Origin: Paraburkholderia fungorum
GTDB taxonomy: Bacteria; Pseudomonadota; Gammaproteobacteria; Burkholderiales; Burkholderiaceae
Direction of reading: 5' to 3'
Length of the DNA: 64,000 nucleotides
Assembly (NCBI RefSeq): GCF_900099835.1
Contig: NZ_FNKP01000003.1
Span: forward strand, 1,054,001 to 1,118,000
The notes under the pieces are model-generated. The model did no database searches. It was not told the DNA's origin and saw nothing but the letters and a program-made list of their open reading frames with translations. This document shows, piece after piece, positions 1 through 64,000 of the stretch. Every line of letters begins with the position of its first letter. The first letter of the stretch is position 1. Position numbers and translations under genes: made by a program.

Positions 1-90
1 CTGTTGCGACATTCTGACCTGCGTATTCTGCTGGACCTGACTGACAGTGTAGGACTGACGCAGGTTGGACGTTTTTTGGAGCGTAGATGA
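1..90 (+). CDS. C-terminal end of an unidentified protein (partial)
   Basis: A reading frame is open from the first base to a TGA at 88-90 and encodes 29 residues ending FLERR. The stop overlaps the ATG of the next gene in an ATGA arrangement, which is what a co-translated operon partner would show. The coding part outside the window cannot be seen, so the product is not identified. Because the next gene is RepB-C-terminal-like, this could be the first gene of a ParB/RepB-type pair, but that is inference from position only. Confidence 0.55.
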   Translation: MLRHSDLRILLDLTDSVGLTQVGRFLERR

Positions 91-905
91 CTGCGCGTAC
101 TCGCCCGGTCGCCGGTGACCACCAGAGCGATGTATCGAAGACATCGCGATATTGCCGCTTGCCACGACTTGAACGGATGCAGGCAGTGATGCGGGCGCAA
201 TGTATCCGCATAAAACGCACCGCAAACGCAATGAAGCACATCGCGGAAGGAAATCGGCGGCTACGACGACTTCTCGACGACTTGCTTCGCGACACGGGAT
301 TCATCTCGCTTCTCGACGAAGTTGGCATAAAGCGGATTCCCAGTATGCTGGTCTCTCGAATCGTCCACACGACCTCGGAAGGTGGTGCTGTCGGCGGGCG
401 GCAGCCTGTTTCGACCTTCGACGTGCCTATGCAGGAGCAGTCAGAGAGCCGATTCGCGGCCCCTGATTGTTTGCCCGAACGCACGACGCTTTGCCTCAGC
501 TGCATGAGTAACTTTCGACGGCGCCAGGTGCTCGAACTGATGCGGCAAACTCGTTGCTTCACGGGAGACTTCGCGTTGGCACTTCTTGTAGCTTCGCCTG
601 CGGCAGAGCTTGTTAATCAAAGTCGGAGCGTGAGGTATGACAGCGATTACGTTGCGGGCCTTCAGCGGCAAGAACGGAAACTGCAGAAAGCGGTTTCCAT
701 TGTTGGTCTACTCCGTCAGGAACATCCCTTAATGCTGGTTGAGCGAACTCTCCACCTCGTGGTAGGACGTCAGCTACTCGCGCGAGCGCCAGTCAGGACG
801 TGGCTTGTACGCCAGTCGCCAGAATACCTTGCTTCGATTATGCAATTAGGAGCAGGCAAAGGCCCAAAACGTGTCTCGCGTCGGCCGATTCGCGTCGCAG
901 AATAG
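87..905 (+). CDS. Plasmid partitioning protein RepB C-terminal domain-like protein
   Basis: The 272-residue product resembles the RepB C-terminal family (PF07506), found in ParB-like proteins of plasmids and genomic islands. Residues about 55-85 (NRRLRRLLDDLLRDTGFISL) fit the helical segment at the start of the domain. Residues about 140-170 contain the block RRQVLELMRQT followed by ALALLVASPAAELV, like the usual 'RQ-EAA-LM ... ALLAAT' motif. The C-terminal part fits the helices that end such proteins. No ParB nuclease motif is visible. The ATG overlaps the upstream stop, so the pair is probably an operon. No ParA ATPase lies in the window. A partition or DNA-binding role is inferred. Confidence 0.6.
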   Translation: MTARTRPVAGDHQSDVSKTSRYCRLPRLERMQAVMRAQCIRIKRTANAMKHIAEGNRRLRRLLDDLLRDTGFISLLDEVGIKRIPSMLVSRIVHTTSEGGAVGGRQPVSTFDVPMQEQSESRFAAPDCLPERTTLCLSCMSNFRRRQVLELMRQTRCFTGDFALALLVASPAAELVNQSRSVRYDSDYVAGLQRQERKLQKAVSIVGLLRQEHPLMLVERTLHLVVGRQLLARAPVRTWLVRQSPEYLASIMQLGAGKGPKRVSRRPIRVAE

Positions 906-913
906 ATGGTGGA

Positions 914-930
914 CGGGCGGGCACCGCCCG
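914..930 (+). terminator. Short GC-rich hairpin after the RepB-like gene
   Basis: CGGGCGG, loop GCA, CCGCCCG starts nine bases after the stop codon. The stem is a perfect 7 bp, but no T tract follows, so it may be a weak terminator or an RNA-stabilising hairpin. Confidence 0.35.
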
Positions 931-1028
931 CCGCTTCTGGCGGTGACAGCGCCAGCGTGAAAAATGCTGGACCGACGACAACACGAATCTGTCCTTGACA
1001 AACGCAGCGTCTCGTTCAGTTCGAAATT

Positions 1029-1310
1029 TCAGAGCAAACCCGCGAATGCGTGGAGAGTGAATCTAACCAGGTAACCTTCCGCCTTCGGACGCTCTTTTCG
1101 AGCCGACGTCACGGATCGCCCCAAATATCGGCGCAGCAATACGTGCGTGTCGTGCATCGCTGGATTGCTTCCGACTGATCTTAATGATGCAGCGTACGGA
1201 AGACGCCCGATGCGCCGCACGAAGGCATCCCTGATCAACGGCCCCAAAAAACTGCGGACGGTGGAATTGCTTCTCGTTGCAATAAATCCGGCGTCGCCGT
1301 TTCATCTGCA
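1029..1310 (-). pseudogene. Possible remnant of an IS30-family transposase N-terminus
   Basis: Read on the minus strand, a frame opens at about 1299 with MKRRRRIYCNEKQ, which resembles the start of IS30-family transposases (a basic run then IYY--EQ). Downstream, pieces that could match the helix-turn-helix region appear in two different frames, as expected of a frameshifted relic. No DDE catalytic core and no terminal inverted repeats are visible nearby. The match is short and the rest is speculative; it could be chance. Confidence 0.28.
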
Positions 1311-1497
1311 ACACTCCCATTGCTAGCGCCGTCTTCAATGTGTTGCATCCACCGGTTGAATCCGTCGTCGATTTCAGCGGTACGACAATAGATAGGGCTG
1401 GCCGGCCACCACCTGTTTGCTAACGTCCAAGTTCGGCTAGGAGGCGACCTTCGTTCCCTGCGTCGATCTGACGTTTGAGCGGCGGTTCGCGAGCGAG

Positions 1498-1519
1498 ATC
1501 GGCCAGAAGCCGCCGGTCG
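1498..1519 (+). repeat. Intergenic repeat, copy A (partner at 57191-57212)
   Basis: ATCGGCCAG followed by AAGCCGCCGGTCG is 20/22 identical to the segment at 57191-57212 on the same strand. Both lie in gene-poor DNA. Confidence 0.5.
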
Positions 1520-1566
1520 AGGTCGCCATCCAATTCGCGTAGCCGAGGTCTGGTCTGCTATCGCTC

Positions 1567-1582
1567 AATGGCCGCTTTCGGG
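1567..1582 (+). repeat. Recurring intergenic motif, copy 1
   Basis: AATGGCCGCTTTCGGG belongs to a family of five similar segments in this window (2264, 3204, 53015, 54081). All lie in non-coding DNA and all are on the plus strand. Confidence 0.45.
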
Positions 1583-1725
1583 CGAGTGGATTGCTGGTTG
1601 CATTGCCTTGATGCGGCCAACTGGAGACATTCGACGCTGTGCCGTGAATCGGCGACAATTGCTGAACGCCGATTTTGATCGGCTGCGCCTAGCCCCGCAA
1701 TCGCCGTTAGATAACTGGAGCAAAG

Positions 1726-2091
1726 ATGACATCACTGTTTGATACAAAGCTTTCATTAGCGATGAGGATGCTAGCGGCAAAAGGTTTGCTGAACAGCAAC
1801 GCTACACCGGTAGGTTGGAAATTTATCCGTCGCTTGGGCTTTAAAGTACCACCGCTATACTTTTTGGATTTCAAAACTACGTGGGTCGCCTATACCTTGC
1901 TATTCTTGTTCGGCTTCTCAGTATTTGAATTCTTCAGATTTCATTGGCAAATCCCGCGAATGAATATGCCCTCCTGGCGATTGATACTTAGCGGATCGCT
2001 CGTGTTCGGACTGTTCATGGCGGTGCGCGGCTTGTATTTCCGCCGTCGTTTCGGCCTGCCATTGTGGCAAGACCTAAATCCCTCGGCATGA
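1726..2091 (+). CDS. DUF6404-like small membrane protein
   Basis: This 121-residue protein starts with a soluble segment in which short-helix and proline-rich motifs (GLLNSNATPVGWKF, RRLGFKVPPLYFL) resemble the DUF6404 family as I recall it. Two hydrophobic segments follow, at about residues 49-66 and 83-100, so it is probably an inner-membrane protein with its N-terminus in the cytoplasm. A GGAGC ribosome-binding site lies 7 bases before the ATG. The function of the family is unknown. The gene stands alone between decayed DNA and has lower GC than the large operons of this window, which suggests acquisition. Confidence 0.55.
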   Translation: MTSLFDTKLSLAMRMLAAKGLLNSNATPVGWKFIRRLGFKVPPLYFLDFKTTWVAYTLLFLFGFSVFEFFRFHWQIPRMNMPSWRLILSGSLVFGLFMAVRGLYFRRRFGLPLWQDLNPSA

Positions 2092-2263
2092 CTGACCCGA
2101 CCCAATCGATTTGAACGCTTGCAGCCCCCGCTCGCTGGAGCAGATCGGTCAACTGTGCTCTAGAACGGCGACCGTTTGGCATGATTGGCTCTCGCGGGGT
2201 GCATTTTGCCCTTCGCACGACACCCACGCCCGCGATGTTCGCCGCGCTCGGTCATGGGACGCT

Positions 2264-2279
2264 GATCGGCCATTTTCGG
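2264..2279 (+). repeat. Recurring intergenic motif, copy 2
   Basis: GATCGGCCATTTTCGG. With three bases upstream and four downstream it matches the copy at 54081 over 23 bases with one mismatch. Confidence 0.5.
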
Positions 2280-2385
2280 CCAGCCGACATCACGGGCCAG
2301 ATGGTTGACAATTGGCCTCAAACGGTCAGGTCCGCGCGACAATGGGCGTTGAAGGGATAAAATTTCGTAGACAAGAAGCTGCACG

Positions 2386-2718
2386 ATGTGGCCAAGTTTG
2401 AAAAATCGAATCTCATTTATCGTCTCCGCACTGTTCATCATCTTGCTTTTTTTCGGGAGTCCCGGTTTTCACCTGTAACAACTCAGCCTTGAATATACGT
2501 GCCTCGCTTGGCCATAGTATTGGGATAGTGCTCGCCGTTTATGCGATGGCGACTGCTTTCGCACTGCTTGGAACGATATTTCAATACTTCTACGCTTTTG
2601 CAGACAAGGGCACTGTACTTCGCCGACAATGTCACGTAGCCGAGCACTGTTTCTGTTAGGCGGAGTGGCAGCAACCGTCTTATTGCTCAAGTGGTCGACA
2701 TCCCATTTTTGTCATTAA
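2386..2718 (+). pseudogene. Decayed small membrane protein(s)
   Basis: Three short hydrophobic reading segments lie in succession: 2386-2478 (30 residues, MWPSLKNRISFIVSALFIIL...), a frame from about 2489 encoding AVYAMATAFALLGTIF, and 2629-2718 (MSRSRALFLLGGVAATVLLL...). They sit in different frames or behind stops, yet each would form one membrane helix with a basic N-terminal flank. The simplest reading is one former multi-helix membrane protein broken by frameshifts and a stop. No family was recognised. Separate tiny membrane proteins are an alternative. Confidence 0.3.
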
Positions 2719-2821
2719 GTACTAGGGAAATCGCTGCGACTTCGACAATATGCTGTTGGGCACAGATCGGCCATCGGTCAGTCGACATCAAATTATTAAT
2801 CCTCGACAATCATGACGAGCC

Positions 2822-3180
2822 ATGACATATCTCATGGAGCATGAGGTGTCGAAAAAAAATCTGACCAAAGACCTCCCTTTGTTGTCCTCTACCGATGGCG
2901 TCTGCATCCGGACAGCGAAGAGACTTTCGTTCGCGGGTGGTCACGCATTTCGGAACAGCTTCTGCTGCGGGGCTCGCTTGGATCAAGGCTTCATAGAGGC
3001 TCCGATGGGACCTGGTATAGCTACGCCCAATGGCCGAATGAACAAGCACGCGCGGACGCATTTTCCGCTGGCAATATTGATGAAACCGCGAAAGAGCAAA
3101 TGTCTTCAGCTATCGCTGAGCAATTCCCCGAGGTTATTCTTGCTCCAATTGCCGACTACATCGGCTCGTCAATTAGCTAA
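2822..3180 (+). pseudogene. Antibiotic biosynthesis monooxygenase-like protein, frameshifted at an A8 tract
   Basis: A frame ending at TAA 3178-3180 encodes an ABM-type (ferredoxin-fold) domain: FVVLYRWRLHPDSEE, then WSRISEQLLLRGSLGSRLH, GTWYSYAQWPNEQARADAF, and a C-terminal AIAEQFPEVILAPIADY. These are features I associate with the Burkholderia version of this family. That frame has no ATG, GTG or TTG after its last upstream stop. The ATG starts at 2822 and 2834 lie in another frame, which meets the domain frame through a run of eight A residues at 2852-2859. A -1 slip there would give an intact protein beginning MEHEVSKKKSDQ. Either one base has been lost (pseudogene) or the A tract is a slippage site. 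Confidence 0.6.
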
Positions 3181-3530
3181 CAGCCCGCGTTCGCGATAAG
3201 TTTGAACGGCCGCTTTAGAGCAACTCGAAAGACCGTTGTGGGTCGATATGACTCATTCGCCGCTTGCATAAGCGGCCATCCGTTACCACCGAGGCAAAGG
3301 GGCGAGGTCATCCACGCGGTCTACGATGGAGGCCAGAGCGTAGCCGTGATAATCCGCCATTATTACGGCTACGCGATTGCGCACGGCTGGTTCGATTTTT
3401 TTCTCAACGGCCAACGCTGAAATCGGATTTCAGCGCGCGAGCCGTGAGACATGGGATTCCTTCCTAGGGCTTTGGACCGCCTTGCCTTGCATACGTCTGC
3501 TGTGGGATTGACCAGCTCTTCGGTTACTTC
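3181..3530. other. Gap with one doubtful ORF
   Basis: A TTG-initiated frame at 3202-3420 (72 codons) runs through the repeat-like motif at 3204 and has no recognisable family, so it is not called as a gene. No promoter or terminator was seen. Confidence 0.4.
3204..3219 (+). repeat. Recurring intergenic motif, copy 3
   Basis: GAACGGCCGCTTTAGA, similar to the copies at 1567, 2264, 53015 and 54081. Confidence 0.35.
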
Positions 3531-4034
3531 TCACGCTACGTAAGTGGTTTGATTCCGCCTGGCCGCGGCTATAACGTCGCTTGGGCGGTCCAGCGCATCC
3601 TGTGGCGCAACCGCGAGCCCTTCATCGTTGCTGATCCAGCCATTCGGGAAGTAAAACCATGCAGCAATCTTTTCGGAATTGGTAAGCGGAGCGAGCGCGG
3701 CGAGAATCTCGCGGATAACGGGTAGGGGCTGACAACACGAATCGAATTGGTAAGCCGGGAAGTACTCGTGGTTGTTTATTGTCACGCTGTAGATGCGGTC
3801 GTCATGCTTCCAGTCGCTTGCATGCTGTGATGTACCGGAAGATGAGTGATTCTGTTGCTCATTTATCTGCGCGGCGGTTAGCCATTTAGGATGCCCGAGT
3901 TCTGCAAGCCACGTTTTCAGAACGGGCGGGCTCATGCCACAAAACCATACGCGGGGCGCGTGTTGCGTTCGACGCGGTCGGGAAATCCAATCGGAGGGGC
4001 GGTGATGTTGGGATTCAACACGAATTCCTTTCAA
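3531..4034 (-). CDS. Hypothetical protein with an MbcA/ParS-like C-terminal region
   Basis: The 167-residue product has a C-terminal part (about residues 85-160) with the pattern YFPAYQFD, then LPVIREILAAL, then AAWFYFPNGWI and APQDALDRPSDVIAAA. This 'P-hFQF ... WF..PN.WL ... P.D.LD' layout is what I associate with MbcA/ParS/Xre-type antitoxin-like proteins (DUF2384-related). The N-terminal 35 residues are low-quality and the true start could be MSPPVLKTW (residue 34). The usual partner of such antitoxins is a RES-domain toxin, and none is visible next to it. An antitoxin function is therefore only a guess. Confidence 0.5.
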   Translation of the reverse strand: MKGIRVESQHHRPSDWISRPRRTQHAPRVWFCGMSPPVLKTWLAELGHPKWLTAAQINEQQNHSSSGTSQHASDWKHDDRIYSVTINNHEYFPAYQFDSCCQPLPVIREILAALAPLTNSEKIAAWFYFPNGWISNDEGLAVAPQDALDRPSDVIAAARRNQTTYVA

Positions 4035-4689
4035 ATGAGCGAAGGATCGATCTCATCAGCCTTGCCTAGAATGGCTCCTTCGCATGTCGTTCACAAATCG
4101 CTGCAGGGCCATGATTGGTAACGCCTAGAGACTTGGTTTGACAAAAAATCACCAGTATCTTGCCACGAAAACATATCGCAATATTGGATGTATGAAGATT
4201 GTGGCTTTCACGCCGTCCATTTGCGGATATTCGCGCTGGCTTCGGAAAGGCAGCCCGCCTGACGGCATCACCCATTGAGGGGGCCGGCGCGACGTCTAGG
4301 AGGATGGGAGGTGAGGGGGCGAATATCGATGCAACCGAAGTCGAGGTGATTGCCAGACGTCGGGCTGCCGCCGCGTTGCTTCGCAAGCCGGCAAGGCCGA
4401 AGTTAGAAATGTTGGCACGCGCAGCGGCATCATCGCCGCCGCAAAAAGAAATAATCGGGCATCAATGACGCATCGGTCGAGATAATAAAAAGTAACGAAA
4501 AGTGTTGTCGGCGTAAGGTGGTCAATAAAATGGATTTTTCGTGCAGCTTTGCCACGGGCCGCTCCAATTTTTCTGGGAGAGTCTAAGAGGCACGGTGGGA
4601 CCTCGTTTCCGACGGTGAATTTATATTGGTACCGTTGGTTAGTGGAGGCTCCGTCGTTATCTGGAACATCAGTACAACCGGGGGCGCGT
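4035..4689. other. Gap without a supported gene
   Basis: An 89-codon plus-strand frame at 4199-4468 is Ala/Arg-rich, has no recognisable domain and lacks a good ribosome-binding site. It is left uncalled. AT-rich runs at 4480-4540 could hold a promoter, but no clear -35/-10 pair was seen. Confidence 0.35.
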
Positions 4690-5418
4690 TCAGGTTGGAC
4701 AACCTAGTTGCGTAGCAACGTCGTTCAGACTTTCCCCTATAAAGTCCCAGTCCTGCTCGGCTTTCAGGTCTGTCTGTTGACTCGGACCGTGCTCAAGTGG
4801 CCTCGCAATGAACGCAGTTCTCAATCCGCATTGTCGTGCTGCAGCGAGATCGGCGTTATGTGCCGCGACCATGCAGACCTCAGCTGGATTCAAACCGAGA
4901 AGCTCGACAGTGTCTGAGTAGACTCGCGGCGTCGGCTTGTACGCTCTAATCACTTCCGCGCCGAGGATTGCATCCCAAGGAAGCGCAGCCCGTTTGGCCA
5001 TGTCGACCATCAGTCGGATGTTCCCGTTAGACAACGGCGCGATGATAAATCGACGCTTCATGCGCAAGAGCCCTTCGACAGAATCAGGCCAGGGGTCGAG
5101 TCGATGCCACGCAAGGTTCAATTCGACCAAATCCTCCGCCGGGATCGAGCCCACGTTGACACCAAAATCCGTCAATACCTTGACGAGGTTTTCCATGTGC
5201 AACAAGTCGAGCCGAACGAACGGGCGTCGGCCGCTGCGAACTTCCTCCATCGCAGGCGAATACTGACGTCGCCATGCATCGGCGAATTTAAATGCATCCG
5301 CAGAAATCGCTTGGCGGGAGAGGAACGAGCTAACGTCGCGCGCTACTCCGCTACGCCAATCAACGACGGTGCCGAAGACATCAAACAGCAAGGCTTTGAT
5401 TCGGGATTCGTTGTTCAT
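4690..5418 (-). CDS. Haloacid dehalogenase type II (HAD superfamily)
   Basis: This 242-residue cytosolic HAD enzyme of the L-2-haloacid dehalogenase class would hydrolyse 2-haloalkanoic acids to 2-hydroxyacids. Motif I, LLFDVFGTVVDWR, supplies the nucleophile Asp13. Motif II is PLSNGN, the motif III lysine is in AYKPTPRVYSD, and motif IV is VAAHNADLAAARQCG, where an acidic residue sits next to the expected position. The cap region contains the family's Trp-rich WHRLDPWPDSV. The ATG at 5418 was preferred over the TTG at 5430 because a GAGG box lies 8 bases before it. The gene stands alone. Many homologues act on other small phosphorylated or halogenated metabolites, so the substrate is not assured. 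Confidence 0.85.
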   Translation of the reverse strand: MNNESRIKALLFDVFGTVVDWRSGVARDVSSFLSRQAISADAFKFADAWRRQYSPAMEEVRSGRRPFVRLDLLHMENLVKVLTDFGVNVGSIPAEDLVELNLAWHRLDPWPDSVEGLLRMKRRFIIAPLSNGNIRLMVDMAKRAALPWDAILGAEVIRAYKPTPRVYSDTVELLGLNPAEVCMVAAHNADLAAARQCGLRTAFIARPLEHGPSQQTDLKAEQDWDFIGESLNDVATQLGCPT

Positions 5419-5552
5419 TGACGGCCTCAAGGTTGACGCGTTGAACAGTTTTTCCTTAATGCGGTCGGGATGCTTTCAGTTATGTGCAAGTCGACAGCCG
5501 TTTTGAGGATGCAGCACGCCCTTGAACAACTAATGCGAAGGAATGACACCTG

Positions 5553-5978
5553 TCATTTCCAAATTTCTCCGATGAGGTCAAGGAGTGAGCCCGGATTTCC
5601 TTTCCTGCAATACCCGTCGAGGACCCGCGGATTGTTGCTCATTCTCAAAACGTTGCTTTCGTCAAAAGACGTGTAAGTTACGATTCCGAGATTTTCGGTT
5701 GGCAAATAATCTCTCAGGGCTTTCGCGGTTGCGAATCCGTCCCGGCCAACCAGCTTGATGTCGACAATGACCAGGTCCGGTACCCAGACGTGAACACAAG
5801 CTAGTGCTTCATCACAGCCTTTCGCTACACGCGCCTCCATCCCCTCGTACGTCAGTAAAGATGCAAGAGCGTCCGCTGAATCAGCATAGTCATCAATGAC
5901 CAGCACGCGAGGACGTTTGTTCAGAAGCTCCACGGTTCTCGTGCTCCACCGACGGCAGGCCACAGAGTATTGCGCCAT
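5553..5978 (-). CDS. Single-domain response regulator (receiver)
   Basis: This 141-residue protein is a CheY-like receiver with no output domain. The acidic pair is in VLVIDDYADSADA (residues 26-38), the phosphoacceptor is Asp73 in PDLVIVDIKL, the switch Thr is in IVTYTSF and the conserved Lys in YCRKGNPG. The DDYADSADAL signature is common in receivers that pair with hybrid kinases. A GGAAG box precedes the ATG. No kinase is adjacent; the closest is the hybrid kinase at 47-48.7 kb. A paralogue sits at 20021-20455. Confidence 0.85.
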   Translation of the reverse strand: MAQYSVACRRWSTRTVELLNKRPRVLVIDDYADSADALASLLTYEGMEARVAKGCDEALACVHVWVPDLVIVDIKLVGRDGFATAKALRDYLPTENLGIVTYTSFDESNVLRMSNNPRVLDGYCRKGNPGSLLDLIGEIWK

Positions 5979-6237
5979 GCTAGATTGCTTCCAATTTAGT
6001 TTTCGAGGGTCTTCGCCATTTTAGTCTACGCTACGCAATTGCCGATTTTCTCGAACCCACGCCTGCCCCTGAAGGCAGCTCCGTGGGGAACGGTAGAATA
6101 CCGAGCCGACGGCACTCGGCTCTCGAGACGTTCAGGTTGAAACCTTGATGGTTTGCGTCTCTTACCGCGTTGCCATCGACAACCTTAAGCCGGGATTTTA
6201 GCAGTGAAGCAGATGCCGTCCGTGACGTTGGGGCTGG

Positions 6238-6378
6238 TGAGAAAGCGGAATAAAATGCGATACCGGCCGCCAAGGTTGCGCAGCGGTCCGAAATGAAACC
6301 GACGACAGCGTCGCGAAACACCTTAAAGAAATCTCGCTGGTATGCTCGGCCAGATGAAGCCGTAACCCGCGGGTTCAT
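6238..6378 (-). pseudogene. N-terminal fragment of a YihY/BrkB-family membrane protein
   Basis: The first 47 residues match the start of the YihY/virulence factor BrkB family: FFKVFRDAVVGFISDRCATL followed by AAGIAFYSAFS. Similarity stops at SPAPT, just where the first membrane helix should continue. The frame then runs on through unrelated sequence to 6031. A full-length protein would have about 280 residues or more and six helices. The gene is therefore a 5' remnant and not expected to work. Confidence 0.7.
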
Positions 6379-6387
6379 GACGTTCCG

Positions 6388-6555
6388 TCACGCCGTCGGG
6401 TCTTCGTCAACTTCTTCGCCATCCTCAGACCCTATCCGTGTCGTGCCGCCGGTAGGAGACGGATCGCTTGCAGGGAAAGAGTCCTCAATTGTTTTGTCGA
6501 TGTCTTTCTCAGATTTCTCGTCACCTAGATTCTGTACCTTCGGGGTAGTGGTCAT
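6388..6555 (-). CDS. Small acidic, probably disordered protein
   Basis: Starting at the ATG at 6555 (weak GAAGA box), the 55-residue product is MTTTPKVQNLGDEKSEKD followed by a segment containing DSFPASDPSPTGGTTRIG and an acidic tail. The 'D-F-PASDPP' motif is shared by many small Burkholderiaceae and rhizobial proteins of unknown function. A longer frame from 6621 adds an N-terminus without a convincing start. The gene lies between a decayed gene and a DUF6723 gene on the same strand. Confidence 0.65.
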   Translation of the reverse strand: MTTTPKVQNLGDEKSEKDIDKTIEDSFPASDPSPTGGTTRIGSEDGEEVDEDPTA

Positions 6556-6628
6556 GTTTTCTTCGTGAGTTGATGCATCGTGGTGCGGAAAGGAATTCCG
6601 AATGGCATGCAGTGTCGACACAACGGAA

Positions 6629-6895
6629 CTAGTCTTCCGGATTCAACAGGTCCGAACTGATGAGGCGTGAAGCAAACGCGTGGGCGGCATTACGTGCTTC
6701 CTCGAATGTCGGGAAAGGTCCGATGTCTGGTGCGCCATCGAACGGATGGAGAACACGGCCATCCGTTTTTCGTATAACTGAAAGCGTCCCAAAGTAGATG
6801 CCTTTGTGGACGCTTTTGCTCGCAACACTTACGGCGTAGTCATCGGTGGTACTTGGCCGCGCCGGTCGGCCCAGCAAGGAAAGGGGACGCGCCAT
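6629..6895 (-). CDS. DUF6723-like protein
   Basis: The 88-residue product has the compact pattern of the DUF6723 family as I recall it: a strand-rich part with HKGIYFGTLSVIRKTDGRVL, then FDGAPDIGPFPTFEEARNAA, and a C-terminal helix. It is probably a small soluble protein of unknown function. The gene directly abuts the broken iron permease upstream (no gap between the stop at 6896 and this start), so the two were probably co-transcribed. Confidence 0.65.
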   Translation of the reverse strand: MARPLSLLGRPARPSTTDDYAVSVASKSVHKGIYFGTLSVIRKTDGRVLHPFDGAPDIGPFPTFEEARNAAHAFASRLISSDLLNPED

Positions 6896-7449
6896 CTACT
6901 TGACTTCCTCGGCTACCGTCTGCTCGAGACGATGCTTTTTTGGTTCAGAGTTTCTGCGTGCCTGTTCGACACAACTCTCCACGCTATCTTGCGACCCGTC
7001 CCGACCACCTATTTTCTTGGCAAGTTCGAGGTAAGCAGTAGCAATTCGCCGCAAGTCTTCCTCCGATGCATCCTCAATCCCGATAAGCTGATTGCTTGCG
7101 GTGCGGTTTGACGCCAGCAGTTCGTTCAACTTGAGGTGAACGGCAACGCTATCTTTGTTCTGGCTTTGCTGAATGAGAAAAACCATCAGGAAGGTGACGA
7201 TGGTCGTTCCTGTGTTGATAACCAGCTGCCAATCTTCTGAAAATTTAAAGATGGGGCCACAGGTTAACCAGACGACCACGGACAGGACGGCGACGCCAAA
7301 GGCGACAGGAGACCCGCCCACCGCGTCACAGCAGCAGCGAACAGGTCGAATGCTTTCGTTATCGGATTTCGCGATGCGTAAGCGGGACTGGATGTGTTTG
7401 GGACGGAATCTAGCCGGTCAACGGAAGTGTGATGCAGCGAGTCTGGCAT
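6896..7449 (-). pseudogene. Low-affinity iron permease family protein, single-base frameshift
   Basis: Two frames together make one protein of the low-affinity iron permease family (PF04120). The upstream frame, from the ATG at 7449, ends NPITKAFDLFAAAVTRWAG. The downstream frame resumes at once with GSPVAFGVAVLSVVVW, then NTGTTIVTFLMVFLIQQSQ and KDSVAVHLKLNELLAS, the family hallmark. The junction reads tggGCGGGTctcctg on the coding strand; one more G would restore a single frame. An internal GTG at 7321 could only yield a product lacking the first part of the protein. The break may be a true mutation or a base-call error in a G run. Confidence 0.75.
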
Positions 7450-7578
7450 GGAATGTCTCCAACTGAGTGATGCCGTTTAGCTCGCACGCAAGGAATGTCA
7501 GCGCAGGTGGCCACGGAGGAAATACGCGTATGCCGTTTAAGGCATAGGTGCATAGCTATTGGACACCGCAATTACCGT

Positions 7579-7608
7579 GCCGCGAAGTCATCGCGGCAGG
7601 TTTTTTTT
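7579..7608 (+). terminator. Strong rho-independent terminator (plus strand) without an obvious gene
   Basis: GCCGCGA, loop AGTCA, TCGCGGC, then AGG and eight T. The structure is textbook, yet no plus-strand gene lies upstream, since the neighbour to the left is transcribed the other way. It may end a small RNA starting between 7450 and 7560. Confidence 0.75.
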
Positions 7609-7620
7609 CAGAAGCCGGAT

Positions 7621-7646
7621 AAAAAAGCCCGCGCACGGCGCGGGCT
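7621..7646 (-). terminator. Hairpin with a T run on the minus strand
   Basis: AGCCCGCGC, loop ACG, GCGCGGGCT, preceded on the plus strand by six A, so the T run lies 3' on the minus strand. It lies back to back with the terminator at 7579-7608. Confidence 0.6.
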
Positions 7647-7870
7647 GATTCCACGTCTGGAGACATGGAGGAGACGTGATTTCAAACTATGCGCCGTCCG
7701 GAGATATTGCAATGCGCCAAAATTAAATTATTCAGACAGCGACACAAACCGGGCAACCAAATTCGTCGATTTATATCAGCGGGTGTCACATCGCTCCAGT
7801 TGGCACAACTGCCGCTACCGGTAGCGTGGTATTCCTCTTGCTGCCTCAATGGGATCGTCACGGAGGTTGT

Positions 7871-8707
7871 ATGGAATATAAGACTCATCCCAGCACGGCC
7901 GAGCCGGACACTGCCGAATCGCATTTTTCGACATTTGCCACTCCATTGATTGATGAGGCTGTTGCTCATGCTGCCAAATTGCAAGCTAAGCCCGACGCCG
8001 AAGTTCTTCACAAGCTTCGAGTCGCATTGCGCAGGCTGCGGTCACTGCTCTGGGCTTATCGCCCTTTGCTCGACAAACAGCTCGATGACAGGCAACGGGA
8101 GCTCTTTAAAGAGCTCGCAGGCGCAGCTGGACAAACGCGCGATTGGGACATTCTCACAGACCTGCTTTGCCAGGTCTTAGGTCCCGAAAAGGCGTCGCTC
8201 GATGAGCTGCGGGCCGCACGAAAGGACGCGTCGGAGCAAAGCCGCGCCATCCTCTCCCACGCCGGAATCAGTTCAAAGCTGGACGACGCACTCAATAGTT
8301 CTGCTGTTGCCTTGAACGCGTCGCACAGTAATACGCCACTTAAGGAATTCGCACGTAGGCGCGTGCGGGCAGCCGAAAAATCGTTGCACAAACGTATGCA
8401 TCTTGCCGCCCGCAAACGCGGTTCAGACTATGAGGCTTACCACGAGGTGCGCAAGGCAGGAAAGAAAGTGCGATACCTGCTCGACTTCTTCGAGCCGCTG
8501 CTCGCAGATAAACAGCTCCGGTCGGCTAAGACACTGAAGAAAATCCAGAAACGATTTGGCGCGCTTAACGATGTGGTTGCCAGTGAAGAATTGCTCAGCG
8601 CAAACCGAACCTTGTTCACCAACTCGCGCGTCGCAAAGCGCGCAAATGCTGCGCTGGAAAAGGAACGCAAACGCAAAGTTAAAGCCGCCGCCAAATTACT
8701 CCGCTGA
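7871..8707 (+). CDS. CHAD domain-containing protein
   Basis: This 278-residue protein is largely one CHAD domain (conserved histidine alpha-helical domain), a family that binds polyphosphate and other anions through rows of Lys/Arg/His. The signature is HKLRVALRRLRSLLWAYRP, with a second half containing EVRKAGKKVRYLLDFFEPL and the Lys/Arg-rich C-terminus KERKRKVKAAAKLL. No CYTH domain is present. The ATG at 7871 was chosen over a GTG at 7826 because a GGAGG box (7862-7866) precedes it. CHAD proteins in this family group are often found near polyphosphate or PHA granule genes, and a phasin gene lies 1.6 kb downstream. Confidence 0.85.
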   Translation: MEYKTHPSTAEPDTAESHFSTFATPLIDEAVAHAAKLQAKPDAEVLHKLRVALRRLRSLLWAYRPLLDKQLDDRQRELFKELAGAAGQTRDWDILTDLLCQVLGPEKASLDELRAARKDASEQSRAILSHAGISSKLDDALNSSAVALNASHSNTPLKEFARRRVRAAEKSLHKRMHLAARKRGSDYEAYHEVRKAGKKVRYLLDFFEPLLADKQLRSAKTLKKIQKRFGALNDVVASEELLSANRTLFTNSRVAKRANAALEKERKRKVKAAAKLLR

Positions 8708-9168
8708 TTTTTTGTCCAGCATGGATGGCGGCCCTCCTCACGCTACTGGTTCGCTGCACGACGTCGGAGAAATCGCGCGGCGGCCACGTGGCGTGGACGG
8801 TGCCTGATGAGTTCGCTTGCTGACGGCTATTGTTCTGCGTTCTTTGAATGGTAAAGCGGCCGGTATTGACAAGCCACCCTCAAGCCGCCTTGCGTGCGCG
8901 AATTCTCTGGTGCTGAAAAGGTCCGTTACCGACGACGACCTTTTGCTCGCAAATCTGCTTTCAGGAACACGTCATGCGGAGGTGTGAGGAGACTTTCCTG
9001 ACACCTCGCGGCGTGTCGCCGCATCTCGCCAGAACTATTCGTTCTGAGACTCCAGCCGAGAACAGCCGCGCCAGCCTGCGGTGCTTCTTTCACGGCTCCC
9101 GAAATCCGTTTCGCCCGTGGCGCTACAGACGGTCCTCCGTTTAGCCATGGCTTTGAAAGGACCACATC
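8708..9168. other. Gap upstream of the manganese catalase
   Basis: No gene was supported; frames here are short or antisense. The final bases hold a GAAAGGA ribosome-binding site for the catalase. A TTGACA at about 8876 has no convincing -10 partner. Confidence 0.4.
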
Positions 9169-10044
9169 ATGTTTGTTCACAACAAGCGTCTACAGTACAC
9201 GGTGCGCGTTGCCGCGCCGAACCCTGGTCTTGCAAATCTGCTGCTCGAGCAGTTCGGCGGCCCCCAAGGTGAGCTGGGTGCAGCCTGCCGTTACTTTACG
9301 CAAGCAGTCAGCGAAGATGACCCCGGTCGAAAAGACCTGCTGTTCGACATTGCGACGGAAGAACTGAGTCATCTGGAAATCATCGGCTCTATTATCGCAA
9401 TGCTGAACAAAGGGGCCAAAGGCCAGCTCGCTGAAGCGGTCGAAAGCGAGGCAGAGCTGTATCGCTCGATGACGGGCGGCGGTAACGATTCCCACACGAC
9501 CTCGTTACTCTACGGCGGCGGCCCAGCGCTGACGAATTCCGCCGGCGTCCCTTGGTCAGCTGCCTATGTGGACACCATTGGGGAACCCACCGCGGATTTG
9601 CGCTCCAACATCGCGGCCGAGGCAAGGGCCAAGATTGTGTACGAGCGGTTGATCAACGTAACGGATGACGCTGGCATCAGGGAAACACTCGGTTTTCTGA
9701 TGACACGAGAAATTGCTCACCAGAAGTCTTTCGAAAAGGCGCTTCATTCGATTCAGCCCAATTTTCCGCAAGGCAAGCTCCCGGGCGTACCGGAGTTCAC
9801 AAGCGTCTATTACAACATGTCCAAAGGCGATGATTCTCCGCGGGGTCCATGGAACGAGGGACCGGATTGGGAATTTGTTGAATCCCCGGAGCCGGCGGTT
9901 GATGGTGGCGACGGGCTGGCGAGCGTCAACGTATCGAATGACGTTGTTGAGGTCTTAAGTGCAATGGCTTCGCGCACGGCCTCTGATACATCTGCTGACC
10001 CACTCACCGGTGCAGACTTAGGCGCCGGCCAGGCTGTCAAATAG
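9169..10044 (+). CDS. Manganese catalase
   Basis: This non-haem catalase would disproportionate hydrogen peroxide at a di-manganese centre held in a four-helix bundle. The ligand pattern is visible: Glu35 in PQGELGAA, Glu65 and His68 in TEELSHLE, a later Glu in AEARAKIVYERL, and a His in TREIAHQKSF. The length of 291 residues fits the family. The C-terminal 60 residues are Ser/Asp-rich and probably flexible. Placed near the CHAD and phasin genes, it suits a general stress or stationary-phase locus. A hairpin follows the stop. Confidence 0.92.
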   Translation: MFVHNKRLQYTVRVAAPNPGLANLLLEQFGGPQGELGAACRYFTQAVSEDDPGRKDLLFDIATEELSHLEIIGSIIAMLNKGAKGQLAEAVESEAELYRSMTGGGNDSHTTSLLYGGGPALTNSAGVPWSAAYVDTIGEPTADLRSNIAAEARAKIVYERLINVTDDAGIRETLGFLMTREIAHQKSFEKALHSIQPNFPQGKLPGVPEFTSVYYNMSKGDDSPRGPWNEGPDWEFVESPEPAVDGGDGLASVNVSNDVVEVLSAMASRTASDTSADPLTGADLGAGQAVK

Positions 10045-10060
10045 GCCAAGCGAGGGACGA

Positions 10061-10089
10061 GATGAAAGGCCTATTGCGGGCCTTTCATC
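10061..10089 (+). terminator. Hairpin after the manganese catalase
   Basis: GATGAAAGGCC, loop TATTGCG, GGCCTTTCATC forms a perfect 11-bp stem 16 bases after the stop codon. The T tract is poor, but the position fits termination. Confidence 0.6.
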
Positions 10090-10181
10090 AGGTTGTCATG
10101 ATTTTTGACCCCGTCGGCGCGGTGAGGTCCGCCGCCACCTTCACATCAGATGCGCTCGCAAGAAAGACAACCAGGGCTCAA

Positions 10182-10209
10182 TTGACTTCCATCATGATGC
10201 GCCTACAAT
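10182..10209 (+). promoter_or_regulatory. Sigma-70-like promoter of the phasin gene
   Basis: TTGACT (10182-10187), a 16-base spacer, then TACAAT (10204-10209). It lies about 110 bases before the phasin ATG and directly upstream of the PhaR-like operator. Confidence 0.6.
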
Positions 10210-10215
10210 GAATTT

Positions 10216-10230
10216 TGCTGCATTGCAGCA
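10216..10230 (+). promoter_or_regulatory. Palindromic PhaR-type operator
   Basis: TGCTGCATTGCAGCA is a perfect palindrome with a one-base centre and contains CTGC-N3-GCAG, the motif reported for PhaR, the PHA-responsive repressor of phasin genes, in Paracoccus and Rhodobacter. It sits 6 bases downstream of the -10 box, over the expected start of transcription, where a repressor would block initiation. Binding here is inferred. Confidence 0.55.
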
Positions 10231-10317
10231 ATGGACCTTTCGGTTCACGGCGTGTGCACGTTTTCGATCGAACACCTCAGTCGCACCGCACTCGCCGCAT
10301 CCCTTTCTGGAGCAGTC

Positions 10318-10716
10318 ATGAGCACGCTTATTCCCCAACATGCGGTCGAAGCACAGGCAAACATTCAACAGTTGTTCGGCTTTTCGACGAAGGTGTTTGA
10401 AGGCTTTGAGAAGCTGACGGCGCTAAATCTCCAAGTGTTCAAGGCAACGCTTGCTGAGAATCACGCGCTTGCAATGAAAGCATTGTCCTCAAGGCCGGAC
10501 GAATTGTTTGCACTTTCGGCAAGCCTTGGGAAACCGACTGCGGAAAAGTGCCTGGCGTACGGGCGGCATGTTCGGGAAATCCTGGCAGATGTTCAGGGTG
10601 GCCTTACTTCGGCAAGTCAATCACAGCTTCAGCGTTACCAGCAAGACGCCAAGGGCTTTGTCGCAGACCTCACGAAAGCCACTTCCGCTGAAACGAATGT
10701 AGCCGCGACGGAGTAA
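10318..10716 (+). CDS. Phasin family protein (PHA granule surface)
   Basis: The 132-residue helical protein fits phasins (TIGR01841 type), which coat polyhydroxyalkanoate granules. The pattern includes NIQQLFGFSTKVFEGFEKLT and LQVFKATLAENHALAMKALS, then a second amphipathic stretch and an Ala/Thr-rich tail. The ATG at 10318 has a GGAGCAG box. Its promoter region carries a PhaR-like operator and the gene is closed by a strong terminator, so it is a single-gene unit controlled by PHA synthesis. The next gene is a lipase-like hydrolase. Confidence 0.85.
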   Translation: MSTLIPQHAVEAQANIQQLFGFSTKVFEGFEKLTALNLQVFKATLAENHALAMKALSSRPDELFALSASLGKPTAEKCLAYGRHVREILADVQGGLTSASQSQLQRYQQDAKGFVADLTKATSAETNVAATE

Positions 10717-10740
10717 TCGTCAACGGAGACAGTGTGCTCG

Positions 10741-10767
10741 CAGGCAGACTGATCTGCCTGTTTTTTT
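10741..10767 (+). terminator. Rho-independent terminator of the phasin gene
   Basis: CAGGCAGA, loop CTGA, TCTGCCTG, then seven T. Confidence 0.85.
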
Positions 10768-10911
10768 GCGAAGGAGCGAGTGGATGCGCGTCGGGGGGCG
10801 AGCGACGCCGAAGAAGCCGGCACTGGGACTGAGAGTCACACTTTCACCGGTGCGTCACAGCTATAAAGTTCTTCACTTGGTCAATCAATTGACTGCATCA
10901 TCGGGGATTAA

Positions 10912-11667
10912 ATGGACGCCGTTCAATTTGCGCCTCCGTCAGCGTTTCTGCTTGCGCTAGAGCCGCTGCGGGCCATCTCAGACTATTTCGCTGGTTTGAC
11001 GGCTTCATCAACTTCGCTGCCGCGTGGAGATGGTCATCCTGTACTCTTTTTCCCGGGCCTAGGTTCGGATGGAACTGCCACAAAAGCGATGCGGGAAAGG
11101 CTGTGCGGATTGGACTACGACGTTCACGATTGGGACCAAGGGGTCAATCAATGGCCCGAGGACAACCTCGATGGTTTTCTCGACCGCCCTGCTACGCAAT
11201 TGATTCGTCTTCATGCGCGAAATGAACGCCACGTCTCCTTGATTGGATGGAGTCTGGGCGGGGTATACGCCCGCGAACTCGGGAAACGCCATCCGCAGCT
11301 TGTCCGGCAGATCATCACTTTAGCAACGCCATTCGCCGACCAGCCAAACTCCACCCATGCAGGTTGGCTTCTGACGCTACTTAACGGCGGCGTTTCTCCG
11401 CTGGATGGGGCTCAGATTTCGCAACTGAGCATCGTCCCCAATGTGAGATGCACGTCGGTTTACTCAATATCCGATGGTCTCGTAGGATGGGAGGGATGTG
11501 TAAGCACCGCATCCGAATATCATCGCAATGTAGCGGTTGAGAATGTTAGCCATTGGGGCATGCTGCACAGCCCCGAGGTACTGCAGGTTGTTGCGGGTTT
11601 GCTTGCTGAACCTCAGCATAGCCCCGCCTGCGACTTCCTTGAAAAGAGCGTCGCCCTAGTTTTTTAG
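10912..11667 (+). CDS. Alpha/beta hydrolase (lipase/esterase-like)
   Basis: The 251-residue protein has the alpha/beta hydrolase core. PVLFFPGLGSDG gives the oxyanion region, the nucleophile elbow is GWSLGG with Ser114, the probable acid is in SISDGLVGW and the probable catalytic His in ENVSHWGML. The Gly-Xaa-Ser-Xaa-Gly elbow and the PGLGSDG loop fit triacylglycerol lipase-like or PHA-related esterases. No signal peptide is visible, so it is probably cytosolic. A GGGGA box precedes the ATG. Being next to a phasin makes action on PHA or short esters possible, but the substrate is unproven. Confidence 0.75.
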   Translation: MDAVQFAPPSAFLLALEPLRAISDYFAGLTASSTSLPRGDGHPVLFFPGLGSDGTATKAMRERLCGLDYDVHDWDQGVNQWPEDNLDGFLDRPATQLIRLHARNERHVSLIGWSLGGVYARELGKRHPQLVRQIITLATPFADQPNSTHAGWLLTLLNGGVSPLDGAQISQLSIVPNVRCTSVYSISDGLVGWEGCVSTASEYHRNVAVENVSHWGMLHSPEVLQVVAGLLAEPQHSPACDFLEKSVALVF

Positions 11668-11744
11668 ACCTACAATGAGGCGACGTTGGTAGTGGATTGG
11701 CCCGGTTGCTAGAAAGCATTTCCGCCAAAAAAGGAGACTTGAAA

Positions 11745-12098
11745 GTGAGCGCTTATAGCAAACCTGTTGCCGCCAGAGAAGCTCGCATTGAAGTCGCGTT
11801 CCAGCTTGAACTTGCTGTGGGGACCTCGCATATCGCTAGCATGCTACATGTTGCATCCCGCGCGGCGTGTATCGACGAGTTGGTACAGAATTTTGTGCAC
11901 AAACATGGGAGCGTCGAGCTGGGCAGATTTCTAATTGCTCTTGCGGACAGGCTGGACGCTCGTGGCAACAATAACGGTGCTTCGGCAGTCCGGTGTTACA
12001 CGACGGGCAGTGAGGTCGCGCTCCCAGCCGGTAAATCTCCACGCACAGACTCATTGCGTAACAAGCGAAAATCGGCACGTAGAAGTTTCATTGCTTAG
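11745..12098 (+). CDS. Hypothetical protein
   Basis: A GTG start at 11745 follows a good AAGGAG box, which is why it was chosen over the TTG at 11697. The 117-residue product has a helical N-terminal part (VAFQLELAVGTSHIASML) and a basic C-terminus ending RKSARRSFIA. No domain, signal peptide or membrane helix was recognised. It lies 77 bases after the hydrolase gene and could be co-transcribed with it. Confidence 0.5.
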   Translation: MSAYSKPVAAREARIEVAFQLELAVGTSHIASMLHVASRAACIDELVQNFVHKHGSVELGRFLIALADRLDARGNNNGASAVRCYTTGSEVALPAGKSPRTDSLRNKRKSARRSFIA

Positions 12099-12220
12099 CA
12101 TTGCTGTGCTGATGACACGATACGAGCAGATTCCGTGGTGCGGCATACGGATTGCGCTCTTCCCATAGCGGGTTCACACCTTCCGGTGACTATGACCGCT
12201 ATGCGCTTGAGGAGACAACC

Positions 12221-12496
12221 ATGGGACGCTCAACAAAAGGGATTTTGATTTCTGCATTTTTCATCTTTATTTCGGGTGCCGCGTACGCGCAGAGCGCAGG
12301 CGGCGGAGCCGGAGGTGGGCAAGGCGGCACAGGTATGAGCAAGCCGAGTGCAAGTGGTTCAACAGATTCGGTGTCAGGCGCGTCGGGAGCAAATACCATG
12401 GCGCCTGCCGGAGCCACTTCGCACAAGAAGATGAATAAAAAATCGAACGCCGCCATGCCGGCATCAGCTACCAATCCCGCGTCAGGCGGTAGTTAA
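12221..12496 (+). CDS. Small secreted Gly/Ser-rich protein (paralogue 1 of 3)
   Basis: The 91-residue product has a signal peptide (MGRSTKGILISAFFIFIS, cleavage expected after AYA), then a low-complexity mature part of about 67 residues rich in Gly, Ser, Ala and Thr, with a basic patch HKKMNKK, ending NPASGGS. A GAGGAGA box precedes the ATG. Two neighbours, at 13048 and 19314, have the same plan: signal peptide, Ser/Gly/Asn-rich region, Lys patch, and an ending GSGGS or SGSGS. The role is unknown; an exported, probably disordered stress or surface peptide is one possibility. Confidence 0.7.
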   Translation: MGRSTKGILISAFFIFISGAAYAQSAGGGAGGGQGGTGMSKPSASGSTDSVSGASGANTMAPAGATSHKKMNKKSNAAMPASATNPASGGS

Positions 12497-13047
12497 TCGA
12501 TAACGCCGAGCAAATCCTTTTAGCCATCGCCGCGCATCGTTCTTCGTCGTGAGCATCGGACAGCCAAACCGCCGTTGGGCATTCTTATCGTGCATTGCCT
12601 GGTGGCCGCCGCGTAGGAACCCGCTTGCAAGGCTGAGCGGCATCACGTCCTTCGGCCTTCAATTTAACTGTTGAGCTAATGGTATATCTCATCCAAATCG
12701 TTTGAAAATGCATGAAAAGGACAAACGTCCGACACAGTCGCAGCCACATCCGTTCACCCATTCCGTAGCGTTGATACCACGGCGCACCATGTCGGCGATC
12801 TGACTCAATCCGGTCGCGGACGTCTAACGAAGGCCCTGTTGTGCCACGACAACCGTGCAATTATTGAATTGTGGCGCAGAAGTATTGAGACCGCGCATCG
12901 AGATTGACTGCCGCGTCACACACCTTGCCAAGTCGATAGGTATGGACACGGCACCTTCTGTATCGTGCCGCGGGGACGGGTACATCAATTGCGGCGGACG
13001 CTACGTAAGTTCGATGGAGTCGTGTCTACTTCCGCGCGGAGATCGAA
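12497..13047. other. Gap between two small secreted-protein genes
   Basis: No gene was supported on either strand. A minus-strand frame at 12585-12860 has no recognisable family. The last bases provide a GGAG box for the gene at 13048. Confidence 0.4.
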
Positions 13048-13323
13048 ATGAAAGTCGCGAAAAGCTGTTTTTTAGCTTGCATTTTTTTGGTCGCTTCAAG
13101 TAGCTCATTTTCGCAGGGTATGAATGGAGGCGCCGCCGAGGCGAAGGGGGCGAAAGGAACGAGCAATTCGAACGGCGAACGAGCAACGCTCACGAGCTCG
13201 CAGTCTTCCGACCCAACCGCGTCCGGGCACGCTCAGAAGAGTACGCGAAAAAAAAATACGCTTGCCAAGAGTAGGTCAGCCACTCCTGCTTCGGCTGCCA
13301 ACTCCGGTTCCGGCGGCAGTTGA
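13048..13323 (+). CDS. Small secreted Gly/Ser-rich protein (paralogue 2 of 3)
   Basis: The 91-residue product starts with a signal peptide (MKVAKSCFLACIFLVASSSS, likely cleaved after SFS). The mature part is rich in Ser, Ala, Gly and Asn, has a Lys/Arg patch (STRKKNTLAKSRS) and ends NSGSGGS. It shares overall plan and C-terminal ending with the proteins at 12221 and 19314, although the residues are poorly conserved. A GGAG box lies 7 bases upstream. The function is unknown. Confidence 0.68.
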   Translation: MKVAKSCFLACIFLVASSSSFSQGMNGGAAEAKGAKGTSNSNGERATLTSSQSSDPTASGHAQKSTRKKNTLAKSRSATPASAANSGSGGS

Positions 13324-13436
13324 CTCTTTCCGGAGCCGGTGGGGATTAGTGAGTTGACGGGTACAAAGGTGGACCGTAATGGCCCATTCAACATTTGTAA
13401 TCAAGTGGCGGTGCTGACATCGCCTCGCTAGTGAAA

Positions 13437-13650
13437 CGCAAGGGCGTCATCGCGTCATGGACGCCGCGTGGTGTGACCGTGCAGATCGCGATGAAACTGA
13501 ATCGCAGTGGCATGATGAAATGACCTATCTGCTGCGCGACCGCGGGCGAATCGACATTGACCAGCAGGCGAGTGACGAGCAGTAGGTGAGCTGCTACGAC
13601 AGCGCATGCGCCCACGGTTCGCACGGCTCTTCGGCGTTCACCAGTGAAAT
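13437..13650 (+). pseudogene. Internal fragment of an FdhF/YdeP-type oxidoreductase gene
   Basis: This stretch is clearly related at DNA and protein level to bases 40100-40300 of the intact oxidoreductase gene (38672-40972), covering about residues 478-545 of that protein. In frame it reads MDAAWCDRADRD, then TYLLRDRGRIDIDQQASDEQ and a stop, then CAHGSHG. The intact copy has LPCLGRIEIDQQASGEQW and CVHGSHG. A stop codon, frame changes and the missing ends make it non-functional. Confidence 0.85.
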
Positions 13651-13796
13651 GCTGTTGGGAACCGACAGTCGCGGTGGGGATCGCGAAAGCGCAACTCGCT
13701 CATGGGCCTCGCAGTCTGTGATCTTCAGCCGCTAACAGGTATGCCTGTTGCTGGGTACAGTTCCATTTTCCCACGGCTACTGATCAAGGAGCCAGC

Positions 13797-15134
13797 ATGC
13801 GTAGCGATCGCCCTTCCGCAGCCGATTCCGCGCCGAACATTGCGTCAGACAGTACATCCTCTGATCCGGACCGCGGCGAGGCACGGCGACGCTTTCTGCA
13901 ACGTAGTGGCCTCAGTTTAGCGGCAGCCCTCGCGGCGGGGTCGGCGGCGCCCATCCAAGCCGCGGGTTTAGCAGCGGCCGAATCAAATGCAGTCAAGCTT
14001 TCGTTGATCCAGGACCCTGACACGGAGCAGAAGGAGCAAACGCCCGATCCGAACCTGCCTCTCGACGATCGGGTCGGCTATGCCATCGTCGGACTAGGGC
14101 GTTTATCGCTCAATCAGATTCTTCCTGCGCTGTCGCAATGCAAATATTCGAAAGTTGCGGCACTTGTCTCCGGTGATCGCAGCAAAGCATTGAAGATCGC
14201 GCGACAGTACGGCGTGCGCGGATCTGCGGTCTATGGCTACGAAAACTTCGAACATCTCGCCAGCAATCCTGAAGTTCAGGTGATTTACATCGTGCTGCCT
14301 AATGGATTGCACCGGGATTACACCGTGCGAGCGGCCAGGATAGGCAAGCACGTACTTTGTGAAAAACCGATGGCAACGAGCGTCGCGGACTGCCAGGCCA
14401 TGATCGACGCATGTCGGCAGGCGAACCGGAAACTGATGATTGCCTATCGTAGCCAGTACGAGCCGATGGACCGTTTGATTGCAAAGATGGTGAAGGATAA
14501 CCAGTTGGGTTCCCTGCGCGAATTTATCGCCGGTAATTCGCAGAATGTAGGCGACCCCACTCAGTGGCGTTTGAACAAAAAGCTGGCCGGCGGCGGCGCT
14601 TTGCCGGACATCGGTTTGTATTGTTTGAATGCGGTGCGTTTTATCACGGGACGCGAACCGGATCAGGTGTTTGCTACAGTTTCGCAACCCAAAGGTGATC
14701 CGCGTTTCAAAGAAGTAGAAGCTGGGGTGCATTTCATTCTGAGTTTCCCCGACGGCTTTTCCGCCACGTGCACCGCTAGCTACGCCAGTCACGAATCCCG
14801 CTTTTTCCGATTGCAGGGCGCGCAGGGCTGGGCCGAAATGGACCCCGCATTTGGCTACAACGGCTTGCGGCTGCTTCATGGGATGCTGCTGGACGGCAAA
14901 AATGCCGTCGTCGAATTGCAGATCGATCCGCAGGACCAGTTCGCACGCGAGATCGATCATATGTCTTCGTGCGTGAAACGCGATATCACACCGCACACGC
15001 CCGGCGAAGAGGGCCTGCAGGACCAGCGCATCATGGAAGCAATCTATGAATCCGCGCGAACGGGAAGGGCCGTTCGCCTCGATGCGGTTAGTGAGCCGAC
15101 ACGGGGACCAGAGCCTGAGGAGGAGAATTTCTGA
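13797..15134 (+). CDS. Tat-exported Gfo/Idh/MocA oxidoreductase (glucose-fructose oxidoreductase-like)
   Basis: This 445-residue protein has a twin-arginine signal (EARRRFLQRSG at residues 28-38, then a hydrophobic Ala-rich stretch), so it is predicted to be exported folded with its cofactor. The mature part is a Gfo/Idh/MocA enzyme: Rossmann motif YAIVGLGRLSLNQILPAL, the hallmark EKPMA, and a C-terminal alpha/beta domain with GGGALPDIGLYCLNA. The combination of Tat signal and these motifs is typical of periplasmic glucose-fructose oxidoreductase relatives, which keep NADP tightly bound. Substrate is unproven. A fragment of an AraC regulator gene follows. Confidence 0.85.
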   Translation: MRSDRPSAADSAPNIASDSTSSDPDRGEARRRFLQRSGLSLAAALAAGSAAPIQAAGLAAAESNAVKLSLIQDPDTEQKEQTPDPNLPLDDRVGYAIVGLGRLSLNQILPALSQCKYSKVAALVSGDRSKALKIARQYGVRGSAVYGYENFEHLASNPEVQVIYIVLPNGLHRDYTVRAARIGKHVLCEKPMATSVADCQAMIDACRQANRKLMIAYRSQYEPMDRLIAKMVKDNQLGSLREFIAGNSQNVGDPTQWRLNKKLAGGGALPDIGLYCLNAVRFITGREPDQVFATVSQPKGDPRFKEVEAGVHFILSFPDGFSATCTASYASHESRFFRLQGAQGWAEMDPAFGYNGLRLLHGMLLDGKNAVVELQIDPQDQFAREIDHMSSCVKRDITPHTPGEEGLQDQRIMEAIYESARTGRAVRLDAVSEPTRGPEPEEENF

Positions 15135-15171
15135 AAGGTACGTCTAGGGTGTATACGCCGGCCTGTCCTGC

Positions 15172-15516
15172 TTGGTCGATATCGTACTGCGCGATTTGAG
15201 CTGGGAACATTCCCTCGAGGTACTTTCGTCAATAGCCGGCCTGTCGGCAAGAATCGCTCGACGCCTGTTTTCCGCAACGCTCGGCCTCTCGTCGACCGAG
15301 TGGCGACAGGAGACTTTACCCGTGCGTGCGATCGATCTGCTTGCGCATGGCGAGTCCATATCGACGGTGGCAGACGCCTTGAGCCATACCAGCCCCAACA
15401 ATCTTATTGCGATGTTCCGCATTGCTTTTGACGCAACACCGGAAAGGTATGTTCGGGCTGACGGCCACGATGCTGGATCTCAACGTCGTGGCAAACTCAT
15501 TCAGCTAGCGAGTTAG
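15172..15516 (+). pseudogene. C-terminal fragment of an AraC-family regulator
   Basis: The frame, from a TTG with no good ribosome-binding site, encodes the DNA-binding end of an AraC-type regulator: ARRLFSATLGLSSTEWRQ (first helix-turn-helix) and RAIDLLAHGESISTVADAL followed by SPNNLIAMFRIAFDATPERY (second). The sensor domain that should precede it is absent; the Gfo/Idh/MocA gene ends only 37 bases before. It is best read as a truncated gene. Confidence 0.7.
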
Positions 15517-15796
15517 CGCGCCAGATAGCGCGTATCGGTTATCCGCCAAATAATTTGCCATTCACAATCGCTAACGCGCGGGCCACCCGGATTGCCGTTT
15601 TGCGAAATCGGACAGTTGTCCCTTCGACTGGAGACCGTCTGCTAAGGGCGGAAGTACGCGCTCGCTAAAGTTGACTCCCTCCGTTACCGCACCGCCAAAC
15701 AGTCGCTAGAAGTCTTTCGGTTCGCGACAGGAGCTAGGGCGTGGGCGGAGAGTCCGCCATTGTTGCGGCGTTTGCATGCTGCAGCCTCCCATCCAG
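15517..15796. other. Gap between convergent genes
   Basis: Nothing recognisable was found. No clear terminator hairpin for either side could be picked out by eye. Confidence 0.35.
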
Positions 15797-16126
15797 CTAG
15801 TCTTTACCTTCGTATCCATCGACACACCGCTCGACGATCGAGCGTTCCATACTGAGCACTGCGCCGCTCCGCATCAGTTCGGCCGCGTTGCGCTGATGAA
15901 GAGGATCATCGGCCAACGCCTCACGGTAATGCTCATAGGAAGCGAGAGTGAGGAAATCGATCAGGCCATACGCGACGTTCGTCGGCCCGGCGAAATCCGT
16001 CGGGAGCCAGTATCCGACGATCTTGCCCCCTGCGTTGCGGATAGCTTCCAGCTCACGCTCCACGTAGTCGCGGAAGTGTTTTAGCCGGTTTGGACCCAGT
16101 GTGTATCGAATGCAAAGGGTGTGCAT
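15797..16126 (-). CDS. NIPSNAP family protein
   Basis: The 109-residue product is a NIPSNAP-type ferredoxin-fold protein: it starts MHTLCIRYTLGPNRLKHFRD and continues with GGKIVGYWLPT, VAYGLIDFLTLASYEHYREAL and a Glu/Arg-rich end. Bacterial members are small dimeric proteins of uncertain role, often near catabolic genes. The ATG at 16126 was chosen because the frame upstream of it is only antisense-like extension over the preceding gene. It begins 8 bases after the stop of the hydrolase-protoglobin gene, so the two form an operon and probably act together. Confidence 0.8.
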   Translation of the reverse strand: MHTLCIRYTLGPNRLKHFRDYVERELEAIRNAGGKIVGYWLPTDFAGPTNVAYGLIDFLTLASYEHYREALADDPLHQRNAAELMRSGAVLSMERSIVERCVDGYEGKD

Positions 16127-16134
16127 GTTTTGAC

Positions 16135-17745
16135 TCAAAAGTCGCCTGGGTTCATGTACGGTTGTGACCAGAGAGTCACCTGGAGAATCATCGACTTCCA
16201 CCACGCTTCCTGCATACGCTGAACGACATCTGGAGAATGGCCGCCTTTCTCGAGATAAGGGCGCATTGGCGCGACGGTTGCAGCAGCGAAACCGATGATG
16301 TCTCGGCCACGAATATGAGCGGCAGTGTTGGCGTTGTCGGTGACGTTTTTTTTCGCGCGGTGGTGACGCAATCCGATTTCGTACTGGTAGTCGAGCCATT
16401 CCTGATCGTATTCCGCCCGTGCTGTATCAAGCACCCACTGGGCAAAGCGCTTGCCGACTGCCGCACCATACTCCTTGTCAGGCTCACCGGTTTCCCGGTC
16501 GAAGCTGTAGCTGGCGAGGTGTACGTGCTGCGCAATGATTCCCCGCCACATCGTGACAAGATTTTCGGCCTGATCCTTCAGTACGTCGTAGCTGAGACGG
16601 AGATAGACCATATCTTCGTCGCTGAACAGGCACGTCGCCTTCAGATCTTTTAGCTCATCCAGTGTGATCGGCGACTTGGCAACTTGGTCCGTGCCTGGGT
16701 TGTAGCCGGGAATGTCCTTACTTTCATGGTGATCCTGCATCATGGTCTCTCCTGAAGTGTGCCCTGTCGGGCGAACGGTAATGCTGCCCGCAAGAAATGC
16801 AATGCTTTCTTGCCAGAGCGCCGTACGCATCTGTTCGAGGTGCATGAGGTGAGTTCCGCGAGAGATGGTAATTATCCGACGCTCGGCCGCGCGAACGAGA
16901 TGATCGAACAGCCACTGAGCGTCCGATTCGGATGACACACCATCCCAACTGCCGCGAATAATTGCAACAGGTGCAACTATCGCCTGCGGCGCCCACGCCA
17001 GTTCACCGTGCCATGCACGAAGAATCTCGACTAGCGGGCCTGTCGGTGTCATGACCGCAGGCGGGGCCCGATCACGCGAACCCGGATCGCTATCGAGATA
17101 GGCTTCGGCCCAGACTGCAAAATCCTCGCGCGATAGCACTGGGGACTCCCCGGGCGGGACATCTTCCACGAAGCGGTCATATTGGTCTTCGTTCGTCACG
17201 AATTTCCACGCGGGCAAGGTCGGACGCGGCATATAGCGTGGCCCTTGGCGACACGCTAACGGCGCAAACATTACTACGCGATCAACCTGCGTCGGATGGT
17301 GACACGCAAAGATTCCGGCGGGCATCGAGCCCCAACTATGAGTAATGAGGGATACGCGCGCACAACGGCTGCGTTCAAGGATGAAGTGCACGGCGGCTTC
17401 GACTTGTCCAACTGCACATGCCGCGAGGCTCAGTGGTTGCCCGGCGTCAGCGTCGTCATCCATCTGAGGAAATCGATCAGACCCGCCGAAACCGAGGAAA
17501 TCAAGAGCCCAGACATCGAGTCCGGCCGCGCTGAGCGCGTCGCGCCAGGAGCGGCCTTCAAAGCGATATGCGACAGATAGCGCTGATGGGAAAGTTGCGC
17601 CGTGCAAATACAGAACAGGCGATCGGCCAGCTGGATTTTGTGGGGGCAGATATCGAAGGAATATCTGTAGGCCATCACTGCCGCTGTCCACGAGGAAAGT
17701 TTCTTCGCGGGGGTCGAGTTTGCGGCGATGCGTGTCGGTGAACAT
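16135..17745 (-). CDS. Alpha/beta hydrolase fused to a protoglobin domain
   Basis: This 536-residue reading frame joins two proteins. Residues 1-325 are an alpha/beta hydrolase: SPVLYLHGATFPS, nucleophile elbow THSWGS (Ser137), probable acid Asp268 in GSWDGVSS, probable His299 in GTHLMHL. Residues 362-536 match the protoglobin family (PF11563): TLDELKDLKATCLFSDEDM, MWRGIIAQHVHLASY, and the haem-binding proximal region YEIGLRHHRAKKNVTD with His461/462. No signal peptide is seen. A Shine-Dalgarno lies just before internal Met335 (see 16747-16753), so a free protoglobin may also be made. A GAGG box precedes the ATG at 17745. A NIPSNAP gene follows 8 bases downstream. I know of no described hydrolase-protoglobin fusion. 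Confidence 0.85.
   Translation of the reverse strand: MFTDTHRRKLDPREETFLVDSGSDGLQIFLRYLPPQNPAGRSPVLYLHGATFPSALSVAYRFEGRSWRDALSAAGLDVWALDFLGFGGSDRFPQMDDDADAGQPLSLAACAVGQVEAAVHFILERSRCARVSLITHSWGSMPAGIFACHHPTQVDRVVMFAPLACRQGPRYMPRPTLPAWKFVTNEDQYDRFVEDVPPGESPVLSREDFAVWAEAYLDSDPGSRDRAPPAVMTPTGPLVEILRAWHGELAWAPQAIVAPVAIIRGSWDGVSSESDAQWLFDHLVRAAERRIITISRGTHLMHLEQMRTALWQESIAFLAGSITVRPTGHTSGETMMQDHHESKDIPGYNPGTDQVAKSPITLDELKDLKATCLFSDEDMVYLRLSYDVLKDQAENLVTMWRGIIAQHVHLASYSFDRETGEPDKEYGAAVGKRFAQWVLDTARAEYDQEWLDYQYEIGLRHHRAKKNVTDNANTAAHIRGRDIIGFAAATVAPMRPYLEKGGHSPDVVQRMQEAWWKSMILQVTLWSQPYMNPGDF
16747..16753 (-). promoter_or_regulatory. Internal Shine-Dalgarno before the protoglobin domain
   Basis: The coding strand reads AGGAGAGACC immediately before the two Met codons 335-336 of the fused frame (16743-16738). 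Spacing and strength are those of a genuine start site, so the protoglobin half could be translated on its own. Confidence 0.6.
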
Positions 17746-18089
17746 GGGTACCTCGGCGATTGCCGCTTCGGTTTTGATGTCGCGGAACTTGCCGCATGTA
17801 CTGTTCCCGGTCGTCTTTATTTATATGGGTCGGAGCATGCTCACCCCCCTGTACGGCAGTCGATCTGATCGGCGTGAAGGTCGCCGCTCGCAAGGCGCGG
17901 CAATGCCACGTAAGTCGCTCACCCACTCACTTGCGACAAATGTGTTTTAGGAAAATCGTGCTGGCGTTAGAGAGGATCCGGTTTGACATCAGCCCATGCT
18001 CACCCGCGCAAATGCTGTATGCGCTGTAAAGATGGGATGGAACGCCCCTTGCGCAGGAAACCGTATCCTAGATGATTTGGAGCTAGACA
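17746..18089. other. Divergent intergenic region
   Basis: It lies between the divergent hydrolase-protoglobin operon and the gene at 18090, so it should carry both promoters. TTGACA occurs at about 17983, but a matching -10 box is not clear. No gene was supported. Confidence 0.4.
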
Positions 18090-18653
18090 ATGCATTGGAT
18101 AGATCCCACATGTCTGCCAGAAACCCAAGGAAAGGTGACCCAGTTTCTGTTAAATCCCCATGGAGAGCTGGATGGGCTCGTTCTAGGCAACGACAGGCAG
18201 GTGCATTTTCCGCCTCACTTGTCCAGACAGGTTGCCAAACACATCAGCGTTGGCGAGAGAGTTCGCATCCGTGGTGTCAAGCCGCGCGGTGTTGAAGTCC
18301 TCGCCGCTGTTCAACTGACATCGAGCGCCGGTGTCGTGATTCTCGATGAGGGACCGCGCCATGGGGATGCGAAGCATCACGAGTCGCGTATCGACGGGCG
18401 CGAGATGGAGATTAGCGGCGAAGTCAGGCTTCCGCTTTATGGGCCTAAAGGCGAACTGCGCGGGGCTCTGCTGACCGACGGTACGTCGGTTCGAATGCCT
18501 CCGCATGCCGCCGAGGTACTGTCCGGTTACCTCGTGCCTGGCGTCCACATACAAGTTTGGGGACATGGCGTGAAGAACAAATATGGTCGAACCATCGAGG
18601 TCGATGACATTGCCGAACTGGTCGATGCAGAGGATCCGACGGGTGCGATTTAG
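18090..18653 (+). CDS. Hypothetical protein with two OB-like repeats
   Basis: The 187-residue protein contains two similar halves. The first has LDGLVLGNDRQVHFPPHLSR and VGERVRIRGVKPRG; the second has LRGALLTDGTSVRMPPHAAE and PGVHIQVWGHGVK. Each half has a Gly-Glu-Leu-Xaa-Gly start, a PPH motif and a beta-strand turn as in OB-fold-like domains. No signal peptide or catalytic motif is visible. The internal duplication is clear, the function unknown; nucleic-acid or ligand binding would suit the fold. A GGAGC box precedes the ATG. Confidence 0.65.
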   Translation: MHWIDPTCLPETQGKVTQFLLNPHGELDGLVLGNDRQVHFPPHLSRQVAKHISVGERVRIRGVKPRGVEVLAAVQLTSSAGVVILDEGPRHGDAKHHESRIDGREMEISGEVRLPLYGPKGELRGALLTDGTSVRMPPHAAEVLSGYLVPGVHIQVWGHGVKNKYGRTIEVDDIAELVDAEDPTGAI

Positions 18654-18858
18654 TTGCCACTCGAACGGATGACGGTATGGTTCTGCCTCTCCTGCCATAG
18701 TTCGATAAGGTCAAGCGAGTGCGCAGCACGGTCGGTCTGAACATAGCGTTTTTGGACGTTGAATTGCGAATTCGATTTGAAGCCAAGGTCAATTACGCTG
18801 ATGTTGTTTGCCAAAATACTGGGTAGACATGTCGCTTGCAAATTTGTTGGAGGTCTAG

Positions 18859-19047
18859 ATGATTGATACTTATGTTGTCAAAAGCGGTGAGAAATTTCTT
18901 GGCAGCGGGGAGGATGGCGATATCGGGCTCGCGCCAGTGTTGAAAGAAGCTAAACGCTTCCTTTCTCGTGAGGAAGCCGAAGAGGCTGCGGACAGATACG
19001 CTGATCCTGGATTCGAGATCCTCAAGGTTGATGCGTCGGCCCTTTGA
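18859..19047 (+). CDS. Small acidic hypothetical protein
   Basis: The 62-residue product MIDTYVVKSGEKFLGSGEDG... has a beta-rich start and a helix SREEAEEAADRYADPGFEIL. A strong GGAGG box 7 bases before the ATG supports translation. No family was recognised. It stands alone. Confidence 0.6.
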   Translation: MIDTYVVKSGEKFLGSGEDGDIGLAPVLKEAKRFLSREEAEEAADRYADPGFEILKVDASAL

Positions 19048-19313
19048 CTCAAGAGCCGGTGCACCAGATATGACAACGAGTTGATCCTACGGGCATCGTC
19101 ACACTTTGGCTATTGCACACCTGCTGAAAACGCGCGATGGTTCGAATCACTCACGCGTTAAGGGCGCAAGACGCGGAGGAAGTCTACGGCTGGCTAAAGC
19201 GAAGCACGACGCAGGGCGTCACAGGACAAGATTGCCTGTGCGCTGTGCGCGTCTCACGCATCCGTTGCAAGATTGTTCTCATCCTTAACAAAAGATTTTC
19301 TAGGAGAATTGAA

Positions 19314-19580
19314 ATGAAGAGCGACGCAATTTTCTACGCACTTTGTGCAACAGCAATGTTTTCTTCTTCCGCGATGGCGCAGAACAATCCACCGAGTTCA
19401 TCTCAAGGGTCGAACGCTGGGGACAATGTGCAATCGGCACCGGCGCACAAGTCTTCCTCCCATGCGAAGAAAATAAAACCATCCAAAGGCGAAACTGCAG
19501 GCAATTCCACGCAGCCAGGAGGTACCGCGACCCCGAGTGGCCCGGGAGCACCTGTTAGCGCAAGCGGATCAGGGAGCTAA
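19314..19580 (+). CDS. Small secreted Gly/Ser-rich protein (paralogue 3 of 3)
   Basis: From the ATG at 19314 (AGGAG box) the 88-residue product has a signal peptide, MKSDAIFYALCATAMFSSSA ending AMA, then a mature region rich in Ser, Gly, Pro, Asn and Thr, with a Lys patch (HAKKIKPSKGE) and the ending SASGSGS. The plan matches the proteins at 12221 and 13048. The longer upstream frame from 19137 has no ribosome-binding site and is not used. Confidence 0.7.
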   Translation: MKSDAIFYALCATAMFSSSAMAQNNPPSSSQGSNAGDNVQSAPAHKSSSHAKKIKPSKGETAGNSTQPGGTATPSGPGAPVSASGSGS

Positions 19581-20020
19581 TAGTTAGAAGCGGCGGGGAC
19601 GAAGGTTCAGGGGCCCAACTGAAAATCGTTAAATTTTTGTGCCAGCGACGCTGAGGATGGGCAGACAAGGATTTGGGGAGATTCGAGAAGGATGTGTGCA
19701 GAGATCGGCACAGCCTTTGGTGCTTCACGGCTCTTCCTGGTCTGCTGAAGCGCGTACGAAGAATATCGTAGAGCGAAAGAATCGTTATCGGAGGCAGGCG
19801 GCTAGCCGTTCGATGTTTGCCGGCTTGCAGATGCTGATGAAGCTGTTATGGCGGGCCTTCGTTGGGCGCTCACAATCCTTTTGCTCGGTTGACAAAGTGC
19901 TGCCCGCTAGTCGCTTCAAAGGAATGCAAAAGGGCTGCCGGTCAATATCTAAAGCCCGCCGGACGTTAGGATGTGTACGTGTAACTCGGAAGTCGTTGCC
20001 TCTGATGCATCAGCGCGGAA
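19581..20020. other. Gap without a supported gene
   Basis: A long plus-strand frame (19639-20187) runs antisense through the receiver gene and has no recognisable family, so it is rejected. Nothing else was seen. Confidence 0.4.
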
Positions 20021-20455
20021 CTAGGAGTTCGACTTGTGCGGGTCGCTCAAGCTCTGCAGGAGTGTGGCGAGATGGCAAGGATCTGCCGGCTTTTCGCATA
20101 GAGCGTCAAATCCGGCAGACTTGGCTTGCGAATAGTCGGATGGAGTATTGGCAGCGGTGTATGCGAGAAGTATTGAATCTGCAGTGAGCGGGTCCGCACG
20201 AAGCCGCCTGGCCACGGCGAAGCCTGACATGTCCGGCATCATTATGTCCAAGATGATATAGCTTGGTTGCCAAGTGGCGGCAATTTCAAGCGCAGCGAAG
20301 CCGCCGTAGGCTGTATGCGTTGCAAACCCAAGCAAATCAAGGCATAGCGCAACTGCGTCCGCAGAATCGACGTAGTCGTCAACGATCAGGACTCGCCGGT
20401 TTGCAATCAAGGGGCGTCGCGGTCGCGACATCATTTGGCAGCGCGGCTCGCGCAA
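20021..20455 (-). CDS. Single-domain response regulator (receiver), second copy
   Basis: This 144-residue CheY-like receiver has RVLIVDDYVDSADAVA with the acidic pair, phosphoacceptor Asp70 in YIILDIMMPDMSGF, switch Thr in LLAYTAANTP and Lys in LCEKPADP. It resembles the receiver at 5553-5978 (shared DDYxDSADA) but is clearly distinct. There is no output domain and no adjacent kinase. It may receive phosphate from the hybrid kinase at 47 kb or another kinase outside the window. Confidence 0.85.
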   Translation of the reverse strand: MREPRCQMMSRPRRPLIANRRVLIVDDYVDSADAVALCLDLLGFATHTAYGGFAALEIAATWQPSYIILDIMMPDMSGFAVARRLRADPLTADSILLAYTAANTPSDYSQAKSAGFDALCEKPADPCHLATLLQSLSDPHKSNS

Positions 20456-20719
20456 TTGATACGATTCGATTTGTGGCTCCCAGTTTGAACTTGCCAGTTT
20501 CGCGATTCCGCCTCGATCCTGAACTTATGCCGCTGTGCAGATAGTACGGTATTGCGTGCGTAGTGCGGGAAGTGAGCGAAGGTCTATTTCAGATAGAGCC
20601 TCGACCGCAAGCGATCCGGCCGCCAGCCATTGGTTTTCAATGTGCGTGCGTTTGAGCTTGCATTTCGTCGCAAGCATTTCATCACATCGTGCCCGGGATG
20701 CAGGGGCGATTGATTGGTG

Positions 20720-21180
20720 TACTGCACTGATAGCCAACAGACTGACAGCCACGATCAGCACCTTCGCCACCGGTCATTTCCAGAATGCGGTCTGCAGAAT
20801 TGCCGTCACTATCATCGACCGGAATTGCGCCGATCTTCTCTGCCAATTTCAACCGATCTGGATGGCTGTCGACGACCATTATCTTGCTCGCCCCCTTGAT
20901 TTGCGCCGAGAGTGCTGCCATTAAGCCAACTGGCCCAGCACCATAGATCACGACACTTTCGCCTGGCAACACACCGGCCAGTTCAGTAGCGTGATAGCCC
21001 AGCGGGAAAATGTCAAAGAGCATCACATAGTCATTCTCTTTTTCTTGAGCATCGGGCGGTAACACGAGACAGTTGAAATCATCGAACGGCACGCGCAGAT
21101 ACTCCGCCTGGCCGCCGCTACACGGTCCTATCCCGCCGAATCCATACGCTGCACCGGCCACGCCCGGATTCGCGGTGGAT
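20720..21180 (-). pseudogene. Internal fragment of an FdhA-type formaldehyde dehydrogenase gene
   Basis: The frame encodes about 155 residues nearly identical to residues 106-260 of the intact FdhA encoded at 45291-46427: TANPGVAGAAYGFGGIGP, GESVVIYGAGPVGLMAAL and RILEMTGGEGADRGC. The catalytic zinc ligands (N-terminal) and the C-terminal third are missing, and both ends run into unrelated sequence. It is a two-sided truncation and cannot make an active enzyme. Confidence 0.9.
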
Positions 21181-21280
21181 TCATGCAGTTGTCGCATACG
21201 CCACAGCGCCGCAATGCGAAGGACAAGCAGAACATGTAGTGTGACAATAAGGCGGGGAAACCGACGAGAGCGCCTTGCTC

Positions 21281-21781
21281 TTATCTTCTGCGTGACGGCA
21301 GTGGGCTCGCAAACGGGTTAAAGCCTGAGGCCGCGCCGGGACGCTTAGGGGTGGCTTTGCCGCGCTTGCCCGTCGAAGTAGCGCTGTCCGACAATTGAGC
21401 GAGGAGTTCGTCACTGCCGACGTCACTTTCCGCTCGCTCCGGTTTTTTTCGGGCGGTGCGCTGCGCCTTCTGCGTTTGCGTATGCGGTCGTTCGTTGCTT
21501 TGAGTCGCGCTTGCGTCAGCCAGATGCGCGACGATCGCCGCAAACGATTTCACAACGGAATTCTGCGGTGCCGACGGCATCATTGTCGAGACCACGATCT
21601 CATGCAGCAAACGGCCGTCCACGGAATGCAATGACGCCACTGTTTGCCAGTCGACGTTGTCTACAGCGAGCGCGCCGATCACACGTTCCAGGACCGCAGG
21701 CGACAAAACCCCGCCGTCATACAGACTAACGACGACACGTTCGATTGCCCGGAACGGCGTCGAGGCGGAACGGGTTGGCAC
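21281..21781 (-). CDS. Hypothetical protein with a structured N-terminus and basic tail
   Basis: The 166-residue product begins with a helical region containing VSLYDGGVLSPAVLERVIGA, then VDGRLLHEIVVSTMMP, and continues with a low-complexity Lys/Arg/Ser/Ala tail. I recall similar hypothetical proteins in Burkholderiaceae but no named domain. The GTG start has an AGGA box. It lies 100 bases upstream, on the same strand, of the FdhA fragment. Confidence 0.6.
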   Translation of the reverse strand: MPTRSASTPFRAIERVVVSLYDGGVLSPAVLERVIGALAVDNVDWQTVASLHSVDGRLLHEIVVSTMMPSAPQNSVVKSFAAIVAHLADASATQSNERPHTQTQKAQRTARKKPERAESDVGSDELLAQLSDSATSTGKRGKATPKRPGAASGFNPFASPLPSRRR

Positions 21782-22098
21782 AATAGATCCTCACCAATTT
21801 AAGTATGAAAAAAGATGCACTCCGAGCAACGCGGCTGACATAAGACAACAGCCCAATGGTGCAGTGAACTGACACGAAGGAGGCTGTGGGGGTAAGGAGA
21901 TCGTCCACGGCAACAGTGCAGGAACATGGGTGCAATCCGTTCGGCATGTGAGCATAACAGTCGGGTTCGCGCGCTACATGATCGTCACCTGGACTGCTGA
22001 CCTGTTGCACATCAATTCACTTATGTTCAACAGGACGACCGACCGCGTCTTTGCCGCGGCAGGCCGCCATCAGCTCACGAATTGAACAGTCGCGAAAA
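21782..22098. other. Gap between minus-strand genes
   Basis: No gene, hairpin or repeat was recognised in this 317-base stretch. Confidence 0.35.
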
Positions 22099-22464
22099 CT
22101 ACCCGTGATTTATATCCACCGAACCGGTGCAATGCACAAGCGCGACGAAACTCCTTGTGTCGGCGCTCTGGTCCGCGGTTCGAAACGGAACGACCCAGAG
22201 ATGGTTTTTATCGTCCCAGTGAGATCCTGCCTGAACCTGGACCGCCTTGGCTTTTAACGATGGGTCGCCGGTGGCATTGATCTTGTTCACCAGCGCCTCT
22301 TGCCGCCATTCCGAATCGTGAGTCGAACACTCTCCCGCGTCGGCGGGTTTGCGCGACCAGGGCTTGAGCTCGGAGATAACGAAAGTCAACAGGATCAAGA
22401 CTGCGCAGACGATAGCGACGACCTTGGCATTCTTGCGTTCTCGACGACCAGTTGCTTGCTGCAT
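22099..22464 (-). CDS. Small membrane-anchored hypothetical protein
   Basis: The 121-residue protein has a basic start (MQQATGRRERKNAK), one membrane helix (VVAIVCAVLILLTFVI) and a periplasmic domain of about 88 residues with two Cys (GECSTHD and LVHCTGS) that could form a disulphide. The soluble part includes HLWVVPFRTADQSADTRSFV. No family was recognised. The gene is divergent from the MFS transporter gene. Confidence 0.6.
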   Translation of the reverse strand: MQQATGRRERKNAKVVAIVCAVLILLTFVISELKPWSRKPADAGECSTHDSEWRQEALVNKINATGDPSLKAKAVQVQAGSHWDDKNHLWVVPFRTADQSADTRSFVALVHCTGSVDINHG

Positions 22465-22799
22465 TAGCGACTCCTAAAGTTGACGACAGGAAGGGCTTCT
22501 CTCCTGCGAATGGGTTCGGTTTTTGGTTAGCAAGCGTCGCGCCCACGCCAGTCAACGGCTCGTTGCTTCGAAAACTGAGCGCCGTCCTTCGATCATTCGT
22601 GAGCAAAATTCCGGTATTGCACTGGATGCTTTCCGATTCTCAATTCACCCACGTCGCCGGGTGCGCCCTGAAAAACTCGCGGAGCTGATTTACTTACTTG
22701 GCTACAGCGCTAACCAGGCACCAGACACTCGCCCGAACGTGGCTCCCGCGAGCGAAGAGCGCGTATCATTTCTGGCTGGCAATCCAAAGGATGTCGCTA
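22465..22799. other. Divergent intergenic region upstream of the MFS gene
   Basis: It should hold promoters for the divergent genes at 22464 and 22800. The 3' end carries AAAGGA before the chosen ATG. Longer frames through this stretch are unsupported. Confidence 0.4.
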
Positions 22800-24056
22800 A
22801 TGTCCGAGACCCGTCGCGAATATTCCGAAGGCCGCAGCGAGACGTCGAAATATCGACACGACTATGGGCTTTGGGCGCTCACTTTCAGCTACGTACTGAG
22901 TCAGTTTTTCCGCAGTTACGTTGCGGTCATCTCGACCGAATTGATCGCGGATTTCAGATTCTCACCTGAAATGTTTGGCTGGTTCGCCGGCGCTTTTTTC
23001 CTTGTTTTCGCCGCTGCGCAGATACCGGTCGGCATGCTGTTCGATCGCTTCGGGGTCCGTACGCCGACCGCGATGCTGATGGGCATAGGCGCGTTCAGCG
23101 CCGGCTTGCTGGCGAGCGCAACCAGCGCCTGGCTCGCGATCCTCGCACAGGCGGGAATTGGATTGGGCTGTGCACCGATTTTCAAGGGCCTGCTCAACTA
23201 TGTCCTTGCCAATGGTGCCGGACCCTCGCAGACCCGCGCGGTCACCACCGCGAGCGCTGTCGGGATGGCGGGCGCGCTGGCCGCCGCGTCGCCATTGGGA
23301 CAGATCACCGCGCATGTGGGATGGCGACCTGCCATGACGGTTGCGGCAGCGGCCATGTTCTGCTGCATGCTTGGTGTTGCCCGCTTCGTGACACATCGGA
23401 AGCCGCCGGCTCTCGCGAATTCTCCAATAACGGCACGCGGCGCCTCGGGCCAGAGGGGGCGCCGATTCTGGACGCTTGCACCGGCATGTCTTGCGATGTC
23501 CGTGGGTAGCACGTTCCGTACATCCTGGGGCGGCCCCTATCTCGCGGACGTTTTCCATTTCGATATCGTGGCGCGCGGCAACGCGATGACAATCGCCAGT
23601 ATCGTTGGCACAGGCGCGTCGTTTTGCATTCCGTTTATGGTGCGTTTCTGGTCGCCAAAGCGTATTTCTTTGAGCTGGCTATTGGCCGGTGCGCTTGCAG
23701 CTCTGGTGCTCGCTGTTCTCCCTGACGCAAGTAGTGGGCTCGGTGTGGGACTGATCTGCGTGCTGTTTTCAGTAGGAGCGATCCATCCGCTCGTGATGTC
23801 GCAGGCGAGAGCGATCGTGCCCGCAGGCAGGCTAGGGCTCGCTTTGGGATTTCTAAATAGTCTCGTATTCCTGGGCGTCGCGTTAGCTAGCGGAGGATTT
23901 GGGAAGATTGCCGCTGCATTCAGACACGAGCACGTCACCGCCGCCCAGATTTATGCGCCCCTGTTCATGGCCGCTGCAATGCCATTGTTGATAGGCGCGG
24001 CGGTGTACGTTTTCAGTCCCGCCGCCAAAATCCAACATTCGGGCAACGGGCCGTGA
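22800..24056 (+). CDS. MFS transporter
   Basis: From the ATG at 22800 (AAAGGA box) the product has 418 residues and about twelve membrane helices. The loop between helices 2 and 3 contains GMLFDRFGVRTPTAML, the major facilitator 'D-x-x-G-x-R' motif. Helix 5 has GMAGALAAASPLGQIT. The overall layout resembles anion:proton or sugar-acid symporters, but the substrate cannot be read from the sequence. The upstream extension to 22698 has no ribosome-binding site. The gene converges with the ThDP enzyme gene. Confidence 0.85.
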   Translation: MSETRREYSEGRSETSKYRHDYGLWALTFSYVLSQFFRSYVAVISTELIADFRFSPEMFGWFAGAFFLVFAAAQIPVGMLFDRFGVRTPTAMLMGIGAFSAGLLASATSAWLAILAQAGIGLGCAPIFKGLLNYVLANGAGPSQTRAVTTASAVGMAGALAAASPLGQITAHVGWRPAMTVAAAAMFCCMLGVARFVTHRKPPALANSPITARGASGQRGRRFWTLAPACLAMSVGSTFRTSWGGPYLADVFHFDIVARGNAMTIASIVGTGASFCIPFMVRFWSPKRISLSWLLAGALAALVLAVLPDASSGLGVGLICVLFSVGAIHPLVMSQARAIVPAGRLGLALGFLNSLVFLGVALASGGFGKIAAAFRHEHVTAAQIYAPLFMAAAMPLLIGAAVYVFSPAAKIQHSGNGP

Positions 24057-24255
24057 TCTTTCGAGCGCGGGAGACTCACGGCGAGCAGAAAATTATTCGC
24101 GGCATCGCTACGCGAATATTCTTGGGCATTTGCCCGCGCCGATTGCGCTGCATGTGCCGTTCTCGTCTTTTCGACAGACCGTGAGCAAATGCCCCCGACG
24201 CAGGTATGCAATGTCCAGCACGGCAGTTGAGACGGTTTTTAGCATCTTCACCTCT

Positions 24256-26154
24256 TCACGCCTTTAGTTTGTCCGGTGTCGTAATCGGTTCGGCCGGATC
24301 GACGTGAACCTCCAGTAGCACAGTGCCGGGCGACGCAAGAGTCGATGCAATCGCCACCTGTAACTGCTGCGGGTTATGGCAGCTCGTGCCTACGGCGCCG
24401 CATGCCGCGGCGACTTGCGCAAAGTCGATACCCCCCAGCTCACAACCGTAAGGCGGATTGCCGAGCTCCTTCTGTTCAAATACGACCTCCGCGAGCATGT
24501 CGTTGCGCATCACGATGATCTTGATCGGCAAGCGGTTCATCACCGCTGTCGACAGTTCGGCCATCAGCATCGCGAGTCCGCCGTCGCCGACGATCGCTAC
24601 CACCTGTCTGCCGGGATTTGCCAGTTGAGCCGCTATCGCAAACGGCAATCCGGGCGCCATCGTCGCAAGCATTCCCGTGGCAACCAGTTGCTGCTCGCGA
24701 CGCAGCGTCAAAAAACGCGCAGCGAAATGGGTGTTAGCACCACAATCGAGGCAAACAATCGCATCGGCGGCCAGCGTGTCGCTTATCGCGCGGATCACAC
24801 GTTGTGGCCGTATCGGCGTGCGCTCCGATGAGGCGACTTGATCGAGCAGGGCGTTCCATTGCGTCACCTGAGCCTGAATCTCGCGAAGAAACGTATCGTC
24901 CTTCTGATGAAGCAAGGGTAGCAGCGCCCGCAGCGTTTCCTTCGTGTCGCCGACCAGACAGACTTCGACCGGATAGCGCAGGCCAATCCGCTCAGCCTTG
25001 ATGTCCACCTGAACGCCTCGCGCCGTGCCGGGCTTCGGGTACGAATCGACCCACGGCATCGTCGAACCGAGGATCAGGACAGTATCGCAGCGGTGCATCG
25101 CTTCTTCGGAGGGCACGGTGCCGAGGTGGCCGATACCGCCGGTTGAGAAAGGCGAATCGTCGGGAATCACGCTTCGTCCGAGTAACGCTTTGGCCACCGG
25201 CGCATTAAGCCGGGTCGCGATCTGCTCCAGTTCTTCGGATGCACCGAGCGCGCCCTGGCCCGCCAGAATCGCCACTCGGCTGCCAGCATTGATGGCATCG
25301 GCGGCCGCCCGCAACTGCGCGTCGGCGGGTGCGGACGCGGGCTGACGCCACGCCGTCGACGTGCGCAGGCCGTGGTTTTCCATGGACGCTTTGTCATCGG
25401 CGAGACGCATTGCCTGAATGTCCTTCGAGATGGCCAGATGCGCGACCCCGCGCGCACCAAGCGCGCTTCTGCACGCGATGTCCGTCACGACGAGTGCATG
25501 ACGCGGCCCCGTCACGGTCGTGTTGTACAACGCGACGTCCTGCATCAACGCGGGCGTGTCGACGCCCTGTTGAAAACGTGTACCCACGAGGTCGTGAAAG
25601 GTGAGCCCTGTGATCGCGAGGACCGGTGCGCCGTCGAAATGCGCATCGTAAAGTCCGTTCATCAGATGCACTGCGCCGGGACCGGTCGTGGCGAGACAGA
25701 CGCCAAGACGGCCGGTCGCCTTCGCCCATCCCGACGCCATGAACGCGGCGGCTTCCTCATGACGCACGCCAATGAAGCGGATCGTGTCCCTATGTCGCCG
25801 TAGCGCTTCGATCAGCGGATTGATGCCATCGCCAACCATCCCGAAGACGTGATCGACGTTCCACGCCAGCAGCGTCTGAACGACTACCTCGGCGGTCGAT
25901 GCATTGTCGCCGGGTGAAAAGGGCGGCTGCGGTGCCGCGCTGACGGGTTGTCCGGATGATGCCGCGGGTGCCTGAGCCGCGATCGTCCTCACGGCGAACA
26001 GACCCGCTCCGCCCGCCGCCGCAGCTTTCAGCATCATGCGCCGTCGCTCGGAACTCGGTGCGCCATCGCGATTGTGGGCGGCCGGGGGCATGTCGTGATC
26101 GACGGGCGTCGTAAGCGAATCGTGTGGGGAGGCGGGCTTGAGGATGGAGGGCAT
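24256..26154 (-). CDS. Thiamine diphosphate-dependent enzyme (pyruvate oxidase/acetolactate synthase-like) with Tat-type signal
   Basis: The 632-residue product has the three-domain plan of the ThDP-dependent decarboxylase/oxidase family. The activating Glu is in GVRHEEAAAFMASGWAK (Glu133/134), the substrate-side motif is TTGPGAVHLMNGLYDAHFDG, and the ThDP/Mg motif is VGDGGLAMLMAEL ending KIIVMRN. Before the fold lies a twin-arginine-like leader: SSERRRMMLKAAAAGGAGL (residues 34-52) followed by AIAAQAPAAS-like sequence. Relatives such as PoxB are cytosolic or membrane-associated, so export would be unusual. A GGGAG box supports the ATG at 26154 over 26190. Substrate unknown; pyruvate is the default guess. 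Confidence 0.85.
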   Translation of the reverse strand: MPSILKPASPHDSLTTPVDHDMPPAAHNRDGAPSSERRRMMLKAAAAGGAGLFAVRTIAAQAPAASSGQPVSAAPQPPFSPGDNASTAEVVVQTLLAWNVDHVFGMVGDGINPLIEALRRHRDTIRFIGVRHEEAAAFMASGWAKATGRLGVCLATTGPGAVHLMNGLYDAHFDGAPVLAITGLTFHDLVGTRFQQGVDTPALMQDVALYNTTVTGPRHALVVTDIACRSALGARGVAHLAISKDIQAMRLADDKASMENHGLRTSTAWRQPASAPADAQLRAAADAINAGSRVAILAGQGALGASEELEQIATRLNAPVAKALLGRSVIPDDSPFSTGGIGHLGTVPSEEAMHRCDTVLILGSTMPWVDSYPKPGTARGVQVDIKAERIGLRYPVEVCLVGDTKETLRALLPLLHQKDDTFLREIQAQVTQWNALLDQVASSERTPIRPQRVIRAISDTLAADAIVCLDCGANTHFAARFLTLRREQQLVATGMLATMAPGLPFAIAAQLANPGRQVVAIVGDGGLAMLMAELSTAVMNRLPIKIIVMRNDMLAEVVFEQKELGNPPYGCELGGIDFAQVAAACGAVGTSCHNPQQLQVAIASTLASPGTVLLEVHVDPAEPITTPDKLKA

Positions 26155-26349
26155 AACAGAACTCCCGATTGCGATGCGACGGAATGCCAATCAGCCTTCG
26201 AGCAAGTGTCGGTCCTGCGATGCTTAAGAGTGACTGCACTACGCTCAATTGTGGTGACTTACCAGGTACGTCGCCTGCTATGAGATTCATTACATTGCTG
26301 ACGCTGCCGGAGCTTGCGCTAACCCAGAGTCCGGCTTAGGGAGGATGAA

Positions 26350-26496
26350 ATGAAACGGTCAATCCTGGTTACGGTCGCTGCGGCTCTCTTTGCGTGTGGT
26401 TTAGGCGCGTGCAAAGCGGCGCATCACGCGGGCAACGACAGCATGCGCGCCTTCGGTGGAATCGTCGCCGCGATGCAGACGCGACTTGAGCTTTAA
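26350..26496 (+). CDS. Very small lipoprotein
   Basis: This 48-residue product has a lipoprotein signal (MKRSILVTVAAALFACGLGA, then Cys21) and a short mature part, CKAAHHAGNDSMRAFGGIVA with a tail ending TRLEL. A GGGAGG box precedes the ATG. The size recalls entericidin-like peptides but no family match is claimed. It is divergent from the ThDP enzyme gene and precedes the DUF2231 gene. Confidence 0.6.
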   Translation: MKRSILVTVAAALFACGLGACKAAHHAGNDSMRAFGGIVAAMQTRLEL

Positions 26497-26686
26497 GGTC
26501 TCTCGGTAGCGCGCGTCTGGATGCTTTGCTCGCCATTCTCACTCCACGTGAAAGCTCTGAGTAAAGCGCTAGTCGGCAACCAGTAATTGCTGGTGGAGTA
26601 CACCGACGCTGGCAACCGAACGGTTTGCGGCACGTATTTGAAGGACTGCCTTTTTCGAATGGGCAGAAGAAGGACAAGGGTCAAAA

Positions 26687-27130
26687 ATGAATTCCTCCGC
26701 CCATATTCGTGGATCGAGATTCGCGACAGCAATATTCGATCTGCTCAACCCGATCCCCTACGGCCTCTTTGTCGGCACGCTCGTTTTCGACATAACCTAC
26801 GCCGTCACCCGGAATGTATTCTGGGGAAAGGGCGCAGCATGGCTGGTCACGACGGCCTTACTCTTTGCTGTGATTCCTCGCCTGATCAATCTGGTCCACG
26901 TCTGGATCTCAGCGCGGCGCGCGGTGACGGCCGTGGAGAAATTGGACTTCTGGTTAAATCTTCTGGGCATCGTGTCGGCAATCTTCAACGCTTTCGTCCA
27001 TAGCCGCGACGCCTACGCCATGGTCCCCGCGAACGTCATTCTGTCGGCGATTACCGTGATCTTGTTGAGCGTTGGGCAATTTGCTCTTGGGTTCAGCGGG
27101 TTCCATTCGAAGGGGACGGCTCATGACTAG
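26687..27130 (+). CDS. DUF2231-like membrane protein
   Basis: The 147-residue protein has four membrane helices and the start LLNPIPYGLFVGTLVFDITY, the pattern of DUF2231 proteins, followed by VFWGKGAAWLVTTALL and DFWLNLLGIVSAIFNAFVHS. DUF2231 genes often sit next to periplasmic oxidoreductase or cytochrome genes. Here the stop overlaps the start of the PQQ sugar dehydrogenase-like gene by 8 bases, a clear translational coupling that suggests a membrane partner or quinone/haem interface for it. That role is inferred. Confidence 0.75.
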   Translation: MNSSAHIRGSRFATAIFDLLNPIPYGLFVGTLVFDITYAVTRNVFWGKGAAWLVTTALLFAVIPRLINLVHVWISARRAVTAVEKLDFWLNLLGIVSAIFNAFVHSRDAYAMVPANVILSAITVILLSVGQFALGFSGFHSKGTAHD

Positions 27131-28442
27131 AACCTTCCTGAGCAGTTCATTGGCAATGGCGGTTGCGATTCTTGTTGGCGGTTGCAACGAGCAGGCCACC
27201 TATGATCCGTCCAGGCAGGCAGGGGCAGAGCCACCGTTGCCTGGCGCTCACAATTTTCTGGCCCCTCCGATACAGGTACCCAAATATGTCGGATGGCAAC
27301 CAGGCAAAAAGCCGAAGGTAGCGGAGGGTTTGCAAATCGAGGCTATCGCGTCGGGACTCCAGCATCCGCGCCAGGTCTACGCGCTGCCGAACGGCGATAT
27401 CCTGGTCGCTGAATCGAACAGTCCCGATGCGGAACCTGTGACCACGCCGAAACAGTTGATAGCCGGCATCATCACGTCGCGGTCCGGCAAAAAAGCGAAA
27501 GGTGCCAACCGCATCACGTTGTTGAGAAAGCGCACTGACGGCAGTGGGCGCTGGGACAAATATGTGTTCATCGACGATCTGCATTCGCCCTTCGGCATGC
27601 AACTGATTGGCAACACACTTTATGTGGCGGATACCGATGCGATTCTGAAGTTTCCATACCGCGCAGGCGAGACGAGTATGTCAACTCCGGGCGTGGAACT
27701 GACTGATCTGCCAGACAAGATCAACCATCACTGGACTAAAGCGTTGCTCGCGAGTCCCGATGGCAAGCGACTGTATGTAGGTGTCGGCTCTAACAGTAAC
27801 GTTGGCGAGAACGGGCTGGACGTTGAATATCGACGGGCCAACGTACTGGAGGTCGATATTGCAACAGGGGGAAGTCGTATCTACGCGTCCGGAATCCGCA
27901 ATCCGACTGGACTGCAATGGGAACCTCAAACAGGCCGCCTGTGGGCGATCGCGAATGAACGCGACGAAATTGGCGCGGATCTTGTCCCCGATTATCTGAC
28001 GTCGGTCCGTGAAGGCGCGTATTACGGCTGGCCATATAGCTACTGGGGCCAGCACGTCGATCCGCGTGCGCAGCCGCAACGTCCTGACATGGTGGCAAAG
28101 GCAATTCGACCGGACTATTCGATTGGCTCGCACGTCGCGCCACTCGGCCTGCTTTTTTATACCGGCAATAACCTGCCCGCTCAATATAGAGGCGGTGCTT
28201 TTATCGGCGAGCATGGTAGCTGGAATCGGTCCCCTCTAAGCGGCTACGCTGTCGCTTACGTCGCCTTTCAGAACGGCAAGCCTGTTGGCACGCCTATACC
28301 GGTCGTTACCGGTTTCGTTTCTGATGACGAGAGAGAATCGTACGGCGCGCCGGTTGGACTCACGCAGGATCTGGATGGCGCCCTGGTGATTGCCGATGAT
28401 GTCGGCAATACCGTGTGGCGGGTCACAAGAGTAGGGGCGTAG
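27123..28442 (+). CDS. PQQ-dependent sugar dehydrogenase / sorbosone dehydrogenase-like lipoprotein
   Basis: The 439-residue product starts with a lipoprotein signal (MTRTFLSSSLAMAVAILVGG, Cys21) and continues as a six-bladed beta-propeller of the L-sorbosone/soluble glucose dehydrogenase type: LQHPRQVYALPNGDILVAES, SPFGMQLIGNTLYVADTDA, IYASGIRNPTGLQWEPQTG and YYGWPYSYWGQ. These are the propeller signature motifs around the PQQ site. It should sit on the periplasmic face of a membrane and oxidise an aldose or aldehyde, passing electrons to quinone or cytochrome. No PQQ synthesis genes are in the window. Confidence 0.85.
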   Translation: MTRTFLSSSLAMAVAILVGGCNEQATYDPSRQAGAEPPLPGAHNFLAPPIQVPKYVGWQPGKKPKVAEGLQIEAIASGLQHPRQVYALPNGDILVAESNSPDAEPVTTPKQLIAGIITSRSGKKAKGANRITLLRKRTDGSGRWDKYVFIDDLHSPFGMQLIGNTLYVADTDAILKFPYRAGETSMSTPGVELTDLPDKINHHWTKALLASPDGKRLYVGVGSNSNVGENGLDVEYRRANVLEVDIATGGSRIYASGIRNPTGLQWEPQTGRLWAIANERDEIGADLVPDYLTSVREGAYYGWPYSYWGQHVDPRAQPQRPDMVAKAIRPDYSIGSHVAPLGLLFYTGNNLPAQYRGGAFIGEHGSWNRSPLSGYAVAYVAFQNGKPVGTPIPVVTGFVSDDERESYGAPVGLTQDLDGALVIADDVGNTVWRVTRVGA

Positions 28443-28541
28443 GGCTGACTGGTTCTTGACATCAGTAGATGCGAGCTTGCCCGCACTGCGTCATTGCGTC
28501 GACCGGCGGTCAAACTCGGGCCGCCCTGAATGCCTCCGCGC

Positions 28542-28829
28542 CTACTGCACTGACGACGCACCGCTCGCCGTCGCATCGGGCGTGCTCACGGTGGGTGCCT
28601 CGCTAGTCACCGGCGAGGGTGCGCTCGCGGGAGCTGCCTCGGTTGCGCTATTGGCCGCGGCGCTTGTGCCCGGCGTCCCACTTGGCCCGGCGGAATTGCT
28701 CATTACGCCGCTGCTGCCCGAACTCAAGGCGTCGTTGCCGGAGTCATTGCTTTTCTTGCAACCCGGGGCTGCACAAACGACCCCCGAAATTGTCGCGATC
28801 ATCAGCGCTCTTCTCAAGCTCCTGTTCAT
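28542..28829 (-). CDS. Small Ser/Ala-rich lipoprotein
   Basis: From the ATG at 28829 the product has 95 residues: a lipoprotein-type signal MNRSLRRALMIATISGVVCA ending in APGC, then CKKSNDSGND and a low-complexity Ser/Ala/Pro/Thr tail. It is probably lipidated at Cys24 and disordered. In composition it resembles the three secreted Gly/Ser-rich proteins at 12-19 kb but it has a lipobox. Function unknown. It converges with the sugar dehydrogenase gene. Confidence 0.65.
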   Translation of the reverse strand: MNRSLRRALMIATISGVVCAAPGCKKSNDSGNDALSSGSSGVMSNSAGPSGTPGTSAAANSATEAAPASAPSPVTSEAPTVSTPDATASGASSVQ

Positions 28830-29045
28830 GGCGAATCTCCGTGTGACGTAAGACCTATCAAATGACGCAACGGATGTGCCTGTCGCGCCACGCCCGCGCT
28901 GATTGCCCGCGCAACGACGGCGCGCAGGCTTCGAGTCCAACCGTTCCTGATGGACTGGTGCAGCACGAGGTATGAGCGTTGCTCGGCAGATCGTATGGCT
29001 GCGTTCACTCGCGCAGGTCGGCAAGATACTGTCACGGAGAAATTC

Positions 29046-29987
29046 ATGGCTCAAATGCGCGCATTTCGTATTCATCGCTTCGGCGGCCCGGACGTACTTC
29101 GGTCGGAAAGGATCGATGTTCCGCCGATCGGCCCGAATGAAGTGCTGGTTCGCGTGAAAGCTGCGAGCGTCAACCCCGTCGACATCAAAACGCGGGATGG
29201 CAAATATCCCGTGATTGGCGAGGACAAGCTTCCGTTTACTCTCGGACGCGATTTCGCAGGCACGCTTGAACGCGTGGGGCAGAGCTTGTCAGGCTGGGAA
29301 CACGGGGCGGAAGTGTTTGGATTCGTCGGACAGGGGCAGGGAGCGTTGGCCGAGTTTGTCGTCATCGTTGCGAGTGGGCTGGCGCCGCGACCTGCGTCGA
29401 TGGACTCGACAGCGGCTGCGGCGGTTCCCCTTGCTGCGCTCACTGCCTGGCAGGGACTGTTTGACCAAGGCGGACTACAGAAAGGCCAGCGCGTGTTGAT
29501 TCACGCGGGAGCCGGAGGCGTCGGCCACCTGGCGGTGCAATTTGCCCGGCACGTCGGTGCGGAGGTGTTCGCTACTGCGACAGGCGACGGGGTCGAATTT
29601 GTGGAGTCTTTAGAAGCCGATCATGTCATCGACTATAAGAAGCAGCCGTTTGAAGAAGTCGCGCGAGATATGGATCTGGTCTTCGATCTAATTGGGGGCG
29701 AGACACAAAGCCGTTCATGGCAAACGGTCAAACGGGACGGCACGATGATTTCGACGCTGACGGAGCCTTCCGCAACGGAAGCCGCCAGACACGGCGCCCA
29801 CGCGGCGCGTTACACGGCTCGCCCGGACGGAGCGCAGCTTGCGGAGATAGGCCGCCTGATCGACGCGGGCGAGGTAAAGGTCAACGTGATCGCAACCTAT
29901 CCTTTCGCGTCCGCTGCTGATGCGCTGGCAAGGCTTGAAAAAGGGCACGTCCACGGCAAAATTGTCGTGAATGCGTTCGACGCTTGA
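29046..29987 (+). CDS. NADP-dependent quinone oxidoreductase (zinc-free MDR family)
   Basis: The 313-residue protein is a medium-chain reductase without zinc ligands: MRAFRIHRFGGPDVLR, VKAASVNPVDIKTRDG, FTLGRDFAGTLERVG, and the nucleotide motif HAGAGGVGHLAVQFARH. These match quinone oxidoreductase or enone reductase relatives, which reduce alpha,beta-unsaturated ketones or quinones with NADPH in the cytosol. A GGAG box precedes the ATG at 29046; the longer frame from 28950 is unsupported. Confidence 0.88.
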   Translation: MAQMRAFRIHRFGGPDVLRSERIDVPPIGPNEVLVRVKAASVNPVDIKTRDGKYPVIGEDKLPFTLGRDFAGTLERVGQSLSGWEHGAEVFGFVGQGQGALAEFVVIVASGLAPRPASMDSTAAAAVPLAALTAWQGLFDQGGLQKGQRVLIHAGAGGVGHLAVQFARHVGAEVFATATGDGVEFVESLEADHVIDYKKQPFEEVARDMDLVFDLIGGETQSRSWQTVKRDGTMISTLTEPSATEAARHGAHAARYTARPDGAQLAEIGRLIDAGEVKVNVIATYPFASAADALARLEKGHVHGKIVVNAFDA

Positions 29988-30216
29988 GTCGATAGCGTCG
30001 CACGCGACGCCGCCTCGACAGACACGAATAAGAGAGATTTTGCCGCGATTGCTACGCAATGGCGGCGGAGTTGTGATGAAGCCCGGTGCCGATTTAACGG
30101 AAGCGAACTGTGGCTGTTAAGTCTTCAAGAACTGACGCCGATGTTTGCAGAGAAGCCGGAAAGCGCAAGACGCGGATTCAAGGGCAGCCCATGGCGGCTA
30201 TCGTAAGGAGCGCACG

Positions 30217-31107
30217 ATGCTCGAATTTACCTGTCGCATTCGAACCCCGACACTCGAAATTTGCTACGCCGACGCCGGGCCTCCGAACGGTCCGCCCGTC
30301 ATCCTGTTGCACGGCTGGCCCGATGCCGCACGCGCATGGATTCCTGTCGCGGCTCGTCTGAACGCTGCGGGTTTTCGCACTATCGTGCCTGAATTGCGGG
30401 GTAGCGGTCGCACCCGTTTTATTAGCGATCGCACGGTGCGGGACGGGTCCGGCGTCGCGCTCGCACAGGATGCGATCGATCTGGCCAACGCATTATCGAT
30501 CAATCGATTCGATTTGGTCGGGCATGACTGGGGCGCACGGGCTGCCTACACAGTGGCGGCGCTTTTTCCCGAGCGCGCGAAGCGGATTGCAGCGCTTGCG
30601 CTCGCGTTTCAGCCGTATGGCCGGTTCGCGTTGCCCGGGTTCTCGCAGGCGCGGAAGTTCTGGTATCAATGGTTTATGGCGCTGGACGGTGGCCCAGATG
30701 CCGTGGGAGCCGATCCGAAGGGATTTGCGCGCATTCAATGGGAGACGTGGTCGCCGCCGGGCTGGTTCGATGACAACGAGTTCTCCCGCACGGCCGAGAG
30801 TTTTGATAATCCCGACTGGTTGGCGATCACGCTGAACGGGTATCGCCGCCGCTGGCGGCAGGACGAGGAATCCGACCCGGCGTATTCGAGCCTGCGTCAG
30901 CAACTCGCAACCATCGGAAGTATTGGCGTGCCGACGCTGATGCTGCAGGGAGGCGCAGACCAGTGCGACGAACCCAAGGAATCCGACGGCCTGGAGAGTC
31001 ATTTTGCCGGGGGCTACCGACGGATTCTGATCGACGGTGTCGGACATTTTCCGTCGCGGGAAGCCCCGGATGAAGTTGCCAATGCTTTGATAGAGCATCT
31101 TCGGTAA
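30217..31107 (+). CDS. Alpha/beta hydrolase of the epoxide hydrolase/dehalogenase type
   Basis: The 296-residue protein has PVILLHGWPDAARAW with the HGWP oxyanion motif and a nucleophile elbow VGHDWGAR, so the nucleophile is Asp104, not Ser. That is the hallmark of epoxide hydrolases and haloalkane dehalogenases. The charge-relay His is in DGVGHFPSREAP near the end. The cap region has FWYQWFMALDG. With a HGWP motif, epoxide hydrolase is more likely than dehalogenase. An AAGGAG box precedes the ATG. Substrate unknown. Confidence 0.85.
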   Translation: MLEFTCRIRTPTLEICYADAGPPNGPPVILLHGWPDAARAWIPVAARLNAAGFRTIVPELRGSGRTRFISDRTVRDGSGVALAQDAIDLANALSINRFDLVGHDWGARAAYTVAALFPERAKRIAALALAFQPYGRFALPGFSQARKFWYQWFMALDGGPDAVGADPKGFARIQWETWSPPGWFDDNEFSRTAESFDNPDWLAITLNGYRRRWRQDEESDPAYSSLRQQLATIGSIGVPTLMLQGGADQCDEPKESDGLESHFAGGYRRILIDGVGHFPSREAPDEVANALIEHLR

Positions 31108-31310
31108 GGCCCGCCGGGGTTATTACTTCCAGTCAGGTGGTCGCGCTGAAACTATGTCTTAAGACAAGCGCCAAGCCGCCCTAGAAGCGTCATCCAAAGC
31201 TTGCAACTGTAACGCGCGGTAGGGCCTGTTTTTTGCTACCGCCCCTTATAGCCGTGCGGGTTCAATGCGGCTATCGAGGCGCAATCAGCTGCGAGTTCCG
31301 GGAGCCAACA

Positions 31311-32369
31311 GTGAGCGACGGCGGAACGACAACGAAACCAGTTCTCTGTGGCGCCGAGCCATGGCTTGCGAGTGGGTTCGTGCTGGCTATCACTCCCAGT
31401 CGCGCTGAATCGGCATCCTTGAATTATTTTTTCCACGCAGCCGGTCCTGCCAGTCGGCCGACGATGTATCTCGGCTGGACAATGACCGTTGTCGCGGTGG
31501 CAGTGACGATCATCATCGGCGTCCTGCTGGTCCTGGCGATTGTGCGGCGGCGTCAGCCGGCGGATCCCGGCAGCCTGAATGCCGAATCGGGCGGTATGCG
31601 CTGGATTTATGTTGGCACAGGAATATCGTCGGTCGCGTTGCTGGCAATGCTGGTCTACATTCTTGTCACACTCGAATCCGTCGCATCGCCTGCTGTGCAT
31701 CCTCAGTTGACACTGACAGTGACGGCATACGACTGGTGGTGGAAAGTCGACTACACGGACGACCCCGACCCGTCCCGCGACTTCAGCACGGCCAACGAGA
31801 TTCACATTCCTGTCGGCGAACCCGTGAAGGTTCTGCTCAAAAGCGCCGATGTCGTACACGCATTCTGGGTTCCGCAACTCGCGGGAAAGACGCAGACGAT
31901 TCCCGGTCAAACGAACGAGCAATGGATTCAGGCCGACCAGCCCGGCATTTATCGCGGGCAATGCTCGCAATTTTGCGGGGCGCAGCACGCGCATATGGCT
32001 TTCGAAGTGATCGCACAAAGCCCCGCCGACTTCGATGCGTGGCGCAGCGCACAGGGCCGGAATGCCGCCTTGCAGCAGCAGGAAGCAGACGCTGCCGACA
32101 TCGCCATCGGCAAGCACCTGTTCATCGATCGTTGCTCCGGTTGCCATACGATTCGTGGCACCAACGCAAACGGCTTGCAAGCCCCTGATCTCACGCACCT
32201 CGGCTCGCGCCGCACAATCGCAGCCGGAACATTGATCAACGCGCCGGATCATCTGCTCGACTGGATCGAACACGCGCAGCAGATCAAGCCCGAATCGCTG
32301 ATGCCGGATATTGCGCTGACCGGCGCGGAAGCCGAGACCCTCTCGGCATATCTGGCGACCCTCCATTGA
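31311..32369 (+). CDS. Cytochrome c oxidase subunit II with C-terminal cytochrome c domain
   Basis: The 352-residue protein is the CuA subunit of a haem-copper oxidase. After an N-terminal leader it has two membrane helices (about residues 50-70 and 95-120), the aromatic WWW segment AYDWWWKVDYTD, the CuA ligands in GQCSQFCGAQHAHM, and a fused cytochrome c domain with CSGCH and a Met late in the chain (ESLMPDIAL). The fused haem makes it a caa3-type subunit II. The GTG at 31311 has a GGGAG box. It opens a five-gene operon. Confidence 0.9.
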   Translation: MSDGGTTTKPVLCGAEPWLASGFVLAITPSRAESASLNYFFHAAGPASRPTMYLGWTMTVVAVAVTIIIGVLLVLAIVRRRQPADPGSLNAESGGMRWIYVGTGISSVALLAMLVYILVTLESVASPAVHPQLTLTVTAYDWWWKVDYTDDPDPSRDFSTANEIHIPVGEPVKVLLKSADVVHAFWVPQLAGKTQTIPGQTNEQWIQADQPGIYRGQCSQFCGAQHAHMAFEVIAQSPADFDAWRSAQGRNAALQQQEADAADIAIGKHLFIDRCSGCHTIRGTNANGLQAPDLTHLGSRRTIAAGTLINAPDHLLDWIEHAQQIKPESLMPDIALTGAEAETLSAYLATLH

Positions 32370-32402
32370 CGAAGTTTCTGCCGACGACACGGAGCGTTCA
32401 CG

Positions 32403-34445
32403 ATGTCCGACCGCACTGCTAGCGCTTCGTCGCCGCAAGAACCGCAGCGCGACACACGCAATGAGTCAGCCGCTTCGCCGTCATTGGCGCGTAGGCCACA
32501 GACCGGCCGGGTGCTGGCGGGCAGTGCCGAAGAAAAGCGTCTGCACGAGATATGGGAGACGCCACCGGGCTGGCGCGGATGGCTGTCGAGCGTCGATCAT
32601 AAAACCATCGGTTTGCGCTATCTCGTCACCGCCTTCGTGTTTCTGCTGATGGGCGGCGTAGAGGCGTTGATCATGCGCATTCAACTGGCGCGTCCGAACG
32701 CGACAATACTGACGCCCGAACAGTACAACCAGCTCTTCACGATGCACGGCGTGACGATGATTTTCCTCTATGCGTTGCCTGTGCTGTCGGGTTTCTCGAA
32801 CTATCTGTGGCCGCTAATTCTTGGCGCGCGCGACATGGCGTTTCCACGCCTGAATGCGTTGTCGTACTGGGTCTTTCTGTTTGCAGGCATTTTTCTGTAC
32901 GCGAGTTTCCCAACGGGGCAGGCACCGGACGCGGGCTGGTTCAACTACGCGCCGCTCTCGGGTCTCGAATACAGCACCGGCCCGAATATCGATGTGTACG
33001 CACTCGGCATGGTGCTGCTCGGCATCTCGACGACGGTCGGCTCGATGAACTTCGTAGTGACGCTGTTGCGGATGCGCGCGCCGGGTATGTCACTCGACCG
33101 GATGCCGGTACTGGTGTGGGGCACGCTCACCGCATCGGGCGGTAACCTGCTGGCGGTGCCTTCGGTCAGCCTTGCATTCCTGCTGCTATGGATGGATCGC
33201 CGGATCGGGACGCATTTTTTCGACGTGCTGAACGGCGGCCGTCCACTGTTATGGCAACACCTGTTCTGGATCTTCGCGCATCCGTGGGTCTATGCGGTTG
33301 TGCTACCCGCCATGGGCATTGTGTCCGATGCATTGCCGGTGTTCTGCAGGCGGCCGTTGGTCGGCTACGGGCCAGTCGCGCTTTCCACTGTCGCGACGAT
33401 GGTGATCGGCTTTGTCGTGTGGATTCACCATATGTTTGCGACCGGTATTCCGGCGCTTGCGCTGTCGTTCTTCGGTGCGGCAAGCATGGTCATTGCAATT
33501 CCGAGCGCGGTTGCCACGTTCGCATGGATCGCGACCATCTGGACCGGCAGACCCGTGTTTCGCGTGCCGTTTTTCTATTTCGCGGGATTCGTGTTGCTGT
33601 TCGTGATTGGCGGCGTGTCAGGCGTGATGACCGCTGCCGTGCCGTTCGATTGGCAACTGACCGACACGTACTTCGTTGTCGCGCATCTGCATTACGTGCT
33701 GCTCGGCATCAACGTCTTTCCGGTGATTGGCGGCATCTATTTCTGGTTTCCGAAATTCACCGGCAGGATGATGAACGAGCGCTTGGGCAAGATTGGCTTC
33801 TGGGTATTGTTCGTCGGCTTTAACGTAGCGTTCTTCCCGATGCATATCGCGGGCCTGTTGGGCATGCCGCGCCGCATTTACACCTATCCGGCCGACATGG
33901 GCTGGAACACGGTGAATCTCGTCACGTCGCTCGGCTCGTTTCTGTTCGCCGTGGGTGTGTTGATCTTTCTCGTCGACCTCCTTGTCAGCCTGAAGAACGG
34001 CCAGCCCGCCGGCAACAATCCATGGGACGCGCCCACGCTCGAATGGTCGACCAGTTCTCCGCCGCCACCGTATAACTTTGCTGTCGTGCCGACGCTCGCG
34101 AGCCGTCATCCGCTGTGGGAGGGCCGCACCGACGAGCCGGGCGTGAGCATCCAGACACGCTCGCGTCTCGACGAGGGCTACATGCTCGCGAACGGGCGTG
34201 AGGCTTTGGGCACGACTGCGCTCGAAGCGCTGCCCGACGTGATTCTGAAGATGCCCGGCGATTCGTATGCGCCATTCTGGCTCGCCGTATTTGCAACGCT
34301 CGTATTCGCGGGCCTCGCCGTCGGCGCGTGGATAGTGTCGGGCGCGATGCTGGCGGGCTGTGCGCTATCGATCATCGCGTGGTTATGGCCGGAGCGTGCG
34401 TTGATCCAGCGCGAGCCGAGCGCCGTGCACGACGCGGGAGCCTGA
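32403..34445 (+). CDS. Cytochrome c oxidase subunit I (haem-copper oxidase)
   Basis: The 680-residue protein is the catalytic subunit, reducing oxygen at a haem-CuB centre. Twelve core helices are followed by one or two extra helices near residues 610-665 after a hydrophilic linker. Seen motifs: VDHKTIGLRY, TMHGVTMIFLY (haem His), CuB site in WIFAHPWVYAVVLP (His293, Tyr297), WIHHMF (two CuB His), and VVAHLHYVL (both haem His). The usual HPEVY has Trp295 in place of Glu, so this is not a canonical A1-type proton channel. A GGAG box precedes the ATG. Confidence 0.93.
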   Translation: MSDRTASASSPQEPQRDTRNESAASPSLARRPQTGRVLAGSAEEKRLHEIWETPPGWRGWLSSVDHKTIGLRYLVTAFVFLLMGGVEALIMRIQLARPNATILTPEQYNQLFTMHGVTMIFLYALPVLSGFSNYLWPLILGARDMAFPRLNALSYWVFLFAGIFLYASFPTGQAPDAGWFNYAPLSGLEYSTGPNIDVYALGMVLLGISTTVGSMNFVVTLLRMRAPGMSLDRMPVLVWGTLTASGGNLLAVPSVSLAFLLLWMDRRIGTHFFDVLNGGRPLLWQHLFWIFAHPWVYAVVLPAMGIVSDALPVFCRRPLVGYGPVALSTVATMVIGFVVWIHHMFATGIPALALSFFGAASMVIAIPSAVATFAWIATIWTGRPVFRVPFFYFAGFVLLFVIGGVSGVMTAAVPFDWQLTDTYFVVAHLHYVLLGINVFPVIGGIYFWFPKFTGRMMNERLGKIGFWVLFVGFNVAFFPMHIAGLLGMPRRIYTYPADMGWNTVNLVTSLGSFLFAVGVLIFLVDLLVSLKNGQPAGNNPWDAPTLEWSTSSPPPPYNFAVVPTLASRHPLWEGRTDEPGVSIQTRSRLDEGYMLANGREALGTTALEALPDVILKMPGDSYAPFWLAVFATLVFAGLAVGAWIVSGAMLAGCALSIIAWLWPERALIQREPSAVHDAGA

Positions 34446-34446
34446 T

Positions 34447-35088
34447 ATGAGCGACGCCATCGATCTGAACCAGTCACCGGATGGAGCGGCCGAATCGTCG
34501 CGTCTTCTGCCGGTCGGCAGTGCCGGAGAGCGCTCGGGCGGCTGGTGGGGATGCCTGACCTTGATTGCTACCGAAGGCGCGCTGTTCGGCTATCTGATCT
34601 TTTCGTACCTGTATCTGGCTTCGCAAAGTACCCAGCACTGGCCGCCCGAGGGGCTGCCGAAGCTGGGACTCGGTATCGCGAACACGGTCATCCTGCTATC
34701 GAGTAGTGGCTTCGTGTGGCTGTGCGAGTGCTGCGTGCGGCGCAGGCGTTTGCGCTGGGGCGTAGCGTCGATGGCGGTGGGTGTGGTGCTCGGTTGCACG
34801 TTCATGGGTATTCAGTTGATCGAGTGGCACGATCATCCCTACGGGTTGACGACCCATCTTTATGGCTCCCTGTACTTCACGATCACCGGCTTTCACATGG
34901 CGCACGTGGCGGTCGGCATTGTTGTGCTGCTGCTCCTGCTGCTATGGACGGCACTCGGTTACTTCGACGAAAAGCGATGCGCCGCGTTGACCATCGGCGG
35001 ACTGTACTGGCATTTCGTCGATGTTGTCTGGCTCTTCATTTTCAGCACGCTGTATCTGTCGCCCTATCTGTTCCGGGGATGGTCATGA
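34447..35088 (+). CDS. Cytochrome c oxidase subunit III
   Basis: The 213-residue membrane protein fits haem-copper oxidase subunit III: ATEGALFGYLIFSYLYL in the first helices, a conserved Glu in the early helix, GFHMAHVAVGIVVLL and YWHFVDVVWLFIFSTLYL at the end. It starts one base after the subunit I stop and its own stop overlaps the next start (ATGA), so translation is coupled throughout. Confidence 0.9.
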   Translation: MSDAIDLNQSPDGAAESSRLLPVGSAGERSGGWWGCLTLIATEGALFGYLIFSYLYLASQSTQHWPPEGLPKLGLGIANTVILLSSSGFVWLCECCVRRRRLRWGVASMAVGVVLGCTFMGIQLIEWHDHPYGLTTHLYGSLYFTITGFHMAHVAVGIVVLLLLLLWTALGYFDEKRCAALTIGGLYWHFVDVVWLFIFSTLYLSPYLFRGWS

Positions 35089-35510
35089 GCGAAGACGTCG
35101 CGCCTCGCGAGGTGTCCTTTCCGTCGATGCGCCAGATAGTGGCGGGATTATTGATCGCGCCGTTCGCGTGGCTTGTACAGATGCTCGTTGCCGAAACACT
35201 GGCGGCACAAAGCTGTTATCCAGACAGCGCGCCACTTAACGCACCATTGTTCCCGTGGATGCGCACGGCTCTGTTCGTGCTCAGTGCGCTATGTTTGCTG
35301 GCGGGGATCGCGGGCAGTCTGCTCGCGTGGCGCAACATCCGGCGGATCGGACCAAAGCGATGGGGGATATTGGGCGGCACCACGCGAACCAGAGCGGAAT
35401 TGGCGTGGTTCGTGAGTCGCGTCGCGGCAATGTGCAGTGCGCTTTTTTTGTTCGCGCTGATCGCGACCGATGTCGCGTTGGCGATCGTGTCGCCGTGCAG
35501 GTGGTGGTGA
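35085..35510 (+). CDS. Small membrane protein of the oxidase operon
   Basis: This 141-residue protein has three membrane helices: IVAGLLIAPFAWLVQML, TALFVLSALCLLAGIAGSLL and SALFLFALIATDVALAIVS. Its ATG overlaps the subunit III stop. No family was recognised. Its position between subunit III and the cytochrome c gene suggests an accessory or assembly role for the oxidase. Two Cys (QSCYPD, VSPCRWW) are at opposite ends and could be redox-active or structural. Confidence 0.75.
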   Translation: MSEDVAPREVSFPSMRQIVAGLLIAPFAWLVQMLVAETLAAQSCYPDSAPLNAPLFPWMRTALFVLSALCLLAGIAGSLLAWRNIRRIGPKRWGILGGTTRTRAELAWFVSRVAAMCSALFLFALIATDVALAIVSPCRWW

Positions 35511-35512
35511 TC

Positions 35513-36922
35513 ATGTGCCGCCGCCGCGAGAGTCCGATTCGCAATTCTTCCGCTAACCGGTGTGGATGGAAGCGTGCGGTCATGGTTTCGGCTGGTTTGT
35601 CGCTGGCTCTGGCTTTCGCATCAGCGCGCATACCGGTGGCCGCAGCGAGCGCTAGTAGCGCAGGCGCGAGCGCCCAGGCGAGCAGCGCAGATGCCGCGAC
35701 CATTGCTCGAGGCGCCTATCTCGCCAAGGCGGCCGATTGTGCCGGCTGCCATACCGCCGCGCCGCGCGTGACCCAACCAGGCGGATCGCCAGCATTGTCG
35801 GCGCCTTTCGCTGGCGGCCTCGGGATGGCATCACCGTTCGGCACAATCTACTCGTCGAACATCACGCCCGATCCGCATGCCGGTATCGGGCGATATAGCT
35901 ATGACGACTTCGCCCGGGCGCTACGCCAGGGTATCGCACGCGGCGGCAAGCGGTTGTATCCGGCGATGCCCTATCCGTCATTCAGCAAGATCACCGACGA
36001 CGACATGCACGCGCTATACAGCTATTTCATGTACGGCGTACAACCTGTTTCCACGCCCGCACCCGAAACCCGCTTGCCATTTCCGTTCAACCAGCGTTGG
36101 GCATTGATGTTCTGGGACTGGACGTTCGCGCCAAGCGGCGCGTTCAAACCGGAGACCGGGCGTGACGCGCAATGGAATCGCGGTGCCTATCTGGTTCAAT
36201 CGCTCGGACACTGCGGCGCGTGCCATACGCCCCGCGGGCCCGCGTACGAGGAGCGCGGCTATAGCGAATCGCGCGATGCGTATCTGACAGGCGGTACGAA
36301 CGACCACTGGTTCGCGCCAAACCTGACGGCGGACCCCGGCTCGGGTCTCGGACGAAGCTCGGTCGAGGACATTGCCGCGTTTCTCAGACACGGCCACGGC
36401 AACGGACTGGTGACGTTCGGCAGCATGGTGCAGGTTGTGGAAGACAGCACGCAGTATCTGAACGACGACGATCTCACCGCCATTGCCGTCTATCTGAAAA
36501 GCCTGCCGCCGCGTGCGTCGAGCGGCCACTTCAATGCGCAATCACGCGCCGCGCTGCAAACGGCACAGTCGTTGAAAACGGGTGATGTCGAACGACCGGG
36601 CGCGGGCATCTATGCGACCTACTGCGCGCGTTGCCATCAGATGGATGGCGCGGGCGTGCCGCAAAAATTTCCGCGCCTTGCTGGCAATCCCGCAGTTCTG
36701 TCAGCATCGACCACGTCACTCGTGCGCCTGCTAGTGGAGGGCGGCGGCAGTCCGCACACTGAGCAGGGACCCGAGTCGCGCAAGATGCCGTCGTTTGCTG
36801 GCAAGCTGACCGATGCAGAAATGGCGTACGTGCTGACGTTCATTCGCAATACATGGGGCAATGCAGCAGAGCCTGTGACCACGCGCGACGTGTCCGACGT
36901 ACGCGTCGCGCTACACAAATGA
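35513..36922 (+). CDS. Tri-haem cytochrome c (alcohol/gluconate dehydrogenase cytochrome subunit type)
   Basis: The 469-residue product has a signal peptide (KRAVMVSAGLSLALAFASA) and three haem-binding sites: CAGCH at residues 76-80, CGACH in the middle and CARCH in the last third. The spacing and motifs such as RGAYLAKAADCAGCH match the membrane-bound cytochrome subunit of periplasmic alcohol, aldehyde or gluconate dehydrogenases. It would take electrons from a dehydrogenase and could hand them to the adjacent caa3-type oxidase. It is the last gene of the operon. No dehydrogenase subunit is encoded beside it. Confidence 0.88.
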   Translation: MCRRRESPIRNSSANRCGWKRAVMVSAGLSLALAFASARIPVAAASASSAGASAQASSADAATIARGAYLAKAADCAGCHTAAPRVTQPGGSPALSAPFAGGLGMASPFGTIYSSNITPDPHAGIGRYSYDDFARALRQGIARGGKRLYPAMPYPSFSKITDDDMHALYSYFMYGVQPVSTPAPETRLPFPFNQRWALMFWDWTFAPSGAFKPETGRDAQWNRGAYLVQSLGHCGACHTPRGPAYEERGYSESRDAYLTGGTNDHWFAPNLTADPGSGLGRSSVEDIAAFLRHGHGNGLVTFGSMVQVVEDSTQYLNDDDLTAIAVYLKSLPPRASSGHFNAQSRAALQTAQSLKTGDVERPGAGIYATYCARCHQMDGAGVPQKFPRLAGNPAVLSASTTSLVRLLVEGGGSPHTEQGPESRKMPSFAGKLTDAEMAYVLTFIRNTWGNAAEPVTTRDVSDVRVALHK

Positions 36923-36966
36923 AGCAACTCGGGGAAGGGCACGCAAGTACCTCCGGCGGCACGCGC

Positions 36967-37215
36967 CGTCACGATGCGGACTTGAATTGCTTGTGCCGCC
37001 GGCAGCTTGCTCTTCTTCGCATGATGCGACAGCGGAATCGACAGATTGCGTTCCAATTGATGGCCGGCGATGCATCCGGCGGGTAAGTCGAACGCAATGA
37101 TGCGAAAGCTGTCCACGCGTCGCTGCACGTGATCCGGCGAGACGGCTTCCAGCGACACCTCCGAATCGGCCGCAAGACCCTGTCGCTCGATGTCCTGCTG
37201 GTTCATCAGAAGCAC
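36967..37215 (-). pseudogene. C-terminal fragment of a second FdhF/YdeP-type gene
   Basis: On the minus strand, about 83 residues match the end of the oxidoreductase encoded at 38672-40972 (its residues about 678-760): VLLMNQQDIERQGLAADSE, then RIIAFDLPAGCIAGHQLE and IPLSHHAKKSKLPAAQAIQV. The intact gene has FDIPAGCVMGYYPECN and IPLSHHAKDSLVPASKSIPV. The copy is divergent, lacks everything upstream, and its 5' edge abuts an fdhA fragment on the other strand. Confidence 0.85.
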
Positions 37216-37257
37216 CTTCGACGAACGGGCCCGGCGGTTGACGAAGGTTGTACTGAA
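37208..37257 (+). pseudogene. Last codons of an FdhA-type gene
   Basis: TFDERARRLTKVVLKSSA aligns with the C-terminus of the intact FdhA (HFDERAEGWTKVVLKPAA at 46373-46424). Only this tail remains, and it precedes the intact catalase gene just as the intact fdhA precedes the catalase fragment at 46.5 kb. Confidence 0.8.
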
Positions 37258-37466
37258 GTCATCCGCCTGGCGCAGCGGTGCTGCCGCCCTGATCACGTAT
37301 CAGGCGGCCGGCAGTACCGATCGCGAAGTGAGAGAAGATGGATATAACTGCCGTTGGAATCAGCATCTGTAACGGCGCAATGATGTGGAGGGAATATCGG
37401 GCCCGCTGGGCACGGCGGTTGCGCATTCCACGCACAACCCGCGAATTCCCCACATGGAGTCTTCAT

Positions 37467-38546
37467 ATGAATACCGCGTCTGCCATCCACGCGCTGCCGT
37501 TTGATCCGACGTATGAACAAATACCCGAAGATGAAGCGGAAACGACTCGCCAACTTGTCGAGGCGATGCACAGTATTCTGGAAATCACCTCGCAGGATTA
37601 CCAGCATGGCGTCCGTAGCGTGCACGCGAAGAGTCACGGTCTGCTCGACGGGGAACTGAGCGTTCTTGCCGACCTGCCGCCGGAACTCAGCCAAGGCGTT
37701 TTCGCACGCCCGGGCACTCACAAAGTCGTGATGCGCCTGTCGACTAATCCCGGCGACATCCTGGACGATAGCGTTTCAACGCCGCGTGGACTGGCGCTCA
37801 AGATTGCCGATGTAGAGGGCGCGCGCCTGCCAGGCAGCGAAGCGGAAACCACCCAGGACTTTGTGATGATCAACGCGCCGGCATTTACGGCGGCGACGCC
37901 CAAGGACTTTCTTTCGAGTTTGAAACTACTGGCCAAAACAACCGACCGTGCGCCGACCGGTAAGAAAGTGCTGTCGGCTGTATTGCGTGGTGCGGAGAAA
38001 GTGGTCGAGGCGGTCGGTGGCGAGAGCGGCACGCTCAAAAGTCTGGGCGGACATCCGGAAACACATATCCTCGGCGAGAATTTTTTCACGGCCGTCCCGT
38101 TTCTCTATGGCAAGTATTTTGCCAAGCTAAGCGTCGTGCCGGTCTCCGAAGAACTTACCGCTTTGACTGACGCACCACTTGATGTCAATGGTCACCCGAA
38201 CGCGCTGCGCGATGCGGTGAACGAATTTTTCGCCACGCGCGGCGGCGAATGGGAGGTCCGTGTGCAACTCGCGACCGATATCGGCAAGATGCCGATCGAG
38301 GACGCTTCGGTTAAATGGCCGGAGGACGAAAGCCCTTATATTGCAGTCGCGCGTATTCGGGTACCGGCGCAACCTGCATGGACAGAGGCTCGGTCTGCCG
38401 CCATTGACGACGGTTTGTCGTTCAGTCCGTGGCATGGCATTGCGGAACACCGACCGCTTGGAGGTGTGATGCGCTCACGCAAGCCGGCCTATGAAATGTC
38501 GGCGGAATTTCGGGGGCGCTTCAATGGGTGCCCCATACACGGGTAA
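37467..38546 (+). CDS. Catalase family protein (short haem catalase-like)
   Basis: The 359-residue protein belongs to the short catalase-related group (about 350 residues against about 480 for classical catalases). The haem-distal region is HGVRSVHAKSHGLLDGEL with the catalytic His, followed by VVMRLSTNPGDILDDSVSTP, and the proximal segment near the end is MRSRKPAYEMSAEFR with the haem-ligating Tyr. No signal peptide is visible. A TGGAG box precedes the ATG. Its first 68 codons and the upstream 80 bases are duplicated at 46.46-46.75 kb. It precedes the FdhF-like gene and is closed by a hairpin. Confidence 0.85.
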   Translation: MNTASAIHALPFDPTYEQIPEDEAETTRQLVEAMHSILEITSQDYQHGVRSVHAKSHGLLDGELSVLADLPPELSQGVFARPGTHKVVMRLSTNPGDILDDSVSTPRGLALKIADVEGARLPGSEAETTQDFVMINAPAFTAATPKDFLSSLKLLAKTTDRAPTGKKVLSAVLRGAEKVVEAVGGESGTLKSLGGHPETHILGENFFTAVPFLYGKYFAKLSVVPVSEELTALTDAPLDVNGHPNALRDAVNEFFATRGGEWEVRVQLATDIGKMPIEDASVKWPEDESPYIAVARIRVPAQPAWTEARSAAIDDGLSFSPWHGIAEHRPLGGVMRSRKPAYEMSAEFRGRFNGCPIHG

Positions 38547-38584
38547 CACCACGTTAATGACCGGCACACTTCGCGTAACGATGC

Positions 38585-38609
38585 GCGGGTCCGTTTGTTG
38601 CGGACCCGC
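38585..38609 (+). terminator. Hairpin after the catalase gene
   Basis: GCGGGTCCG, loop TTTGTTG, CGGACCCGC: a perfect 9-bp stem, 39 bases after the stop. No strong T tract follows. Confidence 0.55.
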
Positions 38610-38671
38610 AAGTGTTCAGCCGTGCGCAATCGCAGGCTGTGTCAGCGGCGATCGCGCAAGGAGCAGACGGC

Positions 38672-40972
38672 ATGAGCACGGACAGCACAATCAAGGAATA
38701 TAAAAACGCGGCCGGTGGGTGGGGCTCGTTGAAAGCGGTTGCCACGATTCTGATTCAGGAGCACGTCGCGCTGCATGGCAGCGCGATTCTTTCTCACCAG
38801 AACAAACCTGACGGCTTCGCCTGCGTGAGCTGTTCGTGGGCCAAACCGGCTGACCCGCATTTGTTCGAATTCTGCGAGAACGGTGCGAAGGCGACCGCAT
38901 GGGAGATCACGAGCAAACATATCGATCCTGATTTCTTCGCGCAGCACACACTGTCCGAACTCGAAGCGTGGAGCGGCCTGGAACTCGAATCGTCGGGACG
39001 GCTGACCGCGCCGATGCGCTGGGACCCCGCCACCGATCACTACGTGGAAACAACATGGGAATACGCGTTCGCCGACATCGCAAAAGAGTTGCGTGCAATC
39101 GAACCCGATGAAGCCGTGTTCTATGCATCCGGACGGGCGTCGCTCGAAACCTCGTACCTGTATCAACTTCTCGCTCGCATGTATGGCACGAACAATTTGC
39201 CGGACAGTTCCAACATGTGTCATGAAAGCACGTCCGTTGCTTTGCCCAAGACCATCGGTTCACCTGTTGGCACGGTCACGCTCGCCGACTTTGAACACAC
39301 CGACTGCATGTTTTTCTTTGGCCACAACACCGGCACCAATGCGCCGCGGATGCTGCATCAATTGCAGGATGCACGCAAGCGGGGCGCACACATCATCACG
39401 TTTAACCCGATTAAAGAGCGCGGGCTGGTAAGTTTTGCGAATCCTCAATCGCCGCTCGACATGCTGACGCCGGCGCAGACGCACATCAGTACGCAATATC
39501 ATCAAGTGCGCATTGGCGGCGATGCAGCGGCCGTGGCAGGTCTGTGCAAACTGTTGATCGAATGGGATGACGCGGCACAACGAGATGGAGCGCCTCGCGT
39601 GCTCGACGCGGCGTTCATTGCCGAACACACGGAAGGCTTCGAAGCATTCGCTGCGGCAATGCGTGCAACTACTTGGGTCGAGATCGAGTCTCGCTCGCAA
39701 TTGACGCGTGACGCACTCACTGCGGCCGCCTCGGAATACGCCCGCGCGAAGTCGGTCATGGTGCTCTACGGGATGGGAATCACACAGCATCGCAATGGCG
39801 TGCACAACGTTCAGATGCTGTCCAATCTGCTGCTGTTGCGCGGCAATATCGGCCGGCCTGGTGCAGGTATCTGCCCGATACGCGGGCACTCGAACGTGCA
39901 AGGTCAGCGCACGGTCGGCATCACGGAAAAGCCGGAACTGGCGCCGCTCGATACGTTGAAAAAGCTGTATGGTTTCGAGCCGCCGCGCCACAAAGGTATG
40001 AGTACCGTAGAAGCCTGCCAGGGTGTGCTGGACGGGAAGGTCAAAGCGTTCATCGGGCTCGGTGGGAATTTCCAGGTGGCGATTCCGGATCACCATGTGA
40101 TGGATGCGGCGTGGCGCTCGCTGAGGCTGACCGTGCAGATTGCGACGAAACTCAATCGCAGTCATCTGCTGCATGGCGAAGTCGCTTATCTGCTGCCGTG
40201 CCTCGGGCGCATCGAGATTGATCAGCAGGCGAGTGGCGAACAATGGGTGAGCGTCGAGGACAGCACGGCGTGCGTCCACGGTTCACACGGCTATGCAGAC
40301 CCGGCCAGCAAAATCCTTTTGTCGGAGCCGGCCATCGTGGCCGGTATTGCCAAGGCGCTGTTGCCGCGCAACCCAAAGGTCGACTGGGATTCGTGGGTCG
40401 CCGATTATGCGACGATCCGCGAAGCGATCGAGCGGACCTATCCCGATCAGTTCGCTGACTTCAATCGGCGCTTTTGCGAACCCGGCGGTTTTCATCGACC
40501 GATACCGGCCGCTGAACGCAAATGGAAAACGCCTAATGGCAAAGCAAATTTTGTGGTGCCCGATACGCTCGATGAAGACGCCGATATGCCATCTAGCGGT
40601 CCCGGCGTGCTTCGTCTGATGACAACGCGTGGCGACAGCCAGTTCAACACCACGGTCTATTCGCTGGACGACCGCTTTCGTGGCGTGCTGGGTACGCGTA
40701 ACGTTTTGCTGATGCATCGCGACGACATGATGAGACTCGATCTCGCGGAGGGCGACGAAGTGTCTGCCGTGACCGATTCGAAAGACGATGTGATACGCGA
40801 AGTGGGTGGTATGCGCGTGCATGCGTTCGATATTCCGGCCGGTTGTGTCATGGGCTATTACCCCGAATGCAACCGGCTCATCCCGTTATCGCATCACGCC
40901 AAGGACAGTCTCGTGCCGGCGTCGAAATCGATACCGGTGCGACTGCGGAAATCAGAAGTAATGGGTGCGTGA
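38672..40972 (+). CDS. FdhF/YdeP family molybdopterin oxidoreductase
   Basis: The 766-residue protein matches the YdeP branch of the molybdopterin oxidoreductases. It has a Cys pair in FACVSCSWAKP (Cys51, Cys54) likely serving an iron-sulphur site, the probable metal-ligand region SSNMCHESTSVALP (Cys183), cofactor-binding motifs GHNTGTNAPRML, GNIGRPGAGICPIRGHSNVQ, and a C-terminal domain with TTRGDSQFNTTVYS and PLSHHAKDS. YdeP-type proteins are tied to formate-type reactions and acid resistance, but the substrate is unknown. An AAGGAG box precedes the ATG. Fragments of related genes lie at 13.4 and 37.0 kb. Confidence 0.88.
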   Translation: MSTDSTIKEYKNAAGGWGSLKAVATILIQEHVALHGSAILSHQNKPDGFACVSCSWAKPADPHLFEFCENGAKATAWEITSKHIDPDFFAQHTLSELEAWSGLELESSGRLTAPMRWDPATDHYVETTWEYAFADIAKELRAIEPDEAVFYASGRASLETSYLYQLLARMYGTNNLPDSSNMCHESTSVALPKTIGSPVGTVTLADFEHTDCMFFFGHNTGTNAPRMLHQLQDARKRGAHIITFNPIKERGLVSFANPQSPLDMLTPAQTHISTQYHQVRIGGDAAAVAGLCKLLIEWDDAAQRDGAPRVLDAAFIAEHTEGFEAFAAAMRATTWVEIESRSQLTRDALTAAASEYARAKSVMVLYGMGITQHRNGVHNVQMLSNLLLLRGNIGRPGAGICPIRGHSNVQGQRTVGITEKPELAPLDTLKKLYGFEPPRHKGMSTVEACQGVLDGKVKAFIGLGGNFQVAIPDHHVMDAAWRSLRLTVQIATKLNRSHLLHGEVAYLLPCLGRIEIDQQASGEQWVSVEDSTACVHGSHGYADPASKILLSEPAIVAGIAKALLPRNPKVDWDSWVADYATIREAIERTYPDQFADFNRRFCEPGGFHRPIPAAERKWKTPNGKANFVVPDTLDEDADMPSSGPGVLRLMTTRGDSQFNTTVYSLDDRFRGVLGTRNVLLMHRDDMMRLDLAEGDEVSAVTDSKDDVIREVGGMRVHAFDIPAGCVMGYYPECNRLIPLSHHAKDSLVPASKSIPVRLRKSEVMGA

Positions 40973-41580
40973 TGGCTCGGCTGGTAAGTATGTGAATATC
41001 CCCGTTCGATAATTTAGGCCCGGTTCGCTCGGAATTGATCGGCGCGTGCGTTTTCTGTCATCGAAACATCGGTAGGGATCGGGTGTATTACTTCGCCGGC
41101 AGATAGTTTCGAAGCAACGACTTTCTCGAATTATTCATTCTCACTCTCACTCAAAAAAGCGCAGTTCGGTCGTTGTGTCGCTTCAACGCAGAATGTTCGC
41201 TTTCTGTGAAAGCCACGCTGGCAGAGCTAACCGAACGCACCGGCGCCCTTATGGGGCGCGATCCTTGAGTTGGCCGTCGCCAGAAGCGACCGTTCCGGCG
41301 TCGCTAATAAACATTGAACAGAAGATTCGATCTTCTCTTTATGGCGAGCGGCAGATATTGCTGACTCTCAGCTCATGGTTGCCTCAGCACAACTCGGCGA
41401 AGTCGCATCAAACTGAGATAATTGAAACGGTAAATTTTTTTAGATGCCGACGTTGGATAAAGGGCCGCCGCCGCGGCCTGCACGAACCGAACGGGGCGCG
41501 ATAACCCCCCGTTACCACGGCAAAATAAAAAGACTGAGGCGGCGGCCCGGTTTCGGCCAGCGGCAGTCGCTCAAGCTCCA
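40973..41580. other. Gap between convergent genes
   Basis: No gene was supported. Small hairpins occur at 41243-41259 (GCGCCC/GGGCGC) and 41322-41336 (GAAGA/TCTTC); neither has a T tract. AACGGGG and CCCCGTT at about 41487-41513 could fold and may end the SDR transcript from the other side. Confidence 0.35.
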
Positions 41581-42483
41581 TCAAGGCAGATGGTTACCGC
41601 CCGTCACGCCATACACTTCGCCCGTTACGAAACTCGACTCCTGCGACGCTAACAGCACGTAAATTGGTGCGAGTTCCGCGGGCTGTCCGGGACGCTTCAT
41701 CGGTGCCTCCGAGCCGAATTCCTCAACTTTTTCCTGGGGCTGTCCGCCGCTCGGCTGAAGAGGCGTCCATACCGGACCAGGTGCGACCGCGTTGACACGA
41801 ATGCCCTTGCCGATCACCTGTTTTGCGAGTCCATGCGTGAAGGCCGTGATGGCTGCTTTGGTGGAGGCGTAATCGAGCAGACCGGGGCTTGGCTGATAAC
41901 TCTGGATCGACGTCGTGTTGATAATGGTCGCGCCGGGCGGTAGGTGCGGCAGAGCCGCCTTGCACAGCCAGAACATCGCGAAAACATTGGTGCGGAAGGT
42001 CGCCTCCAACTGCTGCGTAGTGAGATCCGCGATATTTTCGACAAATACCTGCTTACCCGCCACATTCACCAGAATATCAAGGCCGCCTAGCTGTTTGACC
42101 GACTGATCCACAAGCTGGCGGCAAAAGGCCTCGTCGCTGATATCGCCGGGGATGGCGATTGCTTTTTGGCCCGCTTCCTCGACAAAACCGACTACCTCGC
42201 GTGCGTCTGCTTCCTCGCTCGGAAGATAGTTCAGCGCGACATCTGCCCCTTCGCGGGCGAACGCAATCGCAACTGCCCGCCCAATTCCGCTATCGGCGCC
42301 AGTGATTAGCGCCCGCCGGCCAGCGAGCCGGCCAAATCCCTTGTAACTGGTCTCGCCGTGATTGGGCTTTGGCGTCATTTTTTGCGCGAGGCCGGGCGCA
42401 GATTGCGGCTGTCGCTCGAATGGCGGCTGAGGATATTGCTTGGTGGGGTCCTGCATGCCAAATTGATTGCGGGTTTCAGACAT
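41581..42483 (-). CDS. SDR family oxidoreductase (stress-type, YghA-like)
   Basis: The 300-residue protein has a disordered Gln/Pro-rich N-terminus of about 45 residues ([15 protein letters not shown]) and a classical short-chain dehydrogenase: [26 protein letters not shown], catalytic Ser in TTSIQSYQ, and YASTKAAI. The N-terminal extension and the [10 protein letters not shown] motif are typical of the general-stress SDR group (YghA/YdaD-like). An AGGAG box precedes the ATG at 42483. It is divergent from the flavoprotein gene. Confidence 0.9.
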
Positions 42484-42760
42484 AAGTAACTCCTGATGCG
42501 ATACACGAGATCGGGGAATCTCTGTGGCGTCTTGGGCTAACGATGCAACCAAAGACGCCCAGGACGAGGTGCTACCGCTCCCGCAAGTCGTGTTCCTTAC
42601 GGCCGCATTCGCACATCTGCGGTGACACGTTGCTCGCTGCGACACGTCCGACGAGGTTTGAAAAGTCGCGGAAGAGCGAGCCAATCCGCTATGGAACGGG
42701 TATGTCATTTGCTCATCCTGTTTTCATCGACCGGATGACCCATGTACAACGCGAGGCGCC

Positions 42761-43864
42761 ATGAACACCGATTCCAGACAGCCTGACAATTATCAGACAA
42801 TTGAAGTTCGCAAGGGACAGGTCACGGAAAAGATGTCGCGCGAAGCGTTTCGTGAACGTTTTATGGGGCGTTTCTACGACCCGGCTTTTCGTGTCGAAGA
42901 TGCGTCGCTGTCGCGGCTCGAATCGATCGCATGGGACGCGTATTGCGAGTCCCGAAAGTCGCCCGTGACCGACAAGGCGGGTCTCGGCTTTGCAGATCCT
43001 GACTACGATCTTTCGGTGGAGTGGCGAACGGCCAGTGAACGCATCAAGGCCGCGCAAAAAAAGCAGCAGGATAAATCGACGCGTTCACGGGTATTGATCG
43101 TCAATGCGTCATCACGCAACGATTTCACATGCCCGGGAGAGATGTCGAAGAGCTTTCGACTCGGCAAGCTTGCGCAGCAACGATTGGAGAGCCATGGCAT
43201 TGAAGTGGATTTTCTCGACCTCTCACGTCTGAATTCCGAACACGATCTGCATATTCATCCGTGCAAAGGCTGCGTATCGACAGCGATGCCACTATGCCAT
43301 TGGCCGTGCAGTTGCTATCCCAATCATTCGCTTGGCCTCGTCAATGACTGGATGAACGAAATCTATGAGCGCTTTGCGGCGTGCCATGGAGTGCTTTTCG
43401 TTACCCCGGTCTACTGGTATCAAGTCACAGGTCCTCTGAAGCAGCTCATAGACCGCCTGGTGTGCGCGGACGGCGGCAATCCTGATCCGACATCGACGCA
43501 CGGCAAGAAAGCCGACGAAGCCAAACGCATCGAACTGGCGGGTTGGGATTATCCAAAGCACCTTGCCGGGCGAGCTTATGGGCTGGTGGTTCATGGCGAC
43601 GTCGCGGGTATTGAAGGTTCCCGCCGGGCGCTAACGGACTGGCTCAACTGGATGGGCTTTATCGAAGCCGGCGCCAAATCCAGACTCGACCGGTTTATCG
43701 GTTATTACGAGCCGTACGCGACGAGTCATGCCACGCTCGATCGCGACAAGGATATGCAGGACGAAGTCGCTAATGTCGCCGAAGCGCTCGCTAATACGGT
43801 TGGCCGGATTCGTCAGGGCTTCGAAGAGCCGGACAATAGTCTTGCTCCCGTTCGCGCCAAATGA
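42761..43864 (+). CDS. NAD(P)H-dependent flavodoxin-like oxidoreductase
   Basis: The 367-residue protein has an N-terminal extension of about 105 residues, then a flavodoxin-fold domain: RVLIVNASSRNDFTCPGEMSK for FMN phosphate binding, a Cys-rich loop HPCKGCVSTAMPLCHWPCSC, and VTPVYWYQVTGPLKQLIDRL for the flavin ring. The Cys loop recalls iron-sulphur flavoproteins, though the spacing is not the standard one. It may reduce quinones or nitro compounds. It is followed on the same strand by the decarboxylase-like gene (60-base gap). Confidence 0.82.
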   Translation: MNTDSRQPDNYQTIEVRKGQVTEKMSREAFRERFMGRFYDPAFRVEDASLSRLESIAWDAYCESRKSPVTDKAGLGFADPDYDLSVEWRTASERIKAAQKKQQDKSTRSRVLIVNASSRNDFTCPGEMSKSFRLGKLAQQRLESHGIEVDFLDLSRLNSEHDLHIHPCKGCVSTAMPLCHWPCSCYPNHSLGLVNDWMNEIYERFAACHGVLFVTPVYWYQVTGPLKQLIDRLVCADGGNPDPTSTHGKKADEAKRIELAGWDYPKHLAGRAYGLVVHGDVAGIEGSRRALTDWLNWMGFIEAGAKSRLDRFIGYYEPYATSHATLDRDKDMQDEVANVAEALANTVGRIRQGFEEPDNSLAPVRAK

Positions 43865-43924
43865 GGTGAGGGACGGTCGTAACCTGTCAAAGGTTCGCTC
43901 GCCCGGACCTGAAAAGGATGATGG

Positions 43925-45175
43925 ATGGAAACCGGAAAAATCGCTGTCAACGCAAACCGACGTCGCCTTGGTGAGTGGCTCCCGAGCCATGAACAACACC
44001 TCGCTCGATACCGGACAGAGATTACGAAAAAAGCGCGCGAGCGTGCCGCAAGCGCGAAGTGTTCCAGTGCGGTTGCCGATCTGGCGGCGTTGATTACCGG
44101 CGATCCGGTGCTTCGAATGGACCTGACGCGGGCCATCGAACAGGCACGTGACGCAGGTTACGTTCTGGGCTATAGCAGCATCGAAGAATTGATCGATGTG
44201 ATCGACTATCTGATGACGTATGCGCCGCCGTTCAGTGAGACTAGCCTGATTCATTGCCCCTTGAATGCGTTGCTGGACTGGCCAATGTGCATGCCGTCGG
44301 GCTATGCATTGTTTCGCGATCCGGCGCTGAACACGCATCTCAAGCGCGTGCTGAACTGCTGGTGCGGTTTTCTGAGTGGTCCGCATTCGCGCGAACATCT
44401 GAGCGCTTCGCCACCCGACGGCTGGTTCTCCCCCGAGGCTGACAAGCGGATCGGACTTTCACAATTCATTTGCGAGCCTGATCGACCTTACTGGGGCTTT
44501 GCGTCGTGGAACGATTTTTTCACACGACGCTTTCGCGAAGGCATGCGACCTGTCGATGAACCGGGCAATAAGAAGGCGATCGTGAGCGCGTGCGAAGCCG
44601 CCCCTTACAACATCCAGCACGACGTCAAACTCGACGACACGTTCTGGATCAAATCACAACCTTATTCATTGCGGGACATCTTTGCCGCGAAGCACGATGA
44701 ACTGGCGGCCACCTTTGCAGGCGGTTCGGTCTATCAGGCCTTTCTCAGCGCCTTTAATTATCATCGCTGGCACGCTCCGGTGAGTGGCGTTGTTTGTCAC
44801 GCTTACGCCGTCGATGGCACCTATTACTCGAACGCCGATTCTGAAGGTGAGGATCCGGGTGGGCTCAACGACTCGCAAGGCTACATCTCGGCCGTGGCGG
44901 CACGGGCAATCATCGTCATCGAATGTGATGATCGCTCGATTGGCAAGGTAGCGTGTATTTTTGTCGGCATGGCTGATGTCTCCTCTTGCATCATCGAAGC
45001 ATTGCCTGGTGTGCGGGTACAGAAGGGCGATGAACTTGGATTTTTCCAGTATGGAGGGTCGACTTGCTGTCTCGTATTTGGTCCGGGCGTAATCAAAGGT
45101 TTTATCCCTCAGCCACCGTTCGACGACAAAAGCGCGCCGGTCAAGGTGAACTCGCTGATTGCCACTGCCAGATAG
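43925..45175 (+). CDS. Phosphatidylserine decarboxylase family protein
   Basis: The 416-residue protein has an N-terminal PSDC-type domain (about residues 1-170, with LIHCPLNALLDWPM) and a C-terminal decarboxylase domain with SWNDFFTRRFREG, FNYHRWHAPVSG and the self-cleavage site YGGSTCCL, where Ser379 would become the pyruvoyl group. Classical Psd enzymes have LGST and membrane helices; here no membrane helix is visible. Fungal and bacterial relatives with this layout act on other amino acids, so the substrate may not be phosphatidylserine. Confidence 0.82.
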   Translation: METGKIAVNANRRRLGEWLPSHEQHLARYRTEITKKARERAASAKCSSAVADLAALITGDPVLRMDLTRAIEQARDAGYVLGYSSIEELIDVIDYLMTYAPPFSETSLIHCPLNALLDWPMCMPSGYALFRDPALNTHLKRVLNCWCGFLSGPHSREHLSASPPDGWFSPEADKRIGLSQFICEPDRPYWGFASWNDFFTRRFREGMRPVDEPGNKKAIVSACEAAPYNIQHDVKLDDTFWIKSQPYSLRDIFAAKHDELAATFAGGSVYQAFLSAFNYHRWHAPVSGVVCHAYAVDGTYYSNADSEGEDPGGLNDSQGYISAVAARAIIVIECDDRSIGKVACIFVGMADVSSCIIEALPGVRVQKGDELGFFQYGGSTCCLVFGPGVIKGFIPQPPFDDKSAPVKVNSLIATAR

Positions 45176-45290
45176 CTCGACGAAGCGACTCCGAAGTTGA
45201 ACAACGCTAGACCAGATTTTTCGGGCACGCCTGCTGCTCGACTGCAGGGACGGTCGCCACAACGGCGAGCGCCGTTCTCTGGAGATCAAC

Positions 45291-46427
45291 ATGAAAGCAC
45301 TGGTGTACGAAGGCCCCCGTAAAGTCACCGTCAAGGAAATGCCGGACGCGAAAATCGAGCGTCCTAATGACGTATTGGTGAAGATCACGACCACCAACAT
45401 CTGCGGCTCTGACCTGCATATGTACGAAGGCCGTACGAATATGGAATCGGGCCGCATTCTCGGTCACGAAAATCTGGGCGTTGTCACTGAGATCGGTAAG
45501 GGCGTCGAGCGGATCAAGGTAGGTGATCGTGTTTGTCTGCCCTTTAATATCGGCTGTGGCTTCTGCAAGAACTGCGAGCGTGGCCTTACGGGCTTCTGTC
45601 TCACTGCAAATCCGGGCGTGGCCGGCGCAGCGTATGGCTTCGCCGGAATGGGACCGTATAGTGGCGGGCAGGCGGAATATCTGCGCGTTCCATTCGGTGA
45701 CTTCAATTGCCTCGTCCTGCCACCCGATTCGGAAGAAAAAGAAAATGACTATGTGATGCTGTCGGATATTTTTCCGACCGGTTATCACGCGACCGAACTG
45801 GCCGGTGTTCTGCCCGGTGAAAGCGTTGTGATTTATGGCGCGGGGCCGGTTGGCCTGATGGCGGCGCTATCGGCGCAAATCAGGGGCGCCAGCAAGATCA
45901 TGGTCGTCGACACGCATCCTGATCGCCTGAAGCTGGCTGAGAAAATCGGTGCGATTGCCGTGGATGACACAGACGGCAATTCGGCTGAACGAATCCTTGA
46001 AATGACCGGCGGCGAAGGCGCAGATCGCGGTTGTGAATGCGTCGGTTATCAGTGTACGTGCAAGGGGCACGAGGTGCCGAATGCGACGATGAATAACCTG
46101 ATCAAGGCAGTTCGGCCGACGGGCGGCATTGGTGTGGTGGGCGTTTTTGTTGCGGAAGATCCGAAGGCCGAAGATGAGCTCGCCAAGAAAGGGCAGGTTG
46201 CACTTGATTTCGGTCAGTTGTGGATGAAAGGCCAGAAGATCGCCACGGGGCAGGCCAATGTCAAGGCATACAACCGTCGTTTGCGCGATCTGATTGCAGC
46301 CGGTAAAGCGAAGCCCTCACAGATCATCTCGCACGAACTCCCGCTGGAACAGGCTGCCGACGGTTACAAACACTTCGACGAACGTGCCGAGGGTTGGACG
46401 AAGGTTGTACTGAAGCCCGCGGCCTGA
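45291..46427 (+). CDS. fdhA: Glutathione-independent formaldehyde dehydrogenase (zinc, NAD)
   Basis: The 378-residue cytosolic enzyme oxidises formaldehyde to formate, as in Pseudomonas putida FdhA. Catalytic zinc ligands are Cys38 in NICGSDLHMYEGRT and His59-Glu60 in LGHENLG; structural zinc is held by the four Cys of NIGCGFCKNCERGLTGFC (89, 92, 95, 103). The NAD motif is IYGAGPVGLMAAL. The insert GYQCTCKGHEVPNATMN is typical of the glutathione-independent class. A GGAG box precedes the ATG. A fragment of a catalase gene follows, and truncated fdhA copies lie at 20.7 and 37.2 kb. Confidence 0.92.
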   Translation: MKALVYEGPRKVTVKEMPDAKIERPNDVLVKITTTNICGSDLHMYEGRTNMESGRILGHENLGVVTEIGKGVERIKVGDRVCLPFNIGCGFCKNCERGLTGFCLTANPGVAGAAYGFAGMGPYSGGQAEYLRVPFGDFNCLVLPPDSEEKENDYVMLSDIFPTGYHATELAGVLPGESVVIYGAGPVGLMAALSAQIRGASKIMVVDTHPDRLKLAEKIGAIAVDDTDGNSAERILEMTGGEGADRGCECVGYQCTCKGHEVPNATMNNLIKAVRPTGGIGVVGVFVAEDPKAEDELAKKGQVALDFGQLWMKGQKIATGQANVKAYNRRLRDLIAAGKAKPSQIISHELPLEQAADGYKHFDERAEGWTKVVLKPAA

Positions 46428-46535
46428 CGTCCGGCGGCCCTGCTGTCAAGCCATGGAGGGGAACCTCGTGCCCGATAGGCACGGCGGTTGCGCATTCTGC
46501 GTGCAACCCACGAATTCCCCACATGGAGCCTCCAC

Positions 46536-46748
46536 ATGAATTCCGTTTCTGCCATCCACGCGCTTCCGTTTGATCCAACCTTCGAACAGATTCCTAGAGA
46601 GGAAGCGGAAACGACCCGTCAACTTGTCGAGGCGATGCACAACATTCTCGAGACCACGTCGCAGGATTACCAGCATGGCATGCGCAGTGTGCATGCGAAA
46701 AGACACGGTCTACTCGATGGAGAACTGACAGTTCTTGCCGACCGATGA
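46536..46748 (+). pseudogene. N-terminal fragment of a short catalase gene
   Basis: The frame encodes 70 residues, MNSVSAIHALPFDPTFEQIP through HGLLDGELTVLADR and a stop. It aligns with residues 1-68 of the intact catalase at 37467-38546 (MNTASAIHALPFDPTYEQIP). The match also covers about 80 bases upstream, including the ribosome-binding site. It breaks where the intact gene continues PPELSQG. The haem-binding parts are missing. Confidence 0.9.
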
Positions 46749-47097
46749 GATGAGGCGCAGCAACATCGTCATCACGTCCGAGGCAGGTCTGCGTGCGTGG
46801 ATGGCTGGCCGCTTCAGTATCGAAACGGCGCGGCGGGAAGAACTCTTTATGTTCGCCGCTCCTGCGCATTCCATGCTTACTGTCACGCAGATGTTGGCCG
46901 TTTCCAACCCGGCGGTCGTGAGCAGTTGATATGGTAGTGATCAAAGCAGTCATAAAACGGGCGTAGATGCCGCTTGCTTGTCAGTAGCTCGGTTGTCCCG
47001 TCCTCTGCCCGGCCGGGGTTCGGCTGGTTGCGACCTTCACCTACCCGTTGTCGACGTCTCCGGTACGTGCAATCGGCAGACGGCCCCTGATCAGCCA
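46749..47097. other. Gap with a possible gene remnant
   Basis: A plus-strand frame at 46735-46929 reads SEAGLRAWMAGRFSIETAR, which faintly resembles the C-terminal SCP2-like segment of HxlR-type regulators. The match is too weak to call. Nothing else was seen. Confidence 0.25.
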
Positions 47098-48714
47098 CTA
47101 CGTGGTTGGCTTCTCGTTGCCGCTTAACGCATCAACCAGATCCATCAGAGCTACTGGCTTCACGAAATGTCGCTCGAAGCCGGCCGCGCGCGAGCGTTTC
47201 ACATCATCCGCCTGACCGTAGCCGCTTAACGCGAACAGTCGAAGGGCCGCGTGCTGCGATTGCCCTCGCAGCGCGACAGCCAGTTCATACCCATCCATTC
47301 CGGGCAAGCCGATGTCGAGTACTGCAATGTCAGGCCGGAACTGGGCTGCCAGATCCAGCGCCTGCAACGGATCGAATGCCGTCGCCACATCGAATCCCAC
47401 GTCTGCCAGGAAGGCTTCCATGGAAAGCAGGCCATCCAGATTGTCGTCGACCAGAAGAACCCGCGTACCCGGGCGATCCGATCGGATTTCGGGAACCCGC
47501 CCCCCTTGATGAAGCGTCCTCGCAACCTCTTCACCGGATGCAAGGGGTAGCGTCACCGTGAACATCGAGCCTTTACCCGGGCCGTCACTCGAGGCGGAAA
47601 CCGTACCTCCGTGCAGTTCGACCAGATTGCGGACGAGCGCCAGACCAATGCCCAGTCCTCCCTCCGAACGGTCGATCGTGGTTCGTCCCTGCTCGAAAAT
47701 CCTGAACAGCTTTGGCATCAATTCGGCACTGATGCCAGCGCCATTGTCGGCAACAGTGACGGCGATCTGGTTATCACTGGCTTGCGCATTGACCCAGATT
47801 TCTCCGCCGACGTCGGTGTATTTGGCGGCATTGTTCAGCAGATTACTGAATGCCTGGGTCAGGCGCGTCAGGTCTCCGTAGAGCAGAGCGCCGTCGTCGG
47901 ATATGGCGACCGACAGCCGTTGCTGGCGCTGCTCGACGAGTGGACTGGCCGCTTCGACGGCCCGCGTGATCACCGAGCCGATTCGCAGGCTTTCGCGCGA
48001 TAGCTCTATTTTTCCGCGGGTGATCCGGCTGACATCGAGCAGATCTTCGACAAGACGGGAAAGATGGGCAACCTGCCGCTCGAGAATCTGGTGATACTTG
48101 TCGGCCGTGTTGCCGTTCTCGCGCCGGATCAGACCCAAAGCGGTCGAGATGGGCGCCAGCGGATTGCGCAGTTCGTGGCCGAGCATCGCGAGAAACTCGT
48201 CTTTCGATCTGTTTGCCTCTTCGCGCTCGTGCGCCGCCCGCGCGGCGAGGATTCCGGTGGCCGCCTGGGAGGTGGCGGCCCGCAGAAAGGCAACCTGATT
48301 GACAGTCGGGAAGGACGGCGCCAGCGCGCCAAACCAGATGCTGCCGTGCCCTGAGCTGAAACCCATGCTCAGCCGTAGCATTCTTGTCTGCCCGAGCGGG
48401 GTGTCGTTCAGACTGACGCGTGTCCCAATCGGAATGTGATGCCATCCCTTGATAGCTTCCTGCCAGCCGGTCAGGTCGTCCCCGCCGACCTGCGTGCCGC
48501 GCACTCGCAGCTGTACGAGCGGGGGCGTGTCGGGTAGTAGTGGAACGTCGACGTAGCAGATGTCCAGAGGAACGATCCGCTCGATCGCCTGTGCCATCAG
48601 CCCGACAATGGCCGTACCGTCACGTCCAGGCCAAAGCGCCGGCAGCGCGAGCAGGCCCATCAGGTCTCTTAGCGCGCTTTCCGGGCTCTGATCGCCATAT
48701 CGATCGCCGCTCAT
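47098..48714 (-). CDS. Hybrid sensor histidine kinase with C-terminal receiver
   Basis: The 538-residue cytosolic kinase has an N-terminal GAF-like region (about residues 20-150, no clear motif), a dimerisation helix with the phospho-His at 180 (GHELRNPLAPIS), and an ATPase with N-box NLLNNAAKYTD (291-301), G1 DNGAGIS and G2 GGLGIGLALV. A receiver domain from about 418 carries VLLVDDNLDG and phosphoacceptor Asp467 (VLDIGLPGMDG). No membrane helix is present. It lies 39 bases after the MEDS gene on the same strand, so the MEDS protein probably feeds its signal to this kinase. Output is unknown. Confidence 0.9.
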   Translation of the reverse strand: MSGDRYGDQSPESALRDLMGLLALPALWPGRDGTAIVGLMAQAIERIVPLDICYVDVPLLPDTPPLVQLRVRGTQVGGDDLTGWQEAIKGWHHIPIGTRVSLNDTPLGQTRMLRLSMGFSSGHGSIWFGALAPSFPTVNQVAFLRAATSQAATGILAARAAHEREEANRSKDEFLAMLGHELRNPLAPISTALGLIRRENGNTADKYHQILERQVAHLSRLVEDLLDVSRITRGKIELSRESLRIGSVITRAVEAASPLVEQRQQRLSVAISDDGALLYGDLTRLTQAFSNLLNNAAKYTDVGGEIWVNAQASDNQIAVTVADNGAGISAELMPKLFRIFEQGRTTIDRSEGGLGIGLALVRNLVELHGGTVSASSDGPGKGSMFTVTLPLASGEEVARTLHQGGRVPEIRSDRPGTRVLLVDDNLDGLLSMEAFLADVGFDVATAFDPLQALDLAAQFRPDIAVLDIGLPGMDGYELAVALRGQSQHAALRLFALSGYGQADDVKRSRAAGFERHFVKPVALMDLVDALSGNEKPTT

Positions 48715-48753
48715 TTGGCCCGTCTTGCCATACTTGCATCATCCACTACGGCG

Positions 48754-49383
48754 TTATGCGGCTGCCCGCATTCTGCGAGACTCGAGCTCCTTCAGCATCT
48801 CCGAGGGCGGGATAAAGAAGGGGTTTTCCTGCACGACACCATTGATGAGCGTAAGCGGATGCGTACGCAAGACGTCCATGAGCATGGCGCCAGAGAGTTT
48901 GGCCATATCGTAGACGCACACGGCGGGCTGACGGTTACGCTCGATAATCTCGTTCACCTCTGCTTCGTATTCGATCAGATCGGGCGCGGTCGAGAGGTCT
49001 TCGAAGGCCCAATCCATGTTTCCCATGATGCGAAGACGGGTGAAGCCCGCGTCCCGTCCAGACCCTGTGAGCCGATCGACCATGTCCAGCATGCGTTTCT
49101 TGTCAAACTTGCCCTCGTCGTCGAGATACGCCTCCGGCCAGGTGACTACTTCCAGCTGGCCGCACGCCTCGCATTCGTGGGTATCGATACCAGAGGCCTC
49201 CAGCCTCGCCCGATGGTCATCGGCAAGAGCCGGATCGACGATGTGGAAATTTTTTTCTCCAGCTTCCACTGCCTGCCGATAGTAGGGAAGGAGAGCCTCA
49301 TATTCCTGTTCGCGGCTGTCGAAAAACGCGCAAACGTGATAGGCATCCATCAGCGTACCGGCGATAGCGATACGGTTGTCCAT
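48754..49383 (-). CDS. MEDS (DcmR-like sensory) domain protein
   Basis: The 209-residue protein is a stand-alone MEDS domain, the sensory domain named after DcmR and methanogen/methylotroph regulators. Conserved features are HVCAFFDSREQEYEALLPYY, KNFHIVDPALADDH, and a C-terminal half ending PAVCVYDMAKLSGAML and HPLTLINGVVQENPFF. The fold is RecA/KaiC-like. Typically such proteins pair with histidine kinases, and here a hybrid kinase gene follows by 39 bases. The ligand is unknown; small C1 or halogenated compounds are known for DcmR only. Confidence 0.85.
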   Translation of the reverse strand: MDNRIAIAGTLMDAYHVCAFFDSREQEYEALLPYYRQAVEAGEKNFHIVDPALADDHRARLEASGIDTHECEACGQLEVVTWPEAYLDDEGKFDKKRMLDMVDRLTGSGRDAGFTRLRIMGNMDWAFEDLSTAPDLIEYEAEVNEIIERNRQPAVCVYDMAKLSGAMLMDVLRTHPLTLINGVVQENPFFIPPSEMLKELESRRMRAAA

Positions 49384-50210
49384 TGCAACTCCTCAAGGTG
49401 GTTAAGAATTGCCGGGCACGGTGCCAGTCGGGAATTTCACCGGAACGGAAGCTGCAGCATAGATCTATTCTATGGCATCCAGGGCGATCAAAGCCTTGAC
49501 TGCAAAGAAAGTCGCTTAAGGATGTGGGCTGCCCCCACGACATTGATAGGAGGGCTGTGGAGCGTCCGCAAAGGTCAGTCCGGCCTGGACACTCTACCGG
49601 GAACGTTTCAACCAAGGATATTGCAACGTTGTAATGGTTAGTAATATGCGATTCGCATAAACAGGATTGAACGCGGTGTGCGGGCTTGATCCGGCGATTT
49701 GGCGCACGTATGGTGTGCGATCCCGGCAACTGGTTAACCCTAGATACCGGCAGTGTGTTTGAGGGCCCGCGCATTCCGGCGGGCTATTTTTTTGTCCAAC
49801 TTTCCGTTCAACATTGCGAGGCGAAACAGGCCTCTTCAATGTTCGTTGGGGACAAGCTTGACGCGTGGGGTATGAGATAACCGGCGGCGACGCCAGTTTG
49901 GTTGTGGCTGAGGGAGTGGATTGGATGTCGAGTTGCTTGACGTCACTCTGCGCGGAGCGTGCCTTTCCCGATCGCGGAAAAATTTGTCGAGCCGCGCAAT
50001 ACCTTTGCCGTTCTTCTGTGGGTATTCGTCTTCGGGCCTTGAGCCGCCTCTATCAAATGCCACCTCTTGGAGAAACCTTGTGCGCCAGAATCGTCGGAGC
50101 AGGCGCTGTCAGAAACTCTCGAGCCGAAAATTTCTTCGTCCGTGAGGTGATGCTGCGGTCAATATCGGTACCTGCAACGGCTGACTCCATCTACAAGAGG
50201 TCGCGCTGAC
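49384..50210. other. Long gap between MEDS and the gene at 50447
   Basis: No gene was supported. It contains a strong plus-strand terminator at 49765-49793, and a TTGCAA at about 49620 with TAATAT 15 bases later is a poor promoter candidate. Frames at 49865-50209 have no recognisable family. Confidence 0.4.
49765..49793 (+). terminator. Rho-independent terminator without an obvious gene (sRNA candidate)
   Basis: GCCCGC, loop GCATTCCG, GCGGGC, then TA and seven T. The nearest plus-strand gene upstream is more than 3 kb away and the MEDS gene is divergent, so a small RNA of about 100-150 bases ending here is possible. Confidence 0.7.
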
Positions 50211-50447
50211 TTAACGTCCAACGACCGGTTGTGCCTCCAAAGAGTCGATCCAGGCAATCGCCCAGTTAATGGCATGCTCGACTGCGAGCGCTTCGCGGGC
50301 GAAACAGCCTAGGTCCGTCTCGTCGATGAGATCAGGCTGTATGTCGTCAGCCAAATTCCCCGGCGCAACCCGCGCACGTGCTTGGAACTTCCCTTCGAAG
50401 ATGTCCGGTGTCGCATCAATAATCCATCTTTTATATTGAAACCGCAT
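50211..50447 (-). CDS. Small conserved-looking hypothetical protein
   Basis: From the ATG at 50447 (GGAGAG box) the 78-residue product starts MRFQYKRWIIDATPDIFEGK, continues with FQARARVAPGN and an acidic segment, and ends WAIAWIDSLEAQPVVGR. I recall similar small Burkholderiaceae proteins with the FQYKRWIIDATP-type start, but no named family. Probably soluble. It is divergent from the KaiC-like gene. Confidence 0.6.
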   Translation of the reverse strand: MRFQYKRWIIDATPDIFEGKFQARARVAPGNLADDIQPDLIDETDLGCFAREALAVEHAINWAIAWIDSLEAQPVVGR

Positions 50448-50528
50448 TCGTGCACTCTCCGCTAAAACTTGGGATTTCTTGCTCAAGACAGCCGAGTCTA
50501 TTGGAAGCACGTACTTCCGGGGGCACCA

Positions 50529-50723
50529 ATGAGTGATCAAAATTGGTGGGGCGTCTCAGGCGACGAGCATAATGTGATCGGCTCTGTCACTTTACCGGAC
50601 TGTGTTGGTGCAAATCTGACAGATCGTCTCGCGCGATACACAAGCATCGATTCGACCCGAGTGGTGCTTCTCGGACCTGGAGCACACGAACTTGAACACA
50701 AAATCGCTAAGCGAAACCTTTGA
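50529..50723 (+). CDS. Possible small leader protein overlapping the KaiC-like gene
   Basis: MSDQNWWGVSGDEHNVIGSV begins a 64-residue frame with a GGGGGCACCA upstream sequence. It overlaps the first 32 bases of the next gene, so it could be translationally coupled to it. No family was recognised; it may be chance coding. Confidence 0.35.
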   Translation: MSDQNWWGVSGDEHNVIGSVTLPDCVGANLTDRLARYTSIDSTRVVLLGPGAHELEHKIAKRNL

Positions 50724-52218
50724 CGAAAACGATGCGACGCCAGTTCCTTCGGGCGTACCGGGTCTTGATGACGTCCTGTCTGGCGGGTTTCCTGCAAATC
50801 GGATTCATCTGCTGGAAGGCGCCCCAGGCAGCGGTAAAACAACCTTGGCACTGCAATTCCTTCTTGAGGGAATCAAACGGGGCGAAAGCGTGCTGTATAT
50901 CACCCTGGCTGAAACCAAACGGGAGGTGTTCGCCGTTGGGAAGTCGCATGGATGGGTCCTTGACGAGTTGAACATTCTCGCATTTACACCACCTGAGTTA
51001 AGTCACGATTCCAGTCAGCATCAGAGTGTCATCAATATCGCCGAGCTTGAGCAAGGCGAAACCCTCCAGGCCATTTTGGCTGAACTGGATCGGATCAAAC
51101 CTGTTCGTGTCGTTCTGGACAGTTTGTCTGAGATACGCCTGCTGACCCAAGGCGCATTGCGATATCGACGGCAACTTGTCGCGCTCAAGCGCGGGTTTCT
51201 GGAACACAACAGCACGGCCTTACTGCTTGACGATCTCAACTACGAAGTCAACGGCTTGAGTGTTCACAGCATGGCTCATGGCGTTGTCAGTCTGCAGCAA
51301 ATGACAAAAGAATTTGGCCCTGAGCGCAGGCGCTTGCGTGTCTCGAAAATGCGCGGAGTGAAATTTAAAGGCGGGTATCACGACTTTGCGATTGAGCAAG
51401 GCGGCTTGCTGGTCTACCCACGGTTAGTCGCGGCCGACCATCCTCATATTTTCGCGGAAAGCGAACTCATCGGTTCCGGCATTGACGGGCTCGACACGAT
51501 GATGGGGGGCGGGATCGATCGTGGCACCAACCTTCTATTGCTCGGCCCGTCTGGCGCGGGCAAGTCCACTTTGTCCGCGCGTATCGCCCTGACAGCCCTT
51601 CAGCGCGGAGAGCGGGTGACGTTCTTCAATTTCGATGAGGCTGAACGGGTTCTTCTCAAACGATGTGCGGGCCTGGGAATGGATCTCGCACCCTACCTTG
51701 AGACGGGCAGGCTCATGATGAAGCAGGTCGATCCTGCCGAATTGAGCCCAGGCGAGCTTGCGGGAATGATTCGCGATGCAGTGGAAGAAAATGATACGAA
51801 AATGGTTGTTCTTGACAGCCTCGGCGGATATTTGCACGCGATGCCTGAAGAGCGTTTCATGCTTTTGCAGATGCATGAGCTTCTTCTCTATCTTAATCAG
51901 CACGGGATCGCAACCGTGCTCGTTCTCGCGCAGCACGGTCTTATCGGCGAGACCAATGCACCGGTCGATATGACCTATCTCGCCGATGCGATCCTTTTGC
52001 TTCGTTTCTTTGAGGCGGACGGACGTCTGAGGCGAGCTATATCAATGATCAAAAAGCGCACCGGCGCGCACGAAATGACGATCCGCGAGTTCATGATTGA
52101 TAAAGGAGTGCGCATCGGTCAGCCGCTCGAACGGTTTAGAGGGTTACTGCAAGGGTCACCGGTTTACAGCGGCGAAGGTAGCGCGCTTTTTGAATCGCCA
52201 ACGGGGGGGCGACTCTAG
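50692..52218 (+). CDS. KaiC-like double-domain RecA-type ATPase
   Basis: The 508-residue protein has two RecA/KaiC domains. The first has P-loop EGAPGSGKTTLALQF (42-56) and VVLDSLSEIR as Walker B; the second has GPSGAGKSTLSARIAL (P-loop at 285-293) and VVLDSLGGYLHAMPEERF. This is the plan of KaiC homologues found outside cyanobacteria, which lack a clock and are linked to stress and signalling kinases. The TTG start is preceded by TGGAGC. No KaiA or KaiB is present. The hybrid kinase/MEDS pair is encoded about 1.3 kb away, divergently. Confidence 0.9.
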   Translation: MNTKSLSETFDENDATPVPSGVPGLDDVLSGGFPANRIHLLEGAPGSGKTTLALQFLLEGIKRGESVLYITLAETKREVFAVGKSHGWVLDELNILAFTPPELSHDSSQHQSVINIAELEQGETLQAILAELDRIKPVRVVLDSLSEIRLLTQGALRYRRQLVALKRGFLEHNSTALLLDDLNYEVNGLSVHSMAHGVVSLQQMTKEFGPERRRLRVSKMRGVKFKGGYHDFAIEQGGLLVYPRLVAADHPHIFAESELIGSGIDGLDTMMGGGIDRGTNLLLLGPSGAGKSTLSARIALTALQRGERVTFFNFDEAERVLLKRCAGLGMDLAPYLETGRLMMKQVDPAELSPGELAGMIRDAVEENDTKMVVLDSLGGYLHAMPEERFMLLQMHELLLYLNQHGIATVLVLAQHGLIGETNAPVDMTYLADAILLLRFFEADGRLRRAISMIKKRTGAHEMTIREFMIDKGVRIGQPLERFRGLLQGSPVYSGEGSALFESPTGGRL

Positions 52219-52440
52219 AGCGTGCTGTGGCGGACCTAAACGGACTGGCGCTGTCGGTCCAAAACAGGGGAAGAGCGGCCACTCCAATGTCGAATCAATG
52301 CTTCGTGCAGACGTCGGTTTGTGGCCGATTTGGTGAGGTCGCGATCGACCGCTTTTTGGCAAGCAAGCTGCAAGAAAAGACGGAATGGGATCTTTTCGTG
52401 AGAGGGCGGTTGGATGTTCCAGAGACAAAGCGAGGTATAT
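52219..52440. other. Short gap
   Basis: Only antisense-like frames were seen. It contains AGAGCGGCCACTCCAATG, a distant relative of the recurring intergenic motif. Confidence 0.3.
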
Positions 52441-52836
52441 CTAGTTTCCCCCGTGATCGCAGTTTTGATCGTGGTGACTATGACACCCATGTGCTGACGA
52501 CTCGCCAGCGGTCATATAAACCCACGTGTTGATCGCCGGAGCGGGCGCTCTGTCCATTTTCGGTATCAGTGAAGCAATCTCTGCACGTACGCCGCTGTAG
52601 CTATTGACCCAGCCTCGCCGTGCGCGCGCGGTCTCATAAGCTTCCTCGTTGACGAACATCGCAACGGCATAACATTCGAAGCGACTGCTCAACCGATGCC
52701 GATGCAGCGAATCAATGATCTGATCTGCCGTGTAGGACACGTCGACATCATTTGTCCCGTAGTCACGTCTGAGCAGAAACAGAAGCCGGCGCAGGTAACT
52801 CTTTATGGCTCGGTGACGAAAAAAGCGCGTTAGCAT
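52441..52836 (-). CDS. DUF6559-like protein
   Basis: The 131-residue product begins MLTRFFRHRAIKSYLRRL and continues YTADQIIDSLHRHRLSSRFE and CYAVAMFVNEEAYETARA, which fits the DUF6559 family as I recall it. A GAGGTGG box precedes the ATG. The C-terminus is His/Asp/Ser-rich. Function unknown; soluble. Confidence 0.6.
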   Translation of the reverse strand: MLTRFFRHRAIKSYLRRLLFLLRRDYGTNDVDVSYTADQIIDSLHRHRLSSRFECYAVAMFVNEEAYETARARRGWVNSYSGVRAEIASLIPKMDRAPAPAINTWVYMTAGESSAHGCHSHHDQNCDHGGN

Positions 52837-53156
52837 TTTCCCACCTCATGCGATCAGAAGGTGAGGAGAGAGTAGCGCATCTCGATCCCGTTGATGAGCA
52901 AATTTCAGATGTCGAGCGACCGGCCGTGACGTTTTCAAACGGCTGTTTCAGGTGAGTTCGATCCGGCGGAGGGGCGATTAGTGGCTGAGTGTGTGTTTGA
53001 TCGGCTTAGGACTGCAATCGGCCACTTTGAGACGTTCGCCATGGCCTCCCAGAACGTCAACAATCAGTTCATACGAGCCATAACAAAAAGCAGGCGCAGA
53101 ACGTTCTTGCTTGTTTCCTGCGAGGCGTGGGAAGCTGGATTAGTCACTTACCAACG
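52837..53156. other. Gap with a copy of the recurring motif
   Basis: A plus-strand frame at 52981-53265 crosses the repeat and overlaps the next gene antisense; it has no recognisable family. Confidence 0.35.
53015..53030 (+). repeat. Recurring intergenic motif, copy 4
   Basis: CAATCGGCCACTTTGA, similar to the copies at 1567, 2264, 3204 and 54081. Confidence 0.4.
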
Positions 53157-53825
53157 CTATGGCCGTTGGCTATTGTTGATATTCAATTCGAAGATACTGC
53201 TATCCTTATTTGATACTAGGGCGCGAATCTTCTTACCGGACGCCGCGTCGACACATTTCATATAAACACCGTCGTGCGGCGCTTGTGAAGAATTGTAAGA
53301 CCTAGGCGTGCAATCCACGTCTAAATGGCTGTCGGTCGACTTCAACATCCCAGCCCAGTTCGGTAGCGACGGGTTGTACGAAACAACCAACTCGGCCTCA
53401 CCTACTGAAAAACCATTGTCGAATGCTTGCTTCTCTAGCGCGACAAGCAGGCCAGAGAATTTCCACCCGCATCTGCCCGGCAAGAACGCGTCGGTATTCA
53501 TCGACAACACATACGAATCGGCCTTCGAGGTGATGGCAATCGGGACCGCGACGGAATATCGGTCGCTCACTCCTTCCAGCCAGTTGAACGTGTAGTTGCA
53601 GTTTCCATCAGCCACAGGGTAGATCTTGGCACGCGTGGCAATCCAATAGGCGAAAAACCTCACAGGAACGCCAGGTTCAATACGACCGTGCACCTCAAGC
53701 ACTTTGGATGGATTGGGGTTGGCAGTTGGATAGTCCCTGTCCCCGGGCGTTACATTTGAAGCGCAGCCACACAGCATGACGACCAGGGTCGTAAAGCCAT
53801 ATATCAGTAGTGTTCTCATATTCAT
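53157..53825 (-). CDS. Hypothetical lipoprotein
   Basis: The 222-residue product starts MNMRTLLIYGFTTLVVMLCG with a lipobox ending CGC, then mature sequence beginning ASNVTPGDRDYP. It has no recognised domain; segments such as NYTFNWLEGVSDRYSVAV and ELVVSYNPSLPNW suggest a beta-rich fold with several Cys. No good Shine-Dalgarno is visible before either Met (53825 or 53819). The longer frame to 54143 has no signal for its start. Confidence 0.6.
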   Translation of the reverse strand: MNMRTLLIYGFTTLVVMLCGCASNVTPGDRDYPTANPNPSKVLEVHGRIEPGVPVRFFAYWIATRAKIYPVADGNCNYTFNWLEGVSDRYSVAVPIAITSKADSYVLSMNTDAFLPGRCGWKFSGLLVALEKQAFDNGFSVGEAELVVSYNPSLPNWAGMLKSTDSHLDVDCTPRSYNSSQAPHDGVYMKCVDAASGKKIRALVSNKDSSIFELNINNSQRP

Positions 53826-54296
53826 TTTCAGGGAGCTTGCTGCAATACAGTTCCTTGGGCGATTAAGACCCCATCCGATCGCGGACATGCAAATCCAGAA
53901 TTGCATCAAGGTGGTGGCGATTCCTAGGCGGTTGCCTGCATGGAAATTCACAAGTTTGATACACCGTCCGCTGAGTTTAACAGCGTGGCAAGGCGGCGGA
54001 ATTCGCGATTTTTGAGTGTCCGTTTTGGGCAATGCGAAGGTCCCTTGCGGGTCCGAAAAATGCCCGTCGCATAAGGCGCTGATCGGCCACTTTCGGCCAG
54101 TCACGATCGCCGATAGATACTCGTTTGATTGTCGCGTGTGCACATGAAAGCGGGCATAGCACCTACCGATGCCAATGGCGCGCGGCTAGGAATCCGAACG
54201 GTATCTTACAGGGAGCGCTATGCTAACGCTCACGTAGCAGCGCAGCGCATTTTTCCGAGAAGATTTATTTCACTTTCCGGGCCAGCGGAGAATCAC
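53826..54296. other. Divergent gap with repeat copy 5
   Basis: It separates the lipoprotein and DUF4238 genes and should hold both promoters. No gene was supported. Confidence 0.35.
54081..54096 (+). repeat. Recurring intergenic motif, copy 5
   Basis: GATCGGCCACTTTCGG; extended, it matches the copy at 2264 over 23 bases with one mismatch. Confidence 0.5.
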
Positions 54297-55175
54297 ATGG
54301 CGAGTGCCGAAAAACATCATTATGTCCCGCGCTTTTACCTGAACGGATGGACTACGCCGGACGAATCGCAAGCTCTTCGCTTAACGCGGTTCCAATGGAA
54401 AGGCGACAGATTTTTGATTGAGCGTGTTGTGCCTCGTTCAACGGCATGCCTTGACAGGCTATATTCACTTGAGGGTGTCCCGGTTCAGGAGCAGCAACGG
54501 ATAGAAACCGACTTTCTGGCCAAGATCATCGATGACCCCGCTGGCGGCGTGCTACATCACATGCGAACAGCAGGACGTGGGCACGACTTGAAGCAAGATC
54601 AGCGGTCCGCTTGGACGCGCTTTATCATGTCGTTGCGAATCCGGTCGCCGGAGATCATGGCGCAACTCAATTCTGAGGCTCCGGCGGAACTGCGCAGAAA
54701 CCTTGAAAGCGACCCCGAGGAATACGACAAACTAAAGGAAGGAGGCGATGCGGAATCGCTTTTAGAGTTTGTCGAAGCATCTGCCCCGGGATTCATTGAG
54801 GACTTCGATAAGCGGTTGTTACCGGGGCTGATAATGGATGACAAGGCGTTTAAGCGAATTCATCAAATGTGGTGGTGGAGCGGAGACTTCAGCGACTCAA
54901 AGGTTTCACTTTTGACGAGTGACCACCCTGTAATCATCATGCCCGGCATTGACCATCCGGGTTGCGTGCTTGCTTTGCCAATATCGTCAACGCTCGTTTT
55001 CTTCGCTTGCCCAGATGAGCGAGTAGTTCAGTTTCTTTTGCATTGGGAAAAAACCTTACTTGTTGAATGGCTTAACGCCACAGTCGTCCGGCTTGCAGCC
55101 GAGCAGGTCTATGCCATTGATGACAGTCAGGCGGAATTCGTCCGAAATCTATTGAAGAGACCGGCAGTCGATTGA
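54297..55175 (+). CDS. DUF4238 domain-containing protein
   Basis: The 292-residue protein has the DUF4238 signature at its start, EKHHYVPRFYLNGWT, followed by RFIMSLRIRSPE and WWWSGDFSDSKVSLLTSDHPV (the conserved 'TSD-P' region). It is soluble and of unknown function. A GGAG box precedes the ATG at 54297. It borders an IS66-type remnant on the right and repeat-like DNA on the left, so it may be mobile cargo. Confidence 0.75.
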   Translation: MASAEKHHYVPRFYLNGWTTPDESQALRLTRFQWKGDRFLIERVVPRSTACLDRLYSLEGVPVQEQQRIETDFLAKIIDDPAGGVLHHMRTAGRGHDLKQDQRSAWTRFIMSLRIRSPEIMAQLNSEAPAELRRNLESDPEEYDKLKEGGDAESLLEFVEASAPGFIEDFDKRLLPGLIMDDKAFKRIHQMWWWSGDFSDSKVSLLTSDHPVIIMPGIDHPGCVLALPISSTLVFFACPDERVVQFLLHWEKTLLVEWLNATVVRLAAEQVYAIDDSQAEFVRNLLKRPAVD

Positions 55176-55202
55176 ACACGCATGCTGCCCGTCCGGCCTA
55201 GT

Positions 55203-55650
55203 GTAAGCGCCCGGTGATGGCATCTTGAATCGACGCGCCAGCCTTGGGAGCATCGTGTCCACTAACGAATAGGTGGACAAGTGAACACTATTGACCAGGA
55301 TGCTCCTTCGGGTCGCCGCAAGCGGCGGCGATACACGGATGAATTCAAAGCGGGAGTCGTGGCCGCCTGCCAGGGACCAGGCGTGTCGGTTGCCGCGATC
55401 GCGTTGATGCATAAACTGAACGCCAACTTGCTGCGGCGTTGGTTGGAGAAAGCGGAGAGCGGCGCAACGCCGAGGGGCAGTGACGTCGTGGCAATGAAGC
55501 CGTCAGCGGCGGCGCCCCTACCACCTGCTTTCGTCCCACTTCAACTGAGCGACGCGAATGATCATCAAAGGAAAATTCGCGTCGAGATGCGGCGGGGCCA
55601 ACAATCAATCACGGTCAACTGGCCGACGTCAGACGCGGCCCAGTGCGCCG
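55203..55650 (+). mobile_element. Left end of an IS66-type insertion sequence (truncated)
   Basis: GTAAGCGCCCGGTGA at 55203 looks like an IS66-family terminal inverted repeat, 78 bases before a TnpA-type gene. No TnpB, TnpC or right end follows; similarity stops inside the TnpA gene. The rest of the element is lost or never present. Confidence 0.65.
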
Positions 55651-55769
55651 AGAAGCGTCGTTTAGCTGTGGGAGCCTCCCGCATGAATTTCTGGCTGAGA
55701 CATTTGCGCGACAAGAGGCGCGTATCGCTACACGCCTCGCGCCGGGGCGTCAGGCTTACTGGACGTTGA
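55281..55769 (+). pseudogene. IS66-type TnpA accessory protein, C-terminally replaced
   Basis: Residues 1-120 fit IS66 TnpA: RRKRRRYTDEFKAGVVAACQ (helix-turn-helix start), VSVAAIALMHKLNANLLRRW, and near the end KIRVEMRRGQQSITVNWPTS. The family normally ends soon after with a Cys-Ala and a short helix. Here the frame runs on as CAEKRRLAVGASRM and about 40 unrelated residues, reaching antisense into the next gene. The 3' end has been replaced. Confidence 0.7.
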
Positions 55770-56727
55770 CGTCGCCCGTCTGGGCGATCTTGGTCAATGC
55801 ATCCTTCTGGTAGGCATACCAGGCAACAAGGCACTCCTTGTCGTGGCACGTCTTCTCGCGGTAGTTCCATTGCTTGCGAACGCGCGCCGCAAATGCGTCC
55901 TTGTTAGTTGCGGCGACTTTGGCCTGTTGATAGATATCGCCGAGTTCGCGGTCGGATGCCGCCAGATCGGGATCGTGGCAGATCAGGTATTCGGTGAGCG
56001 TGCGCGCCGCCGAGCAATCGAAGCTTGTCTGGTACGTTTGATCGGATGCTCGCGCCGACGATGCCGGGCCATAATCAGTCGATGACGCTTGGCTCGGAGT
56101 TTCCGCCTGAGGTGCGACTGGCGGCGGGACAATCTCGGGGGCCGATCCCTGCGATGCCGACACTTGCTGCACAGGCTCTTGCGTCACTGGAGCCGGCGGT
56201 GTCGGCGCTTGCTGCGGCATGGCGATGCTGTCGCTATCCTGACCGTACGGCGTCAATTGTCCATTCACCGCGTCCTCCAGCATTGCACCCATGATAGAGC
56301 TTGGGTCTGCGGGGAGCGTTTCGGTACTTACCACTTCATCTCCCATCAGGACCTCGGATTTGGCGTACTTGCAGGGGGACTGGCAGCTGACGCGATTGGC
56401 AACGGCCGAATTACTCGGATCCTTGCCCAGAATCAGGATGATATAGGTGCCGTTCTTGTTCCCTACATAGCGCATCATTGCGAGGGACTTCACTGCCTTT
56501 CCTTGCTTGATGTCGTCCTCGTTCAGCGCACGTTCGTACCCGTATGTGCCGTTGTCGACCATTGCGTAATTGTGGTGCTGCGGAGGAGCTTGCGTCTCCG
56601 CTGCCATCGGCGCGCTCGCTGTGGCGGGCTGCAATGCCTGCGGCGAACTATCGGCCGAACCTTTGCCGCATGCTGCCAGTGCGAGCACGGCCGCACCCCC
56701 TATGATTGCTGCTGCCAACTTCTTCAT
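55756..56727 (-). CDS. Lipoprotein with a C-terminal LprI/DUF1311-like domain
   Basis: The 323-residue product has a lipoprotein signal (MKKLAAAIIGGAAVLALAA, Cys20), a folded middle part (YERALNEDDIKQGKAVKSLA), a Pro/Gln/Ala-rich linker, and a C-terminal domain with FDCSAARTLTEYLICHDPDL, RKQWNYREKTCHDKECLVAW, the pattern of DUF1311/lysozyme inhibitor LprI proteins (paired Cys). A GGGGAAAG box precedes the ATG. It probably sits in the periplasm; lysozyme inhibition is a known activity of some LprI proteins, not shown here. Confidence 0.75.
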   Translation of the reverse strand: MKKLAAAIIGGAAVLALAACGKGSADSSPQALQPATASAPMAAETQAPPQHHNYAMVDNGTYGYERALNEDDIKQGKAVKSLAMMRYVGNKNGTYIILILGKDPSNSAVANRVSCQSPCKYAKSEVLMGDEVVSTETLPADPSSIMGAMLEDAVNGQLTPYGQDSDSIAMPQQAPTPPAPVTQEPVQQVSASQGSAPEIVPPPVAPQAETPSQASSTDYGPASSARASDQTYQTSFDCSAARTLTEYLICHDPDLAASDRELGDIYQQAKVAATNKDAFAARVRKQWNYREKTCHDKECLVAWYAYQKDALTKIAQTGDVNVQ

Positions 56728-57299
56728 TCTTTCCCCGTATTTATGGTTGGTTCGCCGAAAAGTATGCCCTTGCGTACCTCCAGCTGGCAAGAAGCGCTCC
56801 CTAATTTTTATGCGGCAAGGATAGTTTGTTGTTGTTGGCATCTGATACGCTCGCGACCTGCCGCCGCATCCGCATCGGCTCAAATGTCCGTTTATGCGGC
56901 CAGCGTAAGGCTGCCTCCCTTGCCCATTCTGAAGTCGAAACTGTCAGTGGGCGGATGGCCGAAACGGCCACCCGCCGCCGTCGGAACCCGAAATACTGCG
57001 GACGTCTACGCGAGCCCGTCGAATGTCGTCGAGATCCGGCAATTTGCCTGCGGGGGCAACTGCGCCAGCCGTTACAGCTTCCAACCAGTCACAGCTTTCG
57101 GATCGGCTCGAAAGGCGGTTAAGGGTCGACTGCGGAAGCATGCCCGCCGATGGGATCGCAGCGCTCACCGGCGTCCGACGGATTTCCGGCATCGGCCAGG
57201 AACCGCCGGTCGCACCTGTCGTCGCCCGGAAGTTCAAAGGTCGGTTACCCCGCTGCAACTCGCCATCCAGTTGCAACGAACAAACGCTCCATCATCAGC
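56728..57299. other. Gap with repeat copy B
   Basis: No gene was supported on either strand despite long plus-strand frames, which lack family matches. It includes the 22-base segment at 57191-57212. Confidence 0.4.
57191..57212 (+). repeat. Intergenic repeat, copy B (partner at 1498-1519)
   Basis: ATCGGCCAG then GAACCGCCGGTCG, 20/22 identical to the copy at 1498-1519. Confidence 0.5.
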
Positions 57300-57722
57300 C
57301 TAAGCCGACGTCTGACCGTCGGCGAGCGGAATGCCGCGAGTGACGATAGCAATGGAATCCGCGCCGTTGGCAGTGCCGAAGGCGCGGGCGGCTCTGGCAT
57401 TGCCCAGCTGCGCCGTAAGTTCTGCGTGAGTCCGCATCTCGCCGAAGGGAATTCCAAGCGCAGCATCCCAGATTCTTTTCTGGAAATCAGTGCCAGAGAA
57501 ATCCAACGCCAGATCGAAATGCGCGCGCTGGCCGTCGAAGTATTCGCTGAGTTGCCTTGCGGCGTTCACCAGGATCGGGCGCCCGGCGTCTTCCGTCATG
57601 GATTCCAGGCGCCCGCAACTATTTCTTTCGACTTCCCGAAGAATTGCCGCGAGGCGATTCTCGTTGGCAACGAGCTTGAGCCTTCCGATTGGGGAGTCGA
57701 TCACTTTGAAAAAAAGCGCCAT
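57300..57722 (-). CDS. Ogt-like protein lacking the acceptor cysteine motif
   Basis: The 140-residue product aligns with O6-alkylguanine-DNA alkyltransferases: MALFFKVIDSPIGRLKLVAN, FSGTDFQKRIWDAALGIPFG and RTHAELTAQLGNARAARAFG. Where active proteins have I-V-P-C-H-R, it reads AIVTRGIPLADGQTSA and stops, so the alkyl-accepting Cys and the rest of the active site are absent. The only Cys is Cys36. It cannot act as a normal alkyltransferase; alkyltransferase-like (ATL) proteins keep the fold and bind lesions with the Cys replaced, so a binding role is thinkable, but this copy also lacks the segment after it. An AAGGA box precedes the ATG. Confidence 0.7.
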   Translation of the reverse strand: MALFFKVIDSPIGRLKLVANENRLAAILREVERNSCGRLESMTEDAGRPILVNAARQLSEYFDGQRAHFDLALDFSGTDFQKRIWDAALGIPFGEMRTHAELTAQLGNARAARAFGTANGADSIAIVTRGIPLADGQTSA

Positions 57723-57807
57723 TCTCGTTTCCTTGACGTTCTGCCCGAATTTCCGCGACTGCGAACTCTGTTGCGTCACGTCTGTTTGTCGAGCCGCAGT
57801 ACGAGAT

Positions 57808-58305
57808 TTAGACCGTGTAGCTGGCAATATGAGTGTTGCCTTTGTCCGCCGGTGCATCGGGCGTGACAATCAGCCCCTTCTTGAGAATGAAGCAACCCCA
57901 TCCGCGAGTTTCGCCGGTGATGATCACCGCGTAGACCTTCTTCGCGCGCTCGTAGTATTCCTTGCGTGGAATGGTCGTCATCTTCAGCGGCTTGCCGAAG
58001 GCTGCATCAATCTCCCGTTGCACTTCCCGTTGAACGCACGGAAGCTCGTCCGGTGCGTTGTCGACCATCATGCGTTCGGCCGGGTTCGGCACGAACTCGT
58101 CCAATGGAAACACGGAAAGGATCGCTTTCGCGGCACGGCCGGAATCGGCGCCGTCCAGATGCAACGGCTTGCCGACGACAGACGCGCGGCCGGCGGTATC
58201 CGCGGGATAGTGCGCATCGACGACGGCGATTTCGTCACCGTGGCCCATCGAGGACAGGGCGTAAAGTAGATCGGGCGTCAGGAGGGGGTCCACGTTCTTC
58301 AGCAT
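57808..58305 (-). CDS. RbsD/FucU family sugar mutarotase
   Basis: The 165-residue protein matches the RbsD/FucU family: MLKNVDPLLTPDLLYALSSM, GHGDEIAVVDAHYPADT with His22 and Asp30 of the active site, and a C-terminal YYERAKKVYAVIITGETRGW. FucU interconverts L-fucose anomers, RbsD ribose pyranose and furanose. The HGDE and YPAD motifs favour FucU-like. It lies 85 bases upstream, on the same strand, of the Ogt-like gene. Confidence 0.85.
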   Translation of the reverse strand: MLKNVDPLLTPDLLYALSSMGHGDEIAVVDAHYPADTAGRASVVGKPLHLDGADSGRAAKAILSVFPLDEFVPNPAERMMVDNAPDELPCVQREVQREIDAAFGKPLKMTTIPRKEYYERAKKVYAVIITGETRGWGCFILKKGLIVTPDAPADKGNTHIASYTV

Positions 58306-58563
58306 TTTTTGTTTCCTTCAGAAGAATTTCGTCAAGTCAGTTGCCGATTACGCGCGTATCGCACTGGACACTTATCGCGAGCGCTATCGGTGGAGTGACT
58401 TTAAGTCCGTACCGTGTGCAGAAGATCTTGAATACGGGTCCCCGGGTCCGCATACGTGCGTCGCTGGACGAGGACGAAAGGAGACCCCGCCGCCTACGAA
58501 GCGAGCGAGGCCAGCTCGAAGAGTGTTAGGCGGCTGAGCGCCTACCTGAAGAAGCGCCGCTGG

Positions 58564-59538
58564 TCAGCCGGCTGTTTTTCCTTCCGCGAGTGCGGTTTCC
58601 CGGTACGCGCTTGGGTCTACGCCATAGATCTTCTTGAACGTGCGCACGAAACTGCTGCGGCTCTCGTAACCCGCGTTGGCCACGACGGCTTCGATGGTAT
58701 GGCTGCCGGCCTTTAATTGTGCCGCTGCCTGACGCATGCGCAGGTCGCGCAAGACGGCCATGGGTGATTTCCCGACCACGCTCGAGAAGCGCGCCATGAA
58801 GGCTGAGCGGCTCAGAAACGCGCACTCGGCCAGGCTTTCTACTGTGTGATTGGCACCGGGATTGCCGACCATCATGGAAAAGGCACGGGCGACTTTCGGG
58901 TCGCTCAAGAGGGCGAAACGCTCGACCCAGGTGTTGATCGACGTGAGCGATCGGCGCAGCAACGCGACCACCACCTGCTTGAGAAGCGCCGAGCTCATTG
59001 CACCGGCACCGATCTCCTGGTTGAGAAGTTCGTCAACGGCGGAGTTGAGCTTGTCGTAGAGCCGGTCCGCAACCGTGAACTGTTCGACGATGGGCTCGGC
59101 CAATCCTTCGAACAAGCCGGTTGAAGAGCCGTATTGCGCGCGAAAATATCCGCAAATCATCACCATTTCCGGCTCATCGTCGTCGTCGCCTGCCCGGAAG
59201 CGCCGGATGCCGTCGCTTGTCGTCACGTTTTTGCTACCTTCGACGCCAATGATGGGCCTGGAGGCGTTCCCTGAGTTCGATTCGAGAATAAACGGGGTAT
59301 GGGGCGGAACGACGATCAGCGTATGCGGTTCGACGTTGATCTTCGGCGCGCCGTTGAATGACATCCGCCCGTTGCCTTTCAGAATGTAGTGGATGCCGGG
59401 CGCGTCGTTTCCTCCCAGCTCCAGCCGGTATCCCTCGTTGACGACGCACTCGGAGAGCGCCACCACCTCGACATCCAGGAGCGCCATCAGGTTGTTCAGA
59501 TCCGGGGGCGAAATACGGGAGACGGGAGGTGCTTTCAT
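58564..59538 (-). CDS. AraC-family regulator with cupin sensor
   Basis: The 324-residue protein has an N-terminal cupin (GIHYILKGNGRMSFNG, HTLIVVPPHTPFILES) and a C-terminal AraC DNA-binding domain with two helix-turn-helix units: SLAECAFLSRSAFMARFSSV and AVVANAGYESRSSFVRTFKK. The sensor ligand is unknown. It is divergent from the AlkB gene and so may control the repair genes. This position differs from Ada, which is itself the AraC-type regulator in E. coli. Confidence 0.88.
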   Translation of the reverse strand: MKAPPVSRISPPDLNNLMALLDVEVVALSECVVNEGYRLELGGNDAPGIHYILKGNGRMSFNGAPKINVEPHTLIVVPPHTPFILESNSGNASRPIIGVEGSKNVTTSDGIRRFRAGDDDDEPEMVMICGYFRAQYGSSTGLFEGLAEPIVEQFTVADRLYDKLNSAVDELLNQEIGAGAMSSALLKQVVVALLRRSLTSINTWVERFALLSDPKVARAFSMMVGNPGANHTVESLAECAFLSRSAFMARFSSVVGKSPMAVLRDLRMRQAAAQLKAGSHTIEAVVANAGYESRSSFVRTFKKIYGVDPSAYRETALAEGKTAG

Positions 59539-59980
59539 TGATTTCTGTTCCGCATGGGTGCAAGTGGGTCGGCGACCGGCAAGGAATTTTAATCGTCTTG
59601 CGTGCCTCCGGTGGTCCGGCTCTGGTGTCCAATCGTCCGGAACGTCCCAAGCTTACCCCTCGTTCCCTGTACGTACCGCCGCATGAGCGGAGGAGAGATT
59701 GCCGACTACCTGGGTGGCGGTTTCCGCAACCGCGTGCAGTGGCATCTCGATGCGTGAGCGCTTTTCGCTCAAGAACTGTGGGTGCCTGGACGACGCGAGA
59801 AGCTTTCCCATAGAGACATCCACGAAGAACCCGGATCCGGACGATTGGACACACGAAACGGCTTTCTCACGTCGCGTGCCGGGGTAACCTTGGGGAGTGT
59901 GAAATGCAACAAACCTGCACGTGCAAGCGCGAATTGACGTGCATAGCCTTCGCCCACGCACTACTCATCGAGGCCAGATC
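59539..59980. other. Divergent region between AraC regulator and AlkB
   Basis: It should hold both promoters. TTGACG occurs at about 59935 without a clear -10 partner. No gene was supported. Confidence 0.4.
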
Positions 59981-60622
59981 ATGGGATTACCCATACAGCA
60001 AGATCTATTTGGCGCCGCGCAATCGCTGACGACCGCAAATTTCGATTTCACCTCGGCCAGGCGGCAAGCGTTAGACGCTCACACCTGGATCGAAGTCGTA
60101 CCAGGCTGGATGTCGGGCTCGCACGCGCTTCTCGATCGACTCGTCACGTCGGTCGCATGGGAGCAACGCGATCGCCGTATGTTCGAACAGGTGTTCCGTG
60201 AGCCTCGGTTGACGGGAGAATACCGGGATGTTCGGGACGCGCCGGAAAGCGTGCTACTCGACGCATGTCAGGCATTGTCCGAGCACTACGCAATCCGCTA
60301 CGACGGCCTGTGGATGAACTTCTACCGCGACGGACAGGACAGCACCAGTTGGCATCGAGACACGATTTCACGGCATCGTTCCGAGACGATTGTTCCTGTG
60401 CTGACGCTCGGAGCAACGCGCCGCTTTCTGATCAAACCGAGGGCAGGGGGCAAGTCGTTTGTGTTCAGGCCGGCATCAGGCGACTTGATCGTCATGGGAG
60501 GCCGGGCCCAGACCGACTGGGTGCATAGCGTGCCCAAGGAACCTGACGTTGCTGAACGCCGGATCAGTATCAACTTTCAAAGCTCGGCTCAGGTGTCCGG
60601 AAAGCCGTTGGGCGTGAGATAG
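59981..60622 (+). CDS. alkB: Alpha-ketoglutarate-dependent DNA repair dioxygenase AlkB
   Basis: The 213-residue Fe(II)/2-oxoglutarate dioxygenase removes alkyl groups from 1-methyladenine and 3-methylcytosine. The metal triad is His125 and Asp127 in TSWHRD and His182 in WVHSVPK. The 2-oxoglutarate-binding Arg is in ERRISINF (Arg193), and the nucleotide-recognition lid contains WMNFYRDG. The ATG at 59981 was chosen; the longer frame to 59921 has no ribosome-binding site. It heads the repair gene block on the plus strand. Confidence 0.93.
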   Translation: MGLPIQQDLFGAAQSLTTANFDFTSARRQALDAHTWIEVVPGWMSGSHALLDRLVTSVAWEQRDRRMFEQVFREPRLTGEYRDVRDAPESVLLDACQALSEHYAIRYDGLWMNFYRDGQDSTSWHRDTISRHRSETIVPVLTLGATRRFLIKPRAGGKSFVFRPASGDLIVMGGRAQTDWVHSVPKEPDVAERRISINFQSSAQVSGKPLGVR

Positions 60623-60879
60623 GCGTGCGAGTGAACTGACGCGGTTGCGTAGGGCGATGAGCAGTCCAGGTCCAGCTGTTCGATGAACGCTGCCTTTATG
60701 CGGATTTCGACACGATCTACGGCGCTGGTTGTAGCAATGTGCCTGACAATCCAGGAAATGCGTCCTCGTGTCTCGATTCACGGCCCCGCCATAGCACTTC
60801 AGCATGCGCTCTCTATACTCGAATCGTATCCTGCGTTTCGTTGCGAAATCGGCCATTATTTGTTACAGAGGAAGCAATC

Positions 60880-61419
60880 ATGAACACGGTCACGAACAGG
60901 TTCACAAAGAGCTACTACTACAAGGACGTGCCATCCCCGATTGGCGGTCTGCGGTTGGTCGCTAGTGACGACGGCCTCTCCGCTATCCTCTGGGAGAACG
61001 AAAAAGCCGACGCGAAGCGTGTTCCCCTGAACATCGTCGGCGAAGACAATAGTCATCCGATCCTCATTCAGACCGAACGTCAGTTAGGCGAATATTTTTC
61101 TGGTCAGCGCAAGAGATTCGACGTCAAGATGGATTTCGCCGGCACGGACTTTCAGAACAAGGTTTGGGAGGCGCTGCTGAGTATCCCTTTCGGCGAAACC
61201 CGCACTTATGGAGACATCGCCCGGCAGATCGGAAACCCGAGGAGCATACGCGCCGTTGGGGGCGCCAGTAACAAGAACCCAATCGCGATCATCGCGCCCT
61301 GTCACCGTGTGGTTGGCGCGTCCGGTGACTTGACCGGCTTTGCCGGCGGCCTGAAGGCGAAAGCGCAATTGCTGGCGCTGGAAGGTCTCAACGGGTTCCG
61401 GCACAAGGCTGCCGCCTGA
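60880..61419 (+). CDS. ogt: Methylated-DNA-protein-cysteine methyltransferase
   Basis: The 179-residue protein repairs O6-alkylguanine by transferring the alkyl group to its own Cys. The active site IAPCHRVVGASGDLTGF gives Cys141. The helix-turn-helix TYGDIARQIGNPRSIRAVGG carries the arginine finger. A GAGGAA box precedes the ATG at 60880. The stop overlaps the next start by one base (TGATG), a tight coupling with the glycosylase gene. It is the active counterpart of the degenerate copy at 57300-57722. Confidence 0.93.
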   Translation: MNTVTNRFTKSYYYKDVPSPIGGLRLVASDDGLSAILWENEKADAKRVPLNIVGEDNSHPILIQTERQLGEYFSGQRKRFDVKMDFAGTDFQNKVWEALLSIPFGETRTYGDIARQIGNPRSIRAVGGASNKNPIAIIAPCHRVVGASGDLTGFAGGLKAKAQLLALEGLNGFRHKAAA

Positions 61420-62831
61420 TGCCGTCTGCAACGTCTGGCTGGAATAAAGCGCTGGCCCGCAAGGGGCAACTGGACGGGAAATTCCTGATTGGCGACATGA
61501 AGGCGGGCATTTACGGCCTGCCGTCATGCACGGTCAGATTGCCGAAGGATGAAGACGTCCAGCTTTTCACGACCGAGACATCCGCAAAGAACGCCGGTCT
61601 GCGTCCTTGCAAGATCTGTCGCCCGGACCGCTTTCATGATGGAGGGAAGGCGAGCCTGACGCTTTTTCACGACCTCCAGCGCGGCTTCTCGACGAGCCCC
61701 ACCGAATTTGCTTCGTTGCACGATTTGGCGCAGCGCGCCAATCTTCCTGCCGATCAACTGGAAGATCTGTTTCGCGACCACGCGCACATGACGGCTGCTC
61801 AGTGGTTGCGCCGAGTTCAGGCTCGCCGCGCCGCCGAAGGGATCGTCGCCGCGCGACCACCGGAGTTCGCAGGTGCGGACGCCGGTTTTCCTTCCACGAA
61901 GATTTTCGAGGAAGCGTTTATCGCCGAGTACGCGATGTTGCCGTCCGAATATAGCGTGATGGACGTTAAGAAGGGTTTTGCCCTGCACCTTCCGGAATCC
62001 TATCGTCCGGATGAGGCAGTCGGCTATCACGGGCGCGACGCAAACAGCCCGAGTGAACGCGCCGAGGGGCGGCGAATCTGGAAGGCGTTGCACACCGCAG
62101 ATGGTCCCGCCATCATCGAGATTGCCATTGGCTCCGATCGCGCGACGGTGAAAGTCACGACGGAGAAGAACCTTGGCCGCGAGAGCATGGCCTTTCTGCA
62201 ACGATCGGCGCTACGAATGCTGGGATTGTCGAACGATATCTCGGCATTCGAAGAGCGCCATCCCGAGATCGTTAAAACGCGCAGAGGATTGCGCGTCCCA
62301 CTTCTGCCGAGCGCCTTCGATGCGCTTTGCTGGGCCATCACGGGTCAGCAGATCAATCTCGCGTTCGCCGCCACTTTGCGGCGCGACATGATCAACCTGG
62401 CCGGGGAGAAGATCCACGGCATGCGGGTGCATCCCACGGCCGGGCAACTCGCCAATCTTGGAATTGAACCGCTCCGAAAGATCCGCTATTCCGGCTCCAA
62501 AGCCAACTACATGATCTCGTTCGCCGAACAGATTGCCGGCGGCCACCTGGATATCGAGGGGTTGATCGACGGCTCGGCGGTTGCGGCGCAGGAGGCTTTG
62601 GTCTCGCAAAAAGGCGTCGGAATCTGGACGGCGCGCTACGTGATGATGCGAACCGGATTCGCCGACGCAGCACCCGTCGGGGACAGCGGCCTGGCAACCG
62701 CGCTGCAGCGTCTTTACCCGTCCGAAGCGCGTCCCGACGCGGAGGAAGCGGGTCGGTTGATGTTCAGGTTCAGCCCGCACCGGAGTCTCGCCAGCGTGCA
62801 CCTGTGGGCGTCGCTGGCCGACGAGAAGTAG
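61419..62831 (+). CDS. Ada-like N-terminal domain/AlkA DNA glycosylase, methyl-acceptor cysteine missing
   Basis: The 470-residue protein has an Ada-type zinc domain (about residues 20-75), an AraC-like helix-turn-helix (LHDLAQRANLPADQLEDLFR) and an AlkA-type 3-methyladenine glycosylase with the helix-hairpin-helix VSQKGVGIWTARYVMMR and catalytic Asp422 in PVGDSGLATAL. Of the four zinc Cys of Ada (38, 42, 69, 72 in E. coli), three are present: Cys37, Cys64, Cys67 (YGLPSC, RPCKICRPD). The first, which is also the methyl acceptor, is Gly33. The zinc site and the phosphotriester repair should fail. It is coupled to ogt. Confidence 0.88.
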   Translation: MPSATSGWNKALARKGQLDGKFLIGDMKAGIYGLPSCTVRLPKDEDVQLFTTETSAKNAGLRPCKICRPDRFHDGGKASLTLFHDLQRGFSTSPTEFASLHDLAQRANLPADQLEDLFRDHAHMTAAQWLRRVQARRAAEGIVAARPPEFAGADAGFPSTKIFEEAFIAEYAMLPSEYSVMDVKKGFALHLPESYRPDEAVGYHGRDANSPSERAEGRRIWKALHTADGPAIIEIAIGSDRATVKVTTEKNLGRESMAFLQRSALRMLGLSNDISAFEERHPEIVKTRRGLRVPLLPSAFDALCWAITGQQINLAFAATLRRDMINLAGEKIHGMRVHPTAGQLANLGIEPLRKIRYSGSKANYMISFAEQIAGGHLDIEGLIDGSAVAAQEALVSQKGVGIWTARYVMMRTGFADAAPVGDSGLATALQRLYPSEARPDAEEAGRLMFRFSPHRSLASVHLWASLADEK

Positions 62832-62976
62832 CCATCCGGTGGCGCCGGGTTTTCGCTGCCGTGCAGAAAGTCCGCGAGCGGTGCTCAGGCATCTTGAAAG
62901 CGGCGCCATCAATTTCCCTCCCGTTGTGAGAGGTCGACAATGAATCGGTCACCTACCTCAACTGGAGCAAACAATC

Positions 62977-63363
62977 ATGGCACACACCACCGTCGACGTC
63001 GGCATTTCCCGCCACATTTTCAAGTACAGCGACGCGCTGATCATCGAACCGAATCAGCGTTGGTACATCACTTCCGGCACGCCCGGCATGGACAAGAACG
63101 GCAACTTGCCTGATGGCATCGAAGCGCAGGCTCGCCTTGCCTGGGGCAACATCCTCGAGGGTCTGGAAAAGGCCGGCATGGGTCCGCAAAACATCGTCAA
63201 GGTCGTCTCGACTCTGATCAACAAGGACGACATCCAGACCTATGGTCGTGTGCGCGCGGAGATCCTCGGCGACGTGCGACCGGCTTTCATGTTGTCCGTC
63301 GTGAACCAGATGGTCAATCCGCGCATGCTGGTTGAAGTCGAAGTGTTCGCTGCGGGGAAGTGA
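62977..63363 (+). CDS. RidA family protein
   Basis: The 128-residue trimeric-type RidA/YjgF/UK114 protein has a conserved Arg in DVRPAFMLSVVNQMVNPRML with the following VEVEVFA. It also has WYITSGTPGMDKNGNLPDGI and ARLAWGNILEGLEKAGM. RidA deaminates reactive enamine or imine intermediates. Some subfamilies lack the Arg and act differently; here it is present. A GGAGC box precedes the ATG. It is followed 41 bases later by the carboxymuconolactone decarboxylase-like gene. Confidence 0.85.
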   Translation: MAHTTVDVGISRHIFKYSDALIIEPNQRWYITSGTPGMDKNGNLPDGIEAQARLAWGNILEGLEKAGMGPQNIVKVVSTLINKDDIQTYGRVRAEILGDVRPAFMLSVVNQMVNPRMLVEVEVFAAGK

Positions 63364-63404
63364 ACATTTTCCATCCAGACGCCTGATTCACGAGGGATTC
63401 ACCC

Positions 63405-63926
63405 ATGGTCGAGCCGCGTTTCCCACTGCTGCCGTATGACGTCCTGACGTCTGAGCAGCGCACCATTCACGATCGATTGTCGAGGGGGCCGCGTGGTGGC
63501 GTCAGCGGTCCTTTCCGGGCCTGGCTGTATTCGCCGAAACTCGCCAATGGTCTGGTGGAGGTGGGTAACTATCTGCGGTTCGATAGCCGCCTGACGAAGC
63601 GCATGATCGAGCACACGATCTTGCTGGTCGCCTCCGAATGGAACGCGAGCATTGTCTTCGCGCATCACGCGTCACTGGCGATTGCGGTTGGCCTGTCGGA
63701 AGAAATCGTCGAGTCCATTCGCACGGGCCAGCGACCGCCTTATGCGCAAGAAGAGGATTTCGTGGTGGACGAGTTCGTGCGGTGCCTGCTGAAAGGCGGT
63801 GAGATCGACAGCGCGACGTGGGAGCGGTGTGCGGCAGTTCTCACACCCGAGACCATGGTCGATCTGATCGGGCTCACTGGCTACTACGTCATGGTCGCGA
63901 TGACGACGAAAGCTGCGAGGTTGTAG
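63405..63926 (+). CDS. Carboxymuconolactone decarboxylase family protein
   Basis: The 173-residue protein has the CMD fold: GPFRAWLYSPKLANGLVEVG, EHTILLVASEWNASIVFAHH, and GLSEEIVESIRTGQ. The Cys-Xaa-Xaa-Cys pair of AhpD-type peroxidase members is absent; Glu, His and His of the AhpD-like helix remain (EWNASIVFAHH). It could be a lactone decarboxylase or an unrelated hydrolase. Together with RidA it makes a short operon. Its right-hand neighbours are beyond the window. Confidence 0.82.
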   Translation: MVEPRFPLLPYDVLTSEQRTIHDRLSRGPRGGVSGPFRAWLYSPKLANGLVEVGNYLRFDSRLTKRMIEHTILLVASEWNASIVFAHHASLAIAVGLSEEIVESIRTGQRPPYAQEEDFVVDEFVRCLLKGGEIDSATWERCAAVLTPETMVDLIGLTGYYVMVAMTTKAARL

Positions 63927-64000
63927 CACAGGCGGATCGGCGTCATCGAAGGCTGCGTGGTCGGCGCAAGGGATGTGACGCGCGGATTGACACCCGCGGG

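Follow-up and report, generated by a model that had tools for sequence, protein, structure and literature searches.

The fused gene and its neighbour

The window, a stretch of 64,000 nucleotides from Paraburkholderia fungorum, carries a reading frame in which an alpha/beta hydrolase is joined to a protoglobin, followed by a gene for a NIPSNAP protein. The preliminary description of the locus gave no strand; the segment that it delimited, 15797..17745, spans the fusion gene and the NIPSNAP gene, both of which lie on the minus strand. The features are the following:

16135..17745, minus strand: complete fused open reading frame (ORF), alpha/beta hydrolase plus protoglobin, 536 amino acids (ATG 17745-17743, stop 16137-16135)
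16786..17745, minus strand: hydrolase part, residues 1-320 (Pfam and predicted fold)
17335-17337, 16942-16944 and 16849-16851, minus strand: codons of the triad residues Ser137, Asp268 and His299, respectively
16720..16785, minus strand: linker, residues 321-342, predicted to be disordered (pLDDT < 50), with little conservation apart from the internal start signal
16747..16753, minus strand: internal Shine-Dalgarno-like AGGAGAG, in frame within ...Ser-Gly-Glu... (DNA and comparative motif)
16135..16743, minus strand: protoglobin frame beginning at the internal ATG (16743; another ATG follows at 16740), 202 amino acids (alignment to MaPgb, the protoglobin of Methanosarcina acetivorans)
16363-16365 and 16543-16545, minus strand: codons of the proximal His461 and of Arg401 (B10), respectively (alignment)
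15797..16126, minus strand: NIPSNAP gene, 109 amino acids (Pfam)

Pfam profiles assigned residues 43-306 to Abhydrolase_6, Abhydrolase_1, and Hydrolase_4 (43.9-44.6 bits; cut-offs, 25.8-27), residues 363-533 to the family Protoglobin (PF11563; 65.3 bits; cut-off, 25), and the gene 3' of the fusion to NIPSNAP (PF07978; 48 bits; cut-off, 22.3), whose ATG at 16126 is located 8 nt past the fusion stop, as had been noted before. The residues Ser137, Asp268, and His299 are invariant in all 30 aligned fused proteins, one of which is the window protein, and the N-terminal half thus belongs to the alpha/beta hydrolase superfamily by its fold and Ser-Asp-His triad. The earlier view that a single frame encodes a complete hydrolase and a complete protoglobin is therefore borne out by Pfam, alignment, and triad conservation. 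Membership in the haloalkane dehalogenases (NF002043) was ruled out, since the score was 25.3 bits versus a curated value of 265 and the nucleophile position is occupied by Ser; dehalogenases use Asp as nucleophile. Promoter and terminator prediction returned 0 and 1 sites, respectively, which is no more than in shuffled sequences.

The globin half aligns with protoglobins over its length and is 46% identical to the Methanosarcina protein; the C-terminal 202 residues, from their residue 10 to the end, match MaPgb from residue 5 to its final residue, 195. As the alignment begins at MaPgb residue 5, the N-terminal extension of free protoglobins is present in the fusion. His461, in YEIGLRHHRAKK, is aligned to MaPgb His120, identified as the proximal His(F8) in a passage of PMC3680402, and the proximal-His motif of the preliminary description was thus correctly placed. 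This residue is present in 117 of 118 fused and in all 168 free protoglobin rows, and the distal Trp(B9) is retained in all 118 fused rows. The Trp(B9)-Tyr(B10) pair of MaPgb was not found, B10 being Arg in 117 of the 118 fused and 140 of the 168 free rows. This pair is a feature of MaPgb and is not established as defining the Pfam protoglobin family. Both its sequence and its predicted fold identify the globin half as a true protoglobin.

Structure prediction, which had been suggested as a check of both halves, returned an alpha/beta hydrolase fold and a protoglobin fold connected by a tether of 22 residues that is predicted to be disordered. In a fold comparison, model residues 344-536 were superposed on residues 5-195 of a protoglobin chain. 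The hydrolase half was about equally similar to many alpha/beta hydrolases (gastric lipases, StnA, and esterases), so that the structure gave no specific answer as to the substrate. For the NIPSNAP protein, no sequence match was obtained among solved structures up to an E value of 0.1.

Distribution of fused, two-gene, and broken forms

A search for the fusion among 5.8 billion proteins, in which 8000 candidates were scored, gave 1902 matches, 120 of which were listed. Both kinds of domain are present in 110 of the 120 listed proteins (identity, 100% to 44%), including the window protein; the same domain pair, for which a database search had been proposed, is thus found repeatedly. Named organisms among the listed fused matches are Candidatus Tumulicola, Gemmatimonadaceae, and Terriglobales. 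Full-length fusions were also found in 3 of the 80 loci kept from 136 relatives on named genome contigs, namely, L023 (Bryobacterales), L024 (Xanthobacteraceae), and L025 (Alphaproteobacteria). Within the genus, the fusion was detected in 1 of 144 genomes, which is the window's own. A whole-length match was obtained in 1 of 249 family genomes and 1 of 398 phylum genomes, both times again the own genome, just 3 to 5 candidates having been scored per genome in these two draws. In this genome, the fused protein is matched once, and the NIPSNAP matches number four and are spread over three places, two being adjacent. The fusion is rare in the genomes searched and is mostly met among metagenome proteins. 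Viral contigs, scanned for signs of transfer by phage, gave 26 pattern matches with no relative among them; a plasmid scan produced 20 matching records, none of which covered 80% of the query.

When the ranking of relatives used only the hydrolase part, 31 of the best 38 were fused, this boundary having been chosen after inspection of the list, as were 37 of all 120 listed. The frame is retained for the most part in the nearest clade, though not universally. A local error in sequencing or assembly is an extremely improbable origin of the join. Some metagenome ORFs for free protoglobins do resemble pieces of frame-shifted fusions (P0122 and P0257, whose contigs have the same length, by our own reading), but many fused relatives come from several sources, among them the genome contigs of L023, L024, and L025, and a frame error or chance join was rejected because of these conserved relatives. 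The preliminary description had named homologues that are always encoded by two genes as grounds for abandoning the fusion; this is not what is seen, although a two-gene form exists, at L054, alongside the conserved fusions.

At L054 (Acidobacteriaceae), hydrolase and protoglobin are encoded by separate ORFs (5986–7023 and 7020–7637, respectively) that overlap by ATGA, and the protoglobin start is preceded by the same kind of Shine-Dalgarno sequence as in the fusions. At two further loci, L026 and L068, the hydrolase tail alone remains before an intact protoglobin start, in frame in the former and out of frame in the latter.

The distribution of fused and free proteins was mapped onto phylogenetic trees. 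(i) In a protoglobin tree of 98 rows, the fused and free labels need 20 changes, at least 10 of which are forced by well-supported branches. Some of the metagenome ORFs labelled as free are probably pieces of broken fusions, which affects this tree and the hydrolase tree. (ii) Because metagenome free labels may include broken fusions, a further protoglobin tree took its free rows from loci alone (67 rows in total); 9 changes were needed, at least 4 of them forced. (iii) A careful protoglobin tree of 45 rows (16 fused and 29 free, L054 being counted as free) required 10 changes, at least 7 of them forced, and rejected a single fused clade with a p-AU of 0.0003, a value weakened by the fact that the rows were hand-picked after the 98-row tree had been seen. 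(iv) In the hydrolase tree, which comprised 130 of 147 representatives (55 of them fused), 18 changes were needed and at least 9 were forced; with midpoint rooting, used for drawing only, the first branches are free hydrolases, many of which have an ABM neighbour. Fused members fall in separate protoglobin subclades. These trees show that fusions arose or broke repeatedly, and the rejection of a single clade would fit repeated fusion and one fusion followed by repeated loss alike.

A candidate start signal within the linker

Between the two domains, the fused relatives differ in both the length and the sequence of the connecting stretch, with the exception of one motif. To the 126 fused rows we applied two deductions, 6 from which no linker was separable and 5 duplicate loci, which left 115 linkers, and the candidate start was defined as the Met nearest to nine residues before the globin core. 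Such a Met is present in 106 of the 115 linkers, at a distance of nine residues in 60, ten in 14, and fourteen in 16, and Met makes up 0.9% of the remaining linker residues. This position lies where free protoglobins begin. The nine linkers without the Met have Val in six cases and Leu in two, and in one (P0222) the linker is missing; Val and Leu are as GTG and TTG starts would give, the codons being assumed here from protein rows.

The residues that precede the candidate start are constrained. Gly occupies position -4 in 86 of 106 linkers, and one of the residues Glu, Ala, Asp, Gly, and Val is found at position -3 in 92 of 106, or in 80 of the 86 that have Gly at -4 (37% expected from linker composition). 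The codons of these five amino acids are all GNN, and Gly followed by GNN reads GGNG, so the constraint looks like GGAG at the DNA level and not like a protein motif. The motif G[AVDEG] was found at the right distance in 84 of 106 linkers, versus 8.9 on average and at most 20 in 2000 shuffles, and in 4 of 1067 cases ahead of other internal Met residues of the same proteins. Its frequency was 82 of 104 when two exact linker repeats (L023/P0040 and L025/P0068) were omitted and 16 of 22 among the scorable cluster representatives (28 in total).

The DNA was read for four fused genes, the remaining linkers being protein sequences. The internal start is preceded by AGGAGAGACC-ATG in the window, AGGAGCAGATACC-ATG in L023, GGAGCAACGACC-ATG in L024, and AGGAGCACAGACT-ATG in L025. 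In all five hydrolase-linked protoglobins for which DNA is available, GGAG is located 5-8 nt ahead of the ATG, and the Shine-Dalgarno duplex energies range from -5.6 to -8.1, versus a median of -2.4 at random positions; these energies were taken at the best-paired start, which favours low values. Synonymous recoding of the four fused genes gave equal pairing in 311, 635, 1064, and 694 of 3000 trials (10–35%), which is not significant, and other in-frame ATG codons have upstream pairing that is as good or better (codon 519 in the window, 514 in L024, and 528 in L025). The case for the internal start therefore rests on the comparative motif, which provides both a conserved in-frame start codon and a Shine-Dalgarno-like sequence, as a gene within a gene would require. 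Free protoglobin relatives are 199–203 amino acids long in 86 of 120 listed cases and 201–202 in 70 of 120, and the inner start would give a product of like length. The gene thus probably yields both the fusion and a free protoglobin, although the motif could have been left over from an earlier state with two genes.

Gene partners, proposed function, and known systems

Loci were scanned with profiles for the hydrolase, protoglobin, NIPSNAP, and ABM, and those with a hydrolase score of 440 or more were considered close. In the 48 close hydrolase loci with downstream room, the next gene encodes an ABM protein in 34 cases, a protoglobin in 5, both in none, and neither in 9; these ABM loci are mostly from Alphaproteobacteria and are not independent. 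After three pairs of rows with equal scores, each probably a single locus, had been merged, the corresponding numbers were 31, 5, 0, and 9 of 45. The five protoglobin cases are the four fusions and L054, and the DNA available for them revealed no ABM protein downstream in any case. At 47 distant hydrolase loci, the next gene encodes an ABM protein in 20, a protoglobin in none, and neither in 27. The protoglobin is thus a minority partner, found at 5 of 96 hydrolase loci with downstream room. Eight ORFs downstream of close hydrolases lacking an ABM partner were scanned and corresponded to one cupin, one PEP mutase, and six proteins without a family. The presence of an ABM protein in the place of the protoglobin at related loci suggests that the latter is an enzyme partner.

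NIPSNAP and ABM proteins, which are members of one fold superfamily, also occur upstream. Of 49 close loci, 4 have a NIPSNAP and 12 a small ABM protein in this position, the latter including the fusion at L025, where the small ABM gene is immediately upstream; at 47 distant loci, a NIPSNAP is found in 5 (L080 and L105 are possibly one locus). In the window and in L023, the fusion is directly followed by a NIPSNAP gene, and such a gene is located within 250 nt on the same strand at 5 of 42 free protoglobin loci. The DNA available for L024 and L054 has neither a NIPSNAP nor an ABM gene. The association with NIPSNAP that had been described for this locus hence recurs at one further fusion and beside some free relatives of either half, but was not found in the available DNA of L024 or L054. 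Pfam confirmed the NIPSNAP or ABM assignment in the scanned loci L023, L025, L046, L029, L183, L184, and L201, and the annotation of a Methylorubrum plasmid reads NIPSNAP, hydrolase, and antibiotic biosynthesis monooxygenase in this order. A NIPSNAP or small ABM protein accompanies several combinations of partners. The ABM protein of L029 is predicted to consist of two ferredoxin-like halves (pLDDT 84.7). In a Foldseek comparison, an anthrone oxidase-like protein, WhiE-ORFI, and putative monooxygenases ranked highest; TM-scores over the whole chain are low (0.33–0.39 for the top four; rmsd above 15), and a single half scores 0.82. Lower-ranked matches include barrel-class haem proteins such as HmoB.

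We propose, with somewhat better than even confidence, that the gene has two products and belongs to a small metabolic module in which the protoglobin stands in for the ABM protein. Ribosomes starting at 17745 would produce a serine alpha/beta hydrolase connected by a flexible linker to a protoglobin (about 58 kDa), and those starting at the Shine-Dalgarno sequence and ATG of the linker would produce a free protoglobin (about 22 kDa). As MaPgb is a dimer, the free protoglobin could associate with the fusion's globin tail and may thereby determine how many hydrolase arms a globin dimer carries. The third component would be a small alpha/beta-barrel protein, which is the NIPSNAP in the window. 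Most likely, the protoglobin would carry out haem-based O2, peroxide, or nitrogen-oxide chemistry on or beside the small hydrophobic substrate of the hydrolase; the haem would take over an O2- or peroxide-dependent step that is otherwise performed by the ABM protein, and the hydrolase would cleave the product or prepare the substrate. This scheme draws on the fused frame, its domains, the conserved inner start motif, the alternative partners, the barrel-protein neighbours, and the repeated gain or loss of the fusion, all read from sequences, and from these we infer that both proteins may be made, that they could pair, and that the globin could be catalytic. Possible, though on the unlikely side, is the more far-reaching view that the protoglobin is a natural metabolic enzyme which has repeatedly replaced an ABM-type, O2-using partner, the internal start setting the ratio of fused to free protein and mixed dimers holding the hydrolase beside the haem.

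Several other readings were weighed against this proposal. The protoglobin might be made from its own start by translational coupling, the run-through from the hydrolase being a tolerated, incidental loss of the stop codon. The conserved internal start, the ATGA overlap of the two-gene form at L054, the interspersion of fused and free labels on the trees, and the hydrolase tails before intact protoglobins at L026 and L068 are all consistent with such separate products. Nevertheless, we consider this unlikely, since the fusion in 31 of the best 38 hydrolases exceeds what indifference to the frame would give, although these rows are related and most of the other 7 may also have a protoglobin beside them, and since the fused genes have no intervening stop, so that their hydrolase can be made only as a fusion. 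A protective role, in which the globin would not be catalytic in the pathway and would shield the pathway or the whole cell against NO, peroxynitrite, or O2 as a scavenger or NO dioxygenase, accords with the nitrite-reductase and peroxynitrite isomerase activities of MaPgb in vitro that are mentioned in part of PMC4020757. A link in one gene to a single hydrolase family that is otherwise trailed by ABM would be unexpected for general detoxification, and no NO-related family was found in 20 ORFs of seven loci scanned, 11 of which matched nothing; this role thus appears unlikely.

The preliminary description had favoured a haem-based sensor coupled to the hydrolase, in which binding of O2, NO, or CO to the protoglobin would switch the tethered enzyme on or off. 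A covalent link between the two does exist, protoglobins cluster with globin-coupled sensors and sensor globins (in a section of PMC4020757), and MaPgb has ligation-dependent tertiary states (in a section of PMC3680402). We regard the sensor as unlikely all the same: the globin is C-terminal, Pfam detected no transmitter or other signalling domain, the 22-residue tether is predicted to be disordered, the globin retains its own start signal, its close relatives also occur free (and beside NIPSNAP at 5 of 42 free loci), and an ABM protein occupies the same place at most related hydrolase loci. We favour a catalytic role for the protoglobin, as a partner that replaces the ABM protein.

Engineered protoglobins are valued as catalysts of carbene transfer. 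A passage of PMC3680402 describes MaPgb as dimeric and its biological role as unknown. The conserved link to one hydrolase family, with ABM as a defined alternative, makes a natural role of protoglobins testable. If the more far-reaching view is correct, a protoglobin acting as a metabolic enzyme would give bacterial protoglobins a first physiological function, with a haem globin substituting for a barrel monooxygenase. The locus is also a likely case of a gene within a gene, with an entire haem protein as the inner product, and what gene callers report as a single fusion may be two products.

The fusion family appears to be undescribed so far. Among the papers listed by searches of the open-licence literature, judged by titles and the beginnings of abstracts, there was none on a hydrolase–protoglobin fusion or on a link between protoglobin and NIPSNAP, and none in the open-licence literature was found on a truncated hemoglobin with an antibiotic biosynthesis monooxygenase. 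Among known systems, the single-domain protoglobins MaPgb and ApPgb (Aeropyrum pernix) are free, whereas the protein described here is joined to a hydrolase and has Arg in place of the TyrB10 of MaPgb. Globin-coupled sensors have an N-terminal globin followed by a signalling (transmitter) domain. They are mentioned as a class in part of PMC3820574 and share with the fusion a globin of the sensor lineage in one chain with another domain; here, however, the globin (363-533) is C-terminal to an enzyme, its partner being the hydrolase, on a tether predicted to be disordered. The rpn toxin-antitoxin genes and Cas10d/Cas11d, as described in a portion of PMC10327210, possess an in-frame inner start that gives a C-terminal protein able to act with the long one. 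The arrangement of one frame with a full-length and a C-terminal product is the same, the inner product being predicted in our case, but here it would be an entire haem protein from a known family.

A further related system is a chimera of truncated haemoglobin and ABM from Streptomyces avermitilis, in which a globin is likewise combined with a domain of the alpha/beta-barrel monooxygenase type; it has a globin of another class and no hydrolase, whereas here the barrels are encoded by separate genes or are replaced by the globin. Finally, the hydrolase-ABM pairs of Bradyrhizobium, Methylobacterium, and others have the same hydrolase family and the same partner position, some with an upstream NIPSNAP or small ABM protein, and differ in that the partner is an ABM protein, with two barrel halves in the modelled case, instead of a protoglobin.

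Partner genes of the two halves in other genomes

Relatives of the two halves of the hydrolase-protoglobin fusion were found in other genomes beside different partner genes. (i) The hydrolase related to the N-terminal half forms a conserved pair with an ABM (monooxygenase-type) protein in Bradyrhizobium, Methylobacterium, and relatives, as seen at loci with close hydrolases, for example, L027-L051, L147-L149, and L186-L190. The downstream ABM proteins of L029 and L046, the two that were compared with the NCBIfam models, matched none of them. (ii) At loci L183, L184, L201, and L208, a NIPSNAP gene is followed directly by a free protoglobin gene, and no hydrolase of the fusion's family was detected in the DNA examined at these loci. 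The corresponding genomes were found as relatives of an Acidobacteriaceae or Bryobacterales record.

Genes flanking the operon

The following features surround the operon in the window.

13048-13323, +, small Ser/Gly-rich ORF
13797-15134, +, Gfo/Idh/MocA oxidoreductase whose N-terminal leader is of the RRRFLQRSG type
15172-15516, +, AraC-type helix-turn-helix piece, 114 amino acids long, convergent with the operon
19137-19580, +, small Ser/Gly-rich ORF
20021-20455, -, lone response-regulator receiver domain
20682-21197, -, short zinc-dehydrogenase piece (PF00107; half of the profile matched)

The NCBIfam model closest to the oxidoreductase was Gfo6 xylose dehydrogenase, with a score of 242 bits, which is under the cutoff of 350. 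No sensor part was recognized in the AraC-type piece, and the zinc-dehydrogenase piece looks truncated. The Ser/Gly-rich ORFs, one on either side of the region, have signal-peptide-like stretches and similar GSG-type tails, as judged by eye only.

Protoglobin residue B10 and a plasmid match

On the Hymenobacter plasmid NZ_CP095067.1, the single match H4 carries annotations for both a protoglobin and a hexameric tyrosine-coordinated haem protein. Among the 286 protoglobin rows, fused and free, 257 carry Arg in place of TyrB10 of the Methanosarcina acetivorans protoglobin, a replacement that may alter ligand handling at the haem.
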